Part shown: one piece after another, positions 1 through 64,000 of the stretch
How positions within the stretch are numbered: position 1 is the stretch's first letter
Layout: each line of letters opens with the position of its first letter
NCBI RefSeq assembly: GCF_003337215.1
Contig: NZ_QPIG01000001.1
Location: forward strand, 1 to 64,000
Direction of reading: 5' to 3'
Origin: Oceanihabitans sediminis
GTDB lineage: Bacteria > Bacteroidota > Bacteroidia > Flavobacteriales > Flavobacteriaceae
Length of the DNA stretch: 64,000 nt
The notes under the pieces: generated by a model
Databases searched by the model: none
The model's input: the letters and a program-made list of their open reading frames with translations, nothing else
What the model was told of the DNA's origin: nothing
Program-made: the position numbers and the translations under genes

Positions 1-13
1 CCGTAGCGGGGTG

Positions 14-21
14 CAAATATA
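14..21 (-). promoter_or_regulatory. Putative -7 promoter box, leftward
   Basis: On the minus strand this reads TATATTTG, an exact match to the Bacteroidota -7 consensus TAnnTTTG. It would drive a gene lying to the left of the window. Only the box itself is seen. Confidence 0.4.
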
Positions 22-145
22 GATACCTTTTTTAATACAACAATGACTTTTTTATATTAATTTCTTAATTATTTTTTAACCGCTTTTTATAACCTTATTT
101 TTAAGGGGTTATGAGTTGATTATTTTTTGTTAGTGAGTAATTGTT

Positions 146-190
146 TGGATTAGGAAACAGGAATTAGGTAATAGGGATTAGAAATTAGTG
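146..190. repeat. Degenerate GGATTAG-type repeat tract
   Basis: A run of related words (GGATTAGG, GGAATTAGG, AGGGATTAG, AAATTAG) repeated with variation. The same vocabulary occurs on both sides of the four-helix-bundle gene at 41966-42343. No gene of that family lies here, so it may be a solitary flank or scar. That link is inference. Confidence 0.45.
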
Positions 191-223
191 GTAGTAGTTT
201 GGTGTTTTGTTGTTGGTTTATCT

Positions 224-396
224 GCGTTAAGGATAGAAGCGGCATCCTTTTGGCTAGGTTTAAATGAAAAATGTTTCTCCTTATTATATGTATACTATAA
301 TATAGTATGAATATGATTATTAAAAAAAGTAGCCAAAAGATATAGCGGATAGCCTGACTTTACTTAACTCCTAAAAAGTTAAGTAAAGGAACGCCC
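224..396 (-). repeat. Structured intergenic repeat, copy A
   Basis: One of four copies of an element bounded by GCGTT(A) and (T)AACGCCC, which can pair as an outer stem. In this copy internal hairpin 1 is CTTTTGGCTA (247-256) with TAGCCAAAAG (330-339), enclosing 73 bases. Hairpin 2 is a perfect 12-bp stem, 358-369 with 377-388. The conserved words GAAGCGGCATCC and GATATAGCGGA flank hairpin 1, as in copy C. The element ends 6 bases beyond the stop codon of the minus-strand porin gene. Long hairpin 2 could also act as a terminator for that gene, although no clear T-run follows. Confidence 0.75.
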
Positions 397-402
397 AAGA
401 AA

Positions 403-2385
403 TTACATAAAGAAATTCCATACTACTCCGAAGCGAACTGCGAAATCTCTGTATGGGTGGTTTGGTGCTGAGTAATAATTATAGCCTGTCCATGCTGAAT
501 TTAAGTGTTCTGCTTTTAAGTAGATTCTGGTTTGGCGAATTTTTGCATTTATAAAGAAATCCATTCTAGGGAATGCTCCGTATTTTTTTTCGGTTTGCGT
601 GTAGAATTCTGCCAAAACAGGATCGTAAGCATTCATATAATACTTAGTAAAGTAATTGAATGTAACTCCTGTTTGTAGAAACAGTGCGTTTTTAAAGAAA
701 TGGTTGGAATAGTATAAGGTGTTTCGGGTTACAAACTGTGGCACATTTAAAGTTTGCGCATCGTCCTGAACATTTTGATACATTACCGTATTATACAATC
801 CTAGATTTTTATATCTAATATCTTTTTCTACTTTAAGCTTTAAGTAGTTTATAGTATTGGTGTTTTGAAATGGCTTTACCATACCATCGAATTCACTTTT
901 AGCAAAAAACATATGGTCGCTAATGGAAGTAAAATTTAGGGTTAAATTTACAAACTTGTTTGATTGTAATTGAAACTCTAGATCTTGGGTTTTGGTGTTA
1001 TTGAAATTATTCTGCCAGTTATAGTTTTTATAATCGTGTTGATATAAAAGGAAGTTATAATTAGCTGCTTTTGAACTAGAGTTAATCTTAGCACTAAGTT
1101 TTATATCATTACTTATTGCGTATGCGGCTTTAGCCGTAAGATAGTTTCCGTCGAAATCTCCAGAAATGTTTACTCCTAACTCTCCTTGTAACTCAAATTT
1201 GTTTATAGTTTTAGCATAAGAAGCTCCTACTCCAAAAACGTTCCCTTTTAATCGGTTTGTAATTTTGTTTCCGTTTAACACCAATACATTATCATAGCCA
1301 TAATTAAAATCGTTATGATTTACATTAAACTGAAAGTTTCCAAGAGTTTTGTTGGTGTATCTTAGATTCAGTTCGTTGTATAGGTTTTCTAGCGTTACTC
1401 TTTTACTTATATCTCTTGGTTTAAATGATTCACCAAAATAACTATTTTCACTAACTTGGTCGAATTGAAAAAATTTGTCTTCGAATGAAATAATATGACC
1501 TAGACTTAGATTGTTGTTTGAGAGCGAATCCTTTTGCTGTACTATATAATATAGGTGATCTAAACGAAAACGTTTTCCTTTTAATATACTCTCGGCATCT
1601 TCAAAATTCACTTCAAGAACTCCCCTATCTTTAAATTCTGGATCTCCATTTTCAAAATAGATTAGGTTACTATCTTTTAATCCGCCATTTTCTTCATTCA
1701 TTAAATCCTGTGCTACAAAATGCGCATTGGCTATGTAGCGGTTATTTTTGGTATTATATGAAGTTGTGAATCTGAAATTCCCTGTACTTGTGAGTTGGTG
1801 TTGGTATTTACCAATGGAACGCATTCCTTTATAAGCAATAGAGAAATTTAGTTGTGGCGATGTATTTACCGTTAATAAAGCGTCTAATTGTTGCCCTTGT
1901 GTAAAGGCTGTTTTATAATACAAATCGGTTAACGGGGTTGGCACACGATAGTAATTAATATCCTCTACTTCCATAAAGTTGAAGTGCCTTGCTCTTGCAC
2001 CAAAAAGAGGCATAAGCTTATTGTTTGCAAATTGATAAGCTAGTGAATTATAGGTTTGCCCCACATTGGCAAATTGTAACAACTCGAAGTTATCTTTTCG
2101 TAAGTAATTAAATTTATACTCTTTTTTTATAGTAAGCGTAGTATCTAAATGTACCGAATCTCTTTTATGAGAAATTATTAGATAGTCGGTAATTTTAGCA
2201 TCTTCATTTTTAACAACATTATTACTTCTGTCTCTACCGAAACTAGATGATAAACTGTCGTTTAAAATATTGTTTTGATTATTGTTTTGCGAAGGTCTTT
2301 TTTGTAATTCTTGCTTTGGCGAAACTTGTGAGTACCCAAAATGAAAAACACTTAACAAAAAGAATATAAGAATTTTTTGCTTCAT
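403..2385 (-). CDS. Putative outer-membrane porin (Porin_10-like)
   Basis: A 660-residue protein with a clear signal peptide (residues 1-19, ending FGYS, followed by Q). An Asn/Ser-rich segment runs to about residue 60. The rest alternates hydrophobic and aromatic residues with polar ones in the style of a beta-barrel, and the protein ends in a Phe-rich strand (VVWNFF). Length and layout fit the flavobacterial putative porin family (Porin_10), whose members are presumed outer-membrane channels; the substrate is unknown. The ATG at 2385 is preceded by a TATTTTTG box at 2469-2476 on the minus strand, giving an approximately 75-base leader. It is transcribed divergently from rnhB, and structured repeat copy A follows its stop codon. 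Confidence 0.75.
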   Translation of the reverse strand: MKQKILIFFLLSVFHFGYSQVSPKQELQKRPSQNNNQNNILNDSLSSSFGRDRSNNVVKNEDAKITDYLIISHKRDSVHLDTTLTIKKEYKFNYLRKDNFELLQFANVGQTYNSLAYQFANNKLMPLFGARARHFNFMEVEDINYYRVPTPLTDLYYKTAFTQGQQLDALLTVNTSPQLNFSIAYKGMRSIGKYQHQLTSTGNFRFTTSYNTKNNRYIANAHFVAQDLMNEENGGLKDSNLIYFENGDPEFKDRGVLEVNFEDAESILKGKRFRLDHLYYIVQQKDSLSNNNLSLGHIISFEDKFFQFDQVSENSYFGESFKPRDISKRVTLENLYNELNLRYTNKTLGNFQFNVNHNDFNYGYDNVLVLNGNKITNRLKGNVFGVGASYAKTINKFELQGELGVNISGDFDGNYLTAKAAYAISNDIKLSAKINSSSKAANYNFLLYQHDYKNYNWQNNFNNTKTQDLEFQLQSNKFVNLTLNFTSISDHMFFAKSEFDGMVKPFQNTNTINYLKLKVEKDIRYKNLGLYNTVMYQNVQDDAQTLNVPQFVTRNTLYYSNHFFKNALFLQTGVTFNYFTKYYMNAYDPVLAEFYTQTEKKYGAFPRMDFFINAKIRQTRIYLKAEHLNSAWTGYNYYSAPNHPYRDFAVRFGVVWNFFM

Positions 2386-2468
2386 AATTATTTTTTAGAC
2401 CTTGCAACTGCCTAAAGCAGATTATTAATTTTTGTAAGCCTCTACTAAAGCTTTGGTGTTTAAGGTGA

Positions 2469-2476
2469 CAAAAATA
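2469..2476 (-). promoter_or_regulatory. Putative -7 box for the porin gene
   Basis: The minus strand reads TATTTTTG, matching TAnnTTTG. A TTG lies 24 bases upstream (2501-2503 complement), slightly longer than the usual -33/-7 spacing. It is the only consensus-like box upstream of the porin start. Confidence 0.4.
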
Positions 2477-2546
2477 GAAAATATCTTATAGGTATAATTA
2501 CAATTATACGATTTATAATTACTCCTTAATATTAAGATTAACATAA

Positions 2547-3146
2547 ATGCTGAAATTAAATTATTCGGAATTAAAAATGGAATGCGGAACAGATGAAGCT
2601 GGCAGAGGCTGTTTGGCCGGACCTGTGACTGCTGCTGCTGTAATTTTGCCATGCGATTTTACAAACAATATTCTTAACGACTCCAAGCAACTAAGCGAGA
2701 AAAAGCGAGAAGTCTTAAAGCCTATTATTGAAACAGAAGCACTACACTTTGGCATTGCACACGTTTTTCAGGATAAAATAGATGAGATCAATATTCTTAA
2801 TGCTTCCATTTTAGCCATGCATCAATCCATTGAAGCATTAAGGCAAACTCCAGAATTTATTATTGTAGATGGCAATAAATTCAAACCATACAAGGACATT
2901 CCACATGAAACGATTATAAAAGGAGACGGGAAATATCTTAGTATTGCTGCAGCTTCTATTTTAGCAAAGAACTATAGAGATGCGTATATGAATAAGATTC
3001 ATGAAGAATTCCCAATGTATAATTGGAAAAAGAATAAGGGTTATCCAACCAAAGAACATCGAGAGGCAATTAAAAAGTACGGCATCACCAAATACCACCG
3101 AAAAACATTTAGATTACTTCCGGATCAAATACAACTAGACATATAA
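2547..3146 (+). CDS. rnhB: Ribonuclease HII
   Basis: A 199-residue RNase HII, which cuts the RNA strand of RNA-DNA hybrids and removes single ribonucleotides from DNA. The family signature [14 protein letters not shown] (residues 14-27) carries the first two catalytic acidic residues. A third acidic residue lies in IIVDGNKF, and the block [17 protein letters not shown] contains the fourth. Length is typical for the family. An internal ATG at codon 11 would also leave the catalytic core intact, so the start is not fully certain. It is divergent from the porin and followed closely by a lipoprotein gene that has its own promoter-like box. Confidence 0.95.
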
Positions 3147-3180
3147 AATTTATAAACTATTAATACTTGAATGTACTTCT

Positions 3181-3188
3181 TATATTTG
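3181..3188 (+). promoter_or_regulatory. -7 box that sets the start of the next gene
   Basis: TATATTTG is an exact match to TAnnTTTG. It lies 18 bases before the ATG at 3206 but downstream of the earlier in-frame ATG at 3167. Transcription from this box would exclude the earlier start and supports 3206 as the true one. Confidence 0.6.
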
Positions 3189-3205
3189 TACAAATTCTTA
3201 CATGC

Positions 3206-5638
3206 ATGAAAAAAATTTGGAACCTTCTTTTATTTTTAATTTTACTTAGTAGCTGTAATAATGCTAATAAACATGTAAACCCAACAGATTATATTCCAGA
3301 AAATGCTTCCGTAATAATTCCTATTCATAATTTAGAAAGTTTAAAGAGCAATTTAAATAATAGTGACTTTTTAAATGAACTTTCTAAAAGTAAAACTTAC
3401 GAAAATCTAAGTGAAAAATTAGAGAACCTAAAACACTTAAATACTACCAATCTGCTTTTACTTTGTTTTAATTATGACGAACAAAACAACTTACATTATA
3501 CGATAATCACTAAACAAACGGCAGATTTATTTGCAGTCGATTCCCTTCCAAATATTAAAGTTGAAAGCTATCCGTTTCAAAAGATATCTATTAACAAAAC
3601 TGAGATTGAAAAGAACATCACCTACAACACTTTTAAAGACAGTATATTTATAGCTTCTTCCAGTAAACATATTTTAGAAAAATCACTTACTACCAAAAAT
3701 AAAAACGAAGATTTAAAAAGCATCTTAAGAACCACCGATGATACCAAAGCTTTTTCTATTCTTATAAATAACAAAGAACAAAAACCTGCACAATCTATAT
3801 TTATTAAGGATTCCATTCCGTTTAAATCATTCACCAATAATACACTTGTAGATGCAGATATAAGTCAGGATAATTTCATTTTAAGCGGTATCACTAAAGC
3901 AACAGACTCTACTAAAAGTCTAATTAATGTTTTTAAAAACAGTGTAGCTAAGGTTAATAAAACAGCCAATATCGCTCCTAGTAATAGCGATGGCTTTATG
4001 AGTTTTACTTTTGATGATTTTGCTGTTTTTAATAAAAATCTAAAACTACACAGACAAGATTCTTCTGAAACTAGCAGCTCCCTTTTTGATAATATTATTG
4101 AAGTTGGAGTTATTTACGAAGGAAATAACCAAGCAGTAGTTTTAAACTCTTTAGACGCTATTGCCACAAAAGACGCTTTATTAAATGAGCAAAACTTAGC
4201 GGACACCTATAGACAAATTGAAATTTTTGATTTTAGTGAAACTGCATTATTTAATAAAACTTTTTCGCCATTTATAACTTCTAGTAAAGCTAATTATTAC
4301 GTTAATATAGATGACTTTTTCGTGTTTGCTAACAATAAAGAAACTTTAGAAAACATTATTGCAAACTACCAGAATAAAACTACTTATGGTGAAAGAGATT
4401 ATTACCAAGACACCACCGTCCACTTAACAGACGCTTCCTCATTATTAATAGTCACCAATAACCCTACATTAGAAAATCATATTCAAAAGAATTTAGGAGA
4501 AGAGTTCGATATAAGACTAGACTCATACAAAGCTTCGGCATTTCAATTTGTATACGATAACAATTTCGCTCACGTGAATATTATAATTAAAAAGAACAAA
4601 ACAAGAGCTAGAGAAAATTCTATTACCGAATTATACAACATCAAATTAGATGCAGATTTATTAATCAACCCGCAATTAGTAAAAAACCATATTACAAATC
4701 AAAAAGAAATCATAGTTCAAGATATTAAAAACAACCTATACATGATTTCAAACAAAGGAAAAGTACTTTGGAAAAAACAGCTTCCGGGTGCAGTTCTTGG
4801 TCAAATACAACAAATAGACATGTATAAAAACGGAAGATTGCAGCTTGCTTTTGCTACTTCCAATAAAGTATATGTTTTAGATAGAAACGGAAAGGAAGTC
4901 GCTCCGTTTCCTTTGAATTTCAAAGATGCTATTACGCAACCACTTTCGGTTTTTGAGTATGACAATAATAAAAAATACCGCTTATTAGTAACACAAGGTA
5001 AAAACGTACTTATGTACGATGCCAAAGGAAAAACAGTAAAAGGCTTCAAATTTAATTCTGCTGAAAGCGCTATCAACCACCAACCGCAGCACTTTAGAAT
5101 TGGCAGCAAAGATTATTTAACCATAAAAACAGACAATAAACTTTATATTCTGGATAGAGTTGGAAAAATAAGAGTCCCTATAAAAGACAAGTATGAGTAC
5201 TCCAAGCAAGCTGTATACTTATATAACGATAAGTTTACAACCACCACAAAGGACGGAAAACTTGTAAGTATTACAACCAAGGGGTCTAGCGCTAGCCAAA
5301 ACTTAAACCTTGGCAATAAGCACCATTTAGTTACCACTAGCAGAACTTTGGTAGCACAAACGGATAATAAACTAACTATTAAAAATAAAACCTTAGAGTT
5401 AGATTTTGGTAATTATGATATTCCGAAGTTATTCTATTTAAATAACAAGATTTATGTTTCAGTAACCGATTTACAGTCGCAAAAAGTTTATTTATTTGAC
5501 AGCAATGCCGAACTTCAAAATAACTTCCCTGTTTACGGTACTTCTGCAATAGAACTAGATAATTTAGACAAAGACAGAAACTTAGAGTTTGTAACAAAAG
5601 GTGAAAGTAATTCGGTTTTAATATATCAGATAAATTAA
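3206..5638 (+). CDS. Lipoprotein with C-terminal beta-propeller-like region
   Basis: An 810-residue predicted lipoprotein. The chosen ATG gives the signal peptide MKKIWNLLLFLILLSSC with a lipobox ending in Cys 17; the frame opens 13 codons earlier, but a promoter-like box lies between the two starts. The N-terminal approximately 500 residues match no family I recognise. The C-terminal approximately 300 residues contain repeated motifs such as LYMISNKGKVLWKKQLPG, VYVLDRNGKEV and LYILDRVGKIRV, the pattern of PQQ-like or FG-GAP beta-propeller blades. It is probably anchored in the cell envelope and may bind a partner protein. Function unknown. A terminator follows at 5672. Confidence 0.7.
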   Translation: MKKIWNLLLFLILLSSCNNANKHVNPTDYIPENASVIIPIHNLESLKSNLNNSDFLNELSKSKTYENLSEKLENLKHLNTTNLLLLCFNYDEQNNLHYTIITKQTADLFAVDSLPNIKVESYPFQKISINKTEIEKNITYNTFKDSIFIASSSKHILEKSLTTKNKNEDLKSILRTTDDTKAFSILINNKEQKPAQSIFIKDSIPFKSFTNNTLVDADISQDNFILSGITKATDSTKSLINVFKNSVAKVNKTANIAPSNSDGFMSFTFDDFAVFNKNLKLHRQDSSETSSSLFDNIIEVGVIYEGNNQAVVLNSLDAIATKDALLNEQNLADTYRQIEIFDFSETALFNKTFSPFITSSKANYYVNIDDFFVFANNKETLENIIANYQNKTTYGERDYYQDTTVHLTDASSLLIVTNNPTLENHIQKNLGEEFDIRLDSYKASAFQFVYDNNFAHVNIIIKKNKTRARENSITELYNIKLDADLLINPQLVKNHITNQKEIIVQDIKNNLYMISNKGKVLWKKQLPGAVLGQIQQIDMYKNGRLQLAFATSNKVYVLDRNGKEVAPFPLNFKDAITQPLSVFEYDNNKKYRLLVTQGKNVLMYDAKGKTVKGFKFNSAESAINHQPQHFRIGSKDYLTIKTDNKLYILDRVGKIRVPIKDKYEYSKQAVYLYNDKFTTTTKDGKLVSITTKGSSASQNLNLGNKHHLVTTSRTLVAQTDNKLTIKNKTLELDFGNYDIPKLFYLNNKIYVSVTDLQSQKVYLFDSNAELQNNFPVYGTSAIELDNLDKDRNLEFVTKGESNSVLIYQIN

Positions 5639-5671
5639 TAAAATTAAAAGCAATCTAAGAACCTAAATAGG

Positions 5672-5702
5672 AAAAGCTGAAGTAAAATGCTTCAGCTTTT
5701 TT
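5672..5702 (+). terminator. Rho-independent terminator
   Basis: Stem AAAAGCTGAAG (5672-5682) with CTTCAGCTTTT (5690-5700), a 7-base loop, then a short T-run. It terminates the lipoprotein gene before the next gene at 5753. Confidence 0.8.
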
Positions 5703-5752
5703 ATGTCTATTCCTAGCAAAATGATTAGTATTGTATTCTTAAATTCTACATT

Positions 5753-6802
5753 ATGATTACACGTAAAAACGCATCTATATCAAAATTTATAATTCACAAA
5801 GTTGGTAATAAACACAACAGCACAAAAAACGCATTTTCTAACAAAACTGTAGATTTTGACGAGGCTAGTTATGACCTTATGCTGCCTTTTTTATTAAGAC
5901 CTTTTGGTAGTGTGGTGCAGAGTTATCGCTTTAACCACCATGCCGATGTTCGTTTAAACGAAATCAATAATTACTCTGACACCATTTTTAATGATGACGA
6001 TGCTTTTGTAGAAACTTCTCAGAATATCGTGAAGCATTTGTACGAGCAATCCAACTCCTCACAAATAAAAACAGGTGACGTTTTAGTGGTTCTTTTTGAA
6101 GGAATTGAACACAAGGAAATGACCACAAATGCTCTTGGTATTTTTAAAATTGAAAACAAAATAAACTTCTTTCAAACCTTTTTAGAAAATGACAATTACG
6201 ATGTATTGGTTCAAAAAGGAATCAGTTCTAAAAAAGTAGATAAAGGATGCTTGATTTTAAACCAAAACGATATGGAAGGACGAATCGTTTTAAGTGCAGA
6301 CAACAATAATTACGATGCACAATATTGGACAAGTCATTTCTTAAATATCAAGTTTGCAGACGATGCAAATAATCACACACAGAACTACCTGGAACTTTGT
6401 AAAGAATTTTCAGAAGAAATTATTAAAACCTCTTACGGGGAACAAGAAAGAAATACTTTTTTAGCAAAAACAATTGATCATTTTAAAGAAAATGAAATAG
6501 TAAATGTAGAACGTTTTATAGATGAAGTTTTTGAAGAAGAAAAACAAAAAGTCGCTTTTGAAGACTATAAGAAAACTTTTGAAGGAGAACAGAATGTTTT
6601 AATTAGAAATCAATTTGATGTAGCTGAAGCTGTTGTTAAAAAAGAAAAGAAAAAGTTTAAAACCGAAATTAAACTAGACACCAACATACAAATCAAACTA
6701 GATATTGATGCACCAGATGCTTCCACCGAATATCTAGAGCGTGGTTATGATGAAGACAAAAAAATGCATTATTATAAAGTGTTCTTTAATGTAGAAGGAT
6801 AA
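5753..6802 (+). CDS. Nucleoid-associated protein (NdpA/YejK-like)
   Basis: A 349-residue protein resembling the 37-kDa nucleoid-associated protein family (NdpA/YejK). The order of conserved features fits: an N-terminal ISKFIIHKVGNK stretch, a central region with GDVLVVLF and ALGIFKIENK, then VDKGCLILN, and a charged C-terminal half. Such proteins bind the nucleoid, but their exact role is not well defined. No signal peptide or membrane segment is seen, so it is cytoplasmic. Its stop codon is followed after one base by the ATG of the next gene, implying a two-gene operon with coupled translation. Confidence 0.8.
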   Translation: MITRKNASISKFIIHKVGNKHNSTKNAFSNKTVDFDEASYDLMLPFLLRPFGSVVQSYRFNHHADVRLNEINNYSDTIFNDDDAFVETSQNIVKHLYEQSNSSQIKTGDVLVVLFEGIEHKEMTTNALGIFKIENKINFFQTFLENDNYDVLVQKGISSKKVDKGCLILNQNDMEGRIVLSADNNNYDAQYWTSHFLNIKFADDANNHTQNYLELCKEFSEEIIKTSYGEQERNTFLAKTIDHFKENEIVNVERFIDEVFEEEKQKVAFEDYKKTFEGEQNVLIRNQFDVAEAVVKKEKKKFKTEIKLDTNIQIKLDIDAPDASTEYLERGYDEDKKMHYYKVFFNVEG

Positions 6803-6803
6803 T

Positions 6804-7778
6804 ATGAGATTTAAAATTGACAAGTTCGTAATAGCCATCCTTATCGTAATAGTTGTCGCTTACTTGTTTCCTTCTTTAGGAAGCAAAGAAAGCACTATCC
6901 CTTTCGATACTATTGGCTCTATTGGGATTTCGTTAATTTTCTTTTTCTACGGATTGAAGTTAAGTCCGGATAAAATTAGAAGCGGATTAAAAAACTGGAA
7001 GCTACATCTTTTGGTTCAGCTCACTACTTTTTTGTTTTTTCCTCTTCTTGTAATTGCTTTTAAACCATTAATAAATACTGAGGCTACTCAAACACTTTGG
7101 CTTTCCTTTTTATTTTTGGCTGCACTTCCATCTACAGTTTCCTCATCAGTAGTTATGGTTTCTATTGCAAAAGGAAATATTCCTGCCGCAATTTTTAACG
7201 CAAGTATTTCCGGATTAATTGGCATTGTAGTTACACCATTATGGATCGGTTTGTTTTTAAAACAATCTACTACAGACTACAATATACAATCCATTTATAT
7301 TTCCCTTATTACACAAATTTTACTTCCTGTTATTTTAGGGATTATTTTACAGAGGTTTTGGGGGAAGTTCGCTTTAAAATATAGTAAGCAGCTTACTTTA
7401 TTTGACAAGTCTATTATACTACTTATTATTTATAAAAGCTTTGCAGAATCTTTTGCTGAAGATCTTTTCGGTTCAGTAAAAGCTACCGATTTACTATTAC
7501 TTTTCGCGATAGTAATTGCTTTATTCTATATGGTATATTTTATAACTGGATTTATTTCTAAGAAATTACATTTTAATTCAGAAGATAAAATAACGGCACA
7601 ATTCTGCGGAACTAAAAAGTCTCTAGTTCACGGAACTGTTTTCGCTGACATTTTATTTCCAAGCAGCATGTCTATTGGCTTTATTTTACTTCCGCTAATG
7701 GTTTTTCATGCTGCACAAATTTTCATTGTGAGCATTATAGCTACTCGTTTAGCTAAAAGAGAAAATATTCTTGAATAG
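6804..7778 (+). CDS. Bile acid:sodium symporter family transporter
   Basis: A 324-residue integral membrane protein with roughly nine or ten hydrophobic segments spread over its whole length. It resembles the SBF-like/YfeH branch of the bile acid:sodium symporter superfamily, with the N-terminal block GISLIFFFYGLKLSP and the conserved AALPSTVSSSVVMVSIAKGN segment around residues 103-122. The substrate is unknown; bile acid transport is not implied in a free-living bacterium. It starts one base after the nucleoid-associated gene and converges on lipB, with only 14 bases between the two stop codons and no clear terminator. Confidence 0.85.
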   Translation: MRFKIDKFVIAILIVIVVAYLFPSLGSKESTIPFDTIGSIGISLIFFFYGLKLSPDKIRSGLKNWKLHLLVQLTTFLFFPLLVIAFKPLINTEATQTLWLSFLFLAALPSTVSSSVVMVSIAKGNIPAAIFNASISGLIGIVVTPLWIGLFLKQSTTDYNIQSIYISLITQILLPVILGIILQRFWGKFALKYSKQLTLFDKSIILLIIYKSFAESFAEDLFGSVKATDLLLLFAIVIALFYMVYFITGFISKKLHFNSEDKITAQFCGTKKSLVHGTVFADILFPSSMSIGFILLPLMVFHAAQIFIVSIIATRLAKRENILE

Positions 7779-7792
7779 ACTAAAAAAGAAAC

Positions 7793-8509
7793 CTAAAGTG
7801 CTTCTGTCTTCAATTTGAATTCTGCTTCAAAAAGTGCTGTAAAATGCTTCAGAAGTTTTTCTTTTACTTCTTCTTCATTTACTTCTTTTTTACCTAATTC
7901 AACATTTAAAGAAGTAACTGCTTTTCCGCGAATACCACAAGGAATCATATTATCAAAATAACCTAAGTCGGCATTTACATTTAATGCAAATCCGTGCATG
8001 GTTACCCAACGAGAAGCACGCACACCCATTGCGCATATTTTTCTAGCAAATGGTGTTCCTACATCAAGCCAAACACCAGTTTCACCAGGGCTACGCTCGG
8101 CTTCTACTCCGTATTCCGCAAGGGTAAGAATAATCATTTCTTCTAACAAACGAAGATATTTATGTATATCTGTAAAGAAATTATCAAGATCTAAAATTGG
8201 GTAACCAACAATTTGTCCTGGTCCGTGATAAGTGATATCTCCTCCTCTATTTACCTTATAAAAACTAGCTCCTTTTTCTGTAAGTTGCTCTTCGTTTATT
8301 AATAAATTAGACATATCTCCACTTTTTCCTAAAGTATAAACGTGTGGATGCTCTACCAATAAGAAGTAGTTTTTTGTTGGAGTAGTTGACTCCTCTCTCC
8401 TATTCTTGATTTTTGCATCTACTATAGATTGAAATAAAGACTCTTGGTAATCCCAAGTTTCCTTATAATCTTTTAATCCTAAATCCTGTAATTCTATTGT
8501 TTTGTTCAA
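7793..8509 (-). CDS. lipB: Octanoyltransferase LipB (TTG start)
   Basis: A 238-residue lipoyl(octanoyl) transferase, which moves octanoate from acyl carrier protein to the lipoyl domains of 2-oxoacid dehydrogenases and the glycine cleavage H protein. The signature GGDITYHGPGQIVGYPILDL is intact. The catalytic pair is visible as Lys in RKICAMGVR and Cys in MIPCGI. The frame opens on TTG at 8509, and I see no in-frame ATG upstream, so a non-ATG start is likely. A TATATTTG box at 8535-8542 lies 26 bases before it. The lipoylated E2 encoded near 32 kb is one likely client. Confidence 0.93.
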   Translation of the reverse strand: MNKTIELQDLGLKDYKETWDYQESLFQSIVDAKIKNRREESTTPTKNYFLLVEHPHVYTLGKSGDMSNLLINEEQLTEKGASFYKVNRGGDITYHGPGQIVGYPILDLDNFFTDIHKYLRLLEEMIILTLAEYGVEAERSPGETGVWLDVGTPFARKICAMGVRASRWVTMHGFALNVNADLGYFDNMIPCGIRGKAVTSLNVELGKKEVNEEEVKEKLLKHFTALFEAEFKLKTEAL

Positions 8510-8534
8510 AGCAATTATGGTATTTAATACTCTG

Positions 8535-8542
8535 CAAATATA
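8535..8542 (-). promoter_or_regulatory. Putative -7 box for lipB
   Basis: The minus strand reads TATATTTG, an exact TAnnTTTG match, with a TTTG 24 bases further upstream. It supports the TTG start of lipB at 8509, since a start much further upstream would lie outside the transcript. Confidence 0.5.
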
Positions 8543-8548
8543 CGTTTT

Positions 8549-8707
8549 TTATTGCTTAGGATTATTCAAAATTACTAGTGCAGCTATAACTCCTGGCACC
8601 CAACCACAAAGCCATAAAATAAAAACAATTAAGATAGAACCGCATCCTCTATCTAAAACAGCTAAAGGCGGACAAATGATTGAAAGTAGTACTCTCCAAA
8701 AACTCAT
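8549..8707 (-). CDS. YqaE/Pmp3-family small membrane protein
   Basis: A 52-residue protein. It begins MSFWRVLLSIICPPLAVLDR, continues with a second hydrophobic segment around LIVFILWLCGWVPGVIAALV, and ends NNPKQ. This is the two-helix layout of the YqaE/Pmp3 (UPF0057) stress-associated membrane proteolipids, including the conserved PPLAV and WxPGxIxA motifs. Members are small plasma-membrane proteins linked to salt or cold stress in other organisms; the role here is inferred only from family. It lies just upstream of lipB on the same strand, but lipB has its own promoter-like box in between. Confidence 0.9.
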   Translation of the reverse strand: MSFWRVLLSIICPPLAVLDRGCGSILIVFILWLCGWVPGVIAALVILNNPKQ

Positions 8708-8829
8708 ATAATATATTTTAATGATACTTCTAAACTTCTATCGTAACTATATAACCACAAAGGAAGTAAAGATTGATTTGATTAATGACAATTATTAGAC
8801 GTTGTTTCTTCTAATTTGTTACAAAGCAT

Positions 8830-8837
8830 TATCTTTG
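8830..8837 (+). promoter_or_regulatory. Putative -7 box for lysS
   Basis: TATCTTTG matches TAnnTTTG and lies 29 bases before the lysS ATG, a normal leader length for this group. Confidence 0.5.
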
Positions 8838-8866
8838 CTGATTCTTTAAAACAAAATACAAATTAA

Positions 8867-10561
8867 ATGTCTCAATTATCTGAACAAGAATTAGTACGAA
8901 GAGATAAGTTAGCCAAATTAAGAAATTTAGGCATTAATCCTTATCCTGCAGATTTATATCCTTTAACCCACCTTACAGGTGAAATAAAGAAGAATTTTAA
9001 AGAAGGCGATAAAGTTAAAATAGCTGGGCGTTTAATGTCAAGACGTATTCAAGGTAATGCTAGTTTTGCCGAACTACAAGATAGTGAAGGTAGAATTCAA
9101 GTATACTTTAATAGAGATGAAATATGTCCAGGTGAAGACAAAAGCAAATACAACGACATATATAAAAAATTACTAGATATAGGTGATTTTATTGGTATAG
9201 AAGGAGATTTATTCACCACTAAAGTTGGTCAAAAAAGTGTACGTGTAACAGACTTCACTTTATTAAGTAAATCTTTAAAACCATTACCATTACCAAAAGA
9301 AGATGCAGATGGTAATTTACATGATGCTTTTAACGATCCAGAATTACGTTACAGACAACGTTATGCAGATTTAGTAGTAAACCCAAAAGTAAAAGAGGTT
9401 TTCATTAAGAGAACAAAACTTTTTAACGCAATGCGTAACTTCTTTAACGAAGCGGGTTATTATGAAGTAGAAACTCCAATTTTACAACCTATTCCTGGAG
9501 GAGCAGCTGCTAGACCATTTATAACACACCACAACAGTTTAGATATTCCTTTATACATGCGAATTGCTAATGAGCTTTATCTAAAACGTTTAATTGTTGG
9601 TGGATTTGATGGAGTTTATGAGTTTTCTAAAAACTTCAGAAATGAAGGAATGGACAGAACACATAATCCAGAATTCACTGCCATGGAAGTTTATGTAGCT
9701 TACAAAGACTACAACTGGATGATGGATTTCTGTGAGAAATTGTTAGAACATTGTGCTATTGCAGTAAACGGAACTACAAAGGTTACTTTTGGAGAACATG
9801 AAGTAGATTTTAAAGCTCCTTATGCTAGAGTAACCATGGCCGACTCTATCAAGCATTTCACAGGATTTGATATCACTAGTAAAAGTGAAGATGATATTCG
9901 TGAAGCTGCTAAATCTATGGGTATTGAAGTAGACGATACGATGGGGAAAGGGAAATTGATTGATGAAATTTTTGGTGAAAAATGTGAAGGAAACTATATA
10001 CAACCAACTTTCATTACAAACTACCCAAAAGAAATGAGTCCGTTGTGTAAAGAGCACCGTGACAATCCTGATTTAACAGAGCGTTTTGAATTAATGGTTT
10101 GTGGTAAAGAAATAGCGAATGCTTATTCTGAACTTAACGACCCTATTGATCAACGTGAGCGTTTTGAAGACCAGTTGAAACTTGCTCAAAAAGGAGATGA
10201 CGAAGCTACAGAGTTTATAGATCATGACTTCTTACGTGCTTTAGAGTACGGAATGCCTCCTACATCCGGAATGGGGATTGGTATGGACAGATTACTTATG
10301 TACTTAACCAACAACCAAAGTATTCAAGAGGTATTATTCTTCCCGCAAATGCGTCCGGAGAAAAAAGCTTTAGCTATTAGTGATGAAGCAAAAGAAGTTT
10401 TAAAAATCTTAAAAGACGCTGAAAAATTAGAGCTTACAGATTTAAAATCTAAATCTGGTTTAAGTAATAAGAAATGGGATAAAACCATAAAAGAACTTAC
10501 TAAAAACAATCTAGCTAAAGTAGAGAAAACAGACGAAGGCTTATTTGTTGAAATAGTATAA
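8867..10561 (+). CDS. lysS: Lysyl-tRNA synthetase, class II
   Basis: A 564-residue class II lysyl-tRNA synthetase. The N-terminal OB-fold anticodon-binding domain spans about residues 55-150 (VKIAGRLMSRRIQGNASFAELQD). The catalytic domain follows, with motif 2 around FRNEGMDRTHNPEFTAMEVY and motif 3 around GMPPTSGMGIGMDRLLM. It is longer than the approximately 505-residue E. coli enzyme: the last 60-70 residues, after the normal end near FFPQMRP, form an extra Lys/Leu-rich tail resembling a small helical or winged-helix domain. I believe such tails are common in flavobacterial LysS, but I cannot check this here. A strong terminator follows. Confidence 0.96.
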   Translation: MSQLSEQELVRRDKLAKLRNLGINPYPADLYPLTHLTGEIKKNFKEGDKVKIAGRLMSRRIQGNASFAELQDSEGRIQVYFNRDEICPGEDKSKYNDIYKKLLDIGDFIGIEGDLFTTKVGQKSVRVTDFTLLSKSLKPLPLPKEDADGNLHDAFNDPELRYRQRYADLVVNPKVKEVFIKRTKLFNAMRNFFNEAGYYEVETPILQPIPGGAAARPFITHHNSLDIPLYMRIANELYLKRLIVGGFDGVYEFSKNFRNEGMDRTHNPEFTAMEVYVAYKDYNWMMDFCEKLLEHCAIAVNGTTKVTFGEHEVDFKAPYARVTMADSIKHFTGFDITSKSEDDIREAAKSMGIEVDDTMGKGKLIDEIFGEKCEGNYIQPTFITNYPKEMSPLCKEHRDNPDLTERFELMVCGKEIANAYSELNDPIDQRERFEDQLKLAQKGDDEATEFIDHDFLRALEYGMPPTSGMGIGMDRLLMYLTNNQSIQEVLFFPQMRPEKKALAISDEAKEVLKILKDAEKLELTDLKSKSGLSNKKWDKTIKELTKNNLAKVEKTDEGLFVEIV

Positions 10562-10596
10562 ATTATTATTTCTGCTTTCGCGGAAATCTATATACC

Positions 10597-10630
10597 AAAA
10601 AGGAACTACAGAACGTAGTTCCTTTTTTTT
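10597..10630 (+). terminator. Rho-independent terminator of lysS
   Basis: Stem AAAAAGGAACTAC (10597-10609) with GTAGTTCCTTTTT (10615-10627), a 5-base loop and a long T-run. A small CTTTCGCG palindrome-like word lies just upstream (about 10570-10588) and resembles the REP-like family noted elsewhere. Confidence 0.9.
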
Positions 10631-10687
10631 ATTCTAATTAACTGCTGAAAATATCGTAACTTAATACGGAATTAAATAACTGAAGCT

Positions 10688-11218
10688 ATGAAAAAGATAC
10701 TATATATATTAACGATATTGCTTCTTACCAATATAACTTCAGCCTACGCTCAACAAACTATCAATCAGCAAAAGTCCATTGTAAACTTTCACATTTCCGG
10801 AGGCGTATTCTTTAAAGTAAAAGGGACTTTTACTGGAATGCAAGGTGATTTTAATTTTGATAGCAAGGCAATAGAAAACGCAAACTTTCAAATCTGTATA
10901 GATGCTGAAACAATAAACACAAGCAACAACAAAAGAGACAATCACTTACGTAGTCCTGATTTTTTTGAAACAGAAACATACCCTAAAATTTGTTTCCAAT
11001 CTAAACAGGTAGTAAAATCGGCATCAGGATATACTACTATAGGAAACTTAAGCATTCACGGAGTTACAAAAGAAGTAGAAATTCCTTTTACTTTTGAAAA
11101 TAATATTTTTACAGGAAACCTTACTATCAATAGGTTTGATTATGATATAGGTCTTGATTTTGGAACCTTTCGTGTAGGCAGAGAAGCTTCAGTAACCATA
11201 ACATGTGTTATAGAATAA
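10688..11218 (+). CDS. YceI-family periplasmic protein
   Basis: A 176-residue exported protein with a signal peptide (residues 1-21, ending SAYAQ) followed by a YceI-like lipocalin-fold domain. Typical features are SIVNFHISGGVFFKVKGTF near the start, the central NKRDNHLRSPDFFETETYPK block, and LSIHGVTKEVEIPF. YceI proteins are thought to bind isoprenoid-like lipids in the periplasm; the ligand here is unknown. It stands alone between lysS and an M28 peptidase gene on the same strand. Confidence 0.9.
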   Translation: MKKILYILTILLLTNITSAYAQQTINQQKSIVNFHISGGVFFKVKGTFTGMQGDFNFDSKAIENANFQICIDAETINTSNNKRDNHLRSPDFFETETYPKICFQSKQVVKSASGYTTIGNLSIHGVTKEVEIPFTFENNIFTGNLTINRFDYDIGLDFGTFRVGREASVTITCVIE

Positions 11219-11280
11219 TTAGGTTTCTATTCCCTTTTCTTCTTTAAAACTTTATTCTACTTTAGCGAAAAATTCCCTCC

Positions 11281-12438
11281 ATGAAACCTTTTATCACAAA
11301 ATACTTTTTTCTTTTTTTTATTAGCATAACATCTTATGCGCAAAACCATAATACCTATTACCAAAGCGTAGTTGATAATGTTTCTGCTTCAAATATTCTT
11401 GCCGATTTAACAAGTTTTGAAAACTTCGGCACTAAAAGAGTGGGTACAACTGCATTAACAAATACAGAAAACTGGATTACTTCTCGTTATCAAAATTTGG
11501 GTTATACAGACATTGAACTACAACCCTTTTCATATAATAGAGGTACAAGCAACAATATCATCGTAACAAAAACTGGAACCGTTTATCCAAACACATATAT
11601 AATTATAGACGCACATTACGACACTTTAAATGGCCCAGGAACAAATGACAATGGAAGTGGCACCGTTTTATTATTAGAGCTTGCAAGACTTTTAAAAGAT
11701 GTAAATACCGAATACTCTATAAAATTCGTTCATTTTAGTGGTGAAGAAGACGGACTTATAGGAAGTCAGTATTACGTTGACAATACGGTATCTCCTCAAA
11801 ATTTAGATATTAGATTGGTATTTAATATCGATCAAGTTGGCGGTGTAAGCAATCAAACAAACAATAGCATTACTTGCGAAGAAGACAGAAGTTCTCCAAC
11901 CGGAAACAATAGTGCTTCATCTGCAATGACGAGTATTTTGGCGAATTGCATAGAATTGTATTCTAATTTAACAACGCAATTATCCTATGCATACGGATCC
12001 GATTATGTTCCTTTTCAATATAACGGAGAAGTAATAACAGGCTTATATGAAGCTAATGAATCTCAATACAGTCATACTGCTTCAGATGTTTTATCCAACA
12101 TGGATCCTAATTATTTATATGAAGTAACCAAAGGCTCTCTAGGTGCATTATTAGAATTTGCAGTTAGCTCAGAAACTTTAAGCATTTCACAAAACGATAA
12201 GGAAACTTTTAAATTGTATCCAAACCCTAGTAGTAACGGAATCGTATATTTAAGCAGTAATGCTTCATTAAATAATAGCAGTATAAAAATTTATGACGTA
12301 TTAGGAAAAGAAGTTTTTAGTAAATCGAATTTACAAAACCTAGAAAGACTTCATCTGAAAAAGTTACAAAAAGGCGTATATATTGCCGTTATAAAAAACA
12401 AGCATACTAGCATTACAAAGAAATTAATTTTGAATTAG
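11281..12438 (+). CDS. Secreted M28-family zinc peptidase, T9SS cargo
   Basis: A 385-residue secreted aminopeptidase-type enzyme. A signal peptide (residues 1-20, ending TSYA before Q) is followed by an M28 catalytic domain. Visible metal and active-site motifs are the His-Asp of IIIDAHYDT, GTNDNGSGT, the Glu-Glu of HFSGEEDGLIGS, the Asp of NIDQVGG, and a late His in QYSHTASDVLSN. From about residue 310 the protein has a T9SS type A sorting domain (FKLYPNPSSNG ... KIYDVLGKEVF ... LQKGVYIAVIKN), so it is predicted to cross the outer membrane by the type IX system. It probably degrades extracellular peptides. A bidirectional terminator separates it from the converging M49-like gene. Confidence 0.92.
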   Translation: MKPFITKYFFLFFISITSYAQNHNTYYQSVVDNVSASNILADLTSFENFGTKRVGTTALTNTENWITSRYQNLGYTDIELQPFSYNRGTSNNIIVTKTGTVYPNTYIIIDAHYDTLNGPGTNDNGSGTVLLLELARLLKDVNTEYSIKFVHFSGEEDGLIGSQYYVDNTVSPQNLDIRLVFNIDQVGGVSNQTNNSITCEEDRSSPTGNNSASSAMTSILANCIELYSNLTTQLSYAYGSDYVPFQYNGEVITGLYEANESQYSHTASDVLSNMDPNYLYEVTKGSLGALLEFAVSSETLSISQNDKETFKLYPNPSSNGIVYLSSNASLNNSSIKIYDVLGKEVFSKSNLQNLERLHLKKLQKGVYIAVIKNKHTSITKKLILN

Positions 12439-12465
12439 AACGATATTTCAAATTGAATCATCAAT

Positions 12466-12502
12466 AAAAAAAGGCTTCCTATATAACTCGGAAGCCTTTT
12501 TT
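12466..12502. terminator. Bidirectional terminator
   Basis: A perfect 13-bp stem, AAAAAAGGCTTCC (12467-12479) with GGAAGCCTTTTTT (12490-12502), between two converging genes. The A-run on the left serves the minus-strand gene and the T-run on the right serves the plus-strand gene. Confidence 0.9.
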
Positions 12503-12522
12503 ATTTTATAAAATGGATACTT

Positions 12523-14163
12523 CTATAATCCTAGCACCTCTTTTCCTTGTTCAAAAACGACATCTACTGGAATATTAGCAGAGCTTAATTTATCTAAATC
12601 AGCTTGTAATTCTTCATAAATCATTCCTTTTTCAGCTACTAATTTTGCTACTCCATCATAATCTCCATTTCCTTGAAGCGTCAAGATAAGCTTAGATAAA
12701 TCTTTCATAGCAGTTTCCATCTTATCAAAATTAACTTTAAAAGTACCATCTTCATTTTGACTAAAAGCACCTTGTTCTTTAAAGAAATTAAAGCGAATCA
12801 TATTGGCTTTTCCGTGAGCAGAAGAAGCTCCAAAACGTACTGATCTAAAAATACCAGCCATAAAAGTCACCATATTATCTTTTATATCTTCCTTCAATTC
12901 TCCTTTTGCATGCAACTGTTGAATCATATATAAACCAAGAATATCTGCCTTTCCTTCTTCTAGAGCACTTGCGTGTTCTTTTAATGCTTCACGAACAGTT
13001 CCTTTTCCGTTGATAGTATTTTTAATTCCTAGTCCGTGAGCAACTTCGTGAAACATAGTGTTTGCGAAAAATGCATCAAAAGTTACGTGTTTACGTTGAC
13101 TTTCATCAATTAAAACATCTGAAATAGGTAACACAATTTTATCGAATTTTGCCTGCATAGCGTTCTTCAACTGCAATCTTCTTGTTCCTTTTTGCAGTTG
13201 AACTTCTTCGTCATTTGGTAAATTAATAGCAATTGTTTTTCCTCCCGAATTACAATCGCCTGCATAATACACCACATCGTATGCATTTAAATCGCTATCT
13301 GTTCCAGGAGTTTCTTTTTTATACGCTGCATCTACCGGAAGTCCTTTTTGTAATTCTGGTAAATAGGCAGAAAATTTTGCTAAACGTTCGCTCCATTCTT
13401 GATCTTTAATAAGTACATAACCCTCATGAGCAGCTTTATTTCCAAAAAGTTGATCTTCATAAGTTTCAATCGGGCCAATTACAATATCCAAAGTATTTGT
13501 TTTCATATCCATCCAAGCCAAATCACTTGCTTGATACTCGTCATTAAGTAATGCGGCAGCACGTAACTCAAGGTAATTTTTTAAACCTGCATCATCTGCA
13601 AGTTTTGAAGCTTCTAATAATAAATCTGAAACTTCTTTTACTTCCGTTTTAAACTTCTCGTGGTAAGGAATGGTATATAATTTTCCGTTTTCATCTCTAC
13701 GAACAAAATTATAAATACTAGATTTATCTTCCATTTCGGCAGAAGCAAACTCTTCTTTAGTCATATTTTTTGGATAAAAATTTGCTCCGTCTGGCTTTTC
13801 ACCTACCCCATCTACAAAGGCTTTGTTTCCGTTTAATCGGTCCCATGGTCCGTAATTAATTTCTACAAACTTCTTTGTGTCTTCATCTGTGATACCATTT
13901 AATAACGCATCTTTATCTCCATAAGCTTCATACCAAAATAAATCGTTCATTTTGTTAGCCGCATCTATTAAAAGAGGAAGCATTTTTCGTTCGTTGTCTG
14001 TTAAAGAGCTTAAATCTGCCGATAGTTTTACTGGCACATACTTGTTTAAATTCTGTTGCATTTCCGTAGGTTTTACATCTTCTGTTACAAGAACTTTTTT
14101 CCCTTGCTCTTTACAAGAAAAAGCAAAAACTGTTGTCATTAAAAGGATTGCTATTCGTTTCAT
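12523..14163 (-). CDS. M49-like zinc peptidase lipoprotein (DPP III-like)
   Basis: A 546-residue predicted lipoprotein (MKRIAILLMTTVFAFSC, lipobox Cys 17). The C-terminal half has MFHEVAHGLG and, about 30 residues later, HASALEEGKADILGLY. That pairing of an HExxH helix with an EExxAD helix is the arrangement of dipeptidyl-peptidase III (family M49). Classical M49 enzymes have a six-residue HExxGH; this protein has the five-residue HEVAH. It is also shorter than the roughly 700-residue eukaryotic enzymes. Such proteins are sometimes labelled Zn-dependent hydrolase. It probably cuts peptides at the cell envelope. A TATCTTTG box lies 26 bases upstream of the ATG. Confidence 0.75.
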   Translation of the reverse strand: MKRIAILLMTTVFAFSCKEQGKKVLVTEDVKPTEMQQNLNKYVPVKLSADLSSLTDNERKMLPLLIDAANKMNDLFWYEAYGDKDALLNGITDEDTKKFVEINYGPWDRLNGNKAFVDGVGEKPDGANFYPKNMTKEEFASAEMEDKSSIYNFVRRDENGKLYTIPYHEKFKTEVKEVSDLLLEASKLADDAGLKNYLELRAAALLNDEYQASDLAWMDMKTNTLDIVIGPIETYEDQLFGNKAAHEGYVLIKDQEWSERLAKFSAYLPELQKGLPVDAAYKKETPGTDSDLNAYDVVYYAGDCNSGGKTIAINLPNDEEVQLQKGTRRLQLKNAMQAKFDKIVLPISDVLIDESQRKHVTFDAFFANTMFHEVAHGLGIKNTINGKGTVREALKEHASALEEGKADILGLYMIQQLHAKGELKEDIKDNMVTFMAGIFRSVRFGASSAHGKANMIRFNFFKEQGAFSQNEDGTFKVNFDKMETAMKDLSKLILTLQGNGDYDGVAKLVAEKGMIYEELQADLDKLSSANIPVDVVFEQGKEVLGL

Positions 14164-14188
14164 TATCTTAGTGTTTTAGTTATCTTTA

Positions 14189-14196
14189 CAAAGATA
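14189..14196 (-). promoter_or_regulatory. Putative -7 box for the M49-like gene
   Basis: The minus strand reads TATCTTTG (TAnnTTTG match), 26 bases before the ATG at 14163. A TTG lies 13 bases upstream of it, shorter than usual spacing. Confidence 0.45.
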
Positions 14197-14264
14197 GCCA
14201 AATAGTTAGCAACCTTATAAACTATAAATGGCCTATAATTACTAATCATTTAAAATTTATACTT

Positions 14265-14804
14265 ATGAAAAAATATCATATACTTCTCGGCTTATTCCTT
14301 ACCTTATTTATAATGAATTGCGAAGGACCAGCAGGACCTCCTGGAGCAAACGGTTATGACGGACAAGACGGTATTGACGGTTCTATATTTGAAGCTCCTG
14401 TTTTTGAAATTGACGTTGACTTAGCACCAGACCCAAACACGAATACTTATTCTTTTAGAGAAACCTTCTCTGCACATGGCATTCAACTTTATAATAACGA
14501 TGCGATTTTGGTGTATAGATTAGAGGAAGTAGATAACGGACTAGACGTTTGGCGACAATTACCGCAACCTTTTATTACCGATTTAGGTTTGATGTTTTAT
14601 AATTTCGACTTTACACAGTTGGATTATACCATTTATTTAGAACCAGATTTTGATGCGAATGCTGTATCACAAAACATGGTAACAAATCAAATATTTAGAG
14701 TGCTAATTATTCCTGCTGAAGTAAGTTTATCTGACACAGACAAGTCTATAGATAATGTCATGAAAGCTATAGGAGCTACTGAGGAAGACGTCATTCGCTT
14801 TTAA
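14265..14804 (+). CDS. Short collagen-like lipoprotein
   Basis: A 179-residue predicted lipoprotein (signal ending FIMNC, Cys 19). Directly after the lipid-anchored Cys come about seven Gly-X-Y triplets (GPAGPPGANGYDGQDGIDG), a miniature collagen-like stretch. A globular, acidic domain of about 140 residues follows, with no family I recognise. Proteins of this layout occur in flavobacteria and are presumably surface- or periplasm-exposed. Function unknown. It is divergent from the M49-like gene. Confidence 0.65.
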   Translation: MKKYHILLGLFLTLFIMNCEGPAGPPGANGYDGQDGIDGSIFEAPVFEIDVDLAPDPNTNTYSFRETFSAHGIQLYNNDAILVYRLEEVDNGLDVWRQLPQPFITDLGLMFYNFDFTQLDYTIYLEPDFDANAVSQNMVTNQIFRVLIIPAEVSLSDTDKSIDNVMKAIGATEEDVIRF

Positions 14805-14841
14805 AAAAATACGCCTTTCAGACTACACTTCACAGTCGAAT

Positions 14842-14870
14842 ACTCGCTAACAGAAACGTTAATAGCGAGT
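14842..14870. repeat. Inverted repeat between two small genes
   Basis: Arms ACTCGCTA (14842-14849) and TAGCGAGT (14863-14870) are perfectly complementary with a 13-base loop. No T-run follows on the plus strand, so it is not a standard terminator. It may be an operator or an RNA stem; this cannot be decided here. Confidence 0.45.
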
Positions 14871-14944
14871 TAAAAAGGTTTCTTGCTTTAAACCATTAGC
14901 CAATTACAAAGTCAAAGAAATAACAAACATTAAAAAATATAGTT

Positions 14945-15412
14945 ATGAAGAAATTAATAATAGTAACATTAGCTTTTGTAAGTATTCAACTATCTGCCCA
15001 AGAGCGAAAAGCAATGAAAGCAGATGTATCGGCAGAAGAATTTGCCCAGTTACAAACTAAAAAAATGGTTTTAGCCTTAGATTTAACCGAAGAACAGCAA
15101 AAAGAAATTTCTAAAATTCATTTAGAAAATGCTAAAGTTAGAAAAGCTGAAATGGAAACTAGAAAGCTTAGAAAAAATGCTGAAGAAAAGCCTACTAAGG
15201 AAGAAATTCTTAAAATGAAGAACAATCGTTTAGATGCTCAAATTGCAACCAAGCAAAAGTTGAAAAGTATTTTAAGCGCGGAACAATATGAAAAGTGGGA
15301 AAAGCTTCAATCTGAGAAAAGAAATAAAGCAGGGAAAAGAAAAATGATTTCTAAAAAGAAACGAATGCATAAAGGAGAAGATAAGTCTAGCTTAAAAAAG
15401 CATCAGAAATAA
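14945..15412 (+). CDS. Exported Spy/DUF4890-like basic protein
   Basis: A 155-residue protein with a signal peptide (residues 1-18, ending LSAQ) and a strongly helical, Lys/Glu-rich body. Two motifs, DLTEEQQKEI and ILSAEQYEKW, resemble the LTxxQ signature of periplasmic Spy/CpxP-type chaperones, and the layout matches the Bacteroidota DUF4890-like family. The C-terminus is very basic (KRKMISKKKRMHKG). It may be a periplasmic chaperone or metal-stress protein, by family resemblance only. A second small protein of similar style lies at 27506-27853. Confidence 0.65.
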   Translation: MKKLIIVTLAFVSIQLSAQERKAMKADVSAEEFAQLQTKKMVLALDLTEEQQKEISKIHLENAKVRKAEMETRKLRKNAEEKPTKEEILKMKNNRLDAQIATKQKLKSILSAEQYEKWEKLQSEKRNKAGKRKMISKKKRMHKGEDKSSLKKHQK

Positions 15413-15435
15413 TCGGATTCGAAATTAGTCTAATT

Positions 15436-15475
15436 AAAAAAAGCTCCTCAAGAAGTTTCTTGAGGAGCTTTTTTA
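15436..15475. terminator. Bidirectional terminator
   Basis: A long perfect stem, AAGCTCCTCAAGA (15441-15453) with TCTTGAGGAGCTT (15458-15470), flanked by an A-run and a T-run. It serves the Spy-like gene and the converging hemL. Confidence 0.92.
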
Positions 15476-15476
15476 T

Positions 15477-16763
15477 TTATAAGGTTTTTGCAACTGCATC
15501 TACCGCTGCAATGGTTTTATCTAAATCTTCATAGCTTAAAGCATCTGTTATAAACCAAGTTTCAAAAGCACTTGGTGCTATATAAACGCCATTATCTAAC
15601 ATACCATGGAAGAATTTTTTAAATGTTTCGTTATTACCTTTAGCCGCTGTTTCAAAATCTACAACAGCACCTTCATCAAAATGAACAGAAATCATTGACC
15701 CCACTCTATTTATAGTGTGAGTAATATTATTTTTTGTTAAAGCTTCTACTATACCGTTATGTAAATAAGCTGTTTTTTCTTCTAAACGAGTATAAATTTC
15801 CGAATCTTTATTTAATTCCTGTAGCATCGCTAATCCAGCAGCCATTGCTAATGGGTTTCCACTTAAAGTTCCTGCTTGATATACTGGACCTAAAGGAGCT
15901 AAATGACTCATAATTTCTTTATTTGCAGCAAATGCTCCAACTGGTAAACCTCCACCAATTACTTTTCCGAAGCAAACAATATCTGCTTTCATATTAAAAA
16001 GCTCTTGAGCTCCTCCTTTTGCAAGGCGGAAACCTGTCATAACCTCATCAAAAATTAAAAGAATATCATTAGCATCACATACTTCTCTTAATTGCTTTAG
16101 AAAATCATTCTGTGGTGGAATACACCCCATATTACCAGCAACTGGCTCTAGAATAATACAAGCTATTTCGCCTTTGTTGGCTTCTATAATTTGCTTTACA
16201 TTTTCAATATCATTGTATCTAGCAAGCAAAGTATCTTTTGCTGTTCCTTGTGTAACTCCCGGACTATTAGGAGCTCCAAAAGTTACGGCTCCGCTTCCCG
16301 CTTGAATTAAAAACGAATCGCTATGCCCATGATAACAACCAGCAAATTTGATGATTTTATCTTTTCCGGTATAACCTCTTGCTAATCTAACCGCACTCAT
16401 ACATGCTTCGGTTCCTGAGTTCACAAAACGAATCATATCTATATTTGGAACCATAGAAACTGCTAATTCTGCAATTTGTGTTTCAATTTCTGTTGGTGTT
16501 CCAAAGGAAGTTCCCTTTTTGGTTTTCTCTACAACCGCATCTACAACCGGCTTATATGCGTGCCCTAAAATCATAGGACCCCAGGAATTTATATAGTCTA
16601 TATATTTATTATTGTCTTCATCTACTAAGTAAGCTCCTTTAGCCTCTTTAATAAATATTGGAGTTCCTCCTACTGCTTTAAAAGCTCTAACAGGGGAATT
16701 TACACCTCCAGGAATTACTTTTTCTGCTTGTGCAAATAATGCACTACTACGTGTATAGTTCAT
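15477..16763 (-). CDS. hemL: Glutamate-1-semialdehyde 2,1-aminomutase
   Basis: A 428-residue PLP enzyme that converts glutamate-1-semialdehyde to 5-aminolevulinate in C5 haem biosynthesis. The block [10 protein letters not shown] near the N-terminus and the cofactor Lys in [15 protein letters not shown] (about residue 268) are diagnostic. FDEVMTGFR holds the Asp that contacts the PLP pyridine nitrogen. Length matches the family. The gene begins 6 bases after the stop codon of the LysM glucosaminidase on the same strand, so the two are probably co-transcribed with the ACC-deaminase-like gene upstream. Confidence 0.96.
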
Positions 16764-16769
16764 AATATA

Positions 16770-17585
16770 TTAATAATCTTTTGGCATTGGTTTTACAAAA
16801 AGTACTTGACCAATATGAATATCTGTTCCTTCTAATCCGTTTAATTCTTGAAGGTCTTTTACAGAAATATTAAACTTTCTTGAAATAGAATATAAGGTAT
16901 CGCCTTTGGCAACGGTATGCTTATCATTATTGATTAAAGACTTCCCTAAAACCTCAGCATCTAATTTGTATAATTGATAACGCTCAATTAAACTAATAAG
17001 CTTGTCTGGATATTTTCTGTCGGTTGCATAACCAGCTGCTCGTAATTCTTTTGCCCATCCTTTATAATCGTCTTGTTCTAATTCGAATAACTTACTGTAT
17101 CGTTTTCTTTCGGTTAAGAATAAAGAATGATCTCTAAAAGAATATTTAGAGTTATTATATTTTCTGAAGCACTCCTGCAAAGCATCATCATCATGGTAAA
17201 TTCTAGCTCCTGTCCATTCGTGACATTTAATTCCGAAGTGATTATTTGCTTCTACCGAAAGTCTTCCTCTTCCAGAACCAGACTCTAAAATTCCCTGAGC
17301 AATAGTGATACTTGCAGGAATTTTATATTTACGCATTTCGTCTTTTGCTATATCGCTATATATGGCAATATATTCTTCTGTAGGATTTGCATATACTTCT
17401 GGAATATGAGCTGGAGCTTCATCTGTTTTTGGAGTTTCTTCTTTAGGAGATACTTTTGGAGTTCTATCTACTTTAACCGTTCTGTCTTTTGTAGTTCTTT
17501 TTTTAGTAACTACTTTTTTACTAGAACCACAACTAAAAGCAAATAGCAATAAAAAGCATATAACAAATACTTTCTTCATTTTCAT
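16770..17585 (-). CDS. Glucosaminidase-LysM lipoprotein (peptidoglycan hydrolase)
   Basis: A predicted lipoprotein of about 271 residues. The N-terminus MKMKKVFVICFLLLFAFSC gives a lipobox, followed by a basic Thr/Lys-rich linker. A glucosaminidase domain of the FlgJ/AcmA type follows (ITIAQGILESGSGRGRL with the catalytic Glu, NNHFGIKCHEW), then one LysM domain near the end (HTVAKGDTLYSISRKFNIS). It should cleave cell-wall glycan. The frame opens 4 codons earlier at 17597, but the ATG at 17585 overlaps the stop of the upstream gene as TAATG, a typical translational coupling, so I prefer it. An ATG two codons later is also possible. Confidence 0.9.
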   Translation of the reverse strand: MKMKKVFVICFLLLFAFSCGSSKKVVTKKRTTKDRTVKVDRTPKVSPKEETPKTDEAPAHIPEVYANPTEEYIAIYSDIAKDEMRKYKIPASITIAQGILESGSGRGRLSVEANNHFGIKCHEWTGARIYHDDDALQECFRKYNNSKYSFRDHSLFLTERKRYSKLFELEQDDYKGWAKELRAAGYATDRKYPDKLISLIERYQLYKLDAEVLGKSLINNDKHTVAKGDTLYSISRKFNISVKDLQELNGLEGTDIHIGQVLFVKPMPKDY

Positions 17586-18475
17586 TATTGAATACATGGC
17601 AATTTTTTCTTTTTTAATACATTATTCATACCTGCAATCCCTTGCAATCCTCCTGTGTGAATTGCTAATATTTTGGCTTGTTCTGGAAAAAATCCTTTTT
17701 TCATTAAATCTTGAATTCCAAACAGCATTTTTCCAGTATAAATAGGATCTAAGGGTATATTTTTTTCCTTCTTAAACTGATTGATAAAGCTAATTAAATG
17801 GGTATTCACCTTGGCATAACCACCAAAATGATAATCGGTAATAAGCTCCCAATTTGTTTTGCTGGTAAATTTACTAATTTCTTCTTGTAAAAAGTCACCT
17901 TTTAGCGCCGGAAATCCGAGAATCTTTTGGTGATGTAAACTAGCATTGATTATTCCTGAAATGGTTCCTCCTGTTCCAACCGGACAGCAAATAAAATCGA
18001 ATTGCGCGTCTTCTTTGGCTAAAATTTCTTCACAGCCCTGAACAGCTAGACTATTGGTGCCCCCTTCAGGAATAAGATAAAAATCCCCGTAAGTAGCTTT
18101 TAATAATTCTATAAAATAATTTTTGTGTTTATTTCTGAAGTCTTCTCTGCTAACAAATTTAAATTGCATTCCACAATCTGAAGCGAAGGAAAGTGTAGGA
18201 TTTTGTTTCACTTTTTTCTGAAGCTCCTCCCCTCTTATAACTCCTATAGTTTTAAAACCATACTCTTTTCCTGCTGCAGCTACTGCCGCTATATGATTAG
18301 AAAAAGCTCCTCCAAAAGTTAATAAGGTGGTTTGTTGTAGTTTTTTTGCCTCTAATATATTCCATTTTAGTTTCCGAATCTTATTTCCAGATATAAACGA
18401 ATGATTTAAATAATCTGGTTTTAAATAAAGCTGACTGTTCAAACTAATATTTACTTGATCTGGTAGGGTAATCAC
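17585..18475 (-). CDS. ACC deaminase/D-cysteine desulfhydrase-like PLP enzyme
   Basis: A PLP-dependent enzyme of the tryptophan-synthase-beta fold. SGNKIRKLKWN contains the Schiff-base Lys, FGGAFSNHIAAVAAAGK follows the family pattern, and CCPVGTGGTISGI is the phosphate-binding loop. It may be a D-cysteine desulfhydrase or ACC deaminase; the substrate cannot be decided from sequence. The open frame reaches an ATG at 18520, but a TATATTTG box at 18503-18510 lies inside that extension. The first plausible start downstream of the box is GTG at 18475, giving 296 residues that begin just before the conserved region. Its stop overlaps the next gene as TAATG. Confidence 0.82.
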   Translation of the reverse strand: MITLPDQVNISLNSQLYLKPDYLNHSFISGNKIRKLKWNILEAKKLQQTTLLTFGGAFSNHIAAVAAAGKEYGFKTIGVIRGEELQKKVKQNPTLSFASDCGMQFKFVSREDFRNKHKNYFIELLKATYGDFYLIPEGGTNSLAVQGCEEILAKEDAQFDFICCPVGTGGTISGIINASLHHQKILGFPALKGDFLQEEISKFTSKTNWELITDYHFGGYAKVNTHLISFINQFKKEKNIPLDPIYTGKMLFGIQDLMKKGFFPEQAKILAIHTGGLQGIAGMNNVLKKKKLPCIQ

Positions 18476-18502
18476 GTATAGTAGTGTTAAAAATAATCTA
18501 GA

Positions 18503-18510
18503 CAAATATA
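18503..18510 (-). promoter_or_regulatory. -7 box that sets the start of the ACC-deaminase-like gene
   Basis: The minus strand reads TATATTTG, an exact TAnnTTTG match. It lies between the longest possible ATG (18520) and the GTG at 18475, so transcripts from it would lack the ATG. Confidence 0.55.
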
Positions 18511-18520
18511 CGAATTGCAT

Positions 18521-18862
18521 AGAGGACAGTATCGAGAATAAATGCTAAATTTTTAAGTGACTTTCATACGGGGTCACTACGGAGTCACTACGAGATATAA
18601 AACTAACAATAAATGGGTATAAATTTCACCTACAAACAATAATCTAATTTGCAATTTCTTCAAACGAAAACAGCACAAACAACTAGGATTATTATGCTTT
18701 CCACTTCGTTTTAACAAAAAATGATAATTTTCCTGAAAAAAGATAAATGATACATTATTATATTTTCATATATTTAACAACAAATTAATAGCGAATTCAT
18801 TTCTGTTAAGACTCCCAAATCTATAACAAGAAGGCTTTGCTATATAACTAACTTAATAGCAA
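18521..18862. other. Gene-free divergent upstream region
   Basis: 342 bases without a plausible gene, between the divergent ACC-deaminase-like and giant surface-protein genes. It is very AT-rich. Near 18570-18594 is a short imperfect tandem repeat containing GTCACTACG twice. A possible leader hairpin lies at its right end and is listed separately. No exact TAnnTTTG box was found for the rightward gene; TATATTTA near 18768-18775 is one base off. Confidence 0.6.
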
Positions 18863-18863
18863 A
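18836..18863 (+). promoter_or_regulatory. Possible leader hairpin abutting a start codon
   Basis: TTTGCTAT (18836-18843) is perfectly complementary to ATAGCAAA (18856-18863) with a 12-base loop. The last paired base is the A of the ATG at 18863. If it folds in the mRNA it would hide the region just before the start codon. A second in-frame ATG nine codons later would escape it. Confidence 0.35.
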
Positions 18864-21800
18864 TGAAACAAACCTACCTAAACCTAACTATGGAGTATGG
18901 TATCAAGCACGCCTTTAAATCTTTTTCTTTAGTATTTCTGCTTTTAGCTTCTGTAATTGGTTATTCACAAACAACTCATATATCGTCAACTAGCGATGGT
19001 GGTTTTGAAACCGGAAATACATTTGCTGCCAATGGTTGGACTGCGACAGCAGGAAATCCAAATGAAAATCAATGGGTATGCGATTCAGGTTCCACTGGCC
19101 ATACAGGAGCAAGAGCTGCATATATTACCGACTCAAGGAACGCAAATCCTCCTACACATACGTATGACATTGGAACTACAAGTGTTTCACATATATACAG
19201 AACAATTACAATTCCTGCTTCCAATTCTAATATCACTTTAAATTTTGATTGGAAAGGTCGTGGAGAAAGTTCCTTTGACAAAATGCAAGTTTGGTTAGTA
19301 CCAACTATCTACACCCCAACTTATGGAAATAAAATAACCTCCACCGGAACAGCTCCAACAGGAAAAGTTCAAATAGGCACAAACTATAGCGCACAGACCA
19401 ATTGGATAAATACCACACTAATTATTCCTGCATCCTACGCAGGCACTACATTCAGACTAGTTTTCGAATGGAGTAATGATGGTAGCGTAGGAACAAACCC
19501 ACCTATTGCTATCGACAATATTTCATTAATTTCTAATGTAGCTACCCCTCCCTCAAACGACGAGCCTTGTAATGCTATTGCAGCACCAGTAAATGCCGAT
19601 CTAAATTGTGGAAGCGTGGCTTCAGGAACCTTAGCGTTCGCAAGTAACTCCAATGCAACTACTACCTGTAATGGCACACCTAATGATGATGTTTGGTTTA
19701 GCTTTACGGCAACATCTACAGTTCATCATATAAACCTTAATAATATTTCTGGGAGTACCACAGATCTTTATCATGCAGTTTATAGCGGTGATTGCGCTAC
19801 ATTAAACTTAATCACAGGTACCTGTAGCGATCCAAATGAGAGTATTGTTGGGGGGCTTACAATAGGAGCAATCTACTATGTTCAAGTTTATTCATGGAGC
19901 AACGCAACTCACAATTCAACATTCAATCTCTGTATAGGTACCCCGCCTCCGCCGCCAGCGAATGACGAATGCTCCGGAGCTATTAGCCTTACAATTAACC
20001 TTGATGATAGCTGTACTGCCACGACAGCTGGAACCATACTAAACGCTAGTAATTCTGGAGTTAACCCTTGCTCTGGTATTCCAAACGATGACGTATGGTA
20101 CACATTTGTCGCTACAAACACGGCGCACACGGTCGACTTACTGAATGTTACCGGAAGCACAACAGACTTATACCATGCGGTATATGCCAACAACCCTTGT
20201 ACGGGATCAACCACAGCTCTTACTTGTTCAGACCCCAATAACAGTACAACTACAGGACTAACAATTGGAACCACCTATTATGTTCAAGTATATTCATGGT
20301 CTGCAAGCTCTGGAGCAACCACAAATTTTGATATCTGTATTGGAACCCCCCCCCCATGCACCACACCTAATACACCGACAGGACCTATAACTTTTGGAAC
20401 GGTTACAGATGACTCAATTGCCGGTTCATTCAACGCTTCTGTACCAACAGCTAATAATTATTTAGTGATTAGAAGCTTATCCGCAACACCACCCACAATC
20501 GCAAACGGAACAACCTACACAAACGGTCAAACGTTTGGAGCCTATACGGTAGTTGATACTGATAATGACACTAATTTTACAGCAACAGGCTTAACACAGA
20601 CCACCACATATTATTTTTATGTGTATGCATTTAATAACGATGAATGTTCAAGTGGACCAATGTACAGCAACACCTCTTTAAATGGAAATGCAACTACAGT
20701 TTTACCTACCTACTGCATCCCTTCATCTACAAATACATTAGACTTTATAGATGACTTTACAACTTCAGGCGCCTCAACAAATATCAATCATACAGCTTCT
20801 GGGTTTTCACCAAACGGCTATGGCGACTTTACAAGCTCACATAATATAACTCAAATTAATGGCGGGACTATCAACTTTACAGCCACACACGGAAGTACAG
20901 AAAGTTACCAAATGAATATCTGGGTAGATTGGAATAACGATTTAGATTTTGATGATGCTAATGAAAAAGTTTTTGACTCGTCTGCATATGCAAATATAAT
21001 AAACGGGAGTTTTATCGTCCCAAACACAGCCCCTGCTGGCTCTTACAGAATGCGTATCCGTACAGATTGGAGCTCTCCAGATGTTAGCCCATGTGGCTAT
21101 GATGATCGTAGTGAAACACACGATTACACTTTAAATGTAACCCCATTAAACTGTACAGCCAACCCACAAACCTTAACAGCCGAATCTAACACCACTACGA
21201 CAGCTACAATTAGCTGGACACATCCTTCACCACAACCAGGAAATGGATATGATTATATTATTTCAACAGACAATACAACATCCACTCCTGCTGGCGATAT
21301 ATCCGGTACAACCACCGGAACTACAATATCTTTAACAGGATTAACACCAGGCACAACCTATTATGTGTTTGTTAGAGGAAACTGTAATGCTACAGATCAA
21401 GGTTACTGGCTAACTACTCTGTTTGCAACTGGCTGTTCAGATACTGTTTTCACACCAACAACATGCCCAACAATTATAGATGTACAAGGAAATGACCCTT
21501 TTACTGCCAATCCTTTTGTGTCTGACCCACAAGCAAATATAAGTTGTGAATTTCCTACTGTTACCTTAAAGGTGAATTCAAATTTACATGAAACCTCAAG
21601 CTATAAAGTTGAAAAAATAAGCTATCCAAATCCCGCACCAATTTACGACTTTAGCTACTCTACCGGAAGTCAAACGGTTACAACAGACGATTATTGGGCT
21701 GACAACAAGACCAATTTAGAGTTTCCTTTTTGTTACTACAACAACACCTATACACAAACCCTTATTGGAGCAAACGGTATGATAACATTTAATAGCGCAA

Positions 21801-24253
21801 TAAATCCTGGCAGCTCTAGTGGATATTCATTTAATGAAAACCTACCTAGTACTGCCGGAGCCTTATTCGAACAAACAATCTATGGTGTTTATCATGACAT
21901 AGATCCTTCAGGTTTAGCCGGACAGCCAATTAGAAGTCGAATAGTAGGCGCTGCTCCATGCAGACAATTTCAAGTTTCTTGGAACAACATCCCTATGTTT
22001 AGCGACAACTCGATACTTTATACAGGAATGATTGTTTTGCATGAAACCACAAACATTATTGAAGTATTTATACAAGAAAAACGTATCGACAACAATAATA
22101 TTTCCCCTTGGAATAACGGAAATGCTATTGTGGGTATTCAAGGTGCCAATACAGACAGCAGCCCTAGCAACCCGGCTAATGAATACACGGTTGCACCATG
22201 CAGAAATGGCCTAGATCCTAATTGGGAAACCTTTAATGAAGCTTGGCGATTTACACCTAATGGCGCTAAAATCAATCCTGATTCTGTTACTTGGTATTCA
22301 GCTAGCAATGGCGGTGTAGGTGGAATCCCTATAGGAACAGGCATCACTTTAAATGTCAATTCAGAAGACACCTATTTTGCCGTTTCACAGTATACATTGT
22401 GTAGTGGGCCTGTCATGCTTACAGATGATATTGTTGTAACCGCCAACAAAAAAGTATGGAACGGCTCGGCAAGTACAGATTGGTTTACCAGTGAAAACTG
22501 GACTCCAACGGGAGTACCTACCAACCAAGACTGTGTTGTTATTCCAGATGTAGCAACGACTTCTAATCGCTCTCCACTTGTTGTGGCCTCAGCTACTAGC
22601 GTAGGTTTAGGAAAAACCTTATTGGTAGAAACCAATGGGTATTTAGAGCTATTACCAGACGCCGGCTTGATTATAACAGATGATATTACCGTAGATGGTA
22701 AATTGATTTTAAGAAATAACTCTAACCTGATACAAGTAACCAATACAGGCATTACCAATGCGGGTAACATACAGATGCAACGGGTAGTTAACAACCTAAC
22801 ACCTCAAGATTACGTGTATTGGTCTTCTCCAGTTGAAAATTTTGCAGTAACAGCTGTATCTCCAGGATCAAACAGAATATACAAATGGCTACCAACTACT
22901 GCTACCATGTATGGAAATTGGCAAGCTACTACTGAAATTATGGAAGCAGCTAAAGGCTATATTATTCGCGGAGTTACTGGCACAAACCCTGAAGGTGTAG
23001 CAGCAGCCAATACCGTGGAGTTTACAGGAGTACCAAGAAATGGAAGGCTTCAAATTCCTATCATGCATGGTGGTTATACTGGAGCAGATTATGCTGGTGC
23101 TGGGGATACAGATGCAACAGAATTAGACGACAATTGGAATTTAATAGGAAACCCATATCCTTCTTCTATCTCTGCCGATTTATTTATAGCAGTAAACGGA
23201 GGTATATTAAGCGATACACCAGACCCAAACACACCTGCTATTTATGGAACCGTGTATGTATGGACTCATGCCACTGCACCAAGCACCATAGAAGATCCTT
23301 TTTATGGTGACTATGTGTACAACTATAATAAAAACGACTATATTGGTTACAATAGTACTGGCTCGAACCCTGCTGGGTTTAGTGGGAATATTGCCGCTGG
23401 TCAAGCATTTTTTGTACTCATGGATCACAATGCAAGTTCACCTTCTATGGTAACATTCAATAATAGCATGCGTTATAATAATTCCATGCCTACAAACCTG
23501 TTCCCTTATGATAATTCACAATTTTTCAGAACATCCCAAATAGATCCTGTACTAACAAATAGAAATGCTTTAGAAAAACACAGAATATGGCTAGATTTAA
23601 TCGCTCCAAACAATCGTGCTAATTCAATTTTGGTAGGGTATATTGAAAATGCTACTGATGGTATTGATAAACTTTACGATGGTATCGAATTAAGTGAAAC
23701 AAGCACGCGCTTCTACTCTATTATTGAAGATGAGAAAATGGCCATTCAAGGAAAAGCGCTTCCGTTTGAAGATTCAGACACGGTACCTCTAGGGGTTGTA
23801 ATTCCGCAAGCAGGAAACTATACTATTGCTATTAACACTATGGACGGTTTGTTTGAAAACACTTTCCAAGACATCTTTTTAGAAGATACTTACACAGGTA
23901 TCATTCACGACTTAAGAGTCTCTCCTTATAGCTTAAACATAGATGCAGGAACCTATAACGATAGATTCATTTTACGATATACAAACGAGACATTAAGCAT
24001 CGAAAATCATAACCTTGCTTCGGGGTTAGAAATTTATACTCCTAATAATAATTCGATAGAAATAAAATCTAAAAGCACGATACAACGTGTAAGCGTATAT
24101 GACTTATTAGGTAGAACGCTTGAAAATCATAATAATATTAATTCTACAAACTTCAGCATAAACAACTACAGCTATGCAGTTGGAACTTATATTGTAAAAG
24201 TTACTTTAAGCAACGGAGCTCAAAAATCACAAAAAGTAGTTTTAAAACGCTAG
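18863..24253 (+). CDS. Giant multidomain surface protein, T9SS cargo
   Basis: A 1796-residue secreted protein. A signal peptide ends near GYSQ (residues 33-36; ATG codon 1 or 10 may start). A jelly-roll-like domain follows to about 225. Two tandem homologous domains begin NDEPCN (about 232) and NDECSG (about 366), each with PNDDVWF/Y, SGSTTDLYHAVY and YYVQVYSWS motifs. An Fn3-like domain lies near 499-610, a GEVED-like domain (MNIWVDWNNDLDFDDANEKV) near 617-757, and a second Fn3 near 763-860. A nidogen-like beta region and a long beta-rich part come next. The C-terminal approximately 70 residues (VSVYDLLGRTLE ... YAVGTYIVKV) form a T9SS type A sorting domain. It is probably an adhesin or matrix protein; no enzymatic motif was seen. 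Confidence 0.85.
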   Translation: MKQTYLNLTMEYGIKHAFKSFSLVFLLLASVIGYSQTTHISSTSDGGFETGNTFAANGWTATAGNPNENQWVCDSGSTGHTGARAAYITDSRNANPPTHTYDIGTTSVSHIYRTITIPASNSNITLNFDWKGRGESSFDKMQVWLVPTIYTPTYGNKITSTGTAPTGKVQIGTNYSAQTNWINTTLIIPASYAGTTFRLVFEWSNDGSVGTNPPIAIDNISLISNVATPPSNDEPCNAIAAPVNADLNCGSVASGTLAFASNSNATTTCNGTPNDDVWFSFTATSTVHHINLNNISGSTTDLYHAVYSGDCATLNLITGTCSDPNESIVGGLTIGAIYYVQVYSWSNATHNSTFNLCIGTPPPPPANDECSGAISLTINLDDSCTATTAGTILNASNSGVNPCSGIPNDDVWYTFVATNTAHTVDLLNVTGSTTDLYHAVYANNPCTGSTTALTCSDPNNSTTTGLTIGTTYYVQVYSWSASSGATTNFDICIGTPPPCTTPNTPTGPITFGTVTDDSIAGSFNASVPTANNYLVIRSLSATPPTIANGTTYTNGQTFGAYTVVDTDNDTNFTATGLTQTTTYYFYVYAFNNDECSSGPMYSNTSLNGNATTVLPTYCIPSSTNTLDFIDDFTTSGASTNINHTASGFSPNGYGDFTSSHNITQINGGTINFTATHGSTESYQMNIWVDWNNDLDFDDANEKVFDSSAYANIINGSFIVPNTAPAGSYRMRIRTDWSSPDVSPCGYDDRSETHDYTLNVTPLNCTANPQTLTAESNTTTTATISWTHPSPQPGNGYDYIISTDNTTSTPAGDISGTTTGTTISLTGLTPGTTYYVFVRGNCNATDQGYWLTTLFATGCSDTVFTPTTCPTIIDVQGNDPFTANPFVSDPQANISCEFPTVTLKVNSNLHETSSYKVEKISYPNPAPIYDFSYSTGSQTVTTDDYWADNKTNLEFPFCYYNNTYTQTLIGANGMITFNSAINPGSSSGYSFNENLPSTAGALFEQTIYGVYHDIDPSGLAGQPIRSRIVGAAPCRQFQVSWNNIPMFSDNSILYTGMIVLHETTNIIEVFIQEKRIDNNNISPWNNGNAIVGIQGANTDSSPSNPANEYTVAPCRNGLDPNWETFNEAWRFTPNGAKINPDSVTWYSASNGGVGGIPIGTGITLNVNSEDTYFAVSQYTLCSGPVMLTDDIVVTANKKVWNGSASTDWFTSENWTPTGVPTNQDCVVIPDVATTSNRSPLVVASATSVGLGKTLLVETNGYLELLPDAGLIITDDITVDGKLILRNNSNLIQVTNTGITNAGNIQMQRVVNNLTPQDYVYWSSPVENFAVTAVSPGSNRIYKWLPTTATMYGNWQATTEIMEAAKGYIIRGVTGTNPEGVAAANTVEFTGVPRNGRLQIPIMHGGYTGADYAGAGDTDATELDDNWNLIGNPYPSSISADLFIAVNGGILSDTPDPNTPAIYGTVYVWTHATAPSTIEDPFYGDYVYNYNKNDYIGYNSTGSNPAGFSGNIAAGQAFFVLMDHNASSPSMVTFNNSMRYNNSMPTNLFPYDNSQFFRTSQIDPVLTNRNALEKHRIWLDLIAPNNRANSILVGYIENATDGIDKLYDGIELSETSTRFYSIIEDEKMAIQGKALPFEDSDTVPLGVVIPQAGNYTIAINTMDGLFENTFQDIFLEDTYTGIIHDLRVSPYSLNIDAGTYNDRFILRYTNETLSIENHNLASGLEIYTPNNNSIEIKSKSTIQRVSVYDLLGRTLENHNNINSTNFSINNYSYAVGTYIVKVTLSNGAQKSQKVVLKR
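20346..20355 (+). repeat. C10 homopolymer tract inside a coding region
   Basis: Ten consecutive C residues encode part of Gly-Thr-Pro-Pro-Pro-Cys at the end of the second repeated domain of the giant surface protein. The genome is AT-rich and I noticed no comparable C or G tract elsewhere in the window. The equivalent junction after the first repeat is broken by G residues. Such tracts are prone to slipped-strand changes. Confidence 0.8.
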
Positions 24254-24573
24254 TAATATTTTAAAAAACTGTAAAAAGACCTCGATTTTAAATAATTGAG
24301 GTCTTTTTCATTTGTATAAGCCTCGCGTTCAAAAGAAATATTTCTATAAGCTTTAGACCTGCTTCTATATTGCAAGCATCTATATAAAAATTCGGTAAAA
24401 TAAAGGATATAAAAAGGAAGTACTAGTAATTCTAACTGCTGTCTTAAGTGAATTTTCTCATGATTAATTAATACCTCGTCATTCTTTAAAGCTATGTACT
24501 TTAAAAACACAAACGGAAACAAAGCCACTCCGGTATATCCTTTAGGAACTATATATTTTGAGATAAAAATCAT
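24250..24573 (-). CDS. Small membrane protein with HEKIH motif
   Basis: A 107-residue protein I cannot assign to a named family. It has a hydrophobic N-terminal segment (GVALFPFVFLKYIAL), then LINHEKIHLRQQLELL, an HExxH zinc-peptidase-like motif, a second hydrophobic stretch (LLVLPFYILYFTEFLY), and a basic tail with FEREAYTNEKD. The order HExxH, membrane segment and E-A-Y recalls small membrane-bound metallopeptidase-like proteins of the BlaR1 type. Catalysis is not shown. Its 3' end overlaps the giant surface-protein gene by 4 bases, and a terminator hairpin for that gene lies inside its coding region. Confidence 0.65.
   Translation of the reverse strand: MIFISKYIVPKGYTGVALFPFVFLKYIALKNDEVLINHEKIHLRQQLELLVLPFYILYFTEFLYRCLQYRSRSKAYRNISFEREAYTNEKDLNYLKSRSFYSFLKYY
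24273..24308. terminator. Terminator hairpin overlapping a convergent gene
   Basis: Arms AAAAAGACCTC (24273-24283) and GAGGTCTTTTT (24298-24308), 11 bp and perfect. It lies just after the stop codon of the giant surface-protein gene and within the 3' coding part of the convergent 24250-24573 gene. Confidence 0.8.
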
Positions 24574-24673
24574 AAAATAGTACTTTCAAAAACCCTTCCA
24601 AACTTCGTGTTTTCTTAGAAATCTCCCCTAAAAACCAAGGAATTTGTAAACAGGTATTTATTCTAATTTACAT

Positions 24674-24681
24674 TATATTTG
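24674..24681 (+). promoter_or_regulatory. Putative -7 box for the DUF5522 gene
   Basis: TATATTTG, an exact TAnnTTTG match, 29 bases before the ATG at 24711. A TTTG lies 27 bases further upstream. Confidence 0.5.
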
Positions 24682-24710
24682 TCCTATTACATTTAGGTAT
24701 AAGAAAAAAC

Positions 24711-24872
24711 ATGAAGAAAATTATTCCAATAGAAGAAGGAGATTACTACCTAACACCAGAAGGTTATAAATGCTTCACAGAGCAATATCACTTAAAAAGG
24801 GGCTATTGTTGCGAAAGCGGTTGCAGACATTGTCCTTACGGTTATAATAAAAAAACGAACTCTAGAAAATAG
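24711..24872 (+). CDS. DUF5522-family cysteine-rich small protein
   Basis: A 53-residue protein beginning MKKIIPIEEGDYYLTPEGYK. A cysteine cluster, RGYCCESGCRHCPYGY, sits near the C-terminus and could bind a metal ion. Size and motif match the small DUF5522 family of Bacteroidota; function unknown. It has its own -7 box, and urocanate hydratase follows 50 bases downstream on the same strand, so the two may share a transcript. Confidence 0.85.
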   Translation: MKKIIPIEEGDYYLTPEGYKCFTEQYHLKRGYCCESGCRHCPYGYNKKTNSRK

Positions 24873-24922
24873 ATAATAATATCACATTCCGAAAAATTAA
24901 CGGAAAAACAAACCACTAAAAA

Positions 24923-26902
24923 ATGACATTTAAAGAGCAAATATTAGAAGGAATTCCAGATAATTTACCAAAAGCAAAAGCGTACGATGCATCTATAAAC
25001 CATGCACCAAAACGCAAAGAAATATTATCTGCGGAAGAAAAAAAATTAGCCCTTAGAAATGCATTGCGCTATTTCGACAAAAAACACCATGCAGAATTAC
25101 TTCCAGAGTTTAAAAACGAATTAGAAACCTACGGAAGAATCTACATGTATCGTCTACGTCCAGATTATAAAATGTACGCTAGACCGATAGAGGAATATCC
25201 TGCAAAATCTAAACAGGCAGCAGCAATCATGCTAATGATTCAAAACAATTTAGATTATGCTGTTGCGCAACATCCACATGAGCTTATCACCTACGGAGGG
25301 AATGGTGGTGTTTTTTCAAACTGGGCACAGTACCGACTTACCATGAAGTACCTAGCAGAAATGAATGATGAGCAAACCCTAGTTATGTACTCTGGTCACC
25401 CAATGGGGCTATTCCCTAGTCATAAAGACGCTCCAAGAGTTGTTGTTACCAACGGAATGATGATACCTAATTATTCTAAGCCTGATGACTGGGAAAAATT
25501 TAATGCATTAGGAGTTACACAATACGGACAAATGACGGCAGGTAGTTATATGTATATTGGTCCGCAAGGAATTGTTCACGGTACTACTATTACCGTTTTA
25601 AACGGATTTAGAAAAATTAAAAAAGAACCAAAAGGAAACCTTTTTGTAACCTCAGGATTAGGAGGAATGTCTGGAGCACAACCAAAAGCTGGTAATATAG
25701 CAGGTTGTATTACCGTTTGCGCAGAGGTAAATCCGAAAATAACGCAGGTACGATTTGATCAAGGATGGATTGACGAAAAAATCACAGACTTAGACGAACT
25801 AGTTGCGAGAGTAAATAAAGCTAAAGAAGAAAAAGAAACCATCTCTATCGCTTATTTAGGAAACGTAGTGGATGTTTGGGAAAAATTTGATCAAGAAAAC
25901 ATTCATATCGATTTAGGAAGTGACCAAACTTCACTTCACAATCCATGGGCTGGAGGATACTATCCTGTTGGAATTTCTTTTGAAGAAGCAAACGAAATGA
26001 TGGCTAACAATCCGAAACTATTTAAAGAAAAAGTTCAGGAAACCTTACGTCGTCACGCAGCAGCAATCAATAAACACACTGCAAAAGGAACCTACTTCTT
26101 TGATTACGGAAACGCATTCCTATTAGAAGCTTCTAGAGCTGGTGCAGATATCATGGCAGAAAATGGTATTGACTTTAAATACCCTAGTTATGTACAAGAT
26201 ATTATGGGACCAATGTGTTTCGATTATGGTTTCGGACCTTTCCGTTGGGTATGTGCTAGTGGAAAACCAGAAGACTTAGAAAAAACAGATGCTATTGCTT
26301 GTAAGGTTTTAGAAGAAATTAAGAAGAACTCTCCAGAAGAGATTCAACAACAAATGGCGGATAATATTCAGTGGATTAAAGGAGCGCAAGAAAACAAACT
26401 AGTAGTTGGTTCTCAAGCTAGAATCTTATATGCAGATGCCGAGGGACGTATGAAAATAGCACAAGCATTTAATGATGCTATTGCAAAAGGAGAAATTGGC
26501 TATGTGGTTTTAGGACGTGACCACCATGATGTTTCAGGAACAGACTCTCCTTATAGAGAGACTAGTAATATCTATGACGGATCTCGATTTACAGCAGATA
26601 TGGCGATACATAATGTTATTGGAGATAGTTTTAGAGGTGCTACCTGGGTAAGCATTCACAATGGTGGAGGCGTTGGCTGGGGAGAAGTAATTAACGGCGG
26701 ATTTGGTATGGTTCTTGATGGTAGTATAGAAGCATCTAAACGACTAAATGCCATGCTGTTCTGGGATGTAAACAACGGAATTTCAAGAAGAAGTTGGGCT
26801 AGAAATCCAGGAGCAGAATTTGCAATTAAACGTGCTATGGAGGTAGAACCTAATTTAAAAGTTACACTTCCTAATCATGTAGACGATGCTTTACTGAATT
26901 AG
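24923..26902 (+). CDS. hutU: Urocanate hydratase
   Basis: A 659-residue urocanate hydratase, which converts urocanate to imidazolonepropionate with NAD+ as electrophilic cofactor in histidine degradation. Strong family blocks include TYGGNGGVFSNWAQYRLTMK, MYIGPQGIVHGTT, GLGGMSGAQPKAG and DIMGPMCFDYGFGPFRWVC. It is about 100 residues longer than the best-known proteobacterial enzymes (about 557), which I believe is usual for the longer form in Bacteroidota. No histidase, imidazolonepropionase or formimidoylglutamase gene lies in the window, so the pathway genes are dispersed here or located elsewhere. Confidence 0.95.
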   Translation: MTFKEQILEGIPDNLPKAKAYDASINHAPKRKEILSAEEKKLALRNALRYFDKKHHAELLPEFKNELETYGRIYMYRLRPDYKMYARPIEEYPAKSKQAAAIMLMIQNNLDYAVAQHPHELITYGGNGGVFSNWAQYRLTMKYLAEMNDEQTLVMYSGHPMGLFPSHKDAPRVVVTNGMMIPNYSKPDDWEKFNALGVTQYGQMTAGSYMYIGPQGIVHGTTITVLNGFRKIKKEPKGNLFVTSGLGGMSGAQPKAGNIAGCITVCAEVNPKITQVRFDQGWIDEKITDLDELVARVNKAKEEKETISIAYLGNVVDVWEKFDQENIHIDLGSDQTSLHNPWAGGYYPVGISFEEANEMMANNPKLFKEKVQETLRRHAAAINKHTAKGTYFFDYGNAFLLEASRAGADIMAENGIDFKYPSYVQDIMGPMCFDYGFGPFRWVCASGKPEDLEKTDAIACKVLEEIKKNSPEEIQQQMADNIQWIKGAQENKLVVGSQARILYADAEGRMKIAQAFNDAIAKGEIGYVVLGRDHHDVSGTDSPYRETSNIYDGSRFTADMAIHNVIGDSFRGATWVSIHNGGGVGWGEVINGGFGMVLDGSIEASKRLNAMLFWDVNNGISRRSWARNPGAEFAIKRAMEVEPNLKVTLPNHVDDALLN

Positions 26903-26920
26903 AAATTAAAACTTGCAACT

Positions 26921-27451
26921 ATGAGACATCTATTATCCATTACGACTTTATTACTTTTATTAGTAATTACCACTTCGTGTAGCTCTGTAAGAGTTGCATC
27001 CGATTACGATAAACAAGCAGATTTTAATAATTATAAAACCTTTGCTTTTTATAAAACTGGCATTGATAAAGCTGAAATTAATGATATTGATAAGCGTAGA
27101 ATATTACGTGCTATAGAAGCTGAATTAACCGCTAAAGGTTTCACTAAATCTGAAAAACCAGATTTACTAGTAAGTATTTTTACAAAATCTAGAGAAGAAG
27201 TAAATGTATATAATAATGGTTACGGACCTTACGGTTATGGTTGGGGCTGGAGACCTTACTATTGGAACAATAGTACTGTTACAAGAAATACAGAAGGGGT
27301 TTTATATATAGACCTAATAGATGCTTCTAAGAAAGAATTAGTTTGGCAAGGACAAGGAACTGGTTACCTTTCTCAAAACAAGAAGGAAGAACGAATTCAA
27401 GAGTTTGTAACTAAGATATTAGAAAAATATCCTCCGGGAGCAAAAAAGTAA
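26921..27451 (+). CDS. DUF4136-family lipoprotein
   Basis: A 176-residue predicted lipoprotein (signal ending VITTSC, Cys 20). The body follows the DUF4136 pattern: VASDYDKQADFNNYKTFAFY near the start, KPDLLVSIFTKSRE, an aromatic Gly/Tyr/Trp-rich loop (GYGPYGYGWGWRPYYW), and GVLYIDLIDASKKELVWQG toward the end. Function unknown; presumed envelope protein. It follows hutU by 18 bases on the same strand but has no obvious link to histidine catabolism. Confidence 0.85.
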   Translation: MRHLLSITTLLLLLVITTSCSSVRVASDYDKQADFNNYKTFAFYKTGIDKAEINDIDKRRILRAIEAELTAKGFTKSEKPDLLVSIFTKSREEVNVYNNGYGPYGYGWGWRPYYWNNSTVTRNTEGVLYIDLIDASKKELVWQGQGTGYLSQNKKEERIQEFVTKILEKYPPGAKK

Positions 27452-27456
27452 AAACA

Positions 27457-27487
27457 AAAAAAAGCCACTCAAACGAGTGGCTTTTTT
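27457..27487. terminator. Bidirectional terminator
   Basis: A perfect stem, AAAAAAGCCACTC (27458-27470) with GAGTGGCTTTTTT (27475-27487), 4-base loop, between converging genes. Confidence 0.92.
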
Positions 27488-27505
27488 ATTATATATAAAC
27501 TAAAA

Positions 27506-27853
27506 TTACTTAGAATATTCGTTTAATAACTCTAAATGCGCTGCATATTGCTCTGCATTTAAAACAGCTTTTAATTTAGCGTTTGTAGATTCAACTAAAG
27601 ATGCTTTTACTTTTTTAACATCTTCAATACTTGTGTTTCCTCTTAAACCCTTTAAATTTTGATGGTAATCCACTAAAATATAAAAAGTTTCCGCTTGTTG
27701 ATCTCCTGTAAGTGTTGCTGCTTGGTGTATTGCATGCGTTTGCATTTTTGCTACTTGCTCTGGTGACTGTTGTCTAGAATCCTGTGCCTGTGTTTGTTGT
27801 AAACCAATAAAGAAAACTGCTATAAAGCTTAAAAGTGTAAAGTACTTTTTCAT
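27506..27853 (-). CDS. Small exported helical protein
   Basis: A 115-residue protein with a signal peptide (residues 1-23, ending QTQAQ) and a helical body. TLTGDQQAETFYI and VLNAEQYAAHLEL loosely resemble the paired LTxxQ motifs of Spy/CpxP-like periplasmic proteins, similar in style to the gene at 14945-15412. I do not recognise a named family with certainty. It is followed downstream by the bidirectional terminator shared with the DUF4136 gene. Confidence 0.6.
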   Translation of the reverse strand: MKKYFTLLSFIAVFFIGLQQTQAQDSRQQSPEQVAKMQTHAIHQAATLTGDQQAETFYILVDYHQNLKGLRGNTSIEDVKKVKASLVESTNAKLKAVLNAEQYAAHLELLNEYSK

Positions 27854-27929
27854 ATTTATTTAATATTTATAATATTTGAATTTTAAGTGTTCAATATACA
27901 AAATAATTTGAAACCTAAAATAGATTTAA

Positions 27930-30002
27930 TTAATAGCTTAAAAGTTTTTCAATTTGAACTTTTACCTTTTCTGTAGAAGGAATCATCGTTTCTTCTAAGA
28001 TACTATTTAAAGGAATTGCAGGCATATTCTCACTTCCAATGGTCATTACTGGTGCATCTAAATATCTAAAGCACTCTTCTTGTATTTTTCCAGCTAAAGC
28101 TCTTGCAAAACTATTGTTTGAAGGTTCTTCTGTTACTACTAAGCACTTACCTGTTTTCTTTACAGATTTCATAACGGTATCTTCATCTAAAGGATAAAGT
28201 GTTCGTAAGTCAATTACTTCTATTTGATCTTTCAATCCTAATTCTTCACTTGCATTCATTGCCCAATGCACTCCCATTCCGTAGGTAACTATCGTTAGTG
28301 TTTCTACATCATCTTGTTTCCAAATTTCTTGTAACAACCATGCTTTTCCAAATGGCAATACATAATCTTCACTAGGCTCGACCGATGTTGCTCCTTGTGT
28401 TCCTGGAACCTTAGACCAATACAATCCTTTATGCTCTAAGATAACCACCGGGTTTGGATCGTAATAAGCAGCTTTCATTAAGCCTTTTAAGTCTGCACCA
28501 TTACTTGGATAAGCAATTTTAATACCGCGAATATTAGTAATAACACTTTCTACTGAAGAAGAATGGTAAGGACCACCACTTCCATAAGCACCAATTGGCA
28601 CACGTAGAATCATGCTTACTGGCCATTTACCATTAGATAAATAGCAACTTCTACTTACTTCGGTAAATAACTGATTTAATCCTGGCCAAATATAATCGGC
28701 AAACTGTACCTCAACAATTGGCTTTAATCCAACTGCTGACATTCCCACAGTAGAACCAACTATAAAAGCTTCTTGAATGGCTGTATTAAATACACGATCG
28801 TCACCAAATTTCTGTGCTAAGGTTGCTGCTTCTCTAAACACACCACCTAATCGCCCTCCAACATCTTGACCATATAATAAACACTCTTTGTGTTTTCTCA
28901 TTAATTCCTCTACCGCAAATAAAGCACAGTCAACCATCACAACTTTATCTGCTCCTTTTGGTGAACGCTCTCCTTTTTCTTCTGTAATTGGAGTTGGTGC
29001 AAAATCGTTTGTAAATAAATCTTCTGGCTTTGGATCTTCGGCAAATAAGGCTTTATCGTAATCTGCCTGAACTTTTTCTTTAGCCTCTGCCTCTATTCTA
29101 TCAATATCTTTTTGCGTGAATCCGTTATCTAACAATTGTTGCTTAATAACAGGATACGGGTCTCTAGTTTTTGCTTCTTCTAAATCATCTCGATACCACT
29201 CCATGCGCACTCCAGAAGTATGGTGATTTAATAAAGGAACCTTAGCATGTACTAAAAATGGACGGCGTTCTGTACGAATAGTTTCTATCACTTTTTCTAA
29301 GGCTTGGTAACTTTCTGTAAAGTTTGCTCCGTCGATAGTAATTGCATCTAATCCTTTAAAACCTTTGGAGTATTCATAAGCGTCTTGAGCACGAGTTTCT
29401 GCTGCATTCGCTGAAATATCCCAACCATTATCTTGTACTAAATACAAAATAGGCATTTGTTTTAAAGCTGCCATTTGGAAGGCCTCAGCAATTTCTCCTT
29501 CGGTAACAGACGCATCACCTAAAGAACACACTGTAATAGGATTTAAAGCTTTTTCATTTTCTGCATGAACCACATGTGGATTCTGTAAGCCTTGTTGCTC
29601 TATATATTTCATTCCCATAGCAACACCTGTTGCTGGAATGGCTTGCATACCGGTTGCTGAAGATTGATGTGGAATCTTAGGCTTATCGGCATCGTTTAAA
29701 CTTGGATGCGAATAATAGGTTCTTCCTCCTGAAAAAGGATCTTCTTTTTTTGCTAATAATTGTAACATTAAATCATAAGGTGTTAAACCGAACGATAATA
29801 ACATAGCATCATCTCTATAATATGGAAAAGCATAATCTTGAGGCAACAATTGCATACCTAAAGCAATTTGAATTGCTTCATGGCCACGAGAGGTTGCATG
29901 CACATATTTTGAAACGTGTTTAAAATTTGCTTCATACAATTCTGTCATTGCTTTTGCTGTGCATAGATTTAAAAATCCTTTTTCTAAAATTTCCTTTTTC
30001 AT
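27930..30002 (-). CDS. 2-oxoacid dehydrogenase E1, fused alpha and beta subunits
   Basis: A 690-residue fusion of the E1 alpha and beta subunits of a branched-chain-type 2-oxoacid dehydrogenase. The alpha part (about 1-330) has the thiamine diphosphate motif beginning GDASVTEGEIAEAF and ending near DNGWD. A linker rich in Glu/Lys/Pro follows (about 330-350). The beta part (350-690) has the transketolase-like pyrimidine domain (LLYGQDVGGRLGGVF) and a C-terminal domain (TYGMGVHWAMNASEEL). With the E2 and ilvE genes upstream on the same strand it most likely oxidises the oxoacids from Val, Leu and Ile. Repeat copy B lies between ilvE and this gene. Confidence 0.92.
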   Translation of the reverse strand: MKKEILEKGFLNLCTAKAMTELYEANFKHVSKYVHATSRGHEAIQIALGMQLLPQDYAFPYYRDDAMLLSFGLTPYDLMLQLLAKKEDPFSGGRTYYSHPSLNDADKPKIPHQSSATGMQAIPATGVAMGMKYIEQQGLQNPHVVHAENEKALNPITVCSLGDASVTEGEIAEAFQMAALKQMPILYLVQDNGWDISANAAETRAQDAYEYSKGFKGLDAITIDGANFTESYQALEKVIETIRTERRPFLVHAKVPLLNHHTSGVRMEWYRDDLEEAKTRDPYPVIKQQLLDNGFTQKDIDRIEAEAKEKVQADYDKALFAEDPKPEDLFTNDFAPTPITEEKGERSPKGADKVVMVDCALFAVEELMRKHKECLLYGQDVGGRLGGVFREAATLAQKFGDDRVFNTAIQEAFIVGSTVGMSAVGLKPIVEVQFADYIWPGLNQLFTEVSRSCYLSNGKWPVSMILRVPIGAYGSGGPYHSSSVESVITNIRGIKIAYPSNGADLKGLMKAAYYDPNPVVILEHKGLYWSKVPGTQGATSVEPSEDYVLPFGKAWLLQEIWKQDDVETLTIVTYGMGVHWAMNASEELGLKDQIEVIDLRTLYPLDEDTVMKSVKKTGKCLVVTEEPSNNSFARALAGKIQEECFRYLDAPVMTIGSENMPAIPLNSILEETMIPSTEKVKVQIEKLLSY

Positions 30003-30061
30003 ATTATGATCTATATGCTTGTGTTTTGTTTTTTGTAATTATTAGTATCTATCTTAATGCT

Positions 30062-30137
30062 GCGTTAGGGATTGAGGCTTTGTTGGAGCTCCTCGCAGAG
30101 AGCGACTGCCGAAAGCCCGACCCTTGTGGTAACGCCC
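30062..30137 (-). repeat. Structured intergenic repeat, copy B
   Basis: A 76-base copy bounded by GCGTTAGGG and TAACGCCC. Inside are complementary GGCTTT and AAAGCC words, the self-complementary GGAGCTCC, and a TCGC/GCGA mini-hairpin. It is nearly identical to copy D (47496-47572) and differs from copies A and C in the middle. It ends 8 bases beyond the ilvE stop codon, in the ilvE-E1 intergenic region. Confidence 0.8.
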
Positions 30138-30145
30138 AAATTAAT

Positions 30146-31207
30146 TTACTCTTTATCTACTTTGGTCATCCAACCAAATTTATCTTTTAACTGACCAGTT
30201 TTAATGGCATTTAGTGTGTCATTTACTTCTAACCCTACAGGGCTTTCATCTGAAACATGAATGGTTTCATCCTCTAGTCCAATTTCTTGGATGTAAGCAA
30301 TACCTACAGCGGTTCCTGTTCCGAATGCTTCTTCTAGACTTCCGTTTTCTGAAGCTTCTTTAATTTCATCGATCGTGATTTTACGCTCGGTAACTTTAAA
30401 ATTCATAGAACGCAACATATCGATAACACTTGCTCTAGTGATTCCGTGTAACACAGAACCATCAAGGTTTGGCGTGATAAATTCTCCATTGATTTTGAAG
30501 AATATGTTCATAGTACCAACTTCCTGAATATATTTATGTTCTGCTGCGTCTAACCAAAGTACTTGGTCGTAGCCTTTTGCTTTTGCTAATTCGGTTGGAA
30601 GTACTGCTGCTGCGTAGTTTCCGGCTGCTTTAGCTTCTCCTGTTCCACCATGAGCGGCACGGATATATTGTTTTTCGGCCCATAATTTAATGCGCTTACT
30701 ATACAGTGCTTGTGCTGGCGATGCCATGATGATAAACTTGTAATGTGTTGCTGCACGCATCCCAATAAAAGCCTCATCGGCATACATAAAAGGTCTTAAA
30801 TATAAAGCGCTTCCTTCTGTTGGAGGAATCCAATTATGATCTATAGAAATTAATTTTTTAAGTCCTTCAACAAAAATTTCTTCTGGTAATTCAGGCATTC
30901 CCATACGCGTTGCACTTTCGTTTAAACGTTTTGCATTTTGCTCTGGTCTGAATAACATTGGCGTACCATCGGTATCCTTATAAGCTTTCATTCCCTCGAA
31001 AATTGCTTGTCCGTAATGCAAAGCCATTGCTGCAGGATGCGTTGGAATTAATCCCATAGGTACTACTCTTGCATCTACCCACTCGCCATTATCATAATCG
31101 CAAATGAACATGTGATCTGTAAATGTAGTTCCTAAAGGAATGTTGTTAAAATCTAATTGGTCAACTTTTGATTTTTCTACTTTATCAACTGTAATCTTGT
31201 ACTTCAT
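30146..31207 (-). CDS. ilvE: Branched-chain amino acid aminotransferase
   Basis: A 353-residue class IV (fold type IV) PLP aminotransferase that interconverts Val, Leu and Ile with their 2-oxoacids. Recognisable blocks are MALHYGQAIFEGMKAYK (about residues 81-97), YLRPFMYADEAFIG, GGTGEAKAAGNYAAAVLP around the PLP Lys, EVGTMNIFF, and FGTGTAVGIAYI. It belongs to the longer BCAT type. Its position between the E2 gene and the E1 fusion suggests a catabolic role feeding oxoacids to the dehydrogenase, although such enzymes also act in synthesis. Spacing to E2 is about 85 bases. Confidence 0.95.
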   Translation of the reverse strand: MKYKITVDKVEKSKVDQLDFNNIPLGTTFTDHMFICDYDNGEWVDARVVPMGLIPTHPAAMALHYGQAIFEGMKAYKDTDGTPMLFRPEQNAKRLNESATRMGMPELPEEIFVEGLKKLISIDHNWIPPTEGSALYLRPFMYADEAFIGMRAATHYKFIIMASPAQALYSKRIKLWAEKQYIRAAHGGTGEAKAAGNYAAAVLPTELAKAKGYDQVLWLDAAEHKYIQEVGTMNIFFKINGEFITPNLDGSVLHGITRASVIDMLRSMNFKVTERKITIDEIKEASENGSLEEAFGTGTAVGIAYIQEIGLEDETIHVSDESPVGLEVNDTLNAIKTGQLKDKFGWMTKVDKE

Positions 31208-31292
31208 ATTTTTATTTTTTTCATTTCGAAAAACGAAATAATACTGTATTAATTTTATTGAAATTCTTCGCTAGGACGGGAATAACAATATA

Positions 31293-32600
31293 TTATATTT
31301 CTCTGTTTATATCAAATTGCTCAAAGTAATCGGCAACACGACGAACGAAGCTTCCTCCTAAAAATCCATCGACTACCCTGTGGTCAAAAGATAAGGATAA
31401 ATACATCATGCTACGAATAGCAATTTCGTCTCCTTTTTCGGTTTCAATAACTTCTGCACGTTTCTTTATAATTCCTAAAGCTAAAATAGCAACTTCTGGT
31501 TGGTTGATAATTGGTGTTCCCATAACAGACCCGAATGTACCAACATTAGAAATGGTAAATGTGCTTCCTTTAATATCATCTCCAGCCAACTTGTTTTCTC
31601 TGGCTTTTCCTGCAAGTTCATTTACATTAGAAGCTAGGGTTTTTAAATCCTTAGTATCAGCATTTTTTACCACTGGAACAATTAAGTTTCCACTAGGAAG
31701 TGCTGTTGCCATACCAATATTAACATCCTCTTTCACAATGATGCTATTACCATCTACCGAAGCATTTATATTTGGAAAATCTTTTACTGCTTTCGCTACA
31801 GCCTCCACAAACAATGGTGTAAATGTTAATCGTTCACCATATTTTTCTTGGAATGCTACTTTATTAGCATTTCTCCAATTTACCATATTCGTTAAATCGG
31901 CTTCCACATAAGCAGTTACGTGAGGCGATGTGTGTTTTGAATACACCATATGATCGGCAATCATTTGACGCATTCTATCCATCTCGATGATTTTACCTTT
32001 GCCTTTATCGAAATTTAATTGCGGAATTCGGTATGCTGTTGGATCTTGCGTGATAGGTTGCGCATATTTATAGGGTCTACCTTCTTCGATATATTGAAAA
32101 ATATCGCTTTTACGTAGTCTATCATCCTTTCCTGTTGCAGGAATACGTGCTAATTCTTCAAAGCTAATATGATGTTCTTTCGCTATTTTAATTACTAAAG
32201 GCGAAAAGAACGTATTAGTATTAGCTGTTGAAAAAGCTCCTGTTGCAACCTGTGTTTGTTGTACTACTTTTGGCTTTTTGGTTTGCTTTTTTGTCTTAGA
32301 AGGTTTTTTGTCTTCTGAAGCTGCTGAAGCTACCTCTTTATTTGTAGTTGCTACTTTTTCTGAAAATTCTAAAGTTGCGATTACCGTTCCTACCGGCACA
32401 ACATCTTTAGCTTGAAAAAGGATTTTAGTTAATTTCCCTGATGCTGGAGCCGGAACTTCATTATCAACTTTATCCGTTGCTACCTCAAGAATTATATCTC
32501 CTTCATTAAAACTATCACCTTCTTCTACTAACCAATTAATGATTGTCCCTTCAGTAATACTTTCGCCCATTTTAGGCATTTTCAATTCAAATTTTTCCAA
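31293..32600 (-). CDS. 2-oxoacid dehydrogenase E2 (lipoyl acyltransferase)
   Basis: An E2 core subunit, about 435 residues from the chosen start. The order is an N-terminal lipoyl domain (KMPKMGESITEGTI, lipoyl Lys in EVATDKVDNEVPAPASG), a Lys/Thr-rich linker, a peripheral subunit-binding domain (SPLVIKIAKEHHISFEELA ... GKDDRLRKSDIF), and a catalytic acyltransferase domain ending in LSFDHRVVDGFLGG with the active-site His. The frame extends to a TTG at 32654, but residues before the lipoyl fold are not family-like. A TTG at 32600 (Leu-Glu-Lys-Phe-Glu-Leu) starts right at the lipoyl domain and is preferred with moderate confidence. LipB would supply the octanoyl precursor. Confidence 0.9.
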   Translation of the reverse strand: MEKFELKMPKMGESITEGTIINWLVEEGDSFNEGDIILEVATDKVDNEVPAPASGKLTKILFQAKDVVPVGTVIATLEFSEKVATTNKEVASAASEDKKPSKTKKQTKKPKVVQQTQVATGAFSTANTNTFFSPLVIKIAKEHHISFEELARIPATGKDDRLRKSDIFQYIEEGRPYKYAQPITQDPTAYRIPQLNFDKGKGKIIEMDRMRQMIADHMVYSKHTSPHVTAYVEADLTNMVNWRNANKVAFQEKYGERLTFTPLFVEAVAKAVKDFPNINASVDGNSIIVKEDVNIGMATALPSGNLIVPVVKNADTKDLKTLASNVNELAGKARENKLAGDDIKGSTFTISNVGTFGSVMGTPIINQPEVAILALGIIKKRAEVIETEKGDEIAIRSMMYLSLSFDHRVVDGFLGGSFVRRVADYFEQFDINREI

Positions 32601-32737
32601 GCTTAAAAAGTGTTTTATTAAAGAAATAAAAGTACTAAATTTTGCGCTTTCCAAAGCCTAAAACCCATAGTATTTAACTTACATAGAATATAATTCTTTT
32701 AAAAGACATTATTTTAGCTAAAAATTCTTTTTAGACC

Positions 32738-32745
32738 TATATTTG
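32738..32745 (+). promoter_or_regulatory. Putative -7 box for the Lrp-type regulator
   Basis: TATATTTG, an exact TAnnTTTG match, 25 bases before the regulator ATG. It lies in the intergenic region divergent from the E2 gene. Confidence 0.5.
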
Positions 32746-32769
32746 TAGAGTTAAAAAAATAATTTTCCT

Positions 32770-33246
32770 ATGCATTATAGCCTTGATAAAATAGACCGAC
32801 AGATCTTAACTTTACTGCAACAAAACAGTAATCGAACAACAAAAAGCATCGCTACTGAGTTGGGAATGACCACAACCCCCATCTTTGAGCGCATTAAAAA
32901 ATTAGAAAAAGAGGGTTACATTAATAAATATGTTGCTGTTTTAAACAATAAAAAAATAGGGTTAAAACAGACTGTTTTTATCGGAATTACCTTGCAAGGG
33001 CATACAAGAAGTTTTTTAGAGAAGTTTGTTACTCAAATAAATAGCTTTCCAGAAGTTATTGAATGCCATCGTGTTAGTGGTAATTTTGATTATTTATTAA
33101 AGTTAGTCGTTGAAGATATTGAGGCCTACGAAACGTTTATTATATCGAAACTAACTTTGCTTCCTTACTTAGGGAATGTACAAAGTTTAATTGCTTTATC
33201 AACCAGCAAAGAAACCAATGAGATTGATTTGGGTAGAATTATCTGA
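32770..33246 (+). CDS. Lrp/AsnC-family transcriptional regulator
   Basis: A 158-residue regulator with an N-terminal winged helix-turn-helix (LDKIDRQILTLLQQNSNRTTKSIATELGMTT; only family pattern noted) and a C-terminal RAM/AsnC ligand-binding domain (FIGITLQGHT ... VIECHRVSGNFDYLLKLVVEDIEAYE). Such proteins sense amino acids, often leucine. Divergent placement next to the E2-ilvE-E1 genes makes it the likely local regulator of branched-chain amino acid catabolism; this is inference from context. A terminator follows. Confidence 0.93.
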   Translation: MHYSLDKIDRQILTLLQQNSNRTTKSIATELGMTTTPIFERIKKLEKEGYINKYVAVLNNKKIGLKQTVFIGITLQGHTRSFLEKFVTQINSFPEVIECHRVSGNFDYLLKLVVEDIEAYETFIISKLTLLPYLGNVQSLIALSTSKETNEIDLGRII

Positions 33247-33250
33247 ATAT

Positions 33251-33282
33251 AAAAAAGCCTAAGTCGATACTTAGGCTTTTTT
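33251..33282. terminator. Bidirectional terminator
   Basis: A perfect 13-bp stem, AAAAAAGCCTAAG (33251-33263) with CTTAGGCTTTTTT (33270-33282), ending the Lrp-type gene and the converging PAA operon. Confidence 0.92.
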
Positions 33283-33300
33283 CGTACTTCTTAAGAGGTC

Positions 33301-34641
33301 TTATGAGTTTCTTAAATCGACAATACGGTTTAGTTTTCCTCCTTCACTTTTAGGAATGGAATCACAACAACATAAAGTCACCTGCATACTTAAACCAACT
33401 TTATCTCTAATATTCTTTTTTAATTGATTTGTCATTTCCATTAAAGCTGAATTCTTTACAATGTCATCTTTAACAAATCCGTTGCCTAAACCTATTTTCT
33501 CTTGGAAATCAGTACTTGTTTCCACCTTTACTTCTACTTGATCTGTAAGCCCTTGTTTTGTTACCACCAACTGATAATTTGGTGCTAGTTCGGTATATTC
33601 TGTAAAGATTTCTTCAATTTGGGTATGGAATAAATTCACACCTCGAATGATTAACATATCATCGGCACGACCTTTTAATTTACCCATTTTTATGTGAGTT
33701 CTAGAGGTGCTATGATCGTACGACAGACTACAAATATCGTTTGTCCAATATCTAAGAAATGGCATCGCTTCTTTAGAAAGTGTCGTAAACACAAGCACGC
33801 CTTCCTCTCCGTAAGGAAGAGGTTCTCCCGTATCTTTATCTACAATTTCTGGAAAGAAATGATCTTCCCAAACATAACTTCCTGTTCCTTGTTCATCCCA
33901 AGCTTCTTGCGAAACTCCAGGTCCGATTATTTCACTTAGACCGTAAATATTAGTTGCTTTTACACCTAACGACGATTCTATATCTGTTCTTATCGCTTCT
34001 GTCCATGGTTCGGCACCAAGAATAGCATATTTTAAGTTGATATCTGATTTACTCAAGTTTCGCTTTTCCAATTCACTTGCAATGGTTTGCGCATAAGACG
34101 GTGTACAACAAATAACTTCCGGTTTAAAATCTTGTAATAGGGTAATTTGCCTATCGGTCATCCCCACAGAAACAGGAACCACAGACATCCCTAATTGTTC
34201 TGCTCCATAATGAATTCCTATACCTCCGGTAAATAATCCGTAACCATAACTGTTGTGCATTTTCATTCCTGGTTTGGCACCTCCTGCAGCCAATGACCTC
34301 GCCACCACTTCAGAAAAAATATTTAAGTCTTTCTTGGTATATGCTACTACGGTAGGTTTCCCTGTAGTACCACTAGAGCAATGAATTCTCGCTAGCTGAG
34401 TTTCGGGCACTGTTAAAAACCCAAAGGGATATCGATCTCTTAAATCTGTTTTTTTGGTAAATGGTAATTTATGAATATCATCAATTGATTTTATCGATGA
34501 CACATCGATACCAGATTTATCAAATAGATCTTTATAAAATGGCACTGTTTTATATACGCGATTTACAAGGTTTACCAAGCGTTCGCTTTGCAGCTTCCTA
34601 AGTTTTACAAGTGGAAGCGTTTCTATTTCTTTATTATACAT
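33301..34641 (-). CDS. paaK: Phenylacetate-CoA ligase
   Basis: A 446-residue AMP-forming ligase that activates phenylacetate to phenylacetyl-CoA, the entry step of the PAA pathway. The ATP-binding loop HCSSGTTGKPTVVAYTKKD lies near residues 87-105, YGLSEIIGPGVSQE forms the adenylation core, and GRADDMLIIRGVNLFHTQIE marks the C-terminal domain. Length fits PaaK (about 437-440). It is the last gene of the minus-strand locus, 11 bases after the hexapeptide acyltransferase paaY. Confidence 0.95.
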   Translation of the reverse strand: MYNKEIETLPLVKLRKLQSERLVNLVNRVYKTVPFYKDLFDKSGIDVSSIKSIDDIHKLPFTKKTDLRDRYPFGFLTVPETQLARIHCSSGTTGKPTVVAYTKKDLNIFSEVVARSLAAGGAKPGMKMHNSYGYGLFTGGIGIHYGAEQLGMSVVPVSVGMTDRQITLLQDFKPEVICCTPSYAQTIASELEKRNLSKSDINLKYAILGAEPWTEAIRTDIESSLGVKATNIYGLSEIIGPGVSQEAWDEQGTGSYVWEDHFFPEIVDKDTGEPLPYGEEGVLVFTTLSKEAMPFLRYWTNDICSLSYDHSTSRTHIKMGKLKGRADDMLIIRGVNLFHTQIEEIFTEYTELAPNYQLVVTKQGLTDQVEVKVETSTDFQEKIGLGNGFVKDDIVKNSALMEMTNQLKKNIRDKVGLSMQVTLCCCDSIPKSEGGKLNRIVDLRNS

Positions 34642-34652
34642 GATGAGATGTC

Positions 34653-35252
34653 TTAATTATTCTTTCTAAAATCTTGTAGCGTTTTATAAAAATCCTCTTG
34701 CTTGGGTAAGTCTTTTGGAACTTCTCTTAAAGGTTCTACAGCCTCTAGGGTCTCGTGACAGTCGGCAGGTAATTGCTGATATAACTTGGTACCTGCAGTT
34801 TTCCAAGAAATCATATCATCACTCACCTCTTTTACTACTTTCGCTGGATTGCCGACTACTAAACTACGCCTTGGAATTTTTGTTTCTGCTTTTACAAAGG
34901 CCATAGCTCCTACAATGCATTCATCTCCTATTTCGGCATCATCCATAATAACAGAATTCATTCCGATAAGGCAATTTCTACCTAAGTTAGCCCCATGAAT
35001 TATAGCACCGTGCCCCACATGAGCACTTTCTTTTAAGACAATAGATTTCCCTGGAAACATATGGACTGTACAGTTTTCTTGTACATTCACTCCGTCTTCC
35101 AAGATAATTTGTCCCCAATCACCACGAATGGTAGCGCCTGGTCCGATGTAACAGTTCTTTCCAATAATGACATTGCCAGTAACTGCGGCTAAGGGATGTA
35201 CAAAACTACTTTCATGTACAACAGGTGTGTAGCCTTTGAATTTGTAAATCAT
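34653..35252 (-). CDS. paaY: PaaY-like hexapeptide-repeat protein
   Basis: A 199-residue left-handed beta-helix protein with hexapeptide repeats over most of its length (VIIGKNCYIGPGATIRGDWG, IIHGANLGRNCLIGMNSVI). His residues in CTVHMFPGK, HVGHGAIIHGA are placed like the zinc ligands of gamma-class carbonic anhydrases. In PAA clusters this family is PaaY, reported as a thioesterase acting on stalled ring-cleavage CoA products. The position directly before paaK supports that naming. The C-terminal 40 residues are an acidic helical tail. Confidence 0.85.
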   Translation of the reverse strand: MIYKFKGYTPVVHESSFVHPLAAVTGNVIIGKNCYIGPGATIRGDWGQIILEDGVNVQENCTVHMFPGKSIVLKESAHVGHGAIIHGANLGRNCLIGMNSVIMDDAEIGDECIVGAMAFVKAETKIPRRSLVVGNPAKVVKEVSDDMISWKTAGTKLYQQLPADCHETLEAVEPLREVPKDLPKQEDFYKTLQDFRKNN

Positions 35253-35271
35253 GTTTAAGTGATAAGCTGAA

Positions 35272-35717
35272 AGCTATGAGCTTTGAGCTTGATTAATTTT
35301 TAATATTTAGTTTTCTTCTTAACGAAGATATCATTTTTCCTTTTTCAGTCAATAATGCACGATTTGATTCATATTGCTCTTTAGAAATATACTTTCTCAA
35401 ATATGCTTTTGTATTCCAAGTCACACATTCATGACTGCTATCCCAAGCCATTTTAAGATATCTATTAAAATTGGCATCCGTACTAGCAGAACCTTCAGAA
35501 ATATTAGCAGCTATTGAGTCTGCGGCTCTAGAAAACTGAGAGGTTAATCTAAAGGTTTCTTTATGTGGAAAGGTTTCAACCAATTCATTAATAATCTCAC
35601 CAAAAGCGATTGCTTTCTGATATACAATTAAATTCTCAAAACTAAAATGATAGTTACTTTCAAATTTCATAATGCTAAATCATATTAAGTATAGTTCTCA
35701 AAATCCAACTCATAGCT
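35272..35717. repeat. Inverted flanks around four-helix-bundle gene 1
   Basis: AGCTATGAG at 35272-35280 is repeated in inverted orientation as CTCATAGCT at 35709-35717. Both lie within longer degenerate tracts: GCTGAAAGCTATGAGCTTTG on the left and GCTCAAGACTCAAGGCT on the right. The pair encloses the 125-residue gene at 35293-35670. Confidence 0.5.
35293..35670 (-). CDS. Four-helix-bundle protein, S23/IVP type (copy 1)
   Basis: A 125-residue protein of the family first seen in intervening sequences of 23S rRNA genes (TIGR02436-like). Shared marks with copy 2 at 41966-42343 are SNYHFSFENLIVYQKAIAFG near the start, LTSQFSRAADSIAANISEGS in the middle, and MISSLRRKL at the end. No enzymatic motif is known; members form small four-helix bundles of unclear function. 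It lies between the PaaF-like gene and paaY, where it has no pathway role that I can see. Degenerate inverted repeats flank it. Confidence 0.9.
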   Translation of the reverse strand: MKFESNYHFSFENLIVYQKAIAFGEIINELVETFPHKETFRLTSQFSRAADSIAANISEGSASTDANFNRYLKMAWDSSHECVTWNTKAYLRKYISKEQYESNRALLTEKGKMISSLRRKLNIKN

Positions 35718-35736
35718 AAAGGCTCAAGACTCAAGG

Positions 35737-36489
35737 CTATTTATAGGTCTTTAATTTTTCTTTTGTGAATTCTGAAAGCACTAAAGTTCCACTAGTTGCA
35801 GCACGTTCTGCTAACAGCGTATCCCAATCTTCCGTTCCTTTCCAGAAAATCGCTTTCATTTCTTTAATCGCTTCTGGATTGTAGGTACATAAGTGCTCCG
35901 CTGTTGCTTTTACAGCCTCGTCTAAAGCTTCTGTAGAATCGTAAACTTGTGTATAAAGTCCTTTTTGTTGTGCCCAGTCTGCAGGGTAAAATGAGTTGGC
36001 ATCAATTGCGATTTGCGACATGGCGCTTAATCCCATTTTACGCTCTATAGCTGGTCCGACTACGAATGGTCCGATACCAATATTTAATTCACTTAATTTT
36101 ATGGCAGCAAATTTCGATGCCATACAATAATCGGTTGATGCTGCTAAACCAACACCACCTCCTACGGTTTTACCTTGCACTCGACCGATAATAAATTTCG
36201 GACATTTGCGCATGGCATTAATAACATTTGCAAACCCAGAAAAGAAAACCTTTCCTGTTTCTGCATCGTTGATGTTAATTAATTCATTAAAACTTGCTCC
36301 GGCACAGAAGGTTCTATCGCCTCCACTCTTAAGAACAATCACTTTGATGTCATCGTTAGTTCCTGCATCGGTAATTGTTTGTGCTAATTTTGCTAAAATA
36401 TCTCCCGGTAGAGAGTTGTGTGCAGGATGAAAAAATTCTATATATCCTACTTCGTTTTGTATGTCTAGTTTAACATAAGGTTGACTCAT
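35737..36489 (-). CDS. paaF: Enoyl-CoA hydratase/isomerase family protein (PaaF-like)
   Basis: A 250-residue crotonase-fold enzyme. The oxyanion-hole segments are GDRTFCAGASFNEL and VQGKTVGGGVGLAAS. It probably acts as the 2,3-dehydroadipyl-CoA hydratase (PaaF) of the pathway, since the other crotonase here (43647-44432) looks like PaaG; the exact assignment is inferred. The usual Glu pair is not obvious: the first region reads VGLAASTDY and the second SELNIGIGPF. The frame extends to an ATG at 36531, but those extra 14 codons are the translation of a REP-like palindrome, so the ATG at 36489 (MSQPYVKLD) is chosen. Confidence 0.8.
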   Translation of the reverse strand: MSQPYVKLDIQNEVGYIEFFHPAHNSLPGDILAKLAQTITDAGTNDDIKVIVLKSGGDRTFCAGASFNELININDAETGKVFFSGFANVINAMRKCPKFIIGRVQGKTVGGGVGLAASTDYCMASKFAAIKLSELNIGIGPFVVGPAIERKMGLSAMSQIAIDANSFYPADWAQQKGLYTQVYDSTEALDEAVKATAEHLCTYNPEAIKEMKAIFWKGTEDWDTLLAERAATSGTLVLSEFTKEKLKTYK

Positions 36490-36507
36490 CTTAATATATT
36501 TTTTGTC

Positions 36508-36582
36508 TTTCCTGCGAAAGCAGGAGTCCATTTTATGATTATTACTTTTTCTTTAAAGATTCCTGTATACGCAGGAATGACA
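36508..36582. repeat. Pair of REP-like palindromes
   Basis: CCTGC-gaaa-GCAGG at 36511-36524 and ATTCCTG-tatacg-CAGGAAT at 36559-36578, about 35 bases apart, between paaZ and the PaaF-like gene. Related units lie at 43559-43584 and, degenerate, near 45106-45135 and 31259-31284. Such short palindromes with GGATTCCT/AGGAATGACA ends are dispersed repeats. Confidence 0.6.
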
Positions 36583-36584
36583 GA

Positions 36585-39086
36585 CTAAATTAATCCGAAT
36601 TGCTGGAAATGGTGGTTTAAATGTTTACGCTCTAATAAATACCACTCGTATCTATTTAAATCTCCAAAAACCATATTTGTTAAAACGGCATCTGGATTTT
36701 CTTTATAGAAGGCAACATAAGCCTCTCTTGCTTCAAAGAATTTTGCCTTTGCTGTTTCGAAATCTGGATGTTTTAAATCTTCTAACTCTTCTTTTTTATA
36801 CGTTGGGAAACTCGTTCCTTTTGGGAATTTCTCGTAGTTGTATAATGAATTATGAACTTTCTCAACGATTTTTTCCGGAGTGACACATTCGGTTACTTTA
36901 ATTTCTCCTGAAGCTAATCTGTAACCTTCTTCAAGGTGTTCTAAAAGATGCTGAGGCGTTAGAATTCCCCATTTCGGTTTAGAATCTTCTTTTAATTTTG
37001 AAAGGCATTCTTTGATTTTATCTTCGGTCATTTCAACAAAAACCTCTTGCTTTTTCTCAACCATCGTTAAGATCGTTGCAAAGGCTACCATTTCGTCGGT
37101 TAAGGCATCAAAAACCTCAACATACCATTTTACGATTCCGCTTGGGTGTTCTGCTGAAGCCACATCACGATCAATTTTTTGCTTACAAGTTAAACGCACA
37201 TAGATCGTGTCGTTGTGGTATAGCGGACGAAGGAATCTACATTCTTCCAATCCGTAGTTTGCTGCTACAGGCCCTTTATTAGGATAAACAAATAAACCGG
37301 CTGCTGCTGCTATAATGAAATAGCCGTGTGCTGTTCTTTTTTCAAAAATACTACCGTCTAAAGAGGTGGTATCGGTATGTGCATAGAAATGATCCCAAGT
37401 AAGATTCGCGAAGTTGATAATATCAGAATCTGTTAATGTACGGTTATGCGTTTTAAGCGACATACCCGCTTTGATATCTTCCCAGTGGTATTTAAATGGA
37501 TGCTGTTCTGCTTCCTTATACTCGGCATTTTGCTGATAAATACCTGTAATTTCTGTTAATGTGGTTGGTGAACCTTGAATGGCTGTACGTTGTAAATAGT
37601 GTTTTATACCACGCATTCCACCCATTTCTTCTCCTCCACCAGCACGTCCTGGACCACCGTGAACTAAGTTTGGTAATGGTGAACCATGGCCTGTACTTTC
37701 TTTAGCCATATCACGGTTTATCACTAAAATTCGTCCGTGGTGACTTGCCGCATTAACCACATAGTCCTTAGCTACTTTATTATCGTAAGTGGCGATAGAA
37801 GATACTAACGATCCTTTACCCATTTGCGCTAATGTAATGGCTTCATCCAAGTTTTTATATGGCATTATAGTACTTACTGGTCCGAAAGCTTCGGTTTCGT
37901 GTACTGCTAAATTTGTAAACGGATGATCTTCACGAAGTAAAATCGGACTTAAGAATGCGCCTTTTTTAGCATCGGCACCAATCGTCTCAATCTTATCTAA
38001 ATCACCATAAACAATACTTGCTGTTTTAGATAATTCTTGAACACGCTCTCTCACTTCGGTTACTTGGTCTTTACTCACCAAAGCTCCCATGCGCACCTCT
38101 TTTAATCTCGGGTCACCAATAGTTACTTTAGACAAGGCTTTACCTAGGGCAATTTGAACATCTTCAACCAAATTTTGCGGTACAATTATTCTACGGATAG
38201 CCGTACATTTTTGTCCACATTTCACAGTCATTTCATTTCTAACCTCTTTAATAAACAGGTCGAATTCTGGCGTTCCAGGAATAGCATCTTCACCTAAAAC
38301 GGATGCGTTTAATGAATCGGCTTCCATATTAAATGGCACAGACTCGTCGATAATTCGCTTATGAGATTTTAATAAACGTCCTGTTGTTGCCGAACCGGTG
38401 AAGGTCACGACATCTTGAGATTCTACGGTATCTAAAATCGTTCTTGCCGAACCGGTAATAAGTTGCAGTGCGCCTTCTGGTAAAATTCCAGAAGCTATAA
38501 TTTCACGAACAACAGCTTCGGTTAGAAACGAGGTGTTTGTTGCTGGTTTTACTACAGCAGGCACACCGGCCATCCAGTTCGTAGCACATTTTTCTAACAT
38601 TCCCCAAACCGGGAAGTTAAAAGCATTAATATGAACAGCAACTCCTTTTTTAGGCACCATAATATGATGTGCCATAAAGCGACCACCACGAGACAAATCG
38701 ATAGCATCACCTTCTACGTGATACGACTGATTTGGAAATAATTTACGTAGCGATGCATTGGCAAATAGGTTTCCGAAACCACCTTCAATATCTATCCAGC
38801 TATCTACTTTTGTTGCCCCTGTTCTATAACTTACTTCGTAAAAAGCGGCTTTCTTTTTCATAAGGTAAAGCGCCAGACTTTTTAGCATATTTCCACGTTC
38901 TTGAAACGTCATTTTACGTAGTTTCTCACCACCTTTTGTTCTTCCGTAGTGAAGAATTTCGCCAAAATCTAGACCTTGCGTATCCGATAAGGCAACTACT
39001 TCTCCTGTAATAGCGTCGAACATTGGAACACCTTCACCTGTACCTTCTGTCCATTTTCCGTTGACGTAATTTTGTATTTTTTTCAT
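36585..39086 (-). CDS. paaZ: PaaZ bifunctional ring-opening enzyme with extra C-terminal domain
   Basis: An 833-residue bifunctional enzyme. The N-terminal aldehyde dehydrogenase domain (about 1-510) shows VTFTGSATTGRLL, the catalytic Cys in KCGQKCTAIRR and VHGGPGRAGGGEEMGG. It is followed by an R-specific hydratase (MaoC-like) domain (about 525-680) with TWDHFYAHTD and AHGYFIIAAAAGLF. Together these open oxepin-CoA and oxidise the semialdehyde. The family norm is about 680 residues; here roughly 145 more follow, with DSKPKWGILTPQHLLEHLEE and FGDLNRYEWYLLERKHLNHH, resembling DUF1569 of the DinB superfamily. The frame opens on GTG at 39098, but the ATG at 39086 (MKKIQNYVNG) is the natural start. 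Confidence 0.92.
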   Translation of the reverse strand: MKKIQNYVNGKWTEGTGEGVPMFDAITGEVVALSDTQGLDFGEILHYGRTKGGEKLRKMTFQERGNMLKSLALYLMKKKAAFYEVSYRTGATKVDSWIDIEGGFGNLFANASLRKLFPNQSYHVEGDAIDLSRGGRFMAHHIMVPKKGVAVHINAFNFPVWGMLEKCATNWMAGVPAVVKPATNTSFLTEAVVREIIASGILPEGALQLITGSARTILDTVESQDVVTFTGSATTGRLLKSHKRIIDESVPFNMEADSLNASVLGEDAIPGTPEFDLFIKEVRNEMTVKCGQKCTAIRRIIVPQNLVEDVQIALGKALSKVTIGDPRLKEVRMGALVSKDQVTEVRERVQELSKTASIVYGDLDKIETIGADAKKGAFLSPILLREDHPFTNLAVHETEAFGPVSTIMPYKNLDEAITLAQMGKGSLVSSIATYDNKVAKDYVVNAASHHGRILVINRDMAKESTGHGSPLPNLVHGGPGRAGGGEEMGGMRGIKHYLQRTAIQGSPTTLTEITGIYQQNAEYKEAEQHPFKYHWEDIKAGMSLKTHNRTLTDSDIINFANLTWDHFYAHTDTTSLDGSIFEKRTAHGYFIIAAAAGLFVYPNKGPVAANYGLEECRFLRPLYHNDTIYVRLTCKQKIDRDVASAEHPSGIVKWYVEVFDALTDEMVAFATILTMVEKKQEVFVEMTEDKIKECLSKLKEDSKPKWGILTPQHLLEHLEEGYRLASGEIKVTECVTPEKIVEKVHNSLYNYEKFPKGTSFPTYKKEELEDLKHPDFETAKAKFFEAREAYVAFYKENPDAVLTNMVFGDLNRYEWYLLERKHLNHHFQQFGLI

Positions 39087-39209
39087 AATATTGCCCACGA
39101 CAGTGGGTGTTTTTTAAATTTGAAATTGAAGCTAAAATTGAAGCTGAATGTGCTCCGAGTTCAATTTCATTTTCATTTTACTTTTTTATTCTTCATCTAT
39201 TTTTGAGAC

Positions 39210-39234
39210 CTAACAGGTTTAAAAAACCTGTTAG
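39210..39234. repeat. Strong intergenic hairpin upstream of paaZ
   Basis: CTAACAGGTT (39210-39219) with AACCTGTTAG (39225-39234), a perfect 10-bp stem with a 5-base loop. It lies between the thiolase and paaZ genes. It shares the half-word CTAACA...TGTTAG with the operator-like palindrome before paaE, but the centre is much longer. I believe similar hairpins are dispersed in flavobacteria; this is unchecked. Confidence 0.5.
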
Positions 39235-39258
39235 ACTTTATTCCGTCCGACTGCGTTT

Positions 39259-39342
39259 GCGTTAGCAATTGAAGCGGCATCCTTTTTTGCCATTAAAAGC
39301 AAAAAAGATATAGCGGAAAGTGCGACCCTTGTGGTAACGCCC
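39259..39342 (-). repeat. Structured intergenic repeat, copy C
   Basis: An 84-base copy bounded by GCGTTA and TAACGCCC. Hairpin 1 is CTTTTTTGC (39282-39290) with GCAAAAAAG (39299-39307), and it keeps the flanking words GAAGCGGCATCC and GATATAGCGGA of copy A with a different stem sequence. The region GACCCTTGTGGT forms weak hairpin 2. It ends 5 bases beyond the stop codon of the thiolase gene. Confidence 0.8.
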
Positions 39343-39347
39343 AAATA

Positions 39348-40562
39348 CTACAGATTTACGTTTTCGATAACCGCTGCATAACCTTGACCAACGCCAATAC
39401 ACATGGTTACTAAAGCATAACGTTTTTTCTGCTCGTTCAATTCTAGAGCTGCAGAATACGTGGTTCTCGCACCGGTAACACCTAGTGGGTGACCAATGGC
39501 GATAGCACCTCCATTAGGATTTAACCTCGGGTCGTTGTCTTTTAATCCCCACGCACGCGTACACGCTAAAGCTTGAGCAGCAAAGGCCTCGTTAAGTTCG
39601 ATAACATCCATATCGTCCATTGTTAAACCTGCTTTTTCTAGTGCTTTATTAGACGCTTCTACAGGACCAATACCCATAATTCTTGGCTCGACACCGACCA
39701 CAGCAGAACTTACGATTCTTGCTAGCGGTTTAAGGTTATATTTTTTTACGGCAACTCCAGAAGCAATGATTGTTGCTGCTGCACCATCGTTTAATCCTGA
39801 AGAGTTTCCTGCTGTTACACTTCCGCCTTCTTTTTTAAACGCTGGACGTAATTTTGCCAGTACCTCTAAAGAACTCGTTGGTTTTACGAATTCATCTTTT
39901 GAAAATTGAATCGGGTCTTTTTTACGCTGTGGAATTTCTACGGTAACAATCTCCTTTGCCAGTCTTCCGTTTTCTTGTGCTTTGGTTGCTTTTTGCTGGC
40001 TCCAAAGTGCGAACTTATCTTGGTCTTCTCTTGAGATATTATATTTCTCTACTAGGTTTTCGGCAGTGTTCCCCATACCGTCTGTCCCGTACATCTCGTT
40101 CATTTTCGGGTTTACAAAACGCCATCCGAAACTAGAGTCGTACATTTTAGAATCGTTTCCAAAAGCACTAGAAGGTTTAGCGATAACGTATGGCCCGCGG
40201 GTCATATTTTCTACACCACCAGAAATAAACAAGTCGCCATCTCCAGCTTTGATTGCTCTATTAGCGTGAATGATTGCTGATAACCCTGAACTACATAATC
40301 GGTTCACCGTTTCTCCTGGAACCGTAAAAGGAAGGCCTGCTAAAAGCGCTGACATTCTCGCTACGTTACGATTGTCTTCTCCTGCTTGGTTAGCGCAACC
40401 CATAATCACATCCTCGTAAGCATCACTTGGTATGTTTGGATTACGTTTTACAATTTCTTTGATTACAATAGCTCCTAAATCGTCTGTTCGTACAGCAGAT
40501 AAAGTACCTTTGTAATTTCCTATTGGTGTTCTAATTCCGTCTATTATATAAGCTTCTTTCAT
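39348..40562 (-). CDS. paaJ: 3-oxoadipyl-CoA-type thiolase
   Basis: A 404-residue acetyl-CoA acyltransferase. The nucleophilic Cys is in VNRLCSSGLSAIIHA, the His in GGAIAIGHPLGVTGAR, and the second Cys in VTMCIGVGQG near the end. Its place in the PAA locus and its close similarity in style to 3-oxoadipyl-CoA/3-oxo-5,6-dehydrosuberyl-CoA thiolases (PaaJ/PcaF) point to the thiolytic steps of phenylacetate breakdown. A general acyl-CoA thiolase is possible. Repeat copy C follows the gene. Confidence 0.92.
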   Translation of the reverse strand: MKEAYIIDGIRTPIGNYKGTLSAVRTDDLGAIVIKEIVKRNPNIPSDAYEDVIMGCANQAGEDNRNVARMSALLAGLPFTVPGETVNRLCSSGLSAIIHANRAIKAGDGDLFISGGVENMTRGPYVIAKPSSAFGNDSKMYDSSFGWRFVNPKMNEMYGTDGMGNTAENLVEKYNISREDQDKFALWSQQKATKAQENGRLAKEIVTVEIPQRKKDPIQFSKDEFVKPTSSLEVLAKLRPAFKKEGGSVTAGNSSGLNDGAAATIIASGVAVKKYNLKPLARIVSSAVVGVEPRIMGIGPVEASNKALEKAGLTMDDMDVIELNEAFAAQALACTRAWGLKDNDPRLNPNGGAIAIGHPLGVTGARTTYSAALELNEQKKRYALVTMCIGVGQGYAAVIENVNL

Positions 40563-40661
40563 AATCTTTTATTCTTCTCAGCAGCTGAGCGTTTTAATAT
40601 TATAATTTTTTATTTTGGATTCCGTAGCCCGTACGAAATACCAATGGTATACATCTAAAAT

Positions 40662-41522
40662 TTAATTCAGAATAGCAGAAAAGGTATCACCTTGTCTCAT
40701 ATCCCCTGTTTTAAAGCCTTTCATAAACCACTCCATACGTTGCTCTGAAGTCCCATGAGTAAAGCTATCTGGAGAAACCGTTCCTCTTGTACGCTTTTGA
40801 ATGGCATCATCTCCAACTGCATTAGCTGCACTTAGAGCTTCTTCGATATCTCCTTCTTGTAAATATTTTCTATTGTGATGCGCCCAAACACCTGCATAGA
40901 AATCGGCCTGCAACTCCTGAGCTACAGAAAGTCTATTGGCCTTCGCTTTATTAGATTGCGATTGCAATTGACGTACTTTGTTGGACGTTCCTAATATGGT
41001 TTGAATATGGTGACCAATCTCATGTGCTGTAACATAAGCGATAGCAAAGTCGCCTCCCTTAGCACCGAAACGTGATTTGAGTTCGTTGAAAAAGACTAAA
41101 TCCATATACACTTTTTGATCTCCTGGGCAATAAAATGGTCCGGAAGCGGAACTTGCGCTTCCACAAGCCGTATTCACAGCGTCACTGAACAATACCATTT
41201 TAGGTTCTTTGTATTCCCCTAAATTATATTCTCTAAAAAGTTGAGTCCATATATCTTCTGTATCTGCCAATACGGTAGCCATAAAATCACCCATAAGTTG
41301 TTCTTCTTGGGTTAATTCTCTTTGCTCTACCTGCTGAACCGTTTGACTATTACCTACTTGTTCTATAATTGGAGCTATTTGCTTTCCTGTTTCACCACCA
41401 AAAAGCTGTAAGAGAATCACAACAACGGCGACCAAACCACCACCTGCTGCAATTTTACCTTTAGCCCCCATACCACGACGGTCTTCTAAGTTTCCACTTT
41501 TTCTTCTACCTTGCCATTTCAT
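40662..41522 (-). CDS. Neutral zinc metallopeptidase family protein (YpfJ-like)
   Basis: A 286-residue membrane-anchored protein of the putative neutral zinc metallopeptidase (YpfJ) family. It starts MKWQGRRKSGNLEDRRGMG, as the family does, followed by one membrane segment (IAAGGGLVAVVVILLQLFG). The zinc motif AYVTAHEIGHHIQ (HExxH) lies around residues 163-175, with ELQADFYAGVWA supplying the third ligand region. The substrate is unknown. It has no evident role in phenylacetate catabolism and lies between paaI and the thiolase gene. Confidence 0.9.
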   Translation of the reverse strand: MKWQGRRKSGNLEDRRGMGAKGKIAAGGGLVAVVVILLQLFGGETGKQIAPIIEQVGNSQTVQQVEQRELTQEEQLMGDFMATVLADTEDIWTQLFREYNLGEYKEPKMVLFSDAVNTACGSASSASGPFYCPGDQKVYMDLVFFNELKSRFGAKGGDFAIAYVTAHEIGHHIQTILGTSNKVRQLQSQSNKAKANRLSVAQELQADFYAGVWAHHNRKYLQEGDIEEALSAANAVGDDAIQKRTRGTVSPDSFTHGTSEQRMEWFMKGFKTGDMRQGDTFSAILN

Positions 41523-41541
41523 ATATTAATAGTTTTATGGT

Positions 41542-41952
41542 TTATTCCCAGTCTTTTTGCGTTCTATAAGCAACCCCTTTAAAAAGAGCTACTAATTCGT
41601 CTCCACGTTTTACTTCAATAATATTAAAGCCCAATCTGTTTTTTACATTTTCAATTACGGATTCGGCCACTAAATAATCCCCTTCGTTTAAGGCTTCGAT
41701 ATGATTGATACTCGTTTCGATAGAAACGGCATATTTACCATGGGTATTCGCTGCAAAACCGAAGGCGGTATCTGCTAATGAATAACTGATACCACCATGG
41801 GCTTTCTCCATACTATTAAGCATTTCCTTTCTAACGGTCATCCCTACTTTGCAACGTCCTAATTCACATTCTAGAATTTCAATTCCTAGCCATTGACTAT
41901 AGGCGTCTTGGCTGAGCATTTTGTGTGGGATTTGAGCTGGATTTAAAGGCAT
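41542..41952 (-). CDS. paaI: Hydroxyphenylacetyl-CoA thioesterase
   Basis: A 136-residue hotdog-fold thioesterase. The active-site helix AHGGISYSLADTAFGFAAN (about residues 51-69) has the Gly-Gly and Asp typical of PaaI. PaaI releases CoA from stalled hydroxylated phenylacetyl-CoA intermediates. The ATG at 41952 abuts the repeat tract that flanks the four-helix-bundle gene, so the untranslated region before paaI consists of that repeat. Confidence 0.93.
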   Translation of the reverse strand: MPLNPAQIPHKMLSQDAYSQWLGIEILECELGRCKVGMTVRKEMLNSMEKAHGGISYSLADTAFGFAANTHGKYAVSIETSINHIEALNEGDYLVAESVIENVKNRLGFNIIEVKRGDELVALFKGVAYRTQKDWE

Positions 41953-41977
41953 TAGTTATTAGGGATTAGGGATTAGT
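41951..41977. repeat. Left flank repeat of four-helix-bundle gene 2
   Basis: A tandem tract with ATTAGGGATTAGGGATTAG as its core. Its TATTAGGGATT word (41957-41967) recurs inverted as AATCCCTAATA at 42361-42371. The stop codon of the four-helix-bundle gene lies inside this tract. Confidence 0.65.
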
Positions 41978-42343
41978 TCGTTCTAAAATTTTTCTTCTTA
42001 ATGAAGATAGCATTTTTGTTAATTCTGAAATTAATTTTCTATTCTCTTCATCTTTTTCAAAGCTAATATAAAATCTTCTTTTGGCTTTCGTACTGCAACT
42101 CACACACTCATTGGCACTGTAAATAGCATGATTTATATGCTTAACGAATTGTGCATCTGAGCCTGGATATCCTTCAGCAATATTCAATGCTATAGAATCT
42201 GCTGCCCTCCTGAATTGTGATGAAAGCCCATACAGTTCATGATTTGGAAAGTCTTTCACTAAAGCATTTACCACTTCACCGAAATCCATAGCTTTTTGAT
42301 AAACTTGTAAATCTTCGAACTTAAAATGGTAGTTGCTTTTCAT
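41966..42343 (-). CDS. Four-helix-bundle protein, S23/IVP type (copy 2)
   Basis: A 125-residue paralogue of the protein at 35293-35670, of identical length. Matching blocks are SNYHFKFEDLQVYQKAMDFG, LSSQFRRAADSIALNIAEGY, and MLSSLRRKI. The frame extends upstream to a TTG at 42361, but the ATG at 42343 gives the conserved N-terminus. The last codons (ERTNP then stop) run into the left flank repeat. The gene and its flanks fill the whole paaH-paaI junction. Function of the family is unclear. Confidence 0.9.
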   Translation of the reverse strand: MKSNYHFKFEDLQVYQKAMDFGEVVNALVKDFPNHELYGLSSQFRRAADSIALNIAEGYPGSDAQFVKHINHAIYSANECVSCSTKAKRRFYISFEKDEENRKLISELTKMLSSLRRKILERTNP

Positions 42344-42375
42344 ACTAATTCCTATTTCCAAATCCCTAATACCTT
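42344..42375. repeat. Right flank repeat of four-helix-bundle gene 2
   Basis: ACTAATTCCTATTTCCAAAT followed by CCCTAATACC. The 11-base word AATCCCTAATA (42361-42371) is the exact inverse of 41957-41967, and ACTAAT (42344-42349) inverts ATTAGT at 41972-41977. Together the tracts form degenerate terminal inverted repeats around the gene. Confidence 0.65.
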
Positions 42376-42381
42376 AAATGT

Positions 42382-43539
42382 CTATTTAAAAAACGTCATT
42401 CCTTTATTATTCATTCGTCTTAACAACGGACTACAACGGTATCTGTCTTCGTGGTATTCGTTATATAAATCGTCTAATTTTGAAACGCACCAATCGATAC
42501 CTTTTTCATCTGCCCAAGCCAATAGTCCTTTTGGGTAGTTAACCCCTTTAGTCATGGCATTGTCAATATCTTCGGCTGAGGCGATGTTTAAAAACAAGGC
42601 ATCTGCCGCTTCGTTGATTAGCATCACCAATACTCTATCGAATATTTGATTTGCTAATTCTTTATCTTGTTTTGGTTCTGGTTTTACAGCACCTTCAGAA
42701 TAATCATAATATCCTTTTCCTGATTTTCTTCCTAGGTAGCCTGCTTCTGAAAAGCGTTTTTGTGTAAAAGATGGCTTATATCTCGGATCGAAATAGAAGG
42801 CCGTAAATACGGTTTCGGTAACGGTATAATTCACATCATTTCCAATGAAATCCATGAGTTCGAATGGTCCCATTCTAAAACCACCAACTTGTTTCATTGC
42901 ATCATCAATCGTTGCAAAGTCAGCTATACCTTCCTCGTAAATTCGTAATGCTTCACCATAAAATGGACGTGCTACTCTATTCACGATAAATCCAGGAGTG
43001 TCTTTAGCAACAGCGACTGTTTTTTTCCAATCGCTAATGGTTTGTATGGACTTTTCAAGAACTTCTTTTGAGGTTTGAATTGCAGGAATAACCTCTACCA
43101 GCTTCATTAATGGTGCTGGATTAAAAAAGTGAATCCCAACACAACGTTCAGGCTTTTGAAGTGATGAGGCAATGGAAGCGATAGACAAACTAGAGGTGTT
43201 GGAAGCGATAATACAATCGTCTGCAACATAAGACTCTAATTCTGAAAATACTTTTTTCTTAATGTCAAGGTTTTCAATAATAGCTTCGATGGTTAGGTTT
43301 GAATCTGCTAAACTTTTCAATTCAACGACATAAGAAATATTCGATTGAATTCTGTTTTTTTCTGCAGAATCCATTCTACCTTTCTCGATTAAACGAGATA
43401 ATATTTTCTCAAGAGACGCCTTAGCTTTATCTAAAGCCGCTTGATTGGTATCGTATAATTTCACTTGGCAACCAGCAGTGGCCGCAACTTGCGCTATGCC
43501 ACTTCCCATGGTTCCTGAACCTATAATTCCTACGTTCAT
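42382..43539 (-). CDS. paaH: 3-hydroxyadipyl-CoA dehydrogenase
   Basis: A 385-residue NAD-dependent 3-hydroxyacyl-CoA dehydrogenase. The Rossmann motif GIIGSGTMGSGIAQVAA starts at residue 4. CVGIHFFNPAPLMKLVEVIP holds the catalytic His, and TPGFIVNRVARPFYGEAL is the conserved helix. The C-terminal dimerisation domain has FELMDFIGNDVN and GYLGRKSGKGYYDY, with a second partial domain after it. In the PAA pathway it oxidises 3-hydroxyadipyl-CoA. It is downstream of paaG with a REP-like palindrome between them. Confidence 0.94.
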   Translation of the reverse strand: MNVGIIGSGTMGSGIAQVAATAGCQVKLYDTNQAALDKAKASLEKILSRLIEKGRMDSAEKNRIQSNISYVVELKSLADSNLTIEAIIENLDIKKKVFSELESYVADDCIIASNTSSLSIASIASSLQKPERCVGIHFFNPAPLMKLVEVIPAIQTSKEVLEKSIQTISDWKKTVAVAKDTPGFIVNRVARPFYGEALRIYEEGIADFATIDDAMKQVGGFRMGPFELMDFIGNDVNYTVTETVFTAFYFDPRYKPSFTQKRFSEAGYLGRKSGKGYYDYSEGAVKPEPKQDKELANQIFDRVLVMLINEAADALFLNIASAEDIDNAMTKGVNYPKGLLAWADEKGIDWCVSKLDDLYNEYHEDRYRCSPLLRRMNNKGMTFFK

Positions 43540-43558
43540 GTTTTATATTTTTATTGTG

Positions 43559-43584
43559 GATTCCTATCTGCGTAGGAATAACAA
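43559..43584. repeat. REP-like palindrome
   Basis: TTCCTA (43561-43566) pairs with TAGGAA (43573-43578). Compared with the unit at 36559-36582 both arms have changed (CCTG/CAGG to CCTA/TAGG), so pairing is kept. It lies between paaG and paaH. Confidence 0.55.
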
Positions 43585-43646
43585 ATCTGTTTATTTAATT
43601 ATATTATCGAATTTAAGTTGCGGGAAGCAACCTTATTCGAACTTTC

Positions 43647-44432
43647 TTATTTCCCTTTAAACTCAGGTTTTCTTTTTTCAATAAAAGCAGAAACTCCTTC
43701 AGCATAATCTTCTGTTTGAGCCGCTTCAATCTGTAATTTAGATTCTAGAGCTAATTGTTGCTCTAAGGTATTTGTCATCGAGCTATTGAATAACTCTTTG
43801 ATTAAGCCTAAAGCTTTTGTTGGCATATTAGCGAGTTTCAATGCAAGTTTATTTACTTCTTCATCGAAGCTTTCTAAAGGAATCATTTTATAAATCATTC
43901 CCATTTTCTCTGCTTCTTCAGCAGAAATCTTATCTCCTAACATAGCTAAGGCTTGCGCTTTTTGAAAACCGATTAATCGCGGTAAGAAGAAGGTTCCTGC
44001 ACTATCAGGAACTAAACCTATTAAGCTAAAAGCTTGAATGAAGCTCACTTTTTCATGAGCCACTACAATATCACAGGCTAATGCAATATTTGCTCCTGCA
44101 CCAGCTGCCACACCATTTATAGCGCCTATAATTGGTTTTTTAATTTTTCGGATTCTGGTAATTATAGGATTGTAATGTTCTTCGAGGATTTTTTTGAATC
44201 CCGGATTTAACTCCGGACTGGTTACTTCTTTTAAATCTTGACCTGCACAAAATGCTTTTCCGTTTCCGGTTAACACCATGGCTCTAACTTCCGGATTGTT
44301 TTCACAGTCGTCTAAAACACTTTGCAAACGCAAAGCCATTTCGCGATTAAAACTATTGAAAACTTCTGGCCTGTTTAGTGTAATGAAGGCGATTTTGTTT
44401 TCGATTTTTAATTCGATTGAATTATTGCTCAT
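43647..44432 (-). CDS. paaG: PaaG, epoxyphenylacetyl-CoA isomerase
   Basis: A 261-residue crotonase-fold protein. ITLNRPEVFNSFN and GNGKAFCAGQDLKE form the first oxyanion-hole region, INGVAAGAGANIALACDIV the second, and FIQAFSLIGLVPDSAGTFFLPRLIG matches the PaaG-type isomerase rather than a hydratase: the second Glu of hydratases is replaced by Asp-containing VPDSAGT. PaaG turns the ring 1,2-epoxide into oxepin-CoA. It lies downstream of paaD, in the usual early position. Confidence 0.9.
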   Translation of the reverse strand: MSNNSIELKIENKIAFITLNRPEVFNSFNREMALRLQSVLDDCENNPEVRAMVLTGNGKAFCAGQDLKEVTSPELNPGFKKILEEHYNPIITRIRKIKKPIIGAINGVAAGAGANIALACDIVVAHEKVSFIQAFSLIGLVPDSAGTFFLPRLIGFQKAQALAMLGDKISAEEAEKMGMIYKMIPLESFDEEVNKLALKLANMPTKALGLIKELFNSSMTNTLEQQLALESKLQIEAAQTEDYAEGVSAFIEKRKPEFKGK

Positions 44433-44504
44433 ACCTTATATTTTGTTTGTCATAAAAAAAAGGGATGGTCTTAAAGAAGATTTTCCCTTCGTTTTAAATA
44501 ACTT

Positions 44505-45005
44505 TTATTTTAAACATTTAAAATAGTCGAACGGCTCTTGGCAGTCATCACACTGAAATTGTGCTTTACACGCTGTTGAACCAAACTGACTGACTAATCG
44601 TGTGTTTTGCGAACCACAATTGGTACACTTCACAAAACGTTTTCCGTGCAGCAATACATCTTTATCGGCTTCCGGCCCAAGAGGTGCTGCAATTCCGTAA
44701 TCTTCTAATGCTTTTCTACCTCGTGGCGTAATCCAATCGGTGGTCCAAGCTGGGTGCAGAATTAATTCTACTTCAGAATCGTAACCTGCGTGTTTTAAAG
44801 CCGCTTTAATATCATCACCAATAACGTCCATTGCAGGACAGCCGCTGTAGGTTGGTGTGATTTGCACTTTAACTGTATTATTTTCGATAACTGCAGAACG
44901 TACCACCCCCATATCCATAATAGACAGGACCGGAATTTCAGGATCTGAAACTTGCTCCAAGATTGGAACTAAGATGTCGTCTATATTTTGTTCTGTTGTT
45001 GTCAT
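44505..45005 (-). CDS. paaD: PaaD, epoxidase maturation-type subunit
   Basis: A 166-residue protein with an N-terminal MIP18/DUF59 domain (LEQVSDPEIPVLSIMDMGVV, TYSGCPAMDVIGDDI) and a C-terminal zinc-ribbon-like segment (VKCTNCGSQNTRLV ... QFQCDDCQEPFDYFKC). PaaD is needed for the activity of the PaaABCE multicomponent epoxidase, probably through iron-sulfur cluster assembly. The ATG is preceded within a few bases by TTTCAA hexamer repeats (minus-strand reading). Confidence 0.93.
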   Translation of the reverse strand: MTTTEQNIDDILVPILEQVSDPEIPVLSIMDMGVVRSAVIENNTVKVQITPTYSGCPAMDVIGDDIKAALKHAGYDSEVELILHPAWTTDWITPRGRKALEDYGIAAPLGPEADKDVLLHGKRFVKCTNCGSQNTRLVSQFGSTACKAQFQCDDCQEPFDYFKCLK

Positions 45006-45011
45006 TTGTTG

Positions 45012-45035
45012 TTGAAATTGAAATTGAAATTGAAT
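45012..45035 (-). repeat. TTTCAA hexamer tract before paaD
   Basis: About four TTGAAA units on the plus strand (TTTCAA on the gene strand), the last being TTGAAT. It ends 7 bases before the paaD start codon, within its leader. Confidence 0.75.
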
Positions 45036-45105
45036 TCGGAGTTAAAAATTCACATCTGGCGTTTCAACTTCGTGTTCGATTTCGTTATTCTATTTTCTTT
45101 TTATC

Positions 45106-45135
45106 ATGAAATTCTTCGCTTTCGCTCTGAATGAC
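45106..45135. repeat. Degenerate REP-like unit
   Basis: ATTCTTCGCTTTCGCTCTGAATGACA-type sequence, similar at its ends to the dispersed REP-like palindromes, here with imperfect pairing. A cognate degenerate form is at 31259-31284. It lies between paaC and paaD. Confidence 0.4.
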
Positions 45136-45144
45136 ATTTCTGTT

Positions 45145-45897
45145 TTACCATTCCATATTTGGGTAAGCACGCTGCATGTATTGCAGTTCTGCCAACAAAT
45201 AGCCCATATGTTCTGTATGAATACCTTTTTTACCTCCTTTTTGGAAGTATTTAGATTCTGGTGTTTCTAAAGTCGCTTCGGTTAAAACTTCGTTTACTTT
45301 TTCGTAATAGGCGTCTTTTAGCTTGGTAACATCTACACCTATTCCTTCTGCAACCATAGCTTTATCGGCCTTCGTTTGATGGAATAATTCATCGGTATAG
45401 GTCCATAAATCGTTTATAGCTTCTTGTATTTTGGCTTTACTTTCTGCTGTACCATCACCTAAACGCTTCATCCAATCTGAAGTAAATCGCTCATGGTAAC
45501 GCACTTCTTTAATACATTTTTTCGCAATTGCAGAAAGTGTTAAGTCTTTACTTTTCTCTAATTCTGTAAGGAATAATAAGTGGTATACATCAAAAAGAAA
45601 GTGACGTGCTATGGTATAAGCAAAGTCTGTATTTGGTTGTTCTACCAATAAGACATTTACATATTCACGCTCTTGACGAAGCATGGCAATATCATCTTCT
45701 GTTCTACCATCACCTGCTAATTTTGATGCATATTGAAAATAGCTACGCACCTGACCGAATAAATCTAATGAGATATTGGTGCACGCGATATCGGTTTCTA
45801 AACTTGGACCATGGCCACATAGTTCTCCCATGCGCTGACCAAGGATTAAGCTGTTATCTGCTATTCCAAGTATGTAATTATATAAGTTTTGTTTCAT
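45145..45897 (-). CDS. paaC: PaaC, phenylacetyl-CoA epoxidase structural subunit
   Basis: A 250-residue ferritin-like di-iron-fold subunit of the 1,2-phenylacetyl-CoA epoxidase. Family blocks include LILGQRMGELCGHGPSLETD near the start, MLRQEREYVNVLLVEQPN, FLFDVYHLLFLTELEKSKD, KEVRYHERFTSDWMKRLGDG, and the terminal GKKGIHTEHMGYLLAELQYM. PaaC is a non-catalytic partner of PaaA. Immediately before its ATG lies a long TTTCAA hexamer tract. Confidence 0.95.
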   Translation of the reverse strand: MKQNLYNYILGIADNSLILGQRMGELCGHGPSLETDIACTNISLDLFGQVRSYFQYASKLAGDGRTEDDIAMLRQEREYVNVLLVEQPNTDFAYTIARHFLFDVYHLLFLTELEKSKDLTLSAIAKKCIKEVRYHERFTSDWMKRLGDGTAESKAKIQEAINDLWTYTDELFHQTKADKAMVAEGIGVDVTKLKDAYYEKVNEVLTEATLETPESKYFQKGGKKGIHTEHMGYLLAELQYMQRAYPNMEW

Positions 45898-45898
45898 G

Positions 45899-45934
45899 TT
45901 GAAATTGAAATTGAAATTGAAATCGAATTCGAAA
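45899..45934 (-). repeat. TTTCAA hexamer tract before paaC
   Basis: Four exact TTGAAA units then diverged AATCGA/ATTCGA units on the plus strand, ending 1 base before the paaC start codon. It is the longest of the three such tracts. Confidence 0.8.
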
Positions 45935-46036
45935 TCCCTTCAATTTATATTTTTAATTCTTGTGACAATAATTCTAATAAGCTGATCATTTTCATTTTTC
46001 AATTTAGCTAAATCAGCTTCAAGTTCAGTTTCACCT

Positions 46037-46324
46037 TTACATATGCTTCACTTCGTCTGGTAGATCGTAAAACGTTGGGTGACGGTATACTTTATCTTGA
46101 GCAGGCTCAAACATTTCGCCATTATGCTCTGGGTTTGATGCTGTAATATTTTTTGATTCTACAACCCAAATACTTACGCCTTCATTTCTTCTTGTATATA
46201 CATCACGTGCATTTTCTAGAGCCATATCTGCATCTGCAGCGTGAAGACTACCAAAATGTCTGTGTTCTAATCCGTTTTTACTTCTTACGAAGACTTCCCA
46301 AAGAGGCCAGTTTTTTGTTGACAT
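46037..46324 (-). CDS. paaB: PaaB, phenylacetyl-CoA epoxidase subunit
   Basis: A 95-residue PaaB. The family pattern is clear: WPLWEVFVRSKNGLEHRHFG, SLHAADADMALENARDVYTRR, EGVSIWVV and the C-terminal DKVYRHPTFYDLPDEVKHM. It bridges PaaAC heterodimers in the epoxidase complex. It lies between paaA and paaC. A short TTTCAA tract stands in its leader (46340-46352). Confidence 0.96.
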   Translation of the reverse strand: MSTKNWPLWEVFVRSKNGLEHRHFGSLHAADADMALENARDVYTRRNEGVSIWVVESKNITASNPEHNGEMFEPAQDKVYRHPTFYDLPDEVKHM

Positions 46325-46339
46325 ATTATTTATATATTA

Positions 46340-46352
46340 AATTGAAATTGAA
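46340..46352 (-). repeat. Short TTTCAA tract before paaB
   Basis: AATTGAAATTGAA-type sequence, about two hexamer units, 16 bases before the paaB start codon. It is shorter than the tracts before paaC and paaD. Confidence 0.6.
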
Positions 46353-46414
46353 CTCTCACTTGCCTTTCGAAATGTATTCGATTTGCAGTGTAAGATCATT
46401 TTCAAGTTCTTTTT

Positions 46415-47371
46415 TTAGATTACTTGTTTTTTCTTTCTTTCCTGTGATTTTTCTGCATAAGCCATAGCTGCATCACGAACCCATTCTCCGCGCTCCCATG
46501 CTCCTACTCTAGCTTTCATACGTTCTTTGTTACATGGTCCGTGACCTTTAACCACTTGCCAAAACTCGTCCCAGTTAATTTCACCGAAATCGTAGCTTCC
46601 GCGTTCTTCGTTCCATTTTAAATCTGGATCTGGAATGGTTAAACCTAAAATATCGGCTTGCGGCACTGTTTGATCTATAAACTGCTGACGCAGATCGTCA
46701 TTAGATTTTCTTTTCAGTTTCCATTTCATAGATTGTTCTGTGTGAACAGACTCTGCATCTGTAGGTCCAAGCATCATTAATGCTGGCCACCACCAACGGT
46801 TTAGGGCATCTTGCGCCATTTCCTTTTGTTCTGGCGTACCATTACTAAGTTTTAGCATGATTTCGAAACCTTGTCTTTGGTGGAAACTTTCTTCTTTACA
46901 CACACGAATCATCGCTCTTGCATACGGTCCGTAAGAGGTATTACAAAGTGGCACTTGGTTAATAATGGCTGCACCATCTACCAACCAACCAATGGCTCCC
47001 ATATCTGCCCATGTAATTGTTGGGTAGTTAAAAATGGAAGAGTATTTAGCTTTTCCGGTATGGAGTTGCTCGTACATTTCGTCTCGTGAAATCCCAAGAG
47101 TTTCTGTTGCCGAATACAAGTAGAGTCCGTGACCAGCCTCATCTTGTACTTTAGCAAGAAGCGCTACTTTACGTCTTAAAGATGGCGCTCTGGTAATCCA
47201 GTTACCTTCTGGAAGCATCCCTACAATTTCGGAATGTGCGTGTTGCGACATTTGACGAATATGTGTTTTACGGTATTTTTCTGGCATCCAGTCTTTAGGT
47301 TCGATTTTCTCGTCTCTTGCGATACGTTCTTCGAATTGTTTTTCTAGATTTTTTATTTGTTCTTCACTCAT
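46415..47371 (-). CDS. paaA: PaaA, phenylacetyl-CoA epoxidase catalytic subunit
   Basis: A 318-residue catalytic di-iron subunit of the ring 1,2-epoxidase. Metal-ligand regions include [31 protein letters not shown] (ExxH) and [16 protein letters not shown] (ExxH), with [19 protein letters not shown] downstream. The first ATG of the frame is at 47398, but [17 protein letters not shown] at 47371 fits the family N-terminus. Repeat copy D and about 200 bases separate it from paaE. Confidence 0.96.
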
Positions 47372-47495
47372 AATAGTAGCTTTTCGCTCTGGGCTCATCG
47401 CCTTTCGCTTATTGAACTTATTTTTTATTTTAATTAGAAACCGGACTTGTAAACAATCACTGATTTCTGATTATGCCTTTTGTAGGCTGATTAGT

Positions 47496-47572
47496 GCGTT
47501 AGGGATTGAGGCTTTGTTGGAGCTCCTCGTAGAGAGCGACTGCCGAAAGCCCGACCCTTTAGGGTAACGCCC
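47496..47572 (-). repeat. Structured intergenic repeat, copy D
   Basis: A 77-base copy bounded by GCGTTAGGG and TAACGCCC, almost identical to copy B. It has GGCTTT/AAAGCC, GGAGCTCC and the hairpin ACCC-TTTA-GGGT before the closing TAACGC. It ends 11 bases beyond the paaE stop codon. Confidence 0.8.
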
Positions 47573-47583
47573 AAATGTTTATA

Positions 47584-48657
47584 TTAAACGTCGAAATCGA
47601 CAACAACTTTTTCTGTAGTTGGTACCGCCTGACAGCTAAGCACCAAGTTTTGTGACACCTCTTTATCGTCTAAAGCGTAATTGATTTTCATCTCTACCGC
47701 GCCATCCACGACCTTACATTTACAGGTGCTACACACCCCACCTTTACAGGCGAAAGGTAAATCGGCACCAGCACCTAAGGCAGCATCTAAAATATTGTCG
47801 TACTCCTTGGTCATGGTGAATGCGAATTCTTTACCGCCATCGACGATAGTGACTTCCACGCCTTCTACATTTTGTTTGGCTAGACGCTCAGCACGTTTGA
47901 TATCTTCTTCTGATAGTCCGGTAACAAACAGCTCGAAATGCACCAATTCTTTAGGCAGCCCGGCTTTGATTAAATAATCACTTACATAATGTACCATTTT
48001 TTCTGGCCCACATAGAAACACTTCGCTAGTGTCTGGAATATCGATGAATGTTTTGGTGAGGACTTGCATTTTTTCATCATCAAAACGTCCGTTAAACAAT
48101 TCGATATCGCGACGCTCTTTGGTTAAGAAATAATAAATTTCTAATCTTCCGAAATAGGTATTTCTAAGTTGCTCTAATTCTTCCTTAAAGATAATGGATT
48201 TTGCTGTCTTATTCACATAAAACAGTTTACAAGTAGAATTTGGCTCGCCTTGTAAATGCGTTTTTATCATAGACAAAACTGGTGTAATACCAGATCCTGC
48301 AGCAAAAAACAAATAGTTTTTAGATTTTTCTACGTTGACCTCCACACCGAAAGTTCCGCTAGGTTTCATGACTTCAAGCGTATCATTTGCCTGAAGTTCA
48401 TTATTTACAAAGCTTGAAAACTTACCGCCAGGAATTAACTTTACAGCTACCCGCCATTGGTTATCTATTGGACTAGAGCATAAGGAATAAGAACGACGAA
48501 CGTCTTCTCCGTTAATATCTGCTTTTAAGGTTAAGTGTTGACCCTGTCTAAACTTAAATACATCTTGTAAGTCTGAAGGGATATCGAAAGTGATTACCGA
48601 AGTATCATCGGTTTCTTTATAAATGTCTGCAACTTTTAGTTTGTAAAATTCTGCCAT
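47584..48657 (-). CDS. paaE: PaaE, epoxidase reductase subunit
   Basis: A 357-residue reductase that passes electrons to PaaA. It has an FAD-binding domain (RRSYSLCSSP), an NAD(P)-binding domain (YLFFAAGSGITPVLSMIKTH, VFLCGPEKMVHYV), and a C-terminal plant-type [2Fe-2S] ferredoxin domain with CKGGVCSTCKCKV and LSCQ supplying the four Cys. It is the first catabolic gene after the TetR gene. A -7 box and a palindrome that could be the repressor site precede it. Confidence 0.96.
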   Translation of the reverse strand: MAEFYKLKVADIYKETDDTSVITFDIPSDLQDVFKFRQGQHLTLKADINGEDVRRSYSLCSSPIDNQWRVAVKLIPGGKFSSFVNNELQANDTLEVMKPSGTFGVEVNVEKSKNYLFFAAGSGITPVLSMIKTHLQGEPNSTCKLFYVNKTAKSIIFKEELEQLRNTYFGRLEIYYFLTKERRDIELFNGRFDDEKMQVLTKTFIDIPDTSEVFLCGPEKMVHYVSDYLIKAGLPKELVHFELFVTGLSEEDIKRAERLAKQNVEGVEVTIVDGGKEFAFTMTKEYDNILDAALGAGADLPFACKGGVCSTCKCKVVDGAVEMKINYALDDKEVSQNLVLSCQAVPTTEKVVVDFDV

Positions 48658-48741
48658 TCTATCTTTAATTCGTTTTTCTAAATTTAGCCATATTCGGCCT
48701 GTAAAAGAAAAAGAAACTGTTATGTTAAACTTAAATCTTCA

Positions 48742-48757
48742 ACTAACACTTGTTAGT
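48742..48757 (-). promoter_or_regulatory. Candidate PaaR operator before paaE
   Basis: ACTAACA-ct-TGTTAGT, a perfect 7-bp-arm palindrome, lies just downstream of the TATATTTG box, overlapping the expected transcription start. Its core TAAC-N4-GTTA (48744-48755) recurs before the tetR gene at 49393-49404. Binding of a TetR repressor here would block paaE transcription. Confidence 0.65.
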
Positions 48758-48764
48758 CTGATGT

Positions 48765-48772
48765 CAAATATA
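48765..48772 (-). promoter_or_regulatory. Putative -7 box for the PAA operon
   Basis: The minus strand reads TATATTTG, an exact TAnnTTTG match, 8 bases upstream of the candidate operator. It likely drives paaE and downstream genes. Confidence 0.55.
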
Positions 48773-48788
48773 ATAAAATAATCTTATA

Positions 48789-49361
48789 TTAAGTTAATAC
48801 TCCTTTTACTAAAATCACATTCAGGTTTTCTGATAGTTCCCTTGGGTTAACATCTTCTTTTTTAGGTATCCATATATAAAGTGAACGTAAGGTTGTAAGC
48901 ATAGAAAACATCATAACGTCGGGATTTATATTTACAATTTCTCCTTTTTCTATGCCGGTTATTAATATGTTTCTGAAATCGGTTTCGTAATCCTTTTTCA
49001 ACTTTTGATAGTACATCATTTTTTCCTCTAAATGCATCCAATCGTTATTTAAGGAGGCCATAGCGAAACTATTCTGCCTTGAAATTTCTACATTTAGTTC
49101 TATGATTTTTTTTAATTTATCAACACATGAACCATCTGAATCGTGAATTAATCGCATGCCATTCCGAAACTCTTCTGCCAAAGAAATAATGATAGCATTT
49201 AAAATATCTTGTTTAGAATTGATATGATTATAAAGACTTGCTGCCTTCATCCCCATTGCCGTTGCCAAGTCACGCATAGTTACTGCGCTATAACCTTTTT
49301 CTTTAAATAGCTTAGCTGCAGTATTTATTATTTCTTCTTTTCTAGTTTCTGGTTTCTTCAT
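48789..49361 (-). CDS. TetR-family regulator, probable PAA repressor
   Basis: A 190-residue TetR/AcrR regulator. The N-terminal helix-turn-helix reads IINTAAKLFKEKGYSAVTMR and then MGMKAASLYNHINSKQDIL. The C-terminal domain resembles ligand-binding TetR domains. It stands directly upstream of paaE on the same strand. By analogy with PaaR-type repressors it probably represses the PAA genes until phenylacetyl-CoA accumulates; this is inference from context. The frame opens with a TTG at 49364, but the ATG at 49361 is the start. A related palindrome (49390-49407) lies before it. Confidence 0.88.
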   Translation of the reverse strand: MKKPETRKEEIINTAAKLFKEKGYSAVTMRDLATAMGMKAASLYNHINSKQDILNAIIISLAEEFRNGMRLIHDSDGSCVDKLKKIIELNVEISRQNSFAMASLNNDWMHLEEKMMYYQKLKKDYETDFRNILITGIEKGEIVNINPDVMMFSMLTTLRSLYIWIPKKEDVNPRELSENLNVILVKGVLT

Positions 49362-49389
49362 CAAAATTAAATATGCTTATAAAGAGAGC

Positions 49390-49407
49390 TTGTAACTCTT
49401 GTTACAA
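49390..49407 (-). promoter_or_regulatory. Candidate operator before the TetR gene
   Basis: TTGTAAC-tctt-GTTACAA, perfect 7-bp arms. It shares TAAC-N4-GTTA with the palindrome before paaE and lies between the divergent tetR and rhodanese genes. This suggests autoregulation and perhaps control of the rhodanese gene. Confidence 0.55.
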
Positions 49408-49450
49408 ATAAACAGAGAAAAATAGCGGTAATTTGCTTAAAAATAAAATT

Positions 49451-49756
49451 ATGGGAATATTAAATTCAATTTTTGGAAATAAATCTAAGAAAATTAAAGA
49501 TTTTCAATCTAGAGGCACATTGATAATAGATGTAAGAACTAAAGGAGAGTATGACCAAGGAGCAATTCCTGGATCTAAAAACATACCGTTACAAGTAATA
49601 AATAGCAAAATTAACGAGATAAAAAAACTTAACAAACCGGTAATTACTTGTTGCGCAAGCGGAATGCGTTCTGGCAGTGCGGCAACTATTTTAAAGGCTC
49701 AAGGTATAGAAGCTATGAATGGCGGAGGCTGGTTTAGCTTAAGCCAAAAACTATAA
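49451..49756 (+). CDS. Rhodanese-like domain protein
   Basis: A 101-residue single rhodanese domain. GTLIIDVRTKGEYDQGAIPG is the N-terminal signature, and the active-site loop CCASGMRSG carries the catalytic Cys. It may transfer sulfane sulfur. The frame opens on TTG at 49433, but ATG at 49451 (MGILNSIFG) is the natural start. Its 3' end overlaps the converging DUF4230 gene by 6 bases. Confidence 0.9.
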   Translation: MGILNSIFGNKSKKIKDFQSRGTLIIDVRTKGEYDQGAIPGSKNIPLQVINSKINEIKKLNKPVITCCASGMRSGSAATILKAQGIEAMNGGGWFSLSQKL

Positions 49757-50365
49757 TTTTAAGGTATTAAAGGCTTCTGGTTTTAAGATTGGAGTTTCGT
49801 TATACTGCAGTGTCCATCCTAGTGAATTTGTTAAAATATAAAATTTGGACAGCTCACTAATCAATCTGTTTTTAGCATTCGCTTTTAAATCGGAATCCTC
49901 TAGTTTTTTCACTAAGGAAGCTTTTATAGTTTCTTTAATGTCGTTATAATCTTTCGCTTCAAAGGGATTAAAGAAATCCGCTTGAATATCATAGTATTCT
50001 AAATCTGGACTAATTTTTATTTCTTCCTTCGGAATACTTTTTATGATTAAGATTTTATTAGCCTCATCTATTTCGTATTCGATTTTACTTAAATCGAAAG
50101 CGATAGTCACATCGGCATTAACTACCACCAATGCTTTTTTATCTGAAGTATAATACTGTCCGAATATTTCTTTAGAACTTTTATAATTAAAAACTTCACT
50201 GAAGTGTCCTTCTGTAACTACAAGCTTTCCAACATTTTTTATTTGCTCTTGAATTAGTGCTGAGCTTTCTTTAAGCACAATACTTTCTTGTTTTTTACTT
50301 TCACAGTATTTAAAAGTGAATAAAACAGCCAGAGCAATTATAACACCGAGTAGAATTTTTCGCAT
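49751..50365 (-). CDS. DUF4230-family membrane-anchored protein
   Basis: A 204-residue protein with an N-terminal membrane segment (ILLGVIIALAVLFTFKY) and a soluble domain. The pattern VGKLVVTEGHFSEVFNYK, ALVVVNADVTIAFDLSKIEY and LYYD/EYYDIQADFFNPF matches the DUF4230 family. Function unknown; it is probably periplasmic and anchored in the inner membrane. Confidence 0.82.
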   Translation of the reverse strand: MRKILLGVIIALAVLFTFKYCESKKQESIVLKESSALIQEQIKNVGKLVVTEGHFSEVFNYKSSKEIFGQYYTSDKKALVVVNADVTIAFDLSKIEYEIDEANKILIIKSIPKEEIKISPDLEYYDIQADFFNPFEAKDYNDIKETIKASLVKKLEDSDLKANAKNRLISELSKFYILTNSLGWTLQYNETPILKPEAFNTLKL

Positions 50366-50551
50366 ATTTCAAAAATACATATAAAAAAACATCAACAACA
50401 AAATCTTTTATGATAAATCTTGTTATTGATGTTTAAAATGAAACTTGATTAATAGCATTGTAAATTTAGTCTTTTATTTGAGAGTTGAAGATTAATTTCG
50501 TTGAAAAGAAAATATATTAGTCAAAACGCTTATCAATTAATTACCAACATC

Positions 50552-51502
50552 TTAAAACTCCATAAAAGGATGTTTTTGAAGTAATTGCTCTGACCTATTT
50601 TTAATATTTTCTACAAATTGAAGATGCGCTTTTGAACTTGGATTAAAAGGTTTATGCCTTAAGCCTTTTTGAATAACAGCAACTTCTTTCATTGTAACTT
50701 CTGATTTAGGAGAAATCCAGGTCTGTTTAAACCGCTCCCATATATAATTTACCGCTATTTCATTTGGGTGTAACATATCTTCCTTATAGAAACGATAATC
50801 ACGAAGTTCATCCATCATGATTTCGTAACTCGGAAAATAATAGTTTTGAGGGTTCTTAACCAAGAATTGATGTATTGCAGCAATTAAATGCGCTTTGCTT
50901 TGTGTGTTTTCTACAAAACCGTCTTTTATATGTCGCACGGGAGAAACGGTGAAAATCACAGAAGTCTTTTTATTCAGCCTCCTGATAGATTTTTCTATAT
51001 TTTCGAGAGATTGTAAAATAGTATCTACAGAAAGTATTTGCTTTTCGAACTCTTTTTGAGGAACCTTATGACAGTTTGCAACGGTTTTATCGTTAGCAAT
51101 ATGATTATACACCCAAGAAGTCCCTAATGTTATTATTATATGAGAAACTTCTTGTAATTGCGTCTTTGTTGCTGTAATCCTTTCGTTTAGTTGTTGCAGT
51201 AAAACTTCTTTAGAAGTATTGCTAAGTAAAGAGTGCGCATCAAAACAATGCCATTGTTCGTTATGGAAAAAGATATCCTGTTCTGTGAATTCTTTTTCTT
51301 CAATAGCATTTACAATTAAAGCTTCAATAGCTTTTGGATGAAACAAAATACCGAAAGGGTTTATGGTATTCTGAAACTTAAAATAATCAAATTTACTTCC
51401 TATGTTTTCAGAAAAACAAGATCCAATCAACAAGAGTTTAGAATTATAATCTATAAGATTATTCTCTTGTTGATGGATTGGTATTTTTGTTAAGAAGTTC
51501 AT
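50552..51502 (-). CDS. GSCFA-domain protein
   Basis: A 316-residue cytoplasmic protein with the signature LLIGSCFSENIGSKFDYFKF near residues 24-43 that gives the GSCFA family its name. Other blocks are NPFGILFHP, ITLGTSWVYNH, FTVSPVRHIKDGF and DMLHPNEIAVNYIWE. The Gly-Ser and the late Asp/His in DMLHP recall SGNH-type esterases, but the activity is not established. It sits 28 bases downstream of alaS on the same strand and may be co-transcribed. Confidence 0.92.
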   Translation of the reverse strand: MNFLTKIPIHQQENNLIDYNSKLLLIGSCFSENIGSKFDYFKFQNTINPFGILFHPKAIEALIVNAIEEKEFTEQDIFFHNEQWHCFDAHSLLSNTSKEVLLQQLNERITATKTQLQEVSHIIITLGTSWVYNHIANDKTVANCHKVPQKEFEKQILSVDTILQSLENIEKSIRRLNKKTSVIFTVSPVRHIKDGFVENTQSKAHLIAAIHQFLVKNPQNYYFPSYEIMMDELRDYRFYKEDMLHPNEIAVNYIWERFKQTWISPKSEVTMKEVAVIQKGLRHKPFNPSSKAHLQFVENIKNRSEQLLQKHPFMEF

Positions 51503-51530
51503 TCTCTTTTACTCCTAAAAAGGAGATGTA

Positions 51531-54146
51531 TTAAGCTAAATAACTCTTAGCTTCGTTTAGAGCGGTTTCGATTCCGTCTGGATTTTTCCCTCCTGCAGTA
51601 GCAAAGAAAGGCTGACCACCGCCACCTCCTTGGATGTGTTTTCCTAATTCTCTTACAACCGTTCCTGCATTTAAGTCTCTTTCTGCTACCAATTCTTTAG
51701 AAATGTAACAAGACAGTAATGCTTTACCGTTTTGCTCGGTTGCGAAAAGCAAGAATATATTAGACTGGTTCTGACCTAAATTAAAGCAAACATCTTTAAT
51801 TCCTGCTGCATCTAAATCTAATTTCTTTGCTAAAAACTGAATACCGTTTACTTCGGTTAACTCGTTTCTTAAATCGTTTATTATATTTTTAGCCTTATCT
51901 TTTAATAAAGCTTCAATTTGTTTTTTTAATTCTGAATTTTCAGCTTGTAAGTTTTGCAATGCTTTTACTGGCTCTTTAGCATTATTAAGCAAATCTTTCA
52001 TTTCGAAAAACGCTTTATTGTTTTCTGCATAGAAATCTTTAACCGCATCACTTGTTATCGCTTCAATACGACGAATACCTGAAGCTACAGCTCCTTCTGA
52101 AACAATTTTAAAATGCCAGATATCTCCGGTGTTTTTTACATGTGTTCCTCCACAAAGCTCGATGGATTGTCCGAAACGAACTGCACGAACGGTGTCACCG
52201 TATTTCTCACCAAAAAGCGCCATTGCACCTTCGTCAAGGGCTTTTTGCATAGGAATGTTTCGTTGTTCTTCTAAAGGTAACTTTCCATCAATTCTTCTGT
52301 TTACGAAGTTTTCTACTTCGCGTAATTCTTCTACGGTTAATTTTGAAAAGTGTGAAAAATCAAAACGTAAGTATTTAGAATGAACTGCAGAACCTTTTTG
52401 CTCTACATGATCCCCTAAAACTTCTCTTAAAGCCTGATGCAATAAGTGTGTTGCTGTGTGGTTACATTCTGTTCTGTAACGTTGCTTAGCATCTACAGAA
52501 GCTTTAAAAGTTGCATTTACATCTTTTGGTAAGCTCTTAGCGAAATGAATAGATACATTGTTTTCTTTTTTGGTATCAACAATATAAATTACATCTCCTT
52601 GAGCATCTTCTAAATATCCTTTATCACCAACTTGCCCTCCTCCTTCTGCGTAGAACGGAGTAAGATTAAACACTAATTGGTAAAGTTCCCCATCTTTTTT
52701 AGAAACTACTTTTCTATACTTTACAATTTTCACTTGTGCTTCAAGTGTATCATAACCTATAAATTCTTGTTCTTCGTCATCAATTAAAACCGTCCAGTCG
52801 TCTGATTTTAATTCTGATGCTTTTTTACCTCTGTCTTGTTGCTCTTTTAGTTTCTTTTCAAAATCTTCAACATTATAAGTAAAGCCTTTTTCTCTAAGAA
52901 TTAAATCGGTTAAATCCTCTGGAAAACCGTATGTATCTTTAAGTTCAAAAACTTTTGCTCCAGAAATTTCTTTTGTTTTTGCAGATTCAACTATACGATC
53001 TAAAAGCATTAAGCCTTGATCTAAAGTTCTTAAGAAAGAAGCTTCTTCTTCCTTAATTACGTTTTCAATAAGTTGGCGTTGTACTTTTAATTCAGGAAAA
53101 GCTTCCCCCATTTTCTTTACAAGAACGTCTACCAATCTATAAATAAATGGTTCTTTTTTATCTAAGAAAGTAAATCCGTAACGAACCGCACGACGTAAAA
53201 TTCTACGAATCACATAACCTGCACCTGTATTTGATGGCAATTGTCCGTCGGCAATAGAAAAAGCTACCGCACGTACGTGGTCTGAAATTACTCTAATAGC
53301 AACATCGACTTTTTCTTCTTTACCATAATCTTTATCTGTTATGGTTTCAATTTCTCTAATAATAGGCGTAAATACATCGGTATCATAATTAGACTGTACT
53401 CCTTGTAAAACCATACAAAGACGCTCAAACCCCATACCTGTATCAATATGTTTATTTGGTAAAATCTCTAAGGAACCATTTGCTTTACGGTTGTATTGCA
53501 TGAATACTAAGTTCCAAATTTCCACAACCTGTGGATGGTCCATATTCACTAAAGATTTACCATCTACTTTAGCTTTTTCTTCTGCAGAACGAATATCTAC
53601 ATGAATTTCACTACAAGGTCCGCATGGCCCTTGCTCACCCATTTCCCAGAAATTATCTTTTTTATTTCCTTTTAAGATTCGGTCTTCAGAAATATATTGT
53701 TTCCAAATATCATAAGCTTCGGTATCCATTTTAAGGTTATCGGCATCATCACTTCCTTCAAAAACCGTAACATATAAGATATCTTTATCAATACCGTAAA
53801 CTTCTGTTAAAAGCTCCCAAGCCCAAGCGATAGCTTCCTTTTTAAAGTAATCGCCAAAACTCCAGTTTCCTAACATCTCAAAAAGCGTGTGATGATAGGT
53901 ATCATATCCTACTTCCTCTAAATCATTGTGCTTTCCTGAAACACGCAAACACTTTTGGCTATCGGCTATTCTGCTATTTTTGGGCTGGGCGTTTCCTAAG
54001 AAATATTCTTTAAAAGGAGCCATTCCAGAATTAACAAACATTAAAGTTGGATCATCTTTTAACACCATTGGTGCAGACGGCACGATGCTATGTTTTTTTT
54101 GTTCGAAAAAACTTAAAAATTTAGAGCGAATATCTTGAGACTTCAT
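51531..54146 (-). CDS. alaS: Alanyl-tRNA synthetase
   Basis: An 871-residue class II synthetase. The N-terminal catalytic domain has [15 protein letters not shown] and [13 protein letters not shown]. The editing domain has [16 protein letters not shown] (HxxxH) and [14 protein letters not shown] with the zinc-binding CxxxH. The C-terminal C-Ala domain ends with [18 protein letters not shown]. Length is normal for the family. It is divergent from the M23 peptidase, and its -7 box TAAGTTTG is mirrored by an identical one for that gene. Confidence 0.97.
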
Positions 54147-54189
54147 GTACTTGTATTAATATCTTATTTCTGTTAATTTATTTTTCTTC

Positions 54190-54287
54190 ACAAACTTACA
54201 ACGACTTACAGCTTAATATTTTGTTAATTCTAAACATACTAACTATTAAAGTTAAAAAATTATTTGATAATATTTTGTAAGTTTGTT
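54190..54287. promoter_or_regulatory. Divergent promoters sharing a 12-bp inverted motif
   Basis: ACAAACTTACAA at 54190-54201 is the exact inverse of TTGTAAGTTTGT at 54276-54287. Each copy contains a TAAGTTTG box (TAnnTTTG match): 54191-54198 on the minus strand for alaS and 54278-54285 on the plus strand for the M23 peptidase. Identity extends beyond the box on both sides. Confidence 0.5.
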
Positions 54288-54356
54288 CGTTTGCTGTTAA
54301 CTATTAAGTGGAAAACCAACTTTAATAATAATTGCAAAAATAGAATAAAATAAGTA

Positions 54357-55328
54357 ATGAGTAAGGTAAAATATTATTATGATTCCGAAACGCTCTCCTA
54401 TCGAAAAATAGAGCGTAAAAAAAGACGCACAATTAAGTACGTTACACTATTTTTAAGTGCTGCTGCATTGTTTGGTTTCTTTTTTGTTTTTATTGCTAGT
54501 CATTATTTAGAATCCCCTAAAGAAAAAGCCTTAAATAGAGAGCTTCAAAATCTAAAATTAAACTTCGAATTACTAAACAAAAAGTTTGATGAAGCAGAAG
54601 CTGTTCTTGCAAATATTGAGGACAGAGACAATAATATTTACAGACACTATTTTGAAGCTAACCCAATTCCTGAAGAGCAAAGAAAAGCTGGTTTTGGTGG
54701 AATTAACAGATACAAAGGTTTTGAAGGCTACGATAATTCAAAACTTATCATAGAAAGCAACAAACGTATTGACAGGTTACAAAAACGTATTGTTGTTCAG
54801 TCGAAATCATTAGATGAAATTGCTACCCTTGCCAAAGAAAAAGAAAAACTTCTAGCTGCTATCCCGGCTATACAACCAATACGAAACGAAGACTTAACGC
54901 GTATGGCCTCTGGTTACGGTATGCGTACCGATCCTTTTACCAAAGCAAGAAAAATGCACTGGGGAATGGACTTTACCGCTCCTAGAGGAACACCAGTTTA
55001 CGCTACTGGCGATGGTGTTGTAGAACGTGCAGATAGCAATGCTGCAGGTTACGGAAACCATATTAGAATAGATCACGGTTACGGCTATGTTTCTCTTTAT
55101 GCACATTTATACAAGTACAATGTAAGAAAGAACCAAAAAGTAAAACGTGGTGATGTAATTGGATTTGTAGGAAGCACAGGAAGAAGTGAAGCACCTCACC
55201 TTCACTACGAAGTTTTTAAAGACGAGCAACGAATAAACCCAATAAACTTTTACTACGGAAGTTTAACTGCAGAAGAGTTTAATGAACTATTAAAGCATGC
55301 TGCTTTAGAAAATCAATCTTTAGACTAG
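54357..55328 (+). CDS. M23 (LytM-like) peptidase, membrane-anchored
   Basis: A 323-residue cell-wall endopeptidase-type protein. A basic cytoplasmic N-terminus is followed by one membrane segment (YVTLFLSAAALFGFFFVFIAS), a coiled-coil region (about 58-90 and 140-170), and a C-terminal LytM domain with MRTDPFTKARKMHWGMDF, GYGNHIRIDHGYGYVSLYAHL and APHLHYEV carrying the zinc and catalytic His residues. It probably trims peptidoglycan cross-links in the periplasm. The MerR-type gene follows after 6 bases, so the two are an operon. Confidence 0.93.
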   Translation: MSKVKYYYDSETLSYRKIERKKRRTIKYVTLFLSAAALFGFFFVFIASHYLESPKEKALNRELQNLKLNFELLNKKFDEAEAVLANIEDRDNNIYRHYFEANPIPEEQRKAGFGGINRYKGFEGYDNSKLIIESNKRIDRLQKRIVVQSKSLDEIATLAKEKEKLLAAIPAIQPIRNEDLTRMASGYGMRTDPFTKARKMHWGMDFTAPRGTPVYATGDGVVERADSNAAGYGNHIRIDHGYGYVSLYAHLYKYNVRKNQKVKRGDVIGFVGSTGRSEAPHLHYEVFKDEQRINPINFYYGSLTAEEFNELLKHAALENQSLD

Positions 55329-55334
55329 ATTTAA

Positions 55335-55664
55335 ATGTTTATAGAGTTACCTGAAAAACGATATTACGGAATTGGCGAACTTGCCAAGGCTTTTGATGTG
55401 AACACATCTTTAATACGTTTTTGGGAAAAGGAATTCGATATCCTTAAACCTAAGAAAAACGCAAAAGGAAACAGGAAATTCACACCTGAAGATGTAAACA
55501 ATCTAAAACTTATTTACCATTTAGTAAAAGTAAGAGGCTTTACTTTAGAAGGTGCAAAAACACATTTAAAAGAAGAAAAGCAAAAAACCCTTTCAAAATT
55601 TGAGATTATTAGTAAATTAGAAGGAGTTAAAAATCAACTCATCAAAATTAAAGAACAACTGTAA
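55335..55664 (+). CDS. MerR-family transcriptional regulator
   Basis: A 109-residue regulator with a MerR helix-turn-helix: YGIGELAKAFDVNTSLIRFW followed by KEFDILKPKKNAKGNRKFTPEDVNNL. There is no extended effector-binding domain and only a short helical tail, so any ligand is unknown. This short type is widespread in Bacteroidota next to M23 peptidase genes. It is translated 6 bases after the peptidase. Confidence 0.92.
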   Translation: MFIELPEKRYYGIGELAKAFDVNTSLIRFWEKEFDILKPKKNAKGNRKFTPEDVNNLKLIYHLVKVRGFTLEGAKTHLKEEKQKTLSKFEIISKLEGVKNQLIKIKEQL

Positions 55665-55673
55665 CATTCTCGT

Positions 55674-55681
55674 TACATTTG
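55674..55681 (+). promoter_or_regulatory. Putative -7 box for lemA
   Basis: TACATTTG matches TAnnTTTG and lies 40 bases before the lemA ATG. No clear -33 TTG at standard spacing was found. Confidence 0.35.
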
Positions 55682-55721
55682 CTACTAATAAAACAAACGC
55701 AAACACTTAAAACAATTTATC

Positions 55722-56321
55722 ATGAAAAAATGGTTAATACCAGTAATTATCATAGCCGTTATTGGCTTTGGTCTTTATAATTGGGCTGTAGGATTTAACA
55801 ATACAGCAGTAAGACTTAATGAAAATGTAAGTGAATCTTGGGGTAATGTCCAAACTTCTTACCAACGTAGAAACGATCTTATCGGAAATCTAGTAAACAC
55901 TGTTAAAGGTGCTGCAGATTTTGAGAGAAACACTCTAGAAGCAGTAATTAAAGCAAGAAGCGAAGCTACCAAAACAACTATCGACCCTTCTAATATTACA
56001 CCAGAACAATTAAAGCAATTCAACCAAGCGCAAGGTGGATTAAGCAGTGCTTTATCTCGTTTATTAGTAACAGTTGAAAGATATCCTGAATTAAAAGCTA
56101 ATCAGAATTTCTTAAAACTTCAAGACGAATTAACTAGCACAGAAAACACGATTCAAACCGCTAGAACTCGTTACAACGAAGCTATAAAACCTTACAATAC
56201 ACATGTTAAAACATTCCCTAATTCTATATTAGCGGGTATTTTTAACTTTGAAGGAAAACCATATTTTGATGCTGAAGCTGGAGCTGAAAAGCCAGTAGAT
56301 GTAGAATTCGATTTTAACTAG
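55722..56321 (+). CDS. lemA: LemA-family protein
   Basis: A 199-residue protein with an N-terminal membrane anchor (LIPVIIIAVIGFGLYNWAV) and the LemA helical domain. Signature stretches are NNTAVRLNENVSESWGNVQT, YQRRNDLIGNLVNTVKG and VERYPELKANQNFLKLQDEL. Function of LemA is not settled. It is the first gene of a three-gene operon with two TPM-domain proteins, a frequent arrangement. Confidence 0.95.
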   Translation: MKKWLIPVIIIAVIGFGLYNWAVGFNNTAVRLNENVSESWGNVQTSYQRRNDLIGNLVNTVKGAADFERNTLEAVIKARSEATKTTIDPSNITPEQLKQFNQAQGGLSSALSRLLVTVERYPELKANQNFLKLQDELTSTENTIQTARTRYNEAIKPYNTHVKTFPNSILAGIFNFEGKPYFDAEAGAEKPVDVEFDFN

Positions 56322-56328
56322 AATAAAG

Positions 56329-56766
56329 ATGTCTAAAATAGAAGATTTTTTAACTGCACAAGAAGAACTAGAGATTGTTGAAGCTATTCGTACTGCCGAA
56401 AAAAATACGTCTGGAGAAATTCGCGTACATCTTGAAAAATCTTCTAAAAAAGACGTTTTTGATCGCGCTATGGAAGTGTTCCATTATCTAAAAATGGACA
56501 ATACCAAAGAACAGAATGGTGTTTTAATTTACGTTGCTGTAGAAGACCAAACCTTTGTTATTTATGGAGACAAAGGCATTAACGATATTGTAGGAAAAGA
56601 TTTTTGGAACTCTACTAAAGACGTAATTCAAACACATTTTAAAGCAGGAAATTTTAAACAAGGTCTTGTAGATGGTATTTTAAAAGCTGGTGTTGTACTA
56701 GAAAAACATTTCCCTTGGCATCATTCAGATATTAACGAATTACCAAACGACATTTCAAAAGGCTAA
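56329..56766 (+). CDS. TPM-domain protein, cytoplasmic type
   Basis: A 145-residue protein consisting of a single TPM domain without signal peptide: SGEIRVHLEKSSKKDVFDRA, NGVLIYVAVEDQTFVIYGDKG and FKAGNFKQGLVDGILKAG. It begins 7 bases after lemA, and its stop codon overlaps the next ATG by one base (TAATG). TPM domains bind metal ions and some act as phosphatases; the role here is unknown. Confidence 0.88.
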   Translation: MSKIEDFLTAQEELEIVEAIRTAEKNTSGEIRVHLEKSSKKDVFDRAMEVFHYLKMDNTKEQNGVLIYVAVEDQTFVIYGDKGINDIVGKDFWNSTKDVIQTHFKAGNFKQGLVDGILKAGVVLEKHFPWHHSDINELPNDISKG

Positions 56767-57581
56767 TGATAAAACCCCAACAAATAAAGTATATTATAAT
56801 ACTGTTGATAGGTTTATGCTTTTCGCAAAACTTATTAGCACAGTTTGATATTCCTGCAATTCCAAAAGAACAAACAAGCGTATACGATTACGCAGCTTTA
56901 CTTTCTAATTCAGAAAAAAACAACTTAGAACAGAAGCTTATTAGATATTCTGACACTACTTCTACGCAAATTGTGGTAGCAATTATACCAACAACCAAAG
57001 GAGAGAACATCGGGCTTTTATCGGCTAAATGGGCTCATGATTGGGGTATTGGGCAAGCAAAAGAAGATAATGGGGTGTTTATCTTATTAGCAAGGAACGA
57101 TCGTAAGATATGGATTTCTCCTGGCTATGGTGTTGAGCACAGACTTACCGCAGGTATTGTTGGTGAACTTACCCGAAACGTTATCATCCCTGAATTTAAA
57201 AGAGGAGATTATTACAGCGGACTAGATAAAGGTACCGATGCTATTTTCGAGGTTTTAATGGGAGAATATCAAGGTACTAGAAAACAATCTAAAAAAGATG
57301 AAATACCTGTAGGATTTATTTTCTTTATGATTATTGTTTTTATAATCATCATTGTTTCTCTTTCAAAAAACCAACGGGGCGGTGGCAGCGGTGGTTCTGG
57401 AAGCAACAAAGGTGGTGGTTTTAGCATTCTTGACGCTATTATCTTAAGCAATATGGGAAGAGGCGGCTATGGCGGCGGTAGCTTTGGAGGTTCTTCTGGA
57501 GGAGGATTTGGGGGCGGTGGCTTCGGAGGAGGTTTCGGTGGCGGAGGATTCTCTGGTGGTGGCGCTGGTGGAAGTTGGTAA
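56766..57581 (+). CDS. TPM-domain membrane protein with Gly-rich tail (YgcG-like)
   Basis: A 271-residue protein with a signal peptide (residues 1-25), an extracytoplasmic TPM domain (VYDYAALLSNSEKNNLEQKL, GVFILLARNDRKIWISPGYG), one membrane segment (GFIFFMIIVFIIIIVSL) and a Gly/Ser/Phe-rich tail (GGGFGGGGFGGGFGGGG). This is the YgcG-family layout, and the glycine-rich end is usual for it. It overlaps the preceding gene by one base; the genes are translationally coupled. A terminator follows. Confidence 0.92.
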   Translation: MIKPQQIKYIIILLIGLCFSQNLLAQFDIPAIPKEQTSVYDYAALLSNSEKNNLEQKLIRYSDTTSTQIVVAIIPTTKGENIGLLSAKWAHDWGIGQAKEDNGVFILLARNDRKIWISPGYGVEHRLTAGIVGELTRNVIIPEFKRGDYYSGLDKGTDAIFEVLMGEYQGTRKQSKKDEIPVGFIFFMIIVFIIIIVSLSKNQRGGGSGGSGSNKGGGFSILDAIILSNMGRGGYGGGSFGGSSGGGFGGGGFGGGFGGGGFSGGGAGGSW

Positions 57582-57631
57582 ATTCACAAAAACTTTCAAA
57601 ACATCTAATTCAAAATTCCATTTTATCACAT

Positions 57632-57663
57632 AAAAAAAGGCTCTACATAACGTAGAGCCTTTT
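57632..57663. terminator. Bidirectional terminator
   Basis: A perfect stem, AAAGGCTCTAC (57636-57646) with GTAGAGCCTTT (57652-57662), with A- and T-runs outside, between the TPM operon and der. Confidence 0.92.
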
Positions 57664-57696
57664 CTTTTATATCGCTTTTATATAGCAATCTATTTA

Positions 57697-59013
57697 TTAC
57701 TTCTTACGCATATAAACACTTACTGGAACACCGTGAAAGTTAAACTTCTCACGTAGTTTGTTCTCCAAGAAACGTTTATATGGTTCTTTTATATACTGTG
57801 GTAAATTACAGAAGAAAGCAAACTGTGGTTGCGGCGTTGGCAACTGCATGACATACTTAATCTTTACGTATTTAGCTTTATAAGCTGGTGGCGGATAATT
57901 TTCAATTATCGGCAACATAACGTCATTTAACTCACTTGTTTTAATTCGTTTTGTACGGTTTTGATAAACCTCAACAGCTGTTTCAATTGCTTTGTAAATA
58001 CGTTGTTTGTTTAATACCGAAATAAACACAATTGGCACATCGGTAAAAGGAGAAATTTGCTCTCTAATATAAGCTTCAAACTGCTTAGTAGTTTTAGTAT
58101 CTTTTTCAATTAAATCCCATTTATTTACCAGGATTACGATACCTTTTCTGTTACGTTCTGCAAGCCAAAAGATATTTTGTACCTGACCATCGAAACCACG
58201 AGTAGCATCTAAAACTAAAAGACAAACATCACAATGCTCGATAGCTCTTACACTACGCATTACAGAATAGAATTCTAAATCCTCTTTTACTTTCGATTTT
58301 TTTCTAATCCCAGCAGTATCTACGAGATTAAATTCGAAACCAAAACGGTTGTATTTTGTATCTATAGAATCTCTTGTAGTACCCGCTATATCTGTAACGA
58401 TATATCTATCCTCTCCTATTAATGCATTAATGAATGAAGATTTCCCTGCGTTTGGTCTTCCTACAACAGCAAAACGAGGTAACTCATCTTTTTCTGCTGC
58501 AGCTTCCTCTTCTGTTTTTTCTGGTAAAGCTTCTACAAGAGCATCTAATAAATCTCCTGTTCCACTTCCGTTTATACTTGCAATAGTAAAATACTCCCCT
58601 AATCCTAGACTATAGAACTCTACTGCATCTTCAGCTCTTTTTCCGTTATCTACTTTATTAACAACTAAAAAAACAGGCTTATCTACTTTACGAAGTAATT
58701 TAGCAACATCCTCATCCATTCCTGTTACACCAGATTCTACATCCACCATAAAAATTATAGCATCTGCTTCATCTATAGCTAACTCTACTTGCTTGTCTAT
58801 TTCTGCTTCAAAAATATCATCGCTTCCCTTTACATATCCTCCTGTATCAATAAGCGAAAATTCCTTTCCGTTCCAGTCACTTTTTCCGTAATGTCTATCT
58901 CTAGTTACCCCACTTACCGCATCGACAATGGCTTCTCTACGTTGAATTAAACGATTAAAAAATGTGGACTTTCCTACATTTGGTCTTCCGACAATAGCTA
59001 CTATATTACTCAT
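57697..59013 (-). CDS. der: Ribosome assembly GTPase Der (EngA)
   Basis: A 438-residue GTPase with two tandem G domains. Domain 1 has [17 protein letters not shown] and NKVD; domain 2 has [17 protein letters not shown] and NKWD. A C-terminal KH-like domain carries [20 protein letters not shown]. It acts in 50S subunit assembly. The frame opens at 59058, but a TACCTTTG box at 59056-59063 overlaps that start, so the ATG at 59013 ([16 protein letters not shown]) is chosen; this is also where the family begins. Confidence 0.96.
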
Positions 59014-59055
59014 ATTTCTTGTTTTAATCTGCATTACATATCCTGTAAGCGCTTG

Positions 59056-59063
59056 CAAAGGTA
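59056..59063 (-). promoter_or_regulatory. -7 box that sets the start of der
   Basis: The minus strand reads TACCTTTG, a TAnnTTTG match, with TTG 16 bases upstream (59080-59082 complement), close to normal spacing. It overlaps the longest possible ATG (59058) and so supports 59013. Confidence 0.6.
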
Positions 59064-59166
59064 GTGTTTAGTTATTTAACAATTTTAATTTATTTTCAAT
59101 TAGCTGAAAATAAATACAAAAGAGACTATAAAAAATCTTTACATTAGAAGCTTTAAAGTTAAATAA

Positions 59167-59685
59167 ATGTCACTAAGCAACGAAATTGTATTAAGGCCTC
59201 GTTTTAAATTTGATGTAAAACAGGATAACCAAACGCTTTTAAAAATCTTTGAGGACACTAAAAACACACAAAGTGATTTTATAGTTTCTAGAATAGATGA
59301 TCATGTTTTTATCAAGATTCCTAAAGTGAAACAGCACTTTTGGTCTCCACAATTACATTTAGAAATTAGCGAAAACGACACAAAAGGCACTTGTACTATT
59401 CGTGGGTTGTTTGGACCAAACCCAACGGTTTGGACCATGTTTATGTTTTTCCACTTTATAGTGGCGTGTTTATTTTTTGGATTTGGCGTATGGGCATATA
59501 GCAATTGGACTTTAGACACCAATTACTCACTACAGTTATTTGTAACGCTGTTTATGGTCCTTATTTGGTTTGCTCTTTACTTTGGCGGAAGCATAGGAAA
59601 GAAAACTGGTACAGGACAGATGCATGAATTACATGGGTTTATGCGTGACACCTTGCGAAGTAATGGTATTCATACAGAATACTAA
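59167..59685 (+). CDS. Two-helix membrane protein of unknown function
   Basis: A 172-residue protein with a soluble N-terminal half (IVLRPRFKFDVKQDNQTLLK, DHVFIKIPKVKQHFWSPQLH) and two membrane segments (about residues 90-112 and 120-140), ending in a short cytoplasmic-type tail (MHELHGFMRDTLRSNGIH). I do not know a named family; similar proteins appear common in flavobacteria next to der/era. It converges on era with 3 bases between stop codons. Confidence 0.7.
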   Translation: MSLSNEIVLRPRFKFDVKQDNQTLLKIFEDTKNTQSDFIVSRIDDHVFIKIPKVKQHFWSPQLHLEISENDTKGTCTIRGLFGPNPTVWTMFMFFHFIVACLFFGFGVWAYSNWTLDTNYSLQLFVTLFMVLIWFALYFGGSIGKKTGTGQMHELHGFMRDTLRSNGIHTEY

Positions 59686-59688
59686 TAA

Positions 59689-60567
59689 TTACTGATTATA
59701 ACCAAAACGTTTCAGCTGTCGCTGATTGCTTCTCCAGTTCTTATTTACTTTAACGTAAAGTTCTAAGTGTATTTGTTTACCAAAGAATTTTTCTAAGTCT
59801 TTTCTAGCTTCAACTCCAACACGTTTTAAAGCAGCTCCTTTATGACCTATAATAATTCCTTTTTGTGTGTCTCTTTCTACCATAATTACAGATCGAACAC
59901 GAATAATTTTTTCTTCTTCAAAAAACTCTTCGGTGTCTACTTCTACAGCATAAGGAATTTCCTTTTTGTAGTGTATTAATATTTTCTCTCTAATGGTTTC
60001 GTTAATAAAGAAACGCTCCGGCTTGTCTGTAAGTTGGTCTTTTGGATAGAAAGGTGGTGATTCTGGAAGTAAGTCTAAAATTCTATCAAAAACTTCTTTT
60101 ACATTAAATCCTTCTAAAGCTGAAATAGGAAAGATTTCTGCGTTTGGCACTTTTGATTGCCACAACTGCACTTGTTCTTCTAATTGCGTCTGATCAGACT
60201 TATCAATTTTATTTAAAAGAAGTAATACTGGTATTTTTGAATTAGTGATTTTATCAAAGAAAGCTTCATCTTTCAATTCTCTCTCCCCTATTTCTACCAT
60301 GTAGATTAGCACATCTGCATCTTCTAAAGCAGACTTTACAAAGTCCATCATAGAAGCTTGCAACTCGTAAGCAGGCTTGATAATTCCTGGTGTATCTGAA
60401 AGGACCACCTGAAAATCATCTCCATTAACAATACCTAAAATTCTATGACGCGTTGTTTGCGCCTTGGATGTAATAATAGATAATTTTTCGCCAACAAAGG
60501 CATTCATTAATGTAGACTTCCCAACGTTTGGGTTACCAATAATATTTACAAAACCAGCTTTGTGCAT
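59689..60567 (-). CDS. era: Ribosome assembly GTPase Era
   Basis: A 292-residue GTPase. The G domain has GNPNVGKSTLMNAF, SDTPGII and LLNKIDKSD; the KH domain has VIMVERDTQKGIIIGHKGAALKRVG and ends FGKQIHLELYVKVNKNWRS. It binds the 3' end of 16S rRNA during 30S assembly. Length is normal. A TATCTTTG box lies about 18 bases before the ATG. Confidence 0.97.
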   Translation of the reverse strand: MHKAGFVNIIGNPNVGKSTLMNAFVGEKLSIITSKAQTTRHRILGIVNGDDFQVVLSDTPGIIKPAYELQASMMDFVKSALEDADVLIYMVEIGERELKDEAFFDKITNSKIPVLLLLNKIDKSDQTQLEEQVQLWQSKVPNAEIFPISALEGFNVKEVFDRILDLLPESPPFYPKDQLTDKPERFFINETIREKILIHYKKEIPYAVEVDTEEFFEEEKIIRVRSVIMVERDTQKGIIIGHKGAALKRVGVEARKDLEKFFGKQIHLELYVKVNKNWRSNQRQLKRFGYNQ

Positions 60568-60584
60568 TTCTCTTAATTTTGTTG

Positions 60585-60592
60585 CAAAGATA
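60585..60592 (-). promoter_or_regulatory. Putative -7 box for era
   Basis: The minus strand reads TATCTTTG (TAnnTTTG match), 17 bases before the era start codon. It lies in the era-patatin intergenic region. Confidence 0.45.
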
Positions 60593-60697
60593 CGTTAGCA
60601 ATTGTTTGTTTTCTATAAAACCTTGTTATTTTTAATAAGAAGATAGCTAAATAGCTCCTTTAAGTATATTAAAAAAGAAGGTATTACTTCTATAAAA

Positions 60698-61474
60698 TCA
60701 TTTTTTTGATCTACTTATATTGAAGATATTATTCTTCAATTTATCCATAGTACTTATGTAACCAAGCTCGAATATCTCGTCCATGTTTTTCATACTAAAT
60801 GTACCATAGTGCATGATTTCATCTGGAGAAATAACCATATTACAATCTGAAAACTTTGCTAAAGACTCTGAAGCAGACATAATATCATAAGCTCTTTTAA
60901 GAACAGAATATGAGTATTTAATATCTTTAGCTTTAACAGGAGTTAGCGGATTTACATATACACCTATCAAGGTTTCACACTTTTTTCTTAATGGTTCTGT
61001 TGGAAAGTTATTAAGCACACCTCCATCAATATAATGGGCATTCTTAATTTTTACCGGAGTGAAAACACCAGGAAAAGATGCCGAAGCCAAAATTGGTTTG
61101 ATTACTTCACCTGAACTAAAAATTCGCAGTTTTCCTGTCTCTACATTGGTTGCTGTAACGTATAGGGGCTTCTTTAAACTTTCAAAAGAATTATCTGGAA
61201 AACATACTTTAAATTCTGCTGCAAGTTTTTCAGAATCTATAAATCCTGGTTTAGAAAAGGCGAAATTATTCGTTCTAAAAATTGGCACTGTTTTAAAAAA
61301 ATGAAGAATTTCTTCCCAAGGCATACCTGCGGCATACATTCCTCCTACAATTGCCCCTGCACTTGTTCCTGAGATATGTGTTGGAAAAATCCCAACTTCT
61401 TCTAAAGCTTTAATAGCTCCTATATGCGCAACTCCTCTTGCTCCTCCTCCAGAAAGTACTAATCCTATATTCAT
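60698..61474 (-). CDS. Patatin-like phospholipase
   Basis: A 258-residue patatin-family lipid acyl hydrolase. The oxyanion loop SGGGARGVAHIGAI, the nucleophile elbow GTSAGAIVGG and the catalytic Asp motif DGGVLNNFP are all present. There is no signal peptide, so it acts in the cytoplasm or at the inner membrane, unlike the secreted PlpD type. Substrate unknown. The DUF6134 gene is upstream, 15 bases away, on the same strand. Confidence 0.93.
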   Translation of the reverse strand: MNIGLVLSGGGARGVAHIGAIKALEEVGIFPTHISGTSAGAIVGGMYAAGMPWEEILHFFKTVPIFRTNNFAFSKPGFIDSEKLAAEFKVCFPDNSFESLKKPLYVTATNVETGKLRIFSSGEVIKPILASASFPGVFTPVKIKNAHYIDGGVLNNFPTEPLRKKCETLIGVYVNPLTPVKAKDIKYSYSVLKRAYDIMSASESLAKFSDCNMVISPDEIMHYGTFSMKNMDEIFELGYISTMDKLKNNIFNISRSKK

Positions 61475-61489
61475 TTCTTCTTTTATTAT

Positions 61490-62080
61490 TTATTTGGCTT
61501 GTATTTGAAACTTAATTAAGCCACCATCTATTTCTGCTTTTATAAGTTTTCCGTTTTCATAATAATAAATACTTTCATTTCCTCTAGCATTCACTTTTTT
61601 ATATGTGTGATTTCCAAGAGGCACAATCGTATTCATTTTTCCTTCTTCTTCAGAAAAACAATGTTTTATATTTTTTGGTTCTTCAAAATACAATAAAATT
61701 GTACTATAGTTTATAGCTTCTTTAAAAACTCTAGCCTCCTTCTTTTCTTGCTTAACAAGATAGTGATTTTGCTCTCTTTCTATTTTAGTTTCTGCATGAG
61801 GTTTATTATTCACTACCACATTAACATCTGATTCTTGCAGCTTATTGTTGCTAAAAACAACATGATATTTATAGTTTACATGAATTTCTTTTATAAACCT
61901 TGTACTGATATCGGTTTTGCTCTGATAATGCATTTTAGAGTCTTTAAAAGACTTTGAAGCCTGCAACTGACCAACTATCTTGCCTTTTAGAATAATATCA
62001 AAATTTAAAAGCGTTTGGTTTGTAGTTGCTCCAAGATCTTGAAAAGAAAATACGTGAAACAGTATTAGGTAGAAAAGCAT
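61490..62080 (-). CDS. DUF6134-family exported protein
   Basis: A 196-residue protein with a hydrophobic N-terminal segment (LFYLILFHVFSFQ) that could be a short signal peptide, and a beta-rich body: LLNFDIILKGKIVGQLQA, YKYHVVFSNNKLQESDVNVVVN, NESIYYYENGKLIKAEIDGG. The pattern resembles the DUF6134 family of Bacteroidota; assignment is tentative. Probably periplasmic; function unknown. It is co-directional with the patatin gene 15 bases downstream. Confidence 0.65.
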   Translation of the reverse strand: MLFYLILFHVFSFQDLGATTNQTLLNFDIILKGKIVGQLQASKSFKDSKMHYQSKTDISTRFIKEIHVNYKYHVVFSNNKLQESDVNVVVNNKPHAETKIEREQNHYLVKQEKKEARVFKEAINYSTILLYFEEPKNIKHCFSEEEGKMNTIVPLGNHTYKKVNARGNESIYYYENGKLIKAEIDGGLIKFQIQAK

Positions 62081-62154
62081 TATAACAGTTTGATTTTATG
62101 AATACAAAATAACATTAATATTTTAGATGGAAAATATTTTTGTTTTGCAAATGG

Positions 62155-62195
62155 CAAATAAAAAAGCAGACTATAATTTTCTTATAATCTGCTTT
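62155..62195 (-). terminator. Terminator of the transketolase-aldolase operon
   Basis: On the minus strand, stem AAAGCAGA with TCTGCTTT (62188-62195 and 62163-62170), extended by an inner TATAA/TTATA pairing, is followed by a T-run. It sits just after the fructose-6-phosphate aldolase gene. Confidence 0.82.
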
Positions 62196-62221
62196 ACATA
62201 TATTCTTTGGAAAAGAACTTC

Positions 62222-62875
62222 TTAGTTTCCTTTGTTATAATCTTCTAAGAATTTAGCTAATCCGATGTCGGTTAAAGGGTGATTTAATAACCCTTTAATT
62301 GAAGATAAAGGTCCTGTCATTACATCTGCTCCTAATTTAGCGCAGTTAATAACGTGCATAGTATGACGTATAGAAGCCGCTAGAATTTCTGTTTGAAAAC
62401 CGTAGTTATCATAAATCATTCTAATTTCATCAATTAAGTTTAAACCATCTGTAGAAACGTCATCTAATCTTCCTAAAAAAGGAGAAACATAAGTTGCTCC
62501 AGCTTTAGCTGCTAACAAAGCTTGTCCTGCAGAAAAAACTAAAGTTACATTGGTTTTAATTCCTTTATCAGAGAAATATTTACATGCTTTTACACCATCT
62601 GCAATCATAGGAAGTTTTACTACAATTTGTGGGTGTAGTGCTGCTAATGCTTCCCCTTCTTTCACCATTCCTTCAAAATCTGTTGAAATAACCTCAGCAG
62701 AAACATCTCCGTCAACTAGTTCACAAATCTTTTTGTAGTGGTTTAAAATATTTTCTTGACCAGTAATACCCTCTTTAGCCATTAAAGATGGGTTTGTTGT
62801 CACACCATCTAAAACGCCTAAATCTTGCGCTTCTTTAATTTGATCTAGATTTGCAGTGTCTATAAAAAATTTCAT
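62222..62875 (-). CDS. Fructose-6-phosphate aldolase/transaldolase
   Basis: A 217-residue small transaldolase-fold protein of the FSA/TalC subfamily. The N-terminus [16 protein letters not shown] and [12 protein letters not shown] are typical; the Schiff-base Lys is in IVVKLPM (Lys 87), with [20 protein letters not shown] and [10 protein letters not shown] after it. With transketolase immediately upstream (10 bases) it probably works in the non-oxidative pentose phosphate pathway; whether it is a transaldolase or an aldolase in vivo cannot be told from sequence. Confidence 0.92.
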
Positions 62876-62885
62876 ATCTATTGTT

Positions 62886-64000
62886 TTATACTGTTTTTAA
62901 ATACTCTAATACTTGCTGACTTACCTTCTCACCAGTAAAGCCAAATTTATCATCTAATACTTTTGCTGGAGCAGAATACCCAAAGTGTTCTAAACCGAAT
63001 ACTTTTCCGTTTTCACCAACTAAACCTTCTAAGTTTACAGGTAATCCTGCTGTTAAACCGAATAATGGTTTATTTTTAGGAATCACGCTATTTTGATATT
63101 CTTTAGATTGTAATCTGAAAACTCCTTCTGAAATTACCGAAGCTATATTCACTTTTAGGTTGTTTTCTTTTTCTAAAATTTCTGCAGCAGCAACTAATGT
63201 TGAAACCTCTGAACCATTTGCAATTAAAACAACATCTGGATTCTCTACTTCTTTTACTAAGTAACCTCCTTTTTCTGCAGCTAAAGCTTCGTTATATCTA
63301 GAGTCTCCTTGCGCTTCAATATCTTTAATTCCTTGTCTAGATAAAATTAACCCTGTTGGTCTTTTCTTGTTTTCTAAAGCCATTTTCCAAGCTACAACTG
63401 TTTCAGCAGAATCTGCTGGACGTAAGGCTAAGAAACTTGGATCTCCGCTGTGGTTCTTTAATTTTTCTAATAAACGAATTTGTGCTTCTTGCTCTATAGG
63501 TTGGTGTGTTGGTCCGTCTTCCCCTACTCTAAACGCATCATGTGTCCAAACATATTTCACTCCTAACTCTTGAAGTGCACTTAAACGAATTGCTGGTTTC
63601 ATATAATCTGAAAACACAAAGAAAGTTGCTACTACAGGAATAACTCCACCATGTAAAGCAATACCGTTAGCAATACAAGCCATTGTTAACTCTGCAACCC
63701 CCGCTTGTAGGAAAGATCCTGTAAAGTCATTCTTTTGAATTGCATGTGTTTTCTTAAGGAAACCATCTGTTTTATCACTATTAGATAAATCTGCTGAAGA
63801 AACAATCATGTTTTCTACGTTCTCTGCTAAATAACCTAATACAGCAGAAGAAGCAGCTCTTGTAGCTAAACCTTCTTTAAAGGATACAGAAGAGAAATCT
63901 AATTCTGGTAATTCTCCTGAAAGGAAGAAATCTAATTTATCTGCTAATTCTTTATTCTCTGCTCTCCAAGCATTTATTTCTGCTTTCTTTTTTGCAGCGT
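62886..64000 (-). CDS. tkt: Transketolase, C-terminal part (runs off right edge)
   Basis: The frame is open without interruption from the right edge to the stop codon at 62886, giving about 370 C-terminal residues of an expected roughly 680. The visible part begins in the linker before the pyrimidine domain ([20 protein letters not shown]), then [58 protein letters not shown] (typical of transketolase) and the C-terminal domain with [20 protein letters not shown]. The internal ATG at 63809 is not the start. Transketolase shuttles two-carbon units in the pentose phosphate pathway. Confidence 0.95.

Follow-up and report, generated by a model that had tools for sequence, protein, structure and literature searches.

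A probable intervening-sequence-type element, with a four-helix bundle gene between inverted heptad arrays, in the paa operon of Oceanihabitans sediminis

What separates paaH from paaI in Oceanihabitans sediminis? In the window, the whole stretch of 64,000 nt analyzed here (contig NZ_QPIG01000001.1, positions 1 to 64,000), both genes lie on the minus strand: paaH, the upstream host gene, at 42382–43539 (3-hydroxyacyl-CoA dehydrogenase; NF006124 above cut-off, TIGR02279 below cut-off; domains 3HCDH_N and 3HCDH), and paaI, the downstream one, at 41542–41952 (hotdog thioesterase; TIGR00369 above cut-off, TIGR02286 below cut-off; 4HBT). The 429 bp from the paaH stop (42382) to the paaI start (41952) are wholly occupied by a single element, as a preliminary description of this DNA had stated. 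It carries a gene for a 125-aa four-helix bundle protein of the S23 family (23S rRNA-intervening sequence protein; PF05635, E 1.8e-27; TIGR02436, E 2.1e-26) at 41966–42343, also on the minus strand, with its start likely at the ATG at 42343; the TTG at 42361 given in the ORF list is inside the right tract. On the 5′ side of the gene is a proximal heptad array (42344–42374; period-7 score 19/28) that reads ACTAATTCCTATTTCCAAATCCCTAATACCT on the plus strand and GGTATTAGGGATTTGGAAATAGGAATTAGT on the coding strand, and on the 3′ side a distal array of period 7 (41948–41976; score 20/28) that reads GGCATTAGTTATTAGGGATTAGGGATTAG on the plus strand and is CTAATCC-type on the coding strand. The order on the coding (minus) strand is thus paaH stop, GGGATTA-type array, ATG at 42343, the four-helix stop codon within the TAATCCC-type array, and paaI start. 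The left tract does hold the stop codon of the four-helix gene, as previously noted (TTA on the plus strand, 41966–41968), and the paaI start codon (41950–41952) lies inside the same distal array.

The inverted ends reported in the preliminary description are confirmed at the level of the letters, with TATTAGGGATT at 41957–41967 being the reverse complement of 42361–42371 over 11 bp without a mismatch. The tandem unit, by contrast, had been given as the 8-bp GGGATTAG and is in fact 7 bp, GGGATTA. Extended arms at 41954–41976 and 42352–42374 are 23 nt long and 83% complementary. Shuffling the letters 1000 times produced an exact inverted match of 11 bp between the tracts twice, and 3000 random window positions with the same geometry produced one; taken alone, the pair is unusual, not extreme, and it is the family-wide tests below that settle the reality of inverted ends. 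The folding of the element gave z = −2.18, with 2 of 100 shuffles equally good. A search of 41500–42600 against Rfam returned no match, and neither did a PADLOC search. A solved relative of the four-helix protein is 2gsc (E 1.8e-9).

The arrangement follows the same plan as the intervening sequence (IVS) in the 23S rRNA of Coxiella burnetii. As described in the portions of Warrier 2016 drawn on here (PMC4990558), that IVS is 428 nt long and has a 28-bp terminal inverted repeat, with an RNase III site at the first repeat; it carries an S23p ORF in sense, direct heptamers (GACAGAT) precede the ORF, and the sequence preceding the start codon differs among strains. The paaH–paaI element matches it in its S23-family ORF in sense, its tandem heptamers before the ORF, its terminal inverted repeats and its length (429 bp versus 428 nt), and on the strength of this shared plan we interpret it as an element of IVS type located outside rRNA. 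Unlike the Coxiella IVS, its host is a protein operon junction rather than a 23S rRNA helix, and the elements studied here bear arrays on both sides, each with its own heptad, a difference that holds against the same portions of that paper. Since it is located between paaH and paaI and the Rfam search of the locus was empty, the element is built like an IVS yet is no IVS in the strict sense. We therefore think it probable that an IVS-type element of about 0.43 kb sits in this protein operon, with a sense PF05635 gene between inverted arrays of the element's own heptad. Against this reading stand 33 of 162 related genes without an array, some arms in direct orientation, arrays without a gene (in the source genome, G000, and in G001 and G019), three plasmid copies in antisense and a negative G-U test for a sense-RNA stem (both described below).

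To see how general the plan is, we turned to the flanks of other PF05635 genes, which are present in 63 of 99 related genomes and in 0 of 14 control genomes. A first set was built from 108 HMM matches, with loci picked among the matches listed, which gave 84 distinct genes of sufficient length and 81 with readable flanks. Counting a flank as periodic when a window in it had at least 19 of 28 matches, period 7 was found in 40/81 upstream and 47/81 downstream flanks (one of the 47 being a run of N), compared with 0.0 in shuffles; period 8 was found in 10 upstream and 6 downstream flanks, and the remaining periods between 4 and 12 in 0–3. Ordinary gene flanks in the same loci had period 7 in 34/189, some of which may belong to neighboring arrays. 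When each upstream flank was compared with the reverse-complemented downstream flank of its gene, the median score was 29 and 40/81 reached at least 30, versus a median of 17 and 1.5% for mismatched copies; direct-orientation matches of at least 30 occurred in 7/81, one of them a row of N. That row comes from L038, whose downstream run of N matches at every lag and also directly; rows of N were excluded from the 77 and 162 genes below.

Two further collections gave a similar picture. The second set was taken from a scan of genome contigs as the best 79 of 583, all confirmed, and leans to Bacteroidota because it was drawn in this way; 77 were used after L254 and L255 were dropped for a short flank. 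Among these 77 of the best 79 of 583, period 7 was present in at least one flank of 44, period 8 in 12, period 9 in 6 and others in 0–2, and the own inverted median was 29 versus 17 for mismatched copies, with direct matches of at least 30 in 10/77. The records include some titled Ignavibacteriae, Fodinibius, Omnitrophota and Nitrospirae, some of them metagenome bins that may be mislabeled. A hand-picked plasmid set of 18 of 41 records (16 cyanobacteria, Gemmatirosa and Azospirillum; L318 and L319 near-identical) had period 7 in 12/18, period 8 in 6/18 (three in both) and period 6 in 3, and L316, L325 and L327 had neither period 7 nor 8. Its own inverted median was 40 versus 16 mismatched, with at least 30 in 12/18 versus 6.2% of mismatched copies and direct matches of at least 30 in 3/18.

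Joining the two chromosomal sets gave 162 distinct genes, which are not independent, since similar flanks place 93 of them in 17 groups. The best period was 7 in 104/162, 8 in 21, and 5, 6 or 9 in 4, with none in 33 at the threshold; a tandem array of period 7 or 8 lay in at least one flank of 125/162 genes. As the strictest control we paired 200-bp stretches separated by 330 bp within these loci, away from the elements (n = 485). An inverted match of at least 30 was found in 85/162 elements versus 0/485 control pairs, so that the inverted arrangement proposed for one locus does recur around other family members, and period-7 arrays in 108/162 versus 21/485. At a stricter cut, 53/162 elements had period-7 arrays, whereas five genomes sampled at random had 0 to 0.5 per 100 kb.

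The repeat sequence differs from element to element, while the left and right arrays of the same element agree in inverted orientation. Both the choice between period 7 and period 8 (12 changes on the protein tree; shuffled mean 19.8) and an AGA core (17 changes; shuffled mean 32.5) track the protein tree, with 0/300 shuffles as low in either case. A constant triplet plus a variable tetrad within each heptad was also tried and set aside as too weak (0.923 versus 0.905 for permuted columns, 67/104 above). Among the 93 elements in the 17 similar-flank groups, the left array matched its own right array with a median of 30 and the right array of another copy with 17, and the own match beat the cross match in 608/677 pairs. 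Such agreement within a copy would fit either concerted change in the two arms or repeated insertion. The two largest groups, with 29 and 28 copies, mark junctions of a beta-oxidation operon that are occupied by many four-helix clades; from translations of four loci (L014, L093, L219, L226) we named them J1, thiolase and acyl-CoA dehydrogenase, and J2, 3-hydroxyacyl-CoA dehydrogenase and thiolase. On the protein tree, occupancy changes at least 13 times for J1 and at least 17 times for J2, versus shuffled means of 27 and 26; this favors repeated insertion, weakly, as the tree is a quick one of about 110 columns. L219 and L226 have elements at both junctions, and the two are of different clades.

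Sister species provide sites without the unit, which the preliminary description had proposed to look for, at three places: the paaH–paaI junction, the site of a second element in the window (gene 1, described below) and the L083 site. Nineteen paaI loci were read, G004 being unreadable where the locus is cut. In five of them (G000, G006, G002, G033 and G028) a four-helix gene separates paaH from paaI, with period-7 scores in the 150 bp before paaI of 20, 19, 12, 16 and 17, respectively. The cassettes of G000 and G006 have genes 80% identical and similar flanks; the arrays are GAGGTTT-type in G002 and G033 and GTAGTTT-type in G028. All five belong to one subfamily, and the tree does not separate one insertion from several. 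Nine loci have no four-helix gene at this junction (G001, G003, G005, G035, G015, G032, G014, G018 and G011), and the stop of paaH and the start of paaI overlap in G015. In G019 the spacer has an inverted repeat but no gene (period-7 score 20), and G030, G034 and G016 have a different ORF between paaH and paaI; G016 also has an apparently decayed element on the other side of paaI (L058). The first codons of paaI are replaced by the element in the source genome, where they read MPLNPAQIPHKM (L041), versus MKGEQIPHKM in G003 and G005 (L044, L046), which are without it.

At the L083 site the element is present in G005, G003 and G004 and G000 has an apparently decayed copy. G001 (flank identity 94–97%), G002 and G006 lack it; their spacers differ and measure 56 to 71 bp, and the one in G001 may contain array-like remains. 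The gene 1 site (L291–L296) has the element in G000 alone among seven genus members. In G002 a single base separates stop and start at this site, and sister species have REP-like palindromes (G004 and G006) or an unrelated ORF of about 300 bp (G001, G003 and G005) there, which gives this operon junction the look of a general hot spot for insertion. Inspection by eye of the paaH–paaI, gene 1 and L083 sites showed no target-site duplication; the spacers have changed, so that an old duplication could have been lost. No transposition event was seen in this material; we infer that the element is mobile in its own right.

The source genome (2.9 Mb, 20 contigs) has three PF05635 matches: the paaH–paaI copy, gene 1 and a broken copy. 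Gene 1 is a second element in the same paa operon, of the same four-helix subfamily in the tree; the gene is at 35293–35670 on the minus strand (PF05635, 92.7 bits, match 35326–35637) and the element spans 35264–35739. Its heptads are AGCTTTG-type, unlike those of the paaH–paaI copy. The distal array with its own heptads, AAGCTGAAAGCTATGAGCTTTGAGCTTGA (plus strand, 35264–35292), scores 20/28 for period 7, and the proximal array, TCATAGCTAAAGGCTCAAGACTCAAGGCTA (plus strand, 35710–35739; 18/28), is inverted relative to it by eye, although the arms match poorly when scored (19, rank 22 of 81). The broken copy (C11:964117–964344) has two internal stops, with TAGGGATTAGG preceding it and (CTAATCC)n following. 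Four further places in G000 (L003, L005, L006 and L007) have GGGATTA-type arrays but no gene. These tracts (L003:1390–1600, L005:1460–1550, L006:1425–1530, L007:1390–1545) are intergenic, degenerate in their period 7 and up to about 200 bp long, with TANNNNC on one strand, and three of the four, judged by eye, are flanked by co-directional genes. G001, a genome without any PF05635 match, has a near-perfect (GACTGAA)n array at L149:2291–2387. In random samples of their sequence, G000, G001 and G020 had 0.25 to 0.5 period-7 arrays per 100 kb, and none turned up in the samples from G031 and G038. The idea that solo arrays are made by PF05635 proteins in trans was dropped, as array density shows no relation to gene number in these five genomes.

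Placement relative to host genes is strongly directional. In the chromosomal sets, 152 of the 158 copies with readable neighbors are in sense between co-directional genes, 1 is antisense between genes of this kind and 5 lie between genes of differing direction, with adjacent ordinary gene pairs in the same loci co-directional in 220/254. Among plasmid copies with annotated neighbors, 12/16 are in sense between co-directional genes, 3 are antisense (L314, L316 and L324) and 1 lies between genes of differing direction (L317). The sense preference is thus strong and not absolute, since 3 of these 16 plasmid copies are antisense between co-directional genes.

Four other explanations were weighed. 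The preliminary description had taken the unit for a MITE-like or non-autonomous mobile cassette. The mobile cassette is supported, in that the gene and its inverted repetitive ends behave as a single unit; the likeness to a MITE or an ordinary non-autonomous transposon is not supported, because the end sequence is private to each copy, no target-site duplication was seen by eye at the three sites and a gene of a conserved family is carried. That a gene is present in every element is an outcome of the search design and we do not count it against this alternative. A host transposase acting in trans on terminal inverted repeats would account for the inverted ends and for the sister-species sites without the unit, but the ends differ among copies of the same genome and of the same junction (own right array 29–30, other copy's 17), and the chromosomal sets show strong sense bias within operons; together with the lack of any duplication seen by eye, this makes such a transposon highly improbable. 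If the heptad arrays were instead independent simple-sequence repeats in intergenic DNA, in or beside which four-helix genes merely land, the solo arrays of G000 and of G001 and the period-7 tracts in ordinary gene flanks would be expected. A gene landing in one array should nevertheless have direct arms, and inverted arms dominate; arrays are also far denser at elements than in the control pairs or, at the stricter cut, in the random samples, and their period follows the protein clade. We consider this explanation quite improbable.

The sense bias counts in favor of two further alternatives. The gene and its arms could be kept as a regulatory module that serves the host by tuning expression of the flanking genes, for example through a hairpin or an RNase III cut between paaH and paaI. 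Placement in sense at operon junctions, recurrence at two junctions of a beta-oxidation operon and the fold of the element are in its favor. Occurrence among sister species is patchy, however, decayed-looking copies exist (the third copy of the source genome, L058, and G000 at the L083 site), the host genes are varied and include cas and cmr operons, and a G-U test was negative; we hold a host-serving role to be unlikely. In that test, wobble pairs favored the antisense strand (310 versus 246, p 0.0075; 64 versus 51 elements), and arm duplex energies showed no strand difference. Selection for a sense-RNA stem was accordingly not supported, the G-U test having gone the opposite way and the energies not differing by strand. 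Alternatively, the element could be a retroelement that a reverse transcriptase mobilizes in trans through an RNA copy, partnered by the four-helix protein in the manner of Avd. Sense bias within transcribed operons would follow, and the protein matches Avd of diversity-generating retroelements (DGR; E 3.3e-6), a likeness also stated for PF05635 in the part of PMC10053308 drawn on here. Unlike DGR Avd, the elements show no dependence on reverse transcriptase: RVT_1 occurs in 25/99 genomes, and among the five with at least 10 PF05635 matches, G013, G012 and G033 have none and G044 and G053 have one. With the three antisense plasmid copies also against it, a retroelement appears distinctly unlikely. 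Dependence on reverse transcriptase was likewise not seen, as RVT_1 does not track PF05635 across the 99 genomes. No reverse transcriptase was evident by eye among the ORFs listed for 38500–46500; elsewhere in G000, RVT_1 is found at C11:118037–118885.

Returning to the IVS-type element, its parts suggest how it could persist. The two arms would fold it into a hairpin around the gene, in the transcript or in single-stranded DNA, and the four-helix protein may bind the nucleic acid of this hairpin and share in movement or upkeep of the element. The operon transcript might be cut within the arms by RNase III, as in the 23S IVS. Residing in operons, the element would need no promoter, and it would stay because insertions at junctions do little harm, with even the paaI start codon supplied here. 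The array sequence presumably changes fast or is renewed on insertion while both arms stay in agreement. For the Coxiella IVS, the portions of Warrier 2016 drawn on here conclude that S23p probably is not produced in vivo, an argument against the need for a protein in that case, and report no effect except fragmentation of 23S rRNA; mobility of the IVS is already one of the hypotheses listed (PMC4990558).

Heptamer arrays have been described elsewhere. In the main text of Rehm 2015 (PMC4692102), arrays of GGGAATC in Xanthomonas and GGGGA(C/T)T in Nostoc prefer sites between aligned ORFs; there are 70 convergent inverted pairs in Xcc and 75 in Xac, and Nostoc has few inverted pairs, with none on its plasmids. 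Mobile elements are generally not associated with these arrays, and G-quadruplexes were proposed. They resemble the elements studied here in their heptamers, their placement between aligned ORFs and their convergent inverted pairs; unlike our elements, they come with no use of the terms ‘S23’, ‘four helix’ or ‘four-helix’ in that main text. TAACTGA heptamers occur in Beggiatoaceae, Cyanobacteria and Bacteroidetes, mostly upstream of start codons (MacGregor 2015, PMC4679880), and some arrays are split by related heptamers. Horizontal spread was suspected and a translational role suggested, with no mechanism of spread given in the parts of that paper drawn on here. These arrays are like ours in being heptamers that mostly precede start codons, and unlike ours in being almost all direct (the main genome has 169 direct sets and a single indirect repeat), with no S23 protein or helix bundle named in those parts. 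As repeat length, placing and lineages are alike, we propose that the published arrays of Xanthomonas, Nostoc and Beggiatoaceae may be linked to four-helix elements. A literature search, in which subscription journals were mostly outside coverage, found no heptamer arrays joined to S23 or four-helix genes outside rRNA. Heterocystous cyanobacteria have STRR heptanucleotides, and the Nostoc tRNA-Leu intron has heptanucleotide repeats; both look like the same kind of array.

A wider idea, which we put forward tentatively, is that PF05635 genes could be the core of a widespread class of mobile elements without a transposase, which would themselves write or renew their paired, private heptad or octad ends, with unit length tracking protein clade. 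Ribosomal IVSs would then be the minority that landed in 23S, and the heptamers of Xanthomonas, Nostoc and Beggiatoaceae would be footprints. If true, this would join three puzzles, namely the role of S23/IVS proteins outside rRNA, the spread of IVSs and the origin of intergenic heptamer repeats in several phyla, and it would offer a candidate mode of movement without a transposase or a reverse transcriptase of the element's own. It predicts that most PF05635 genes are flanked by paired private heptads. A small element of selfish appearance, its anatomy described so far within rRNA genes, is found here in a degradation operon, with relatives between genes of many other bacteria. Among the plasmid copies, L324, one of those in antisense, has its arms in direct orientation (score 102, versus 12 for an inverted match), and on the cyanobacterial plasmids L311, L312 and L315 four-helix elements lie within CRISPR operons, between cas6 and cas4 or between cmr2 and cmr3.
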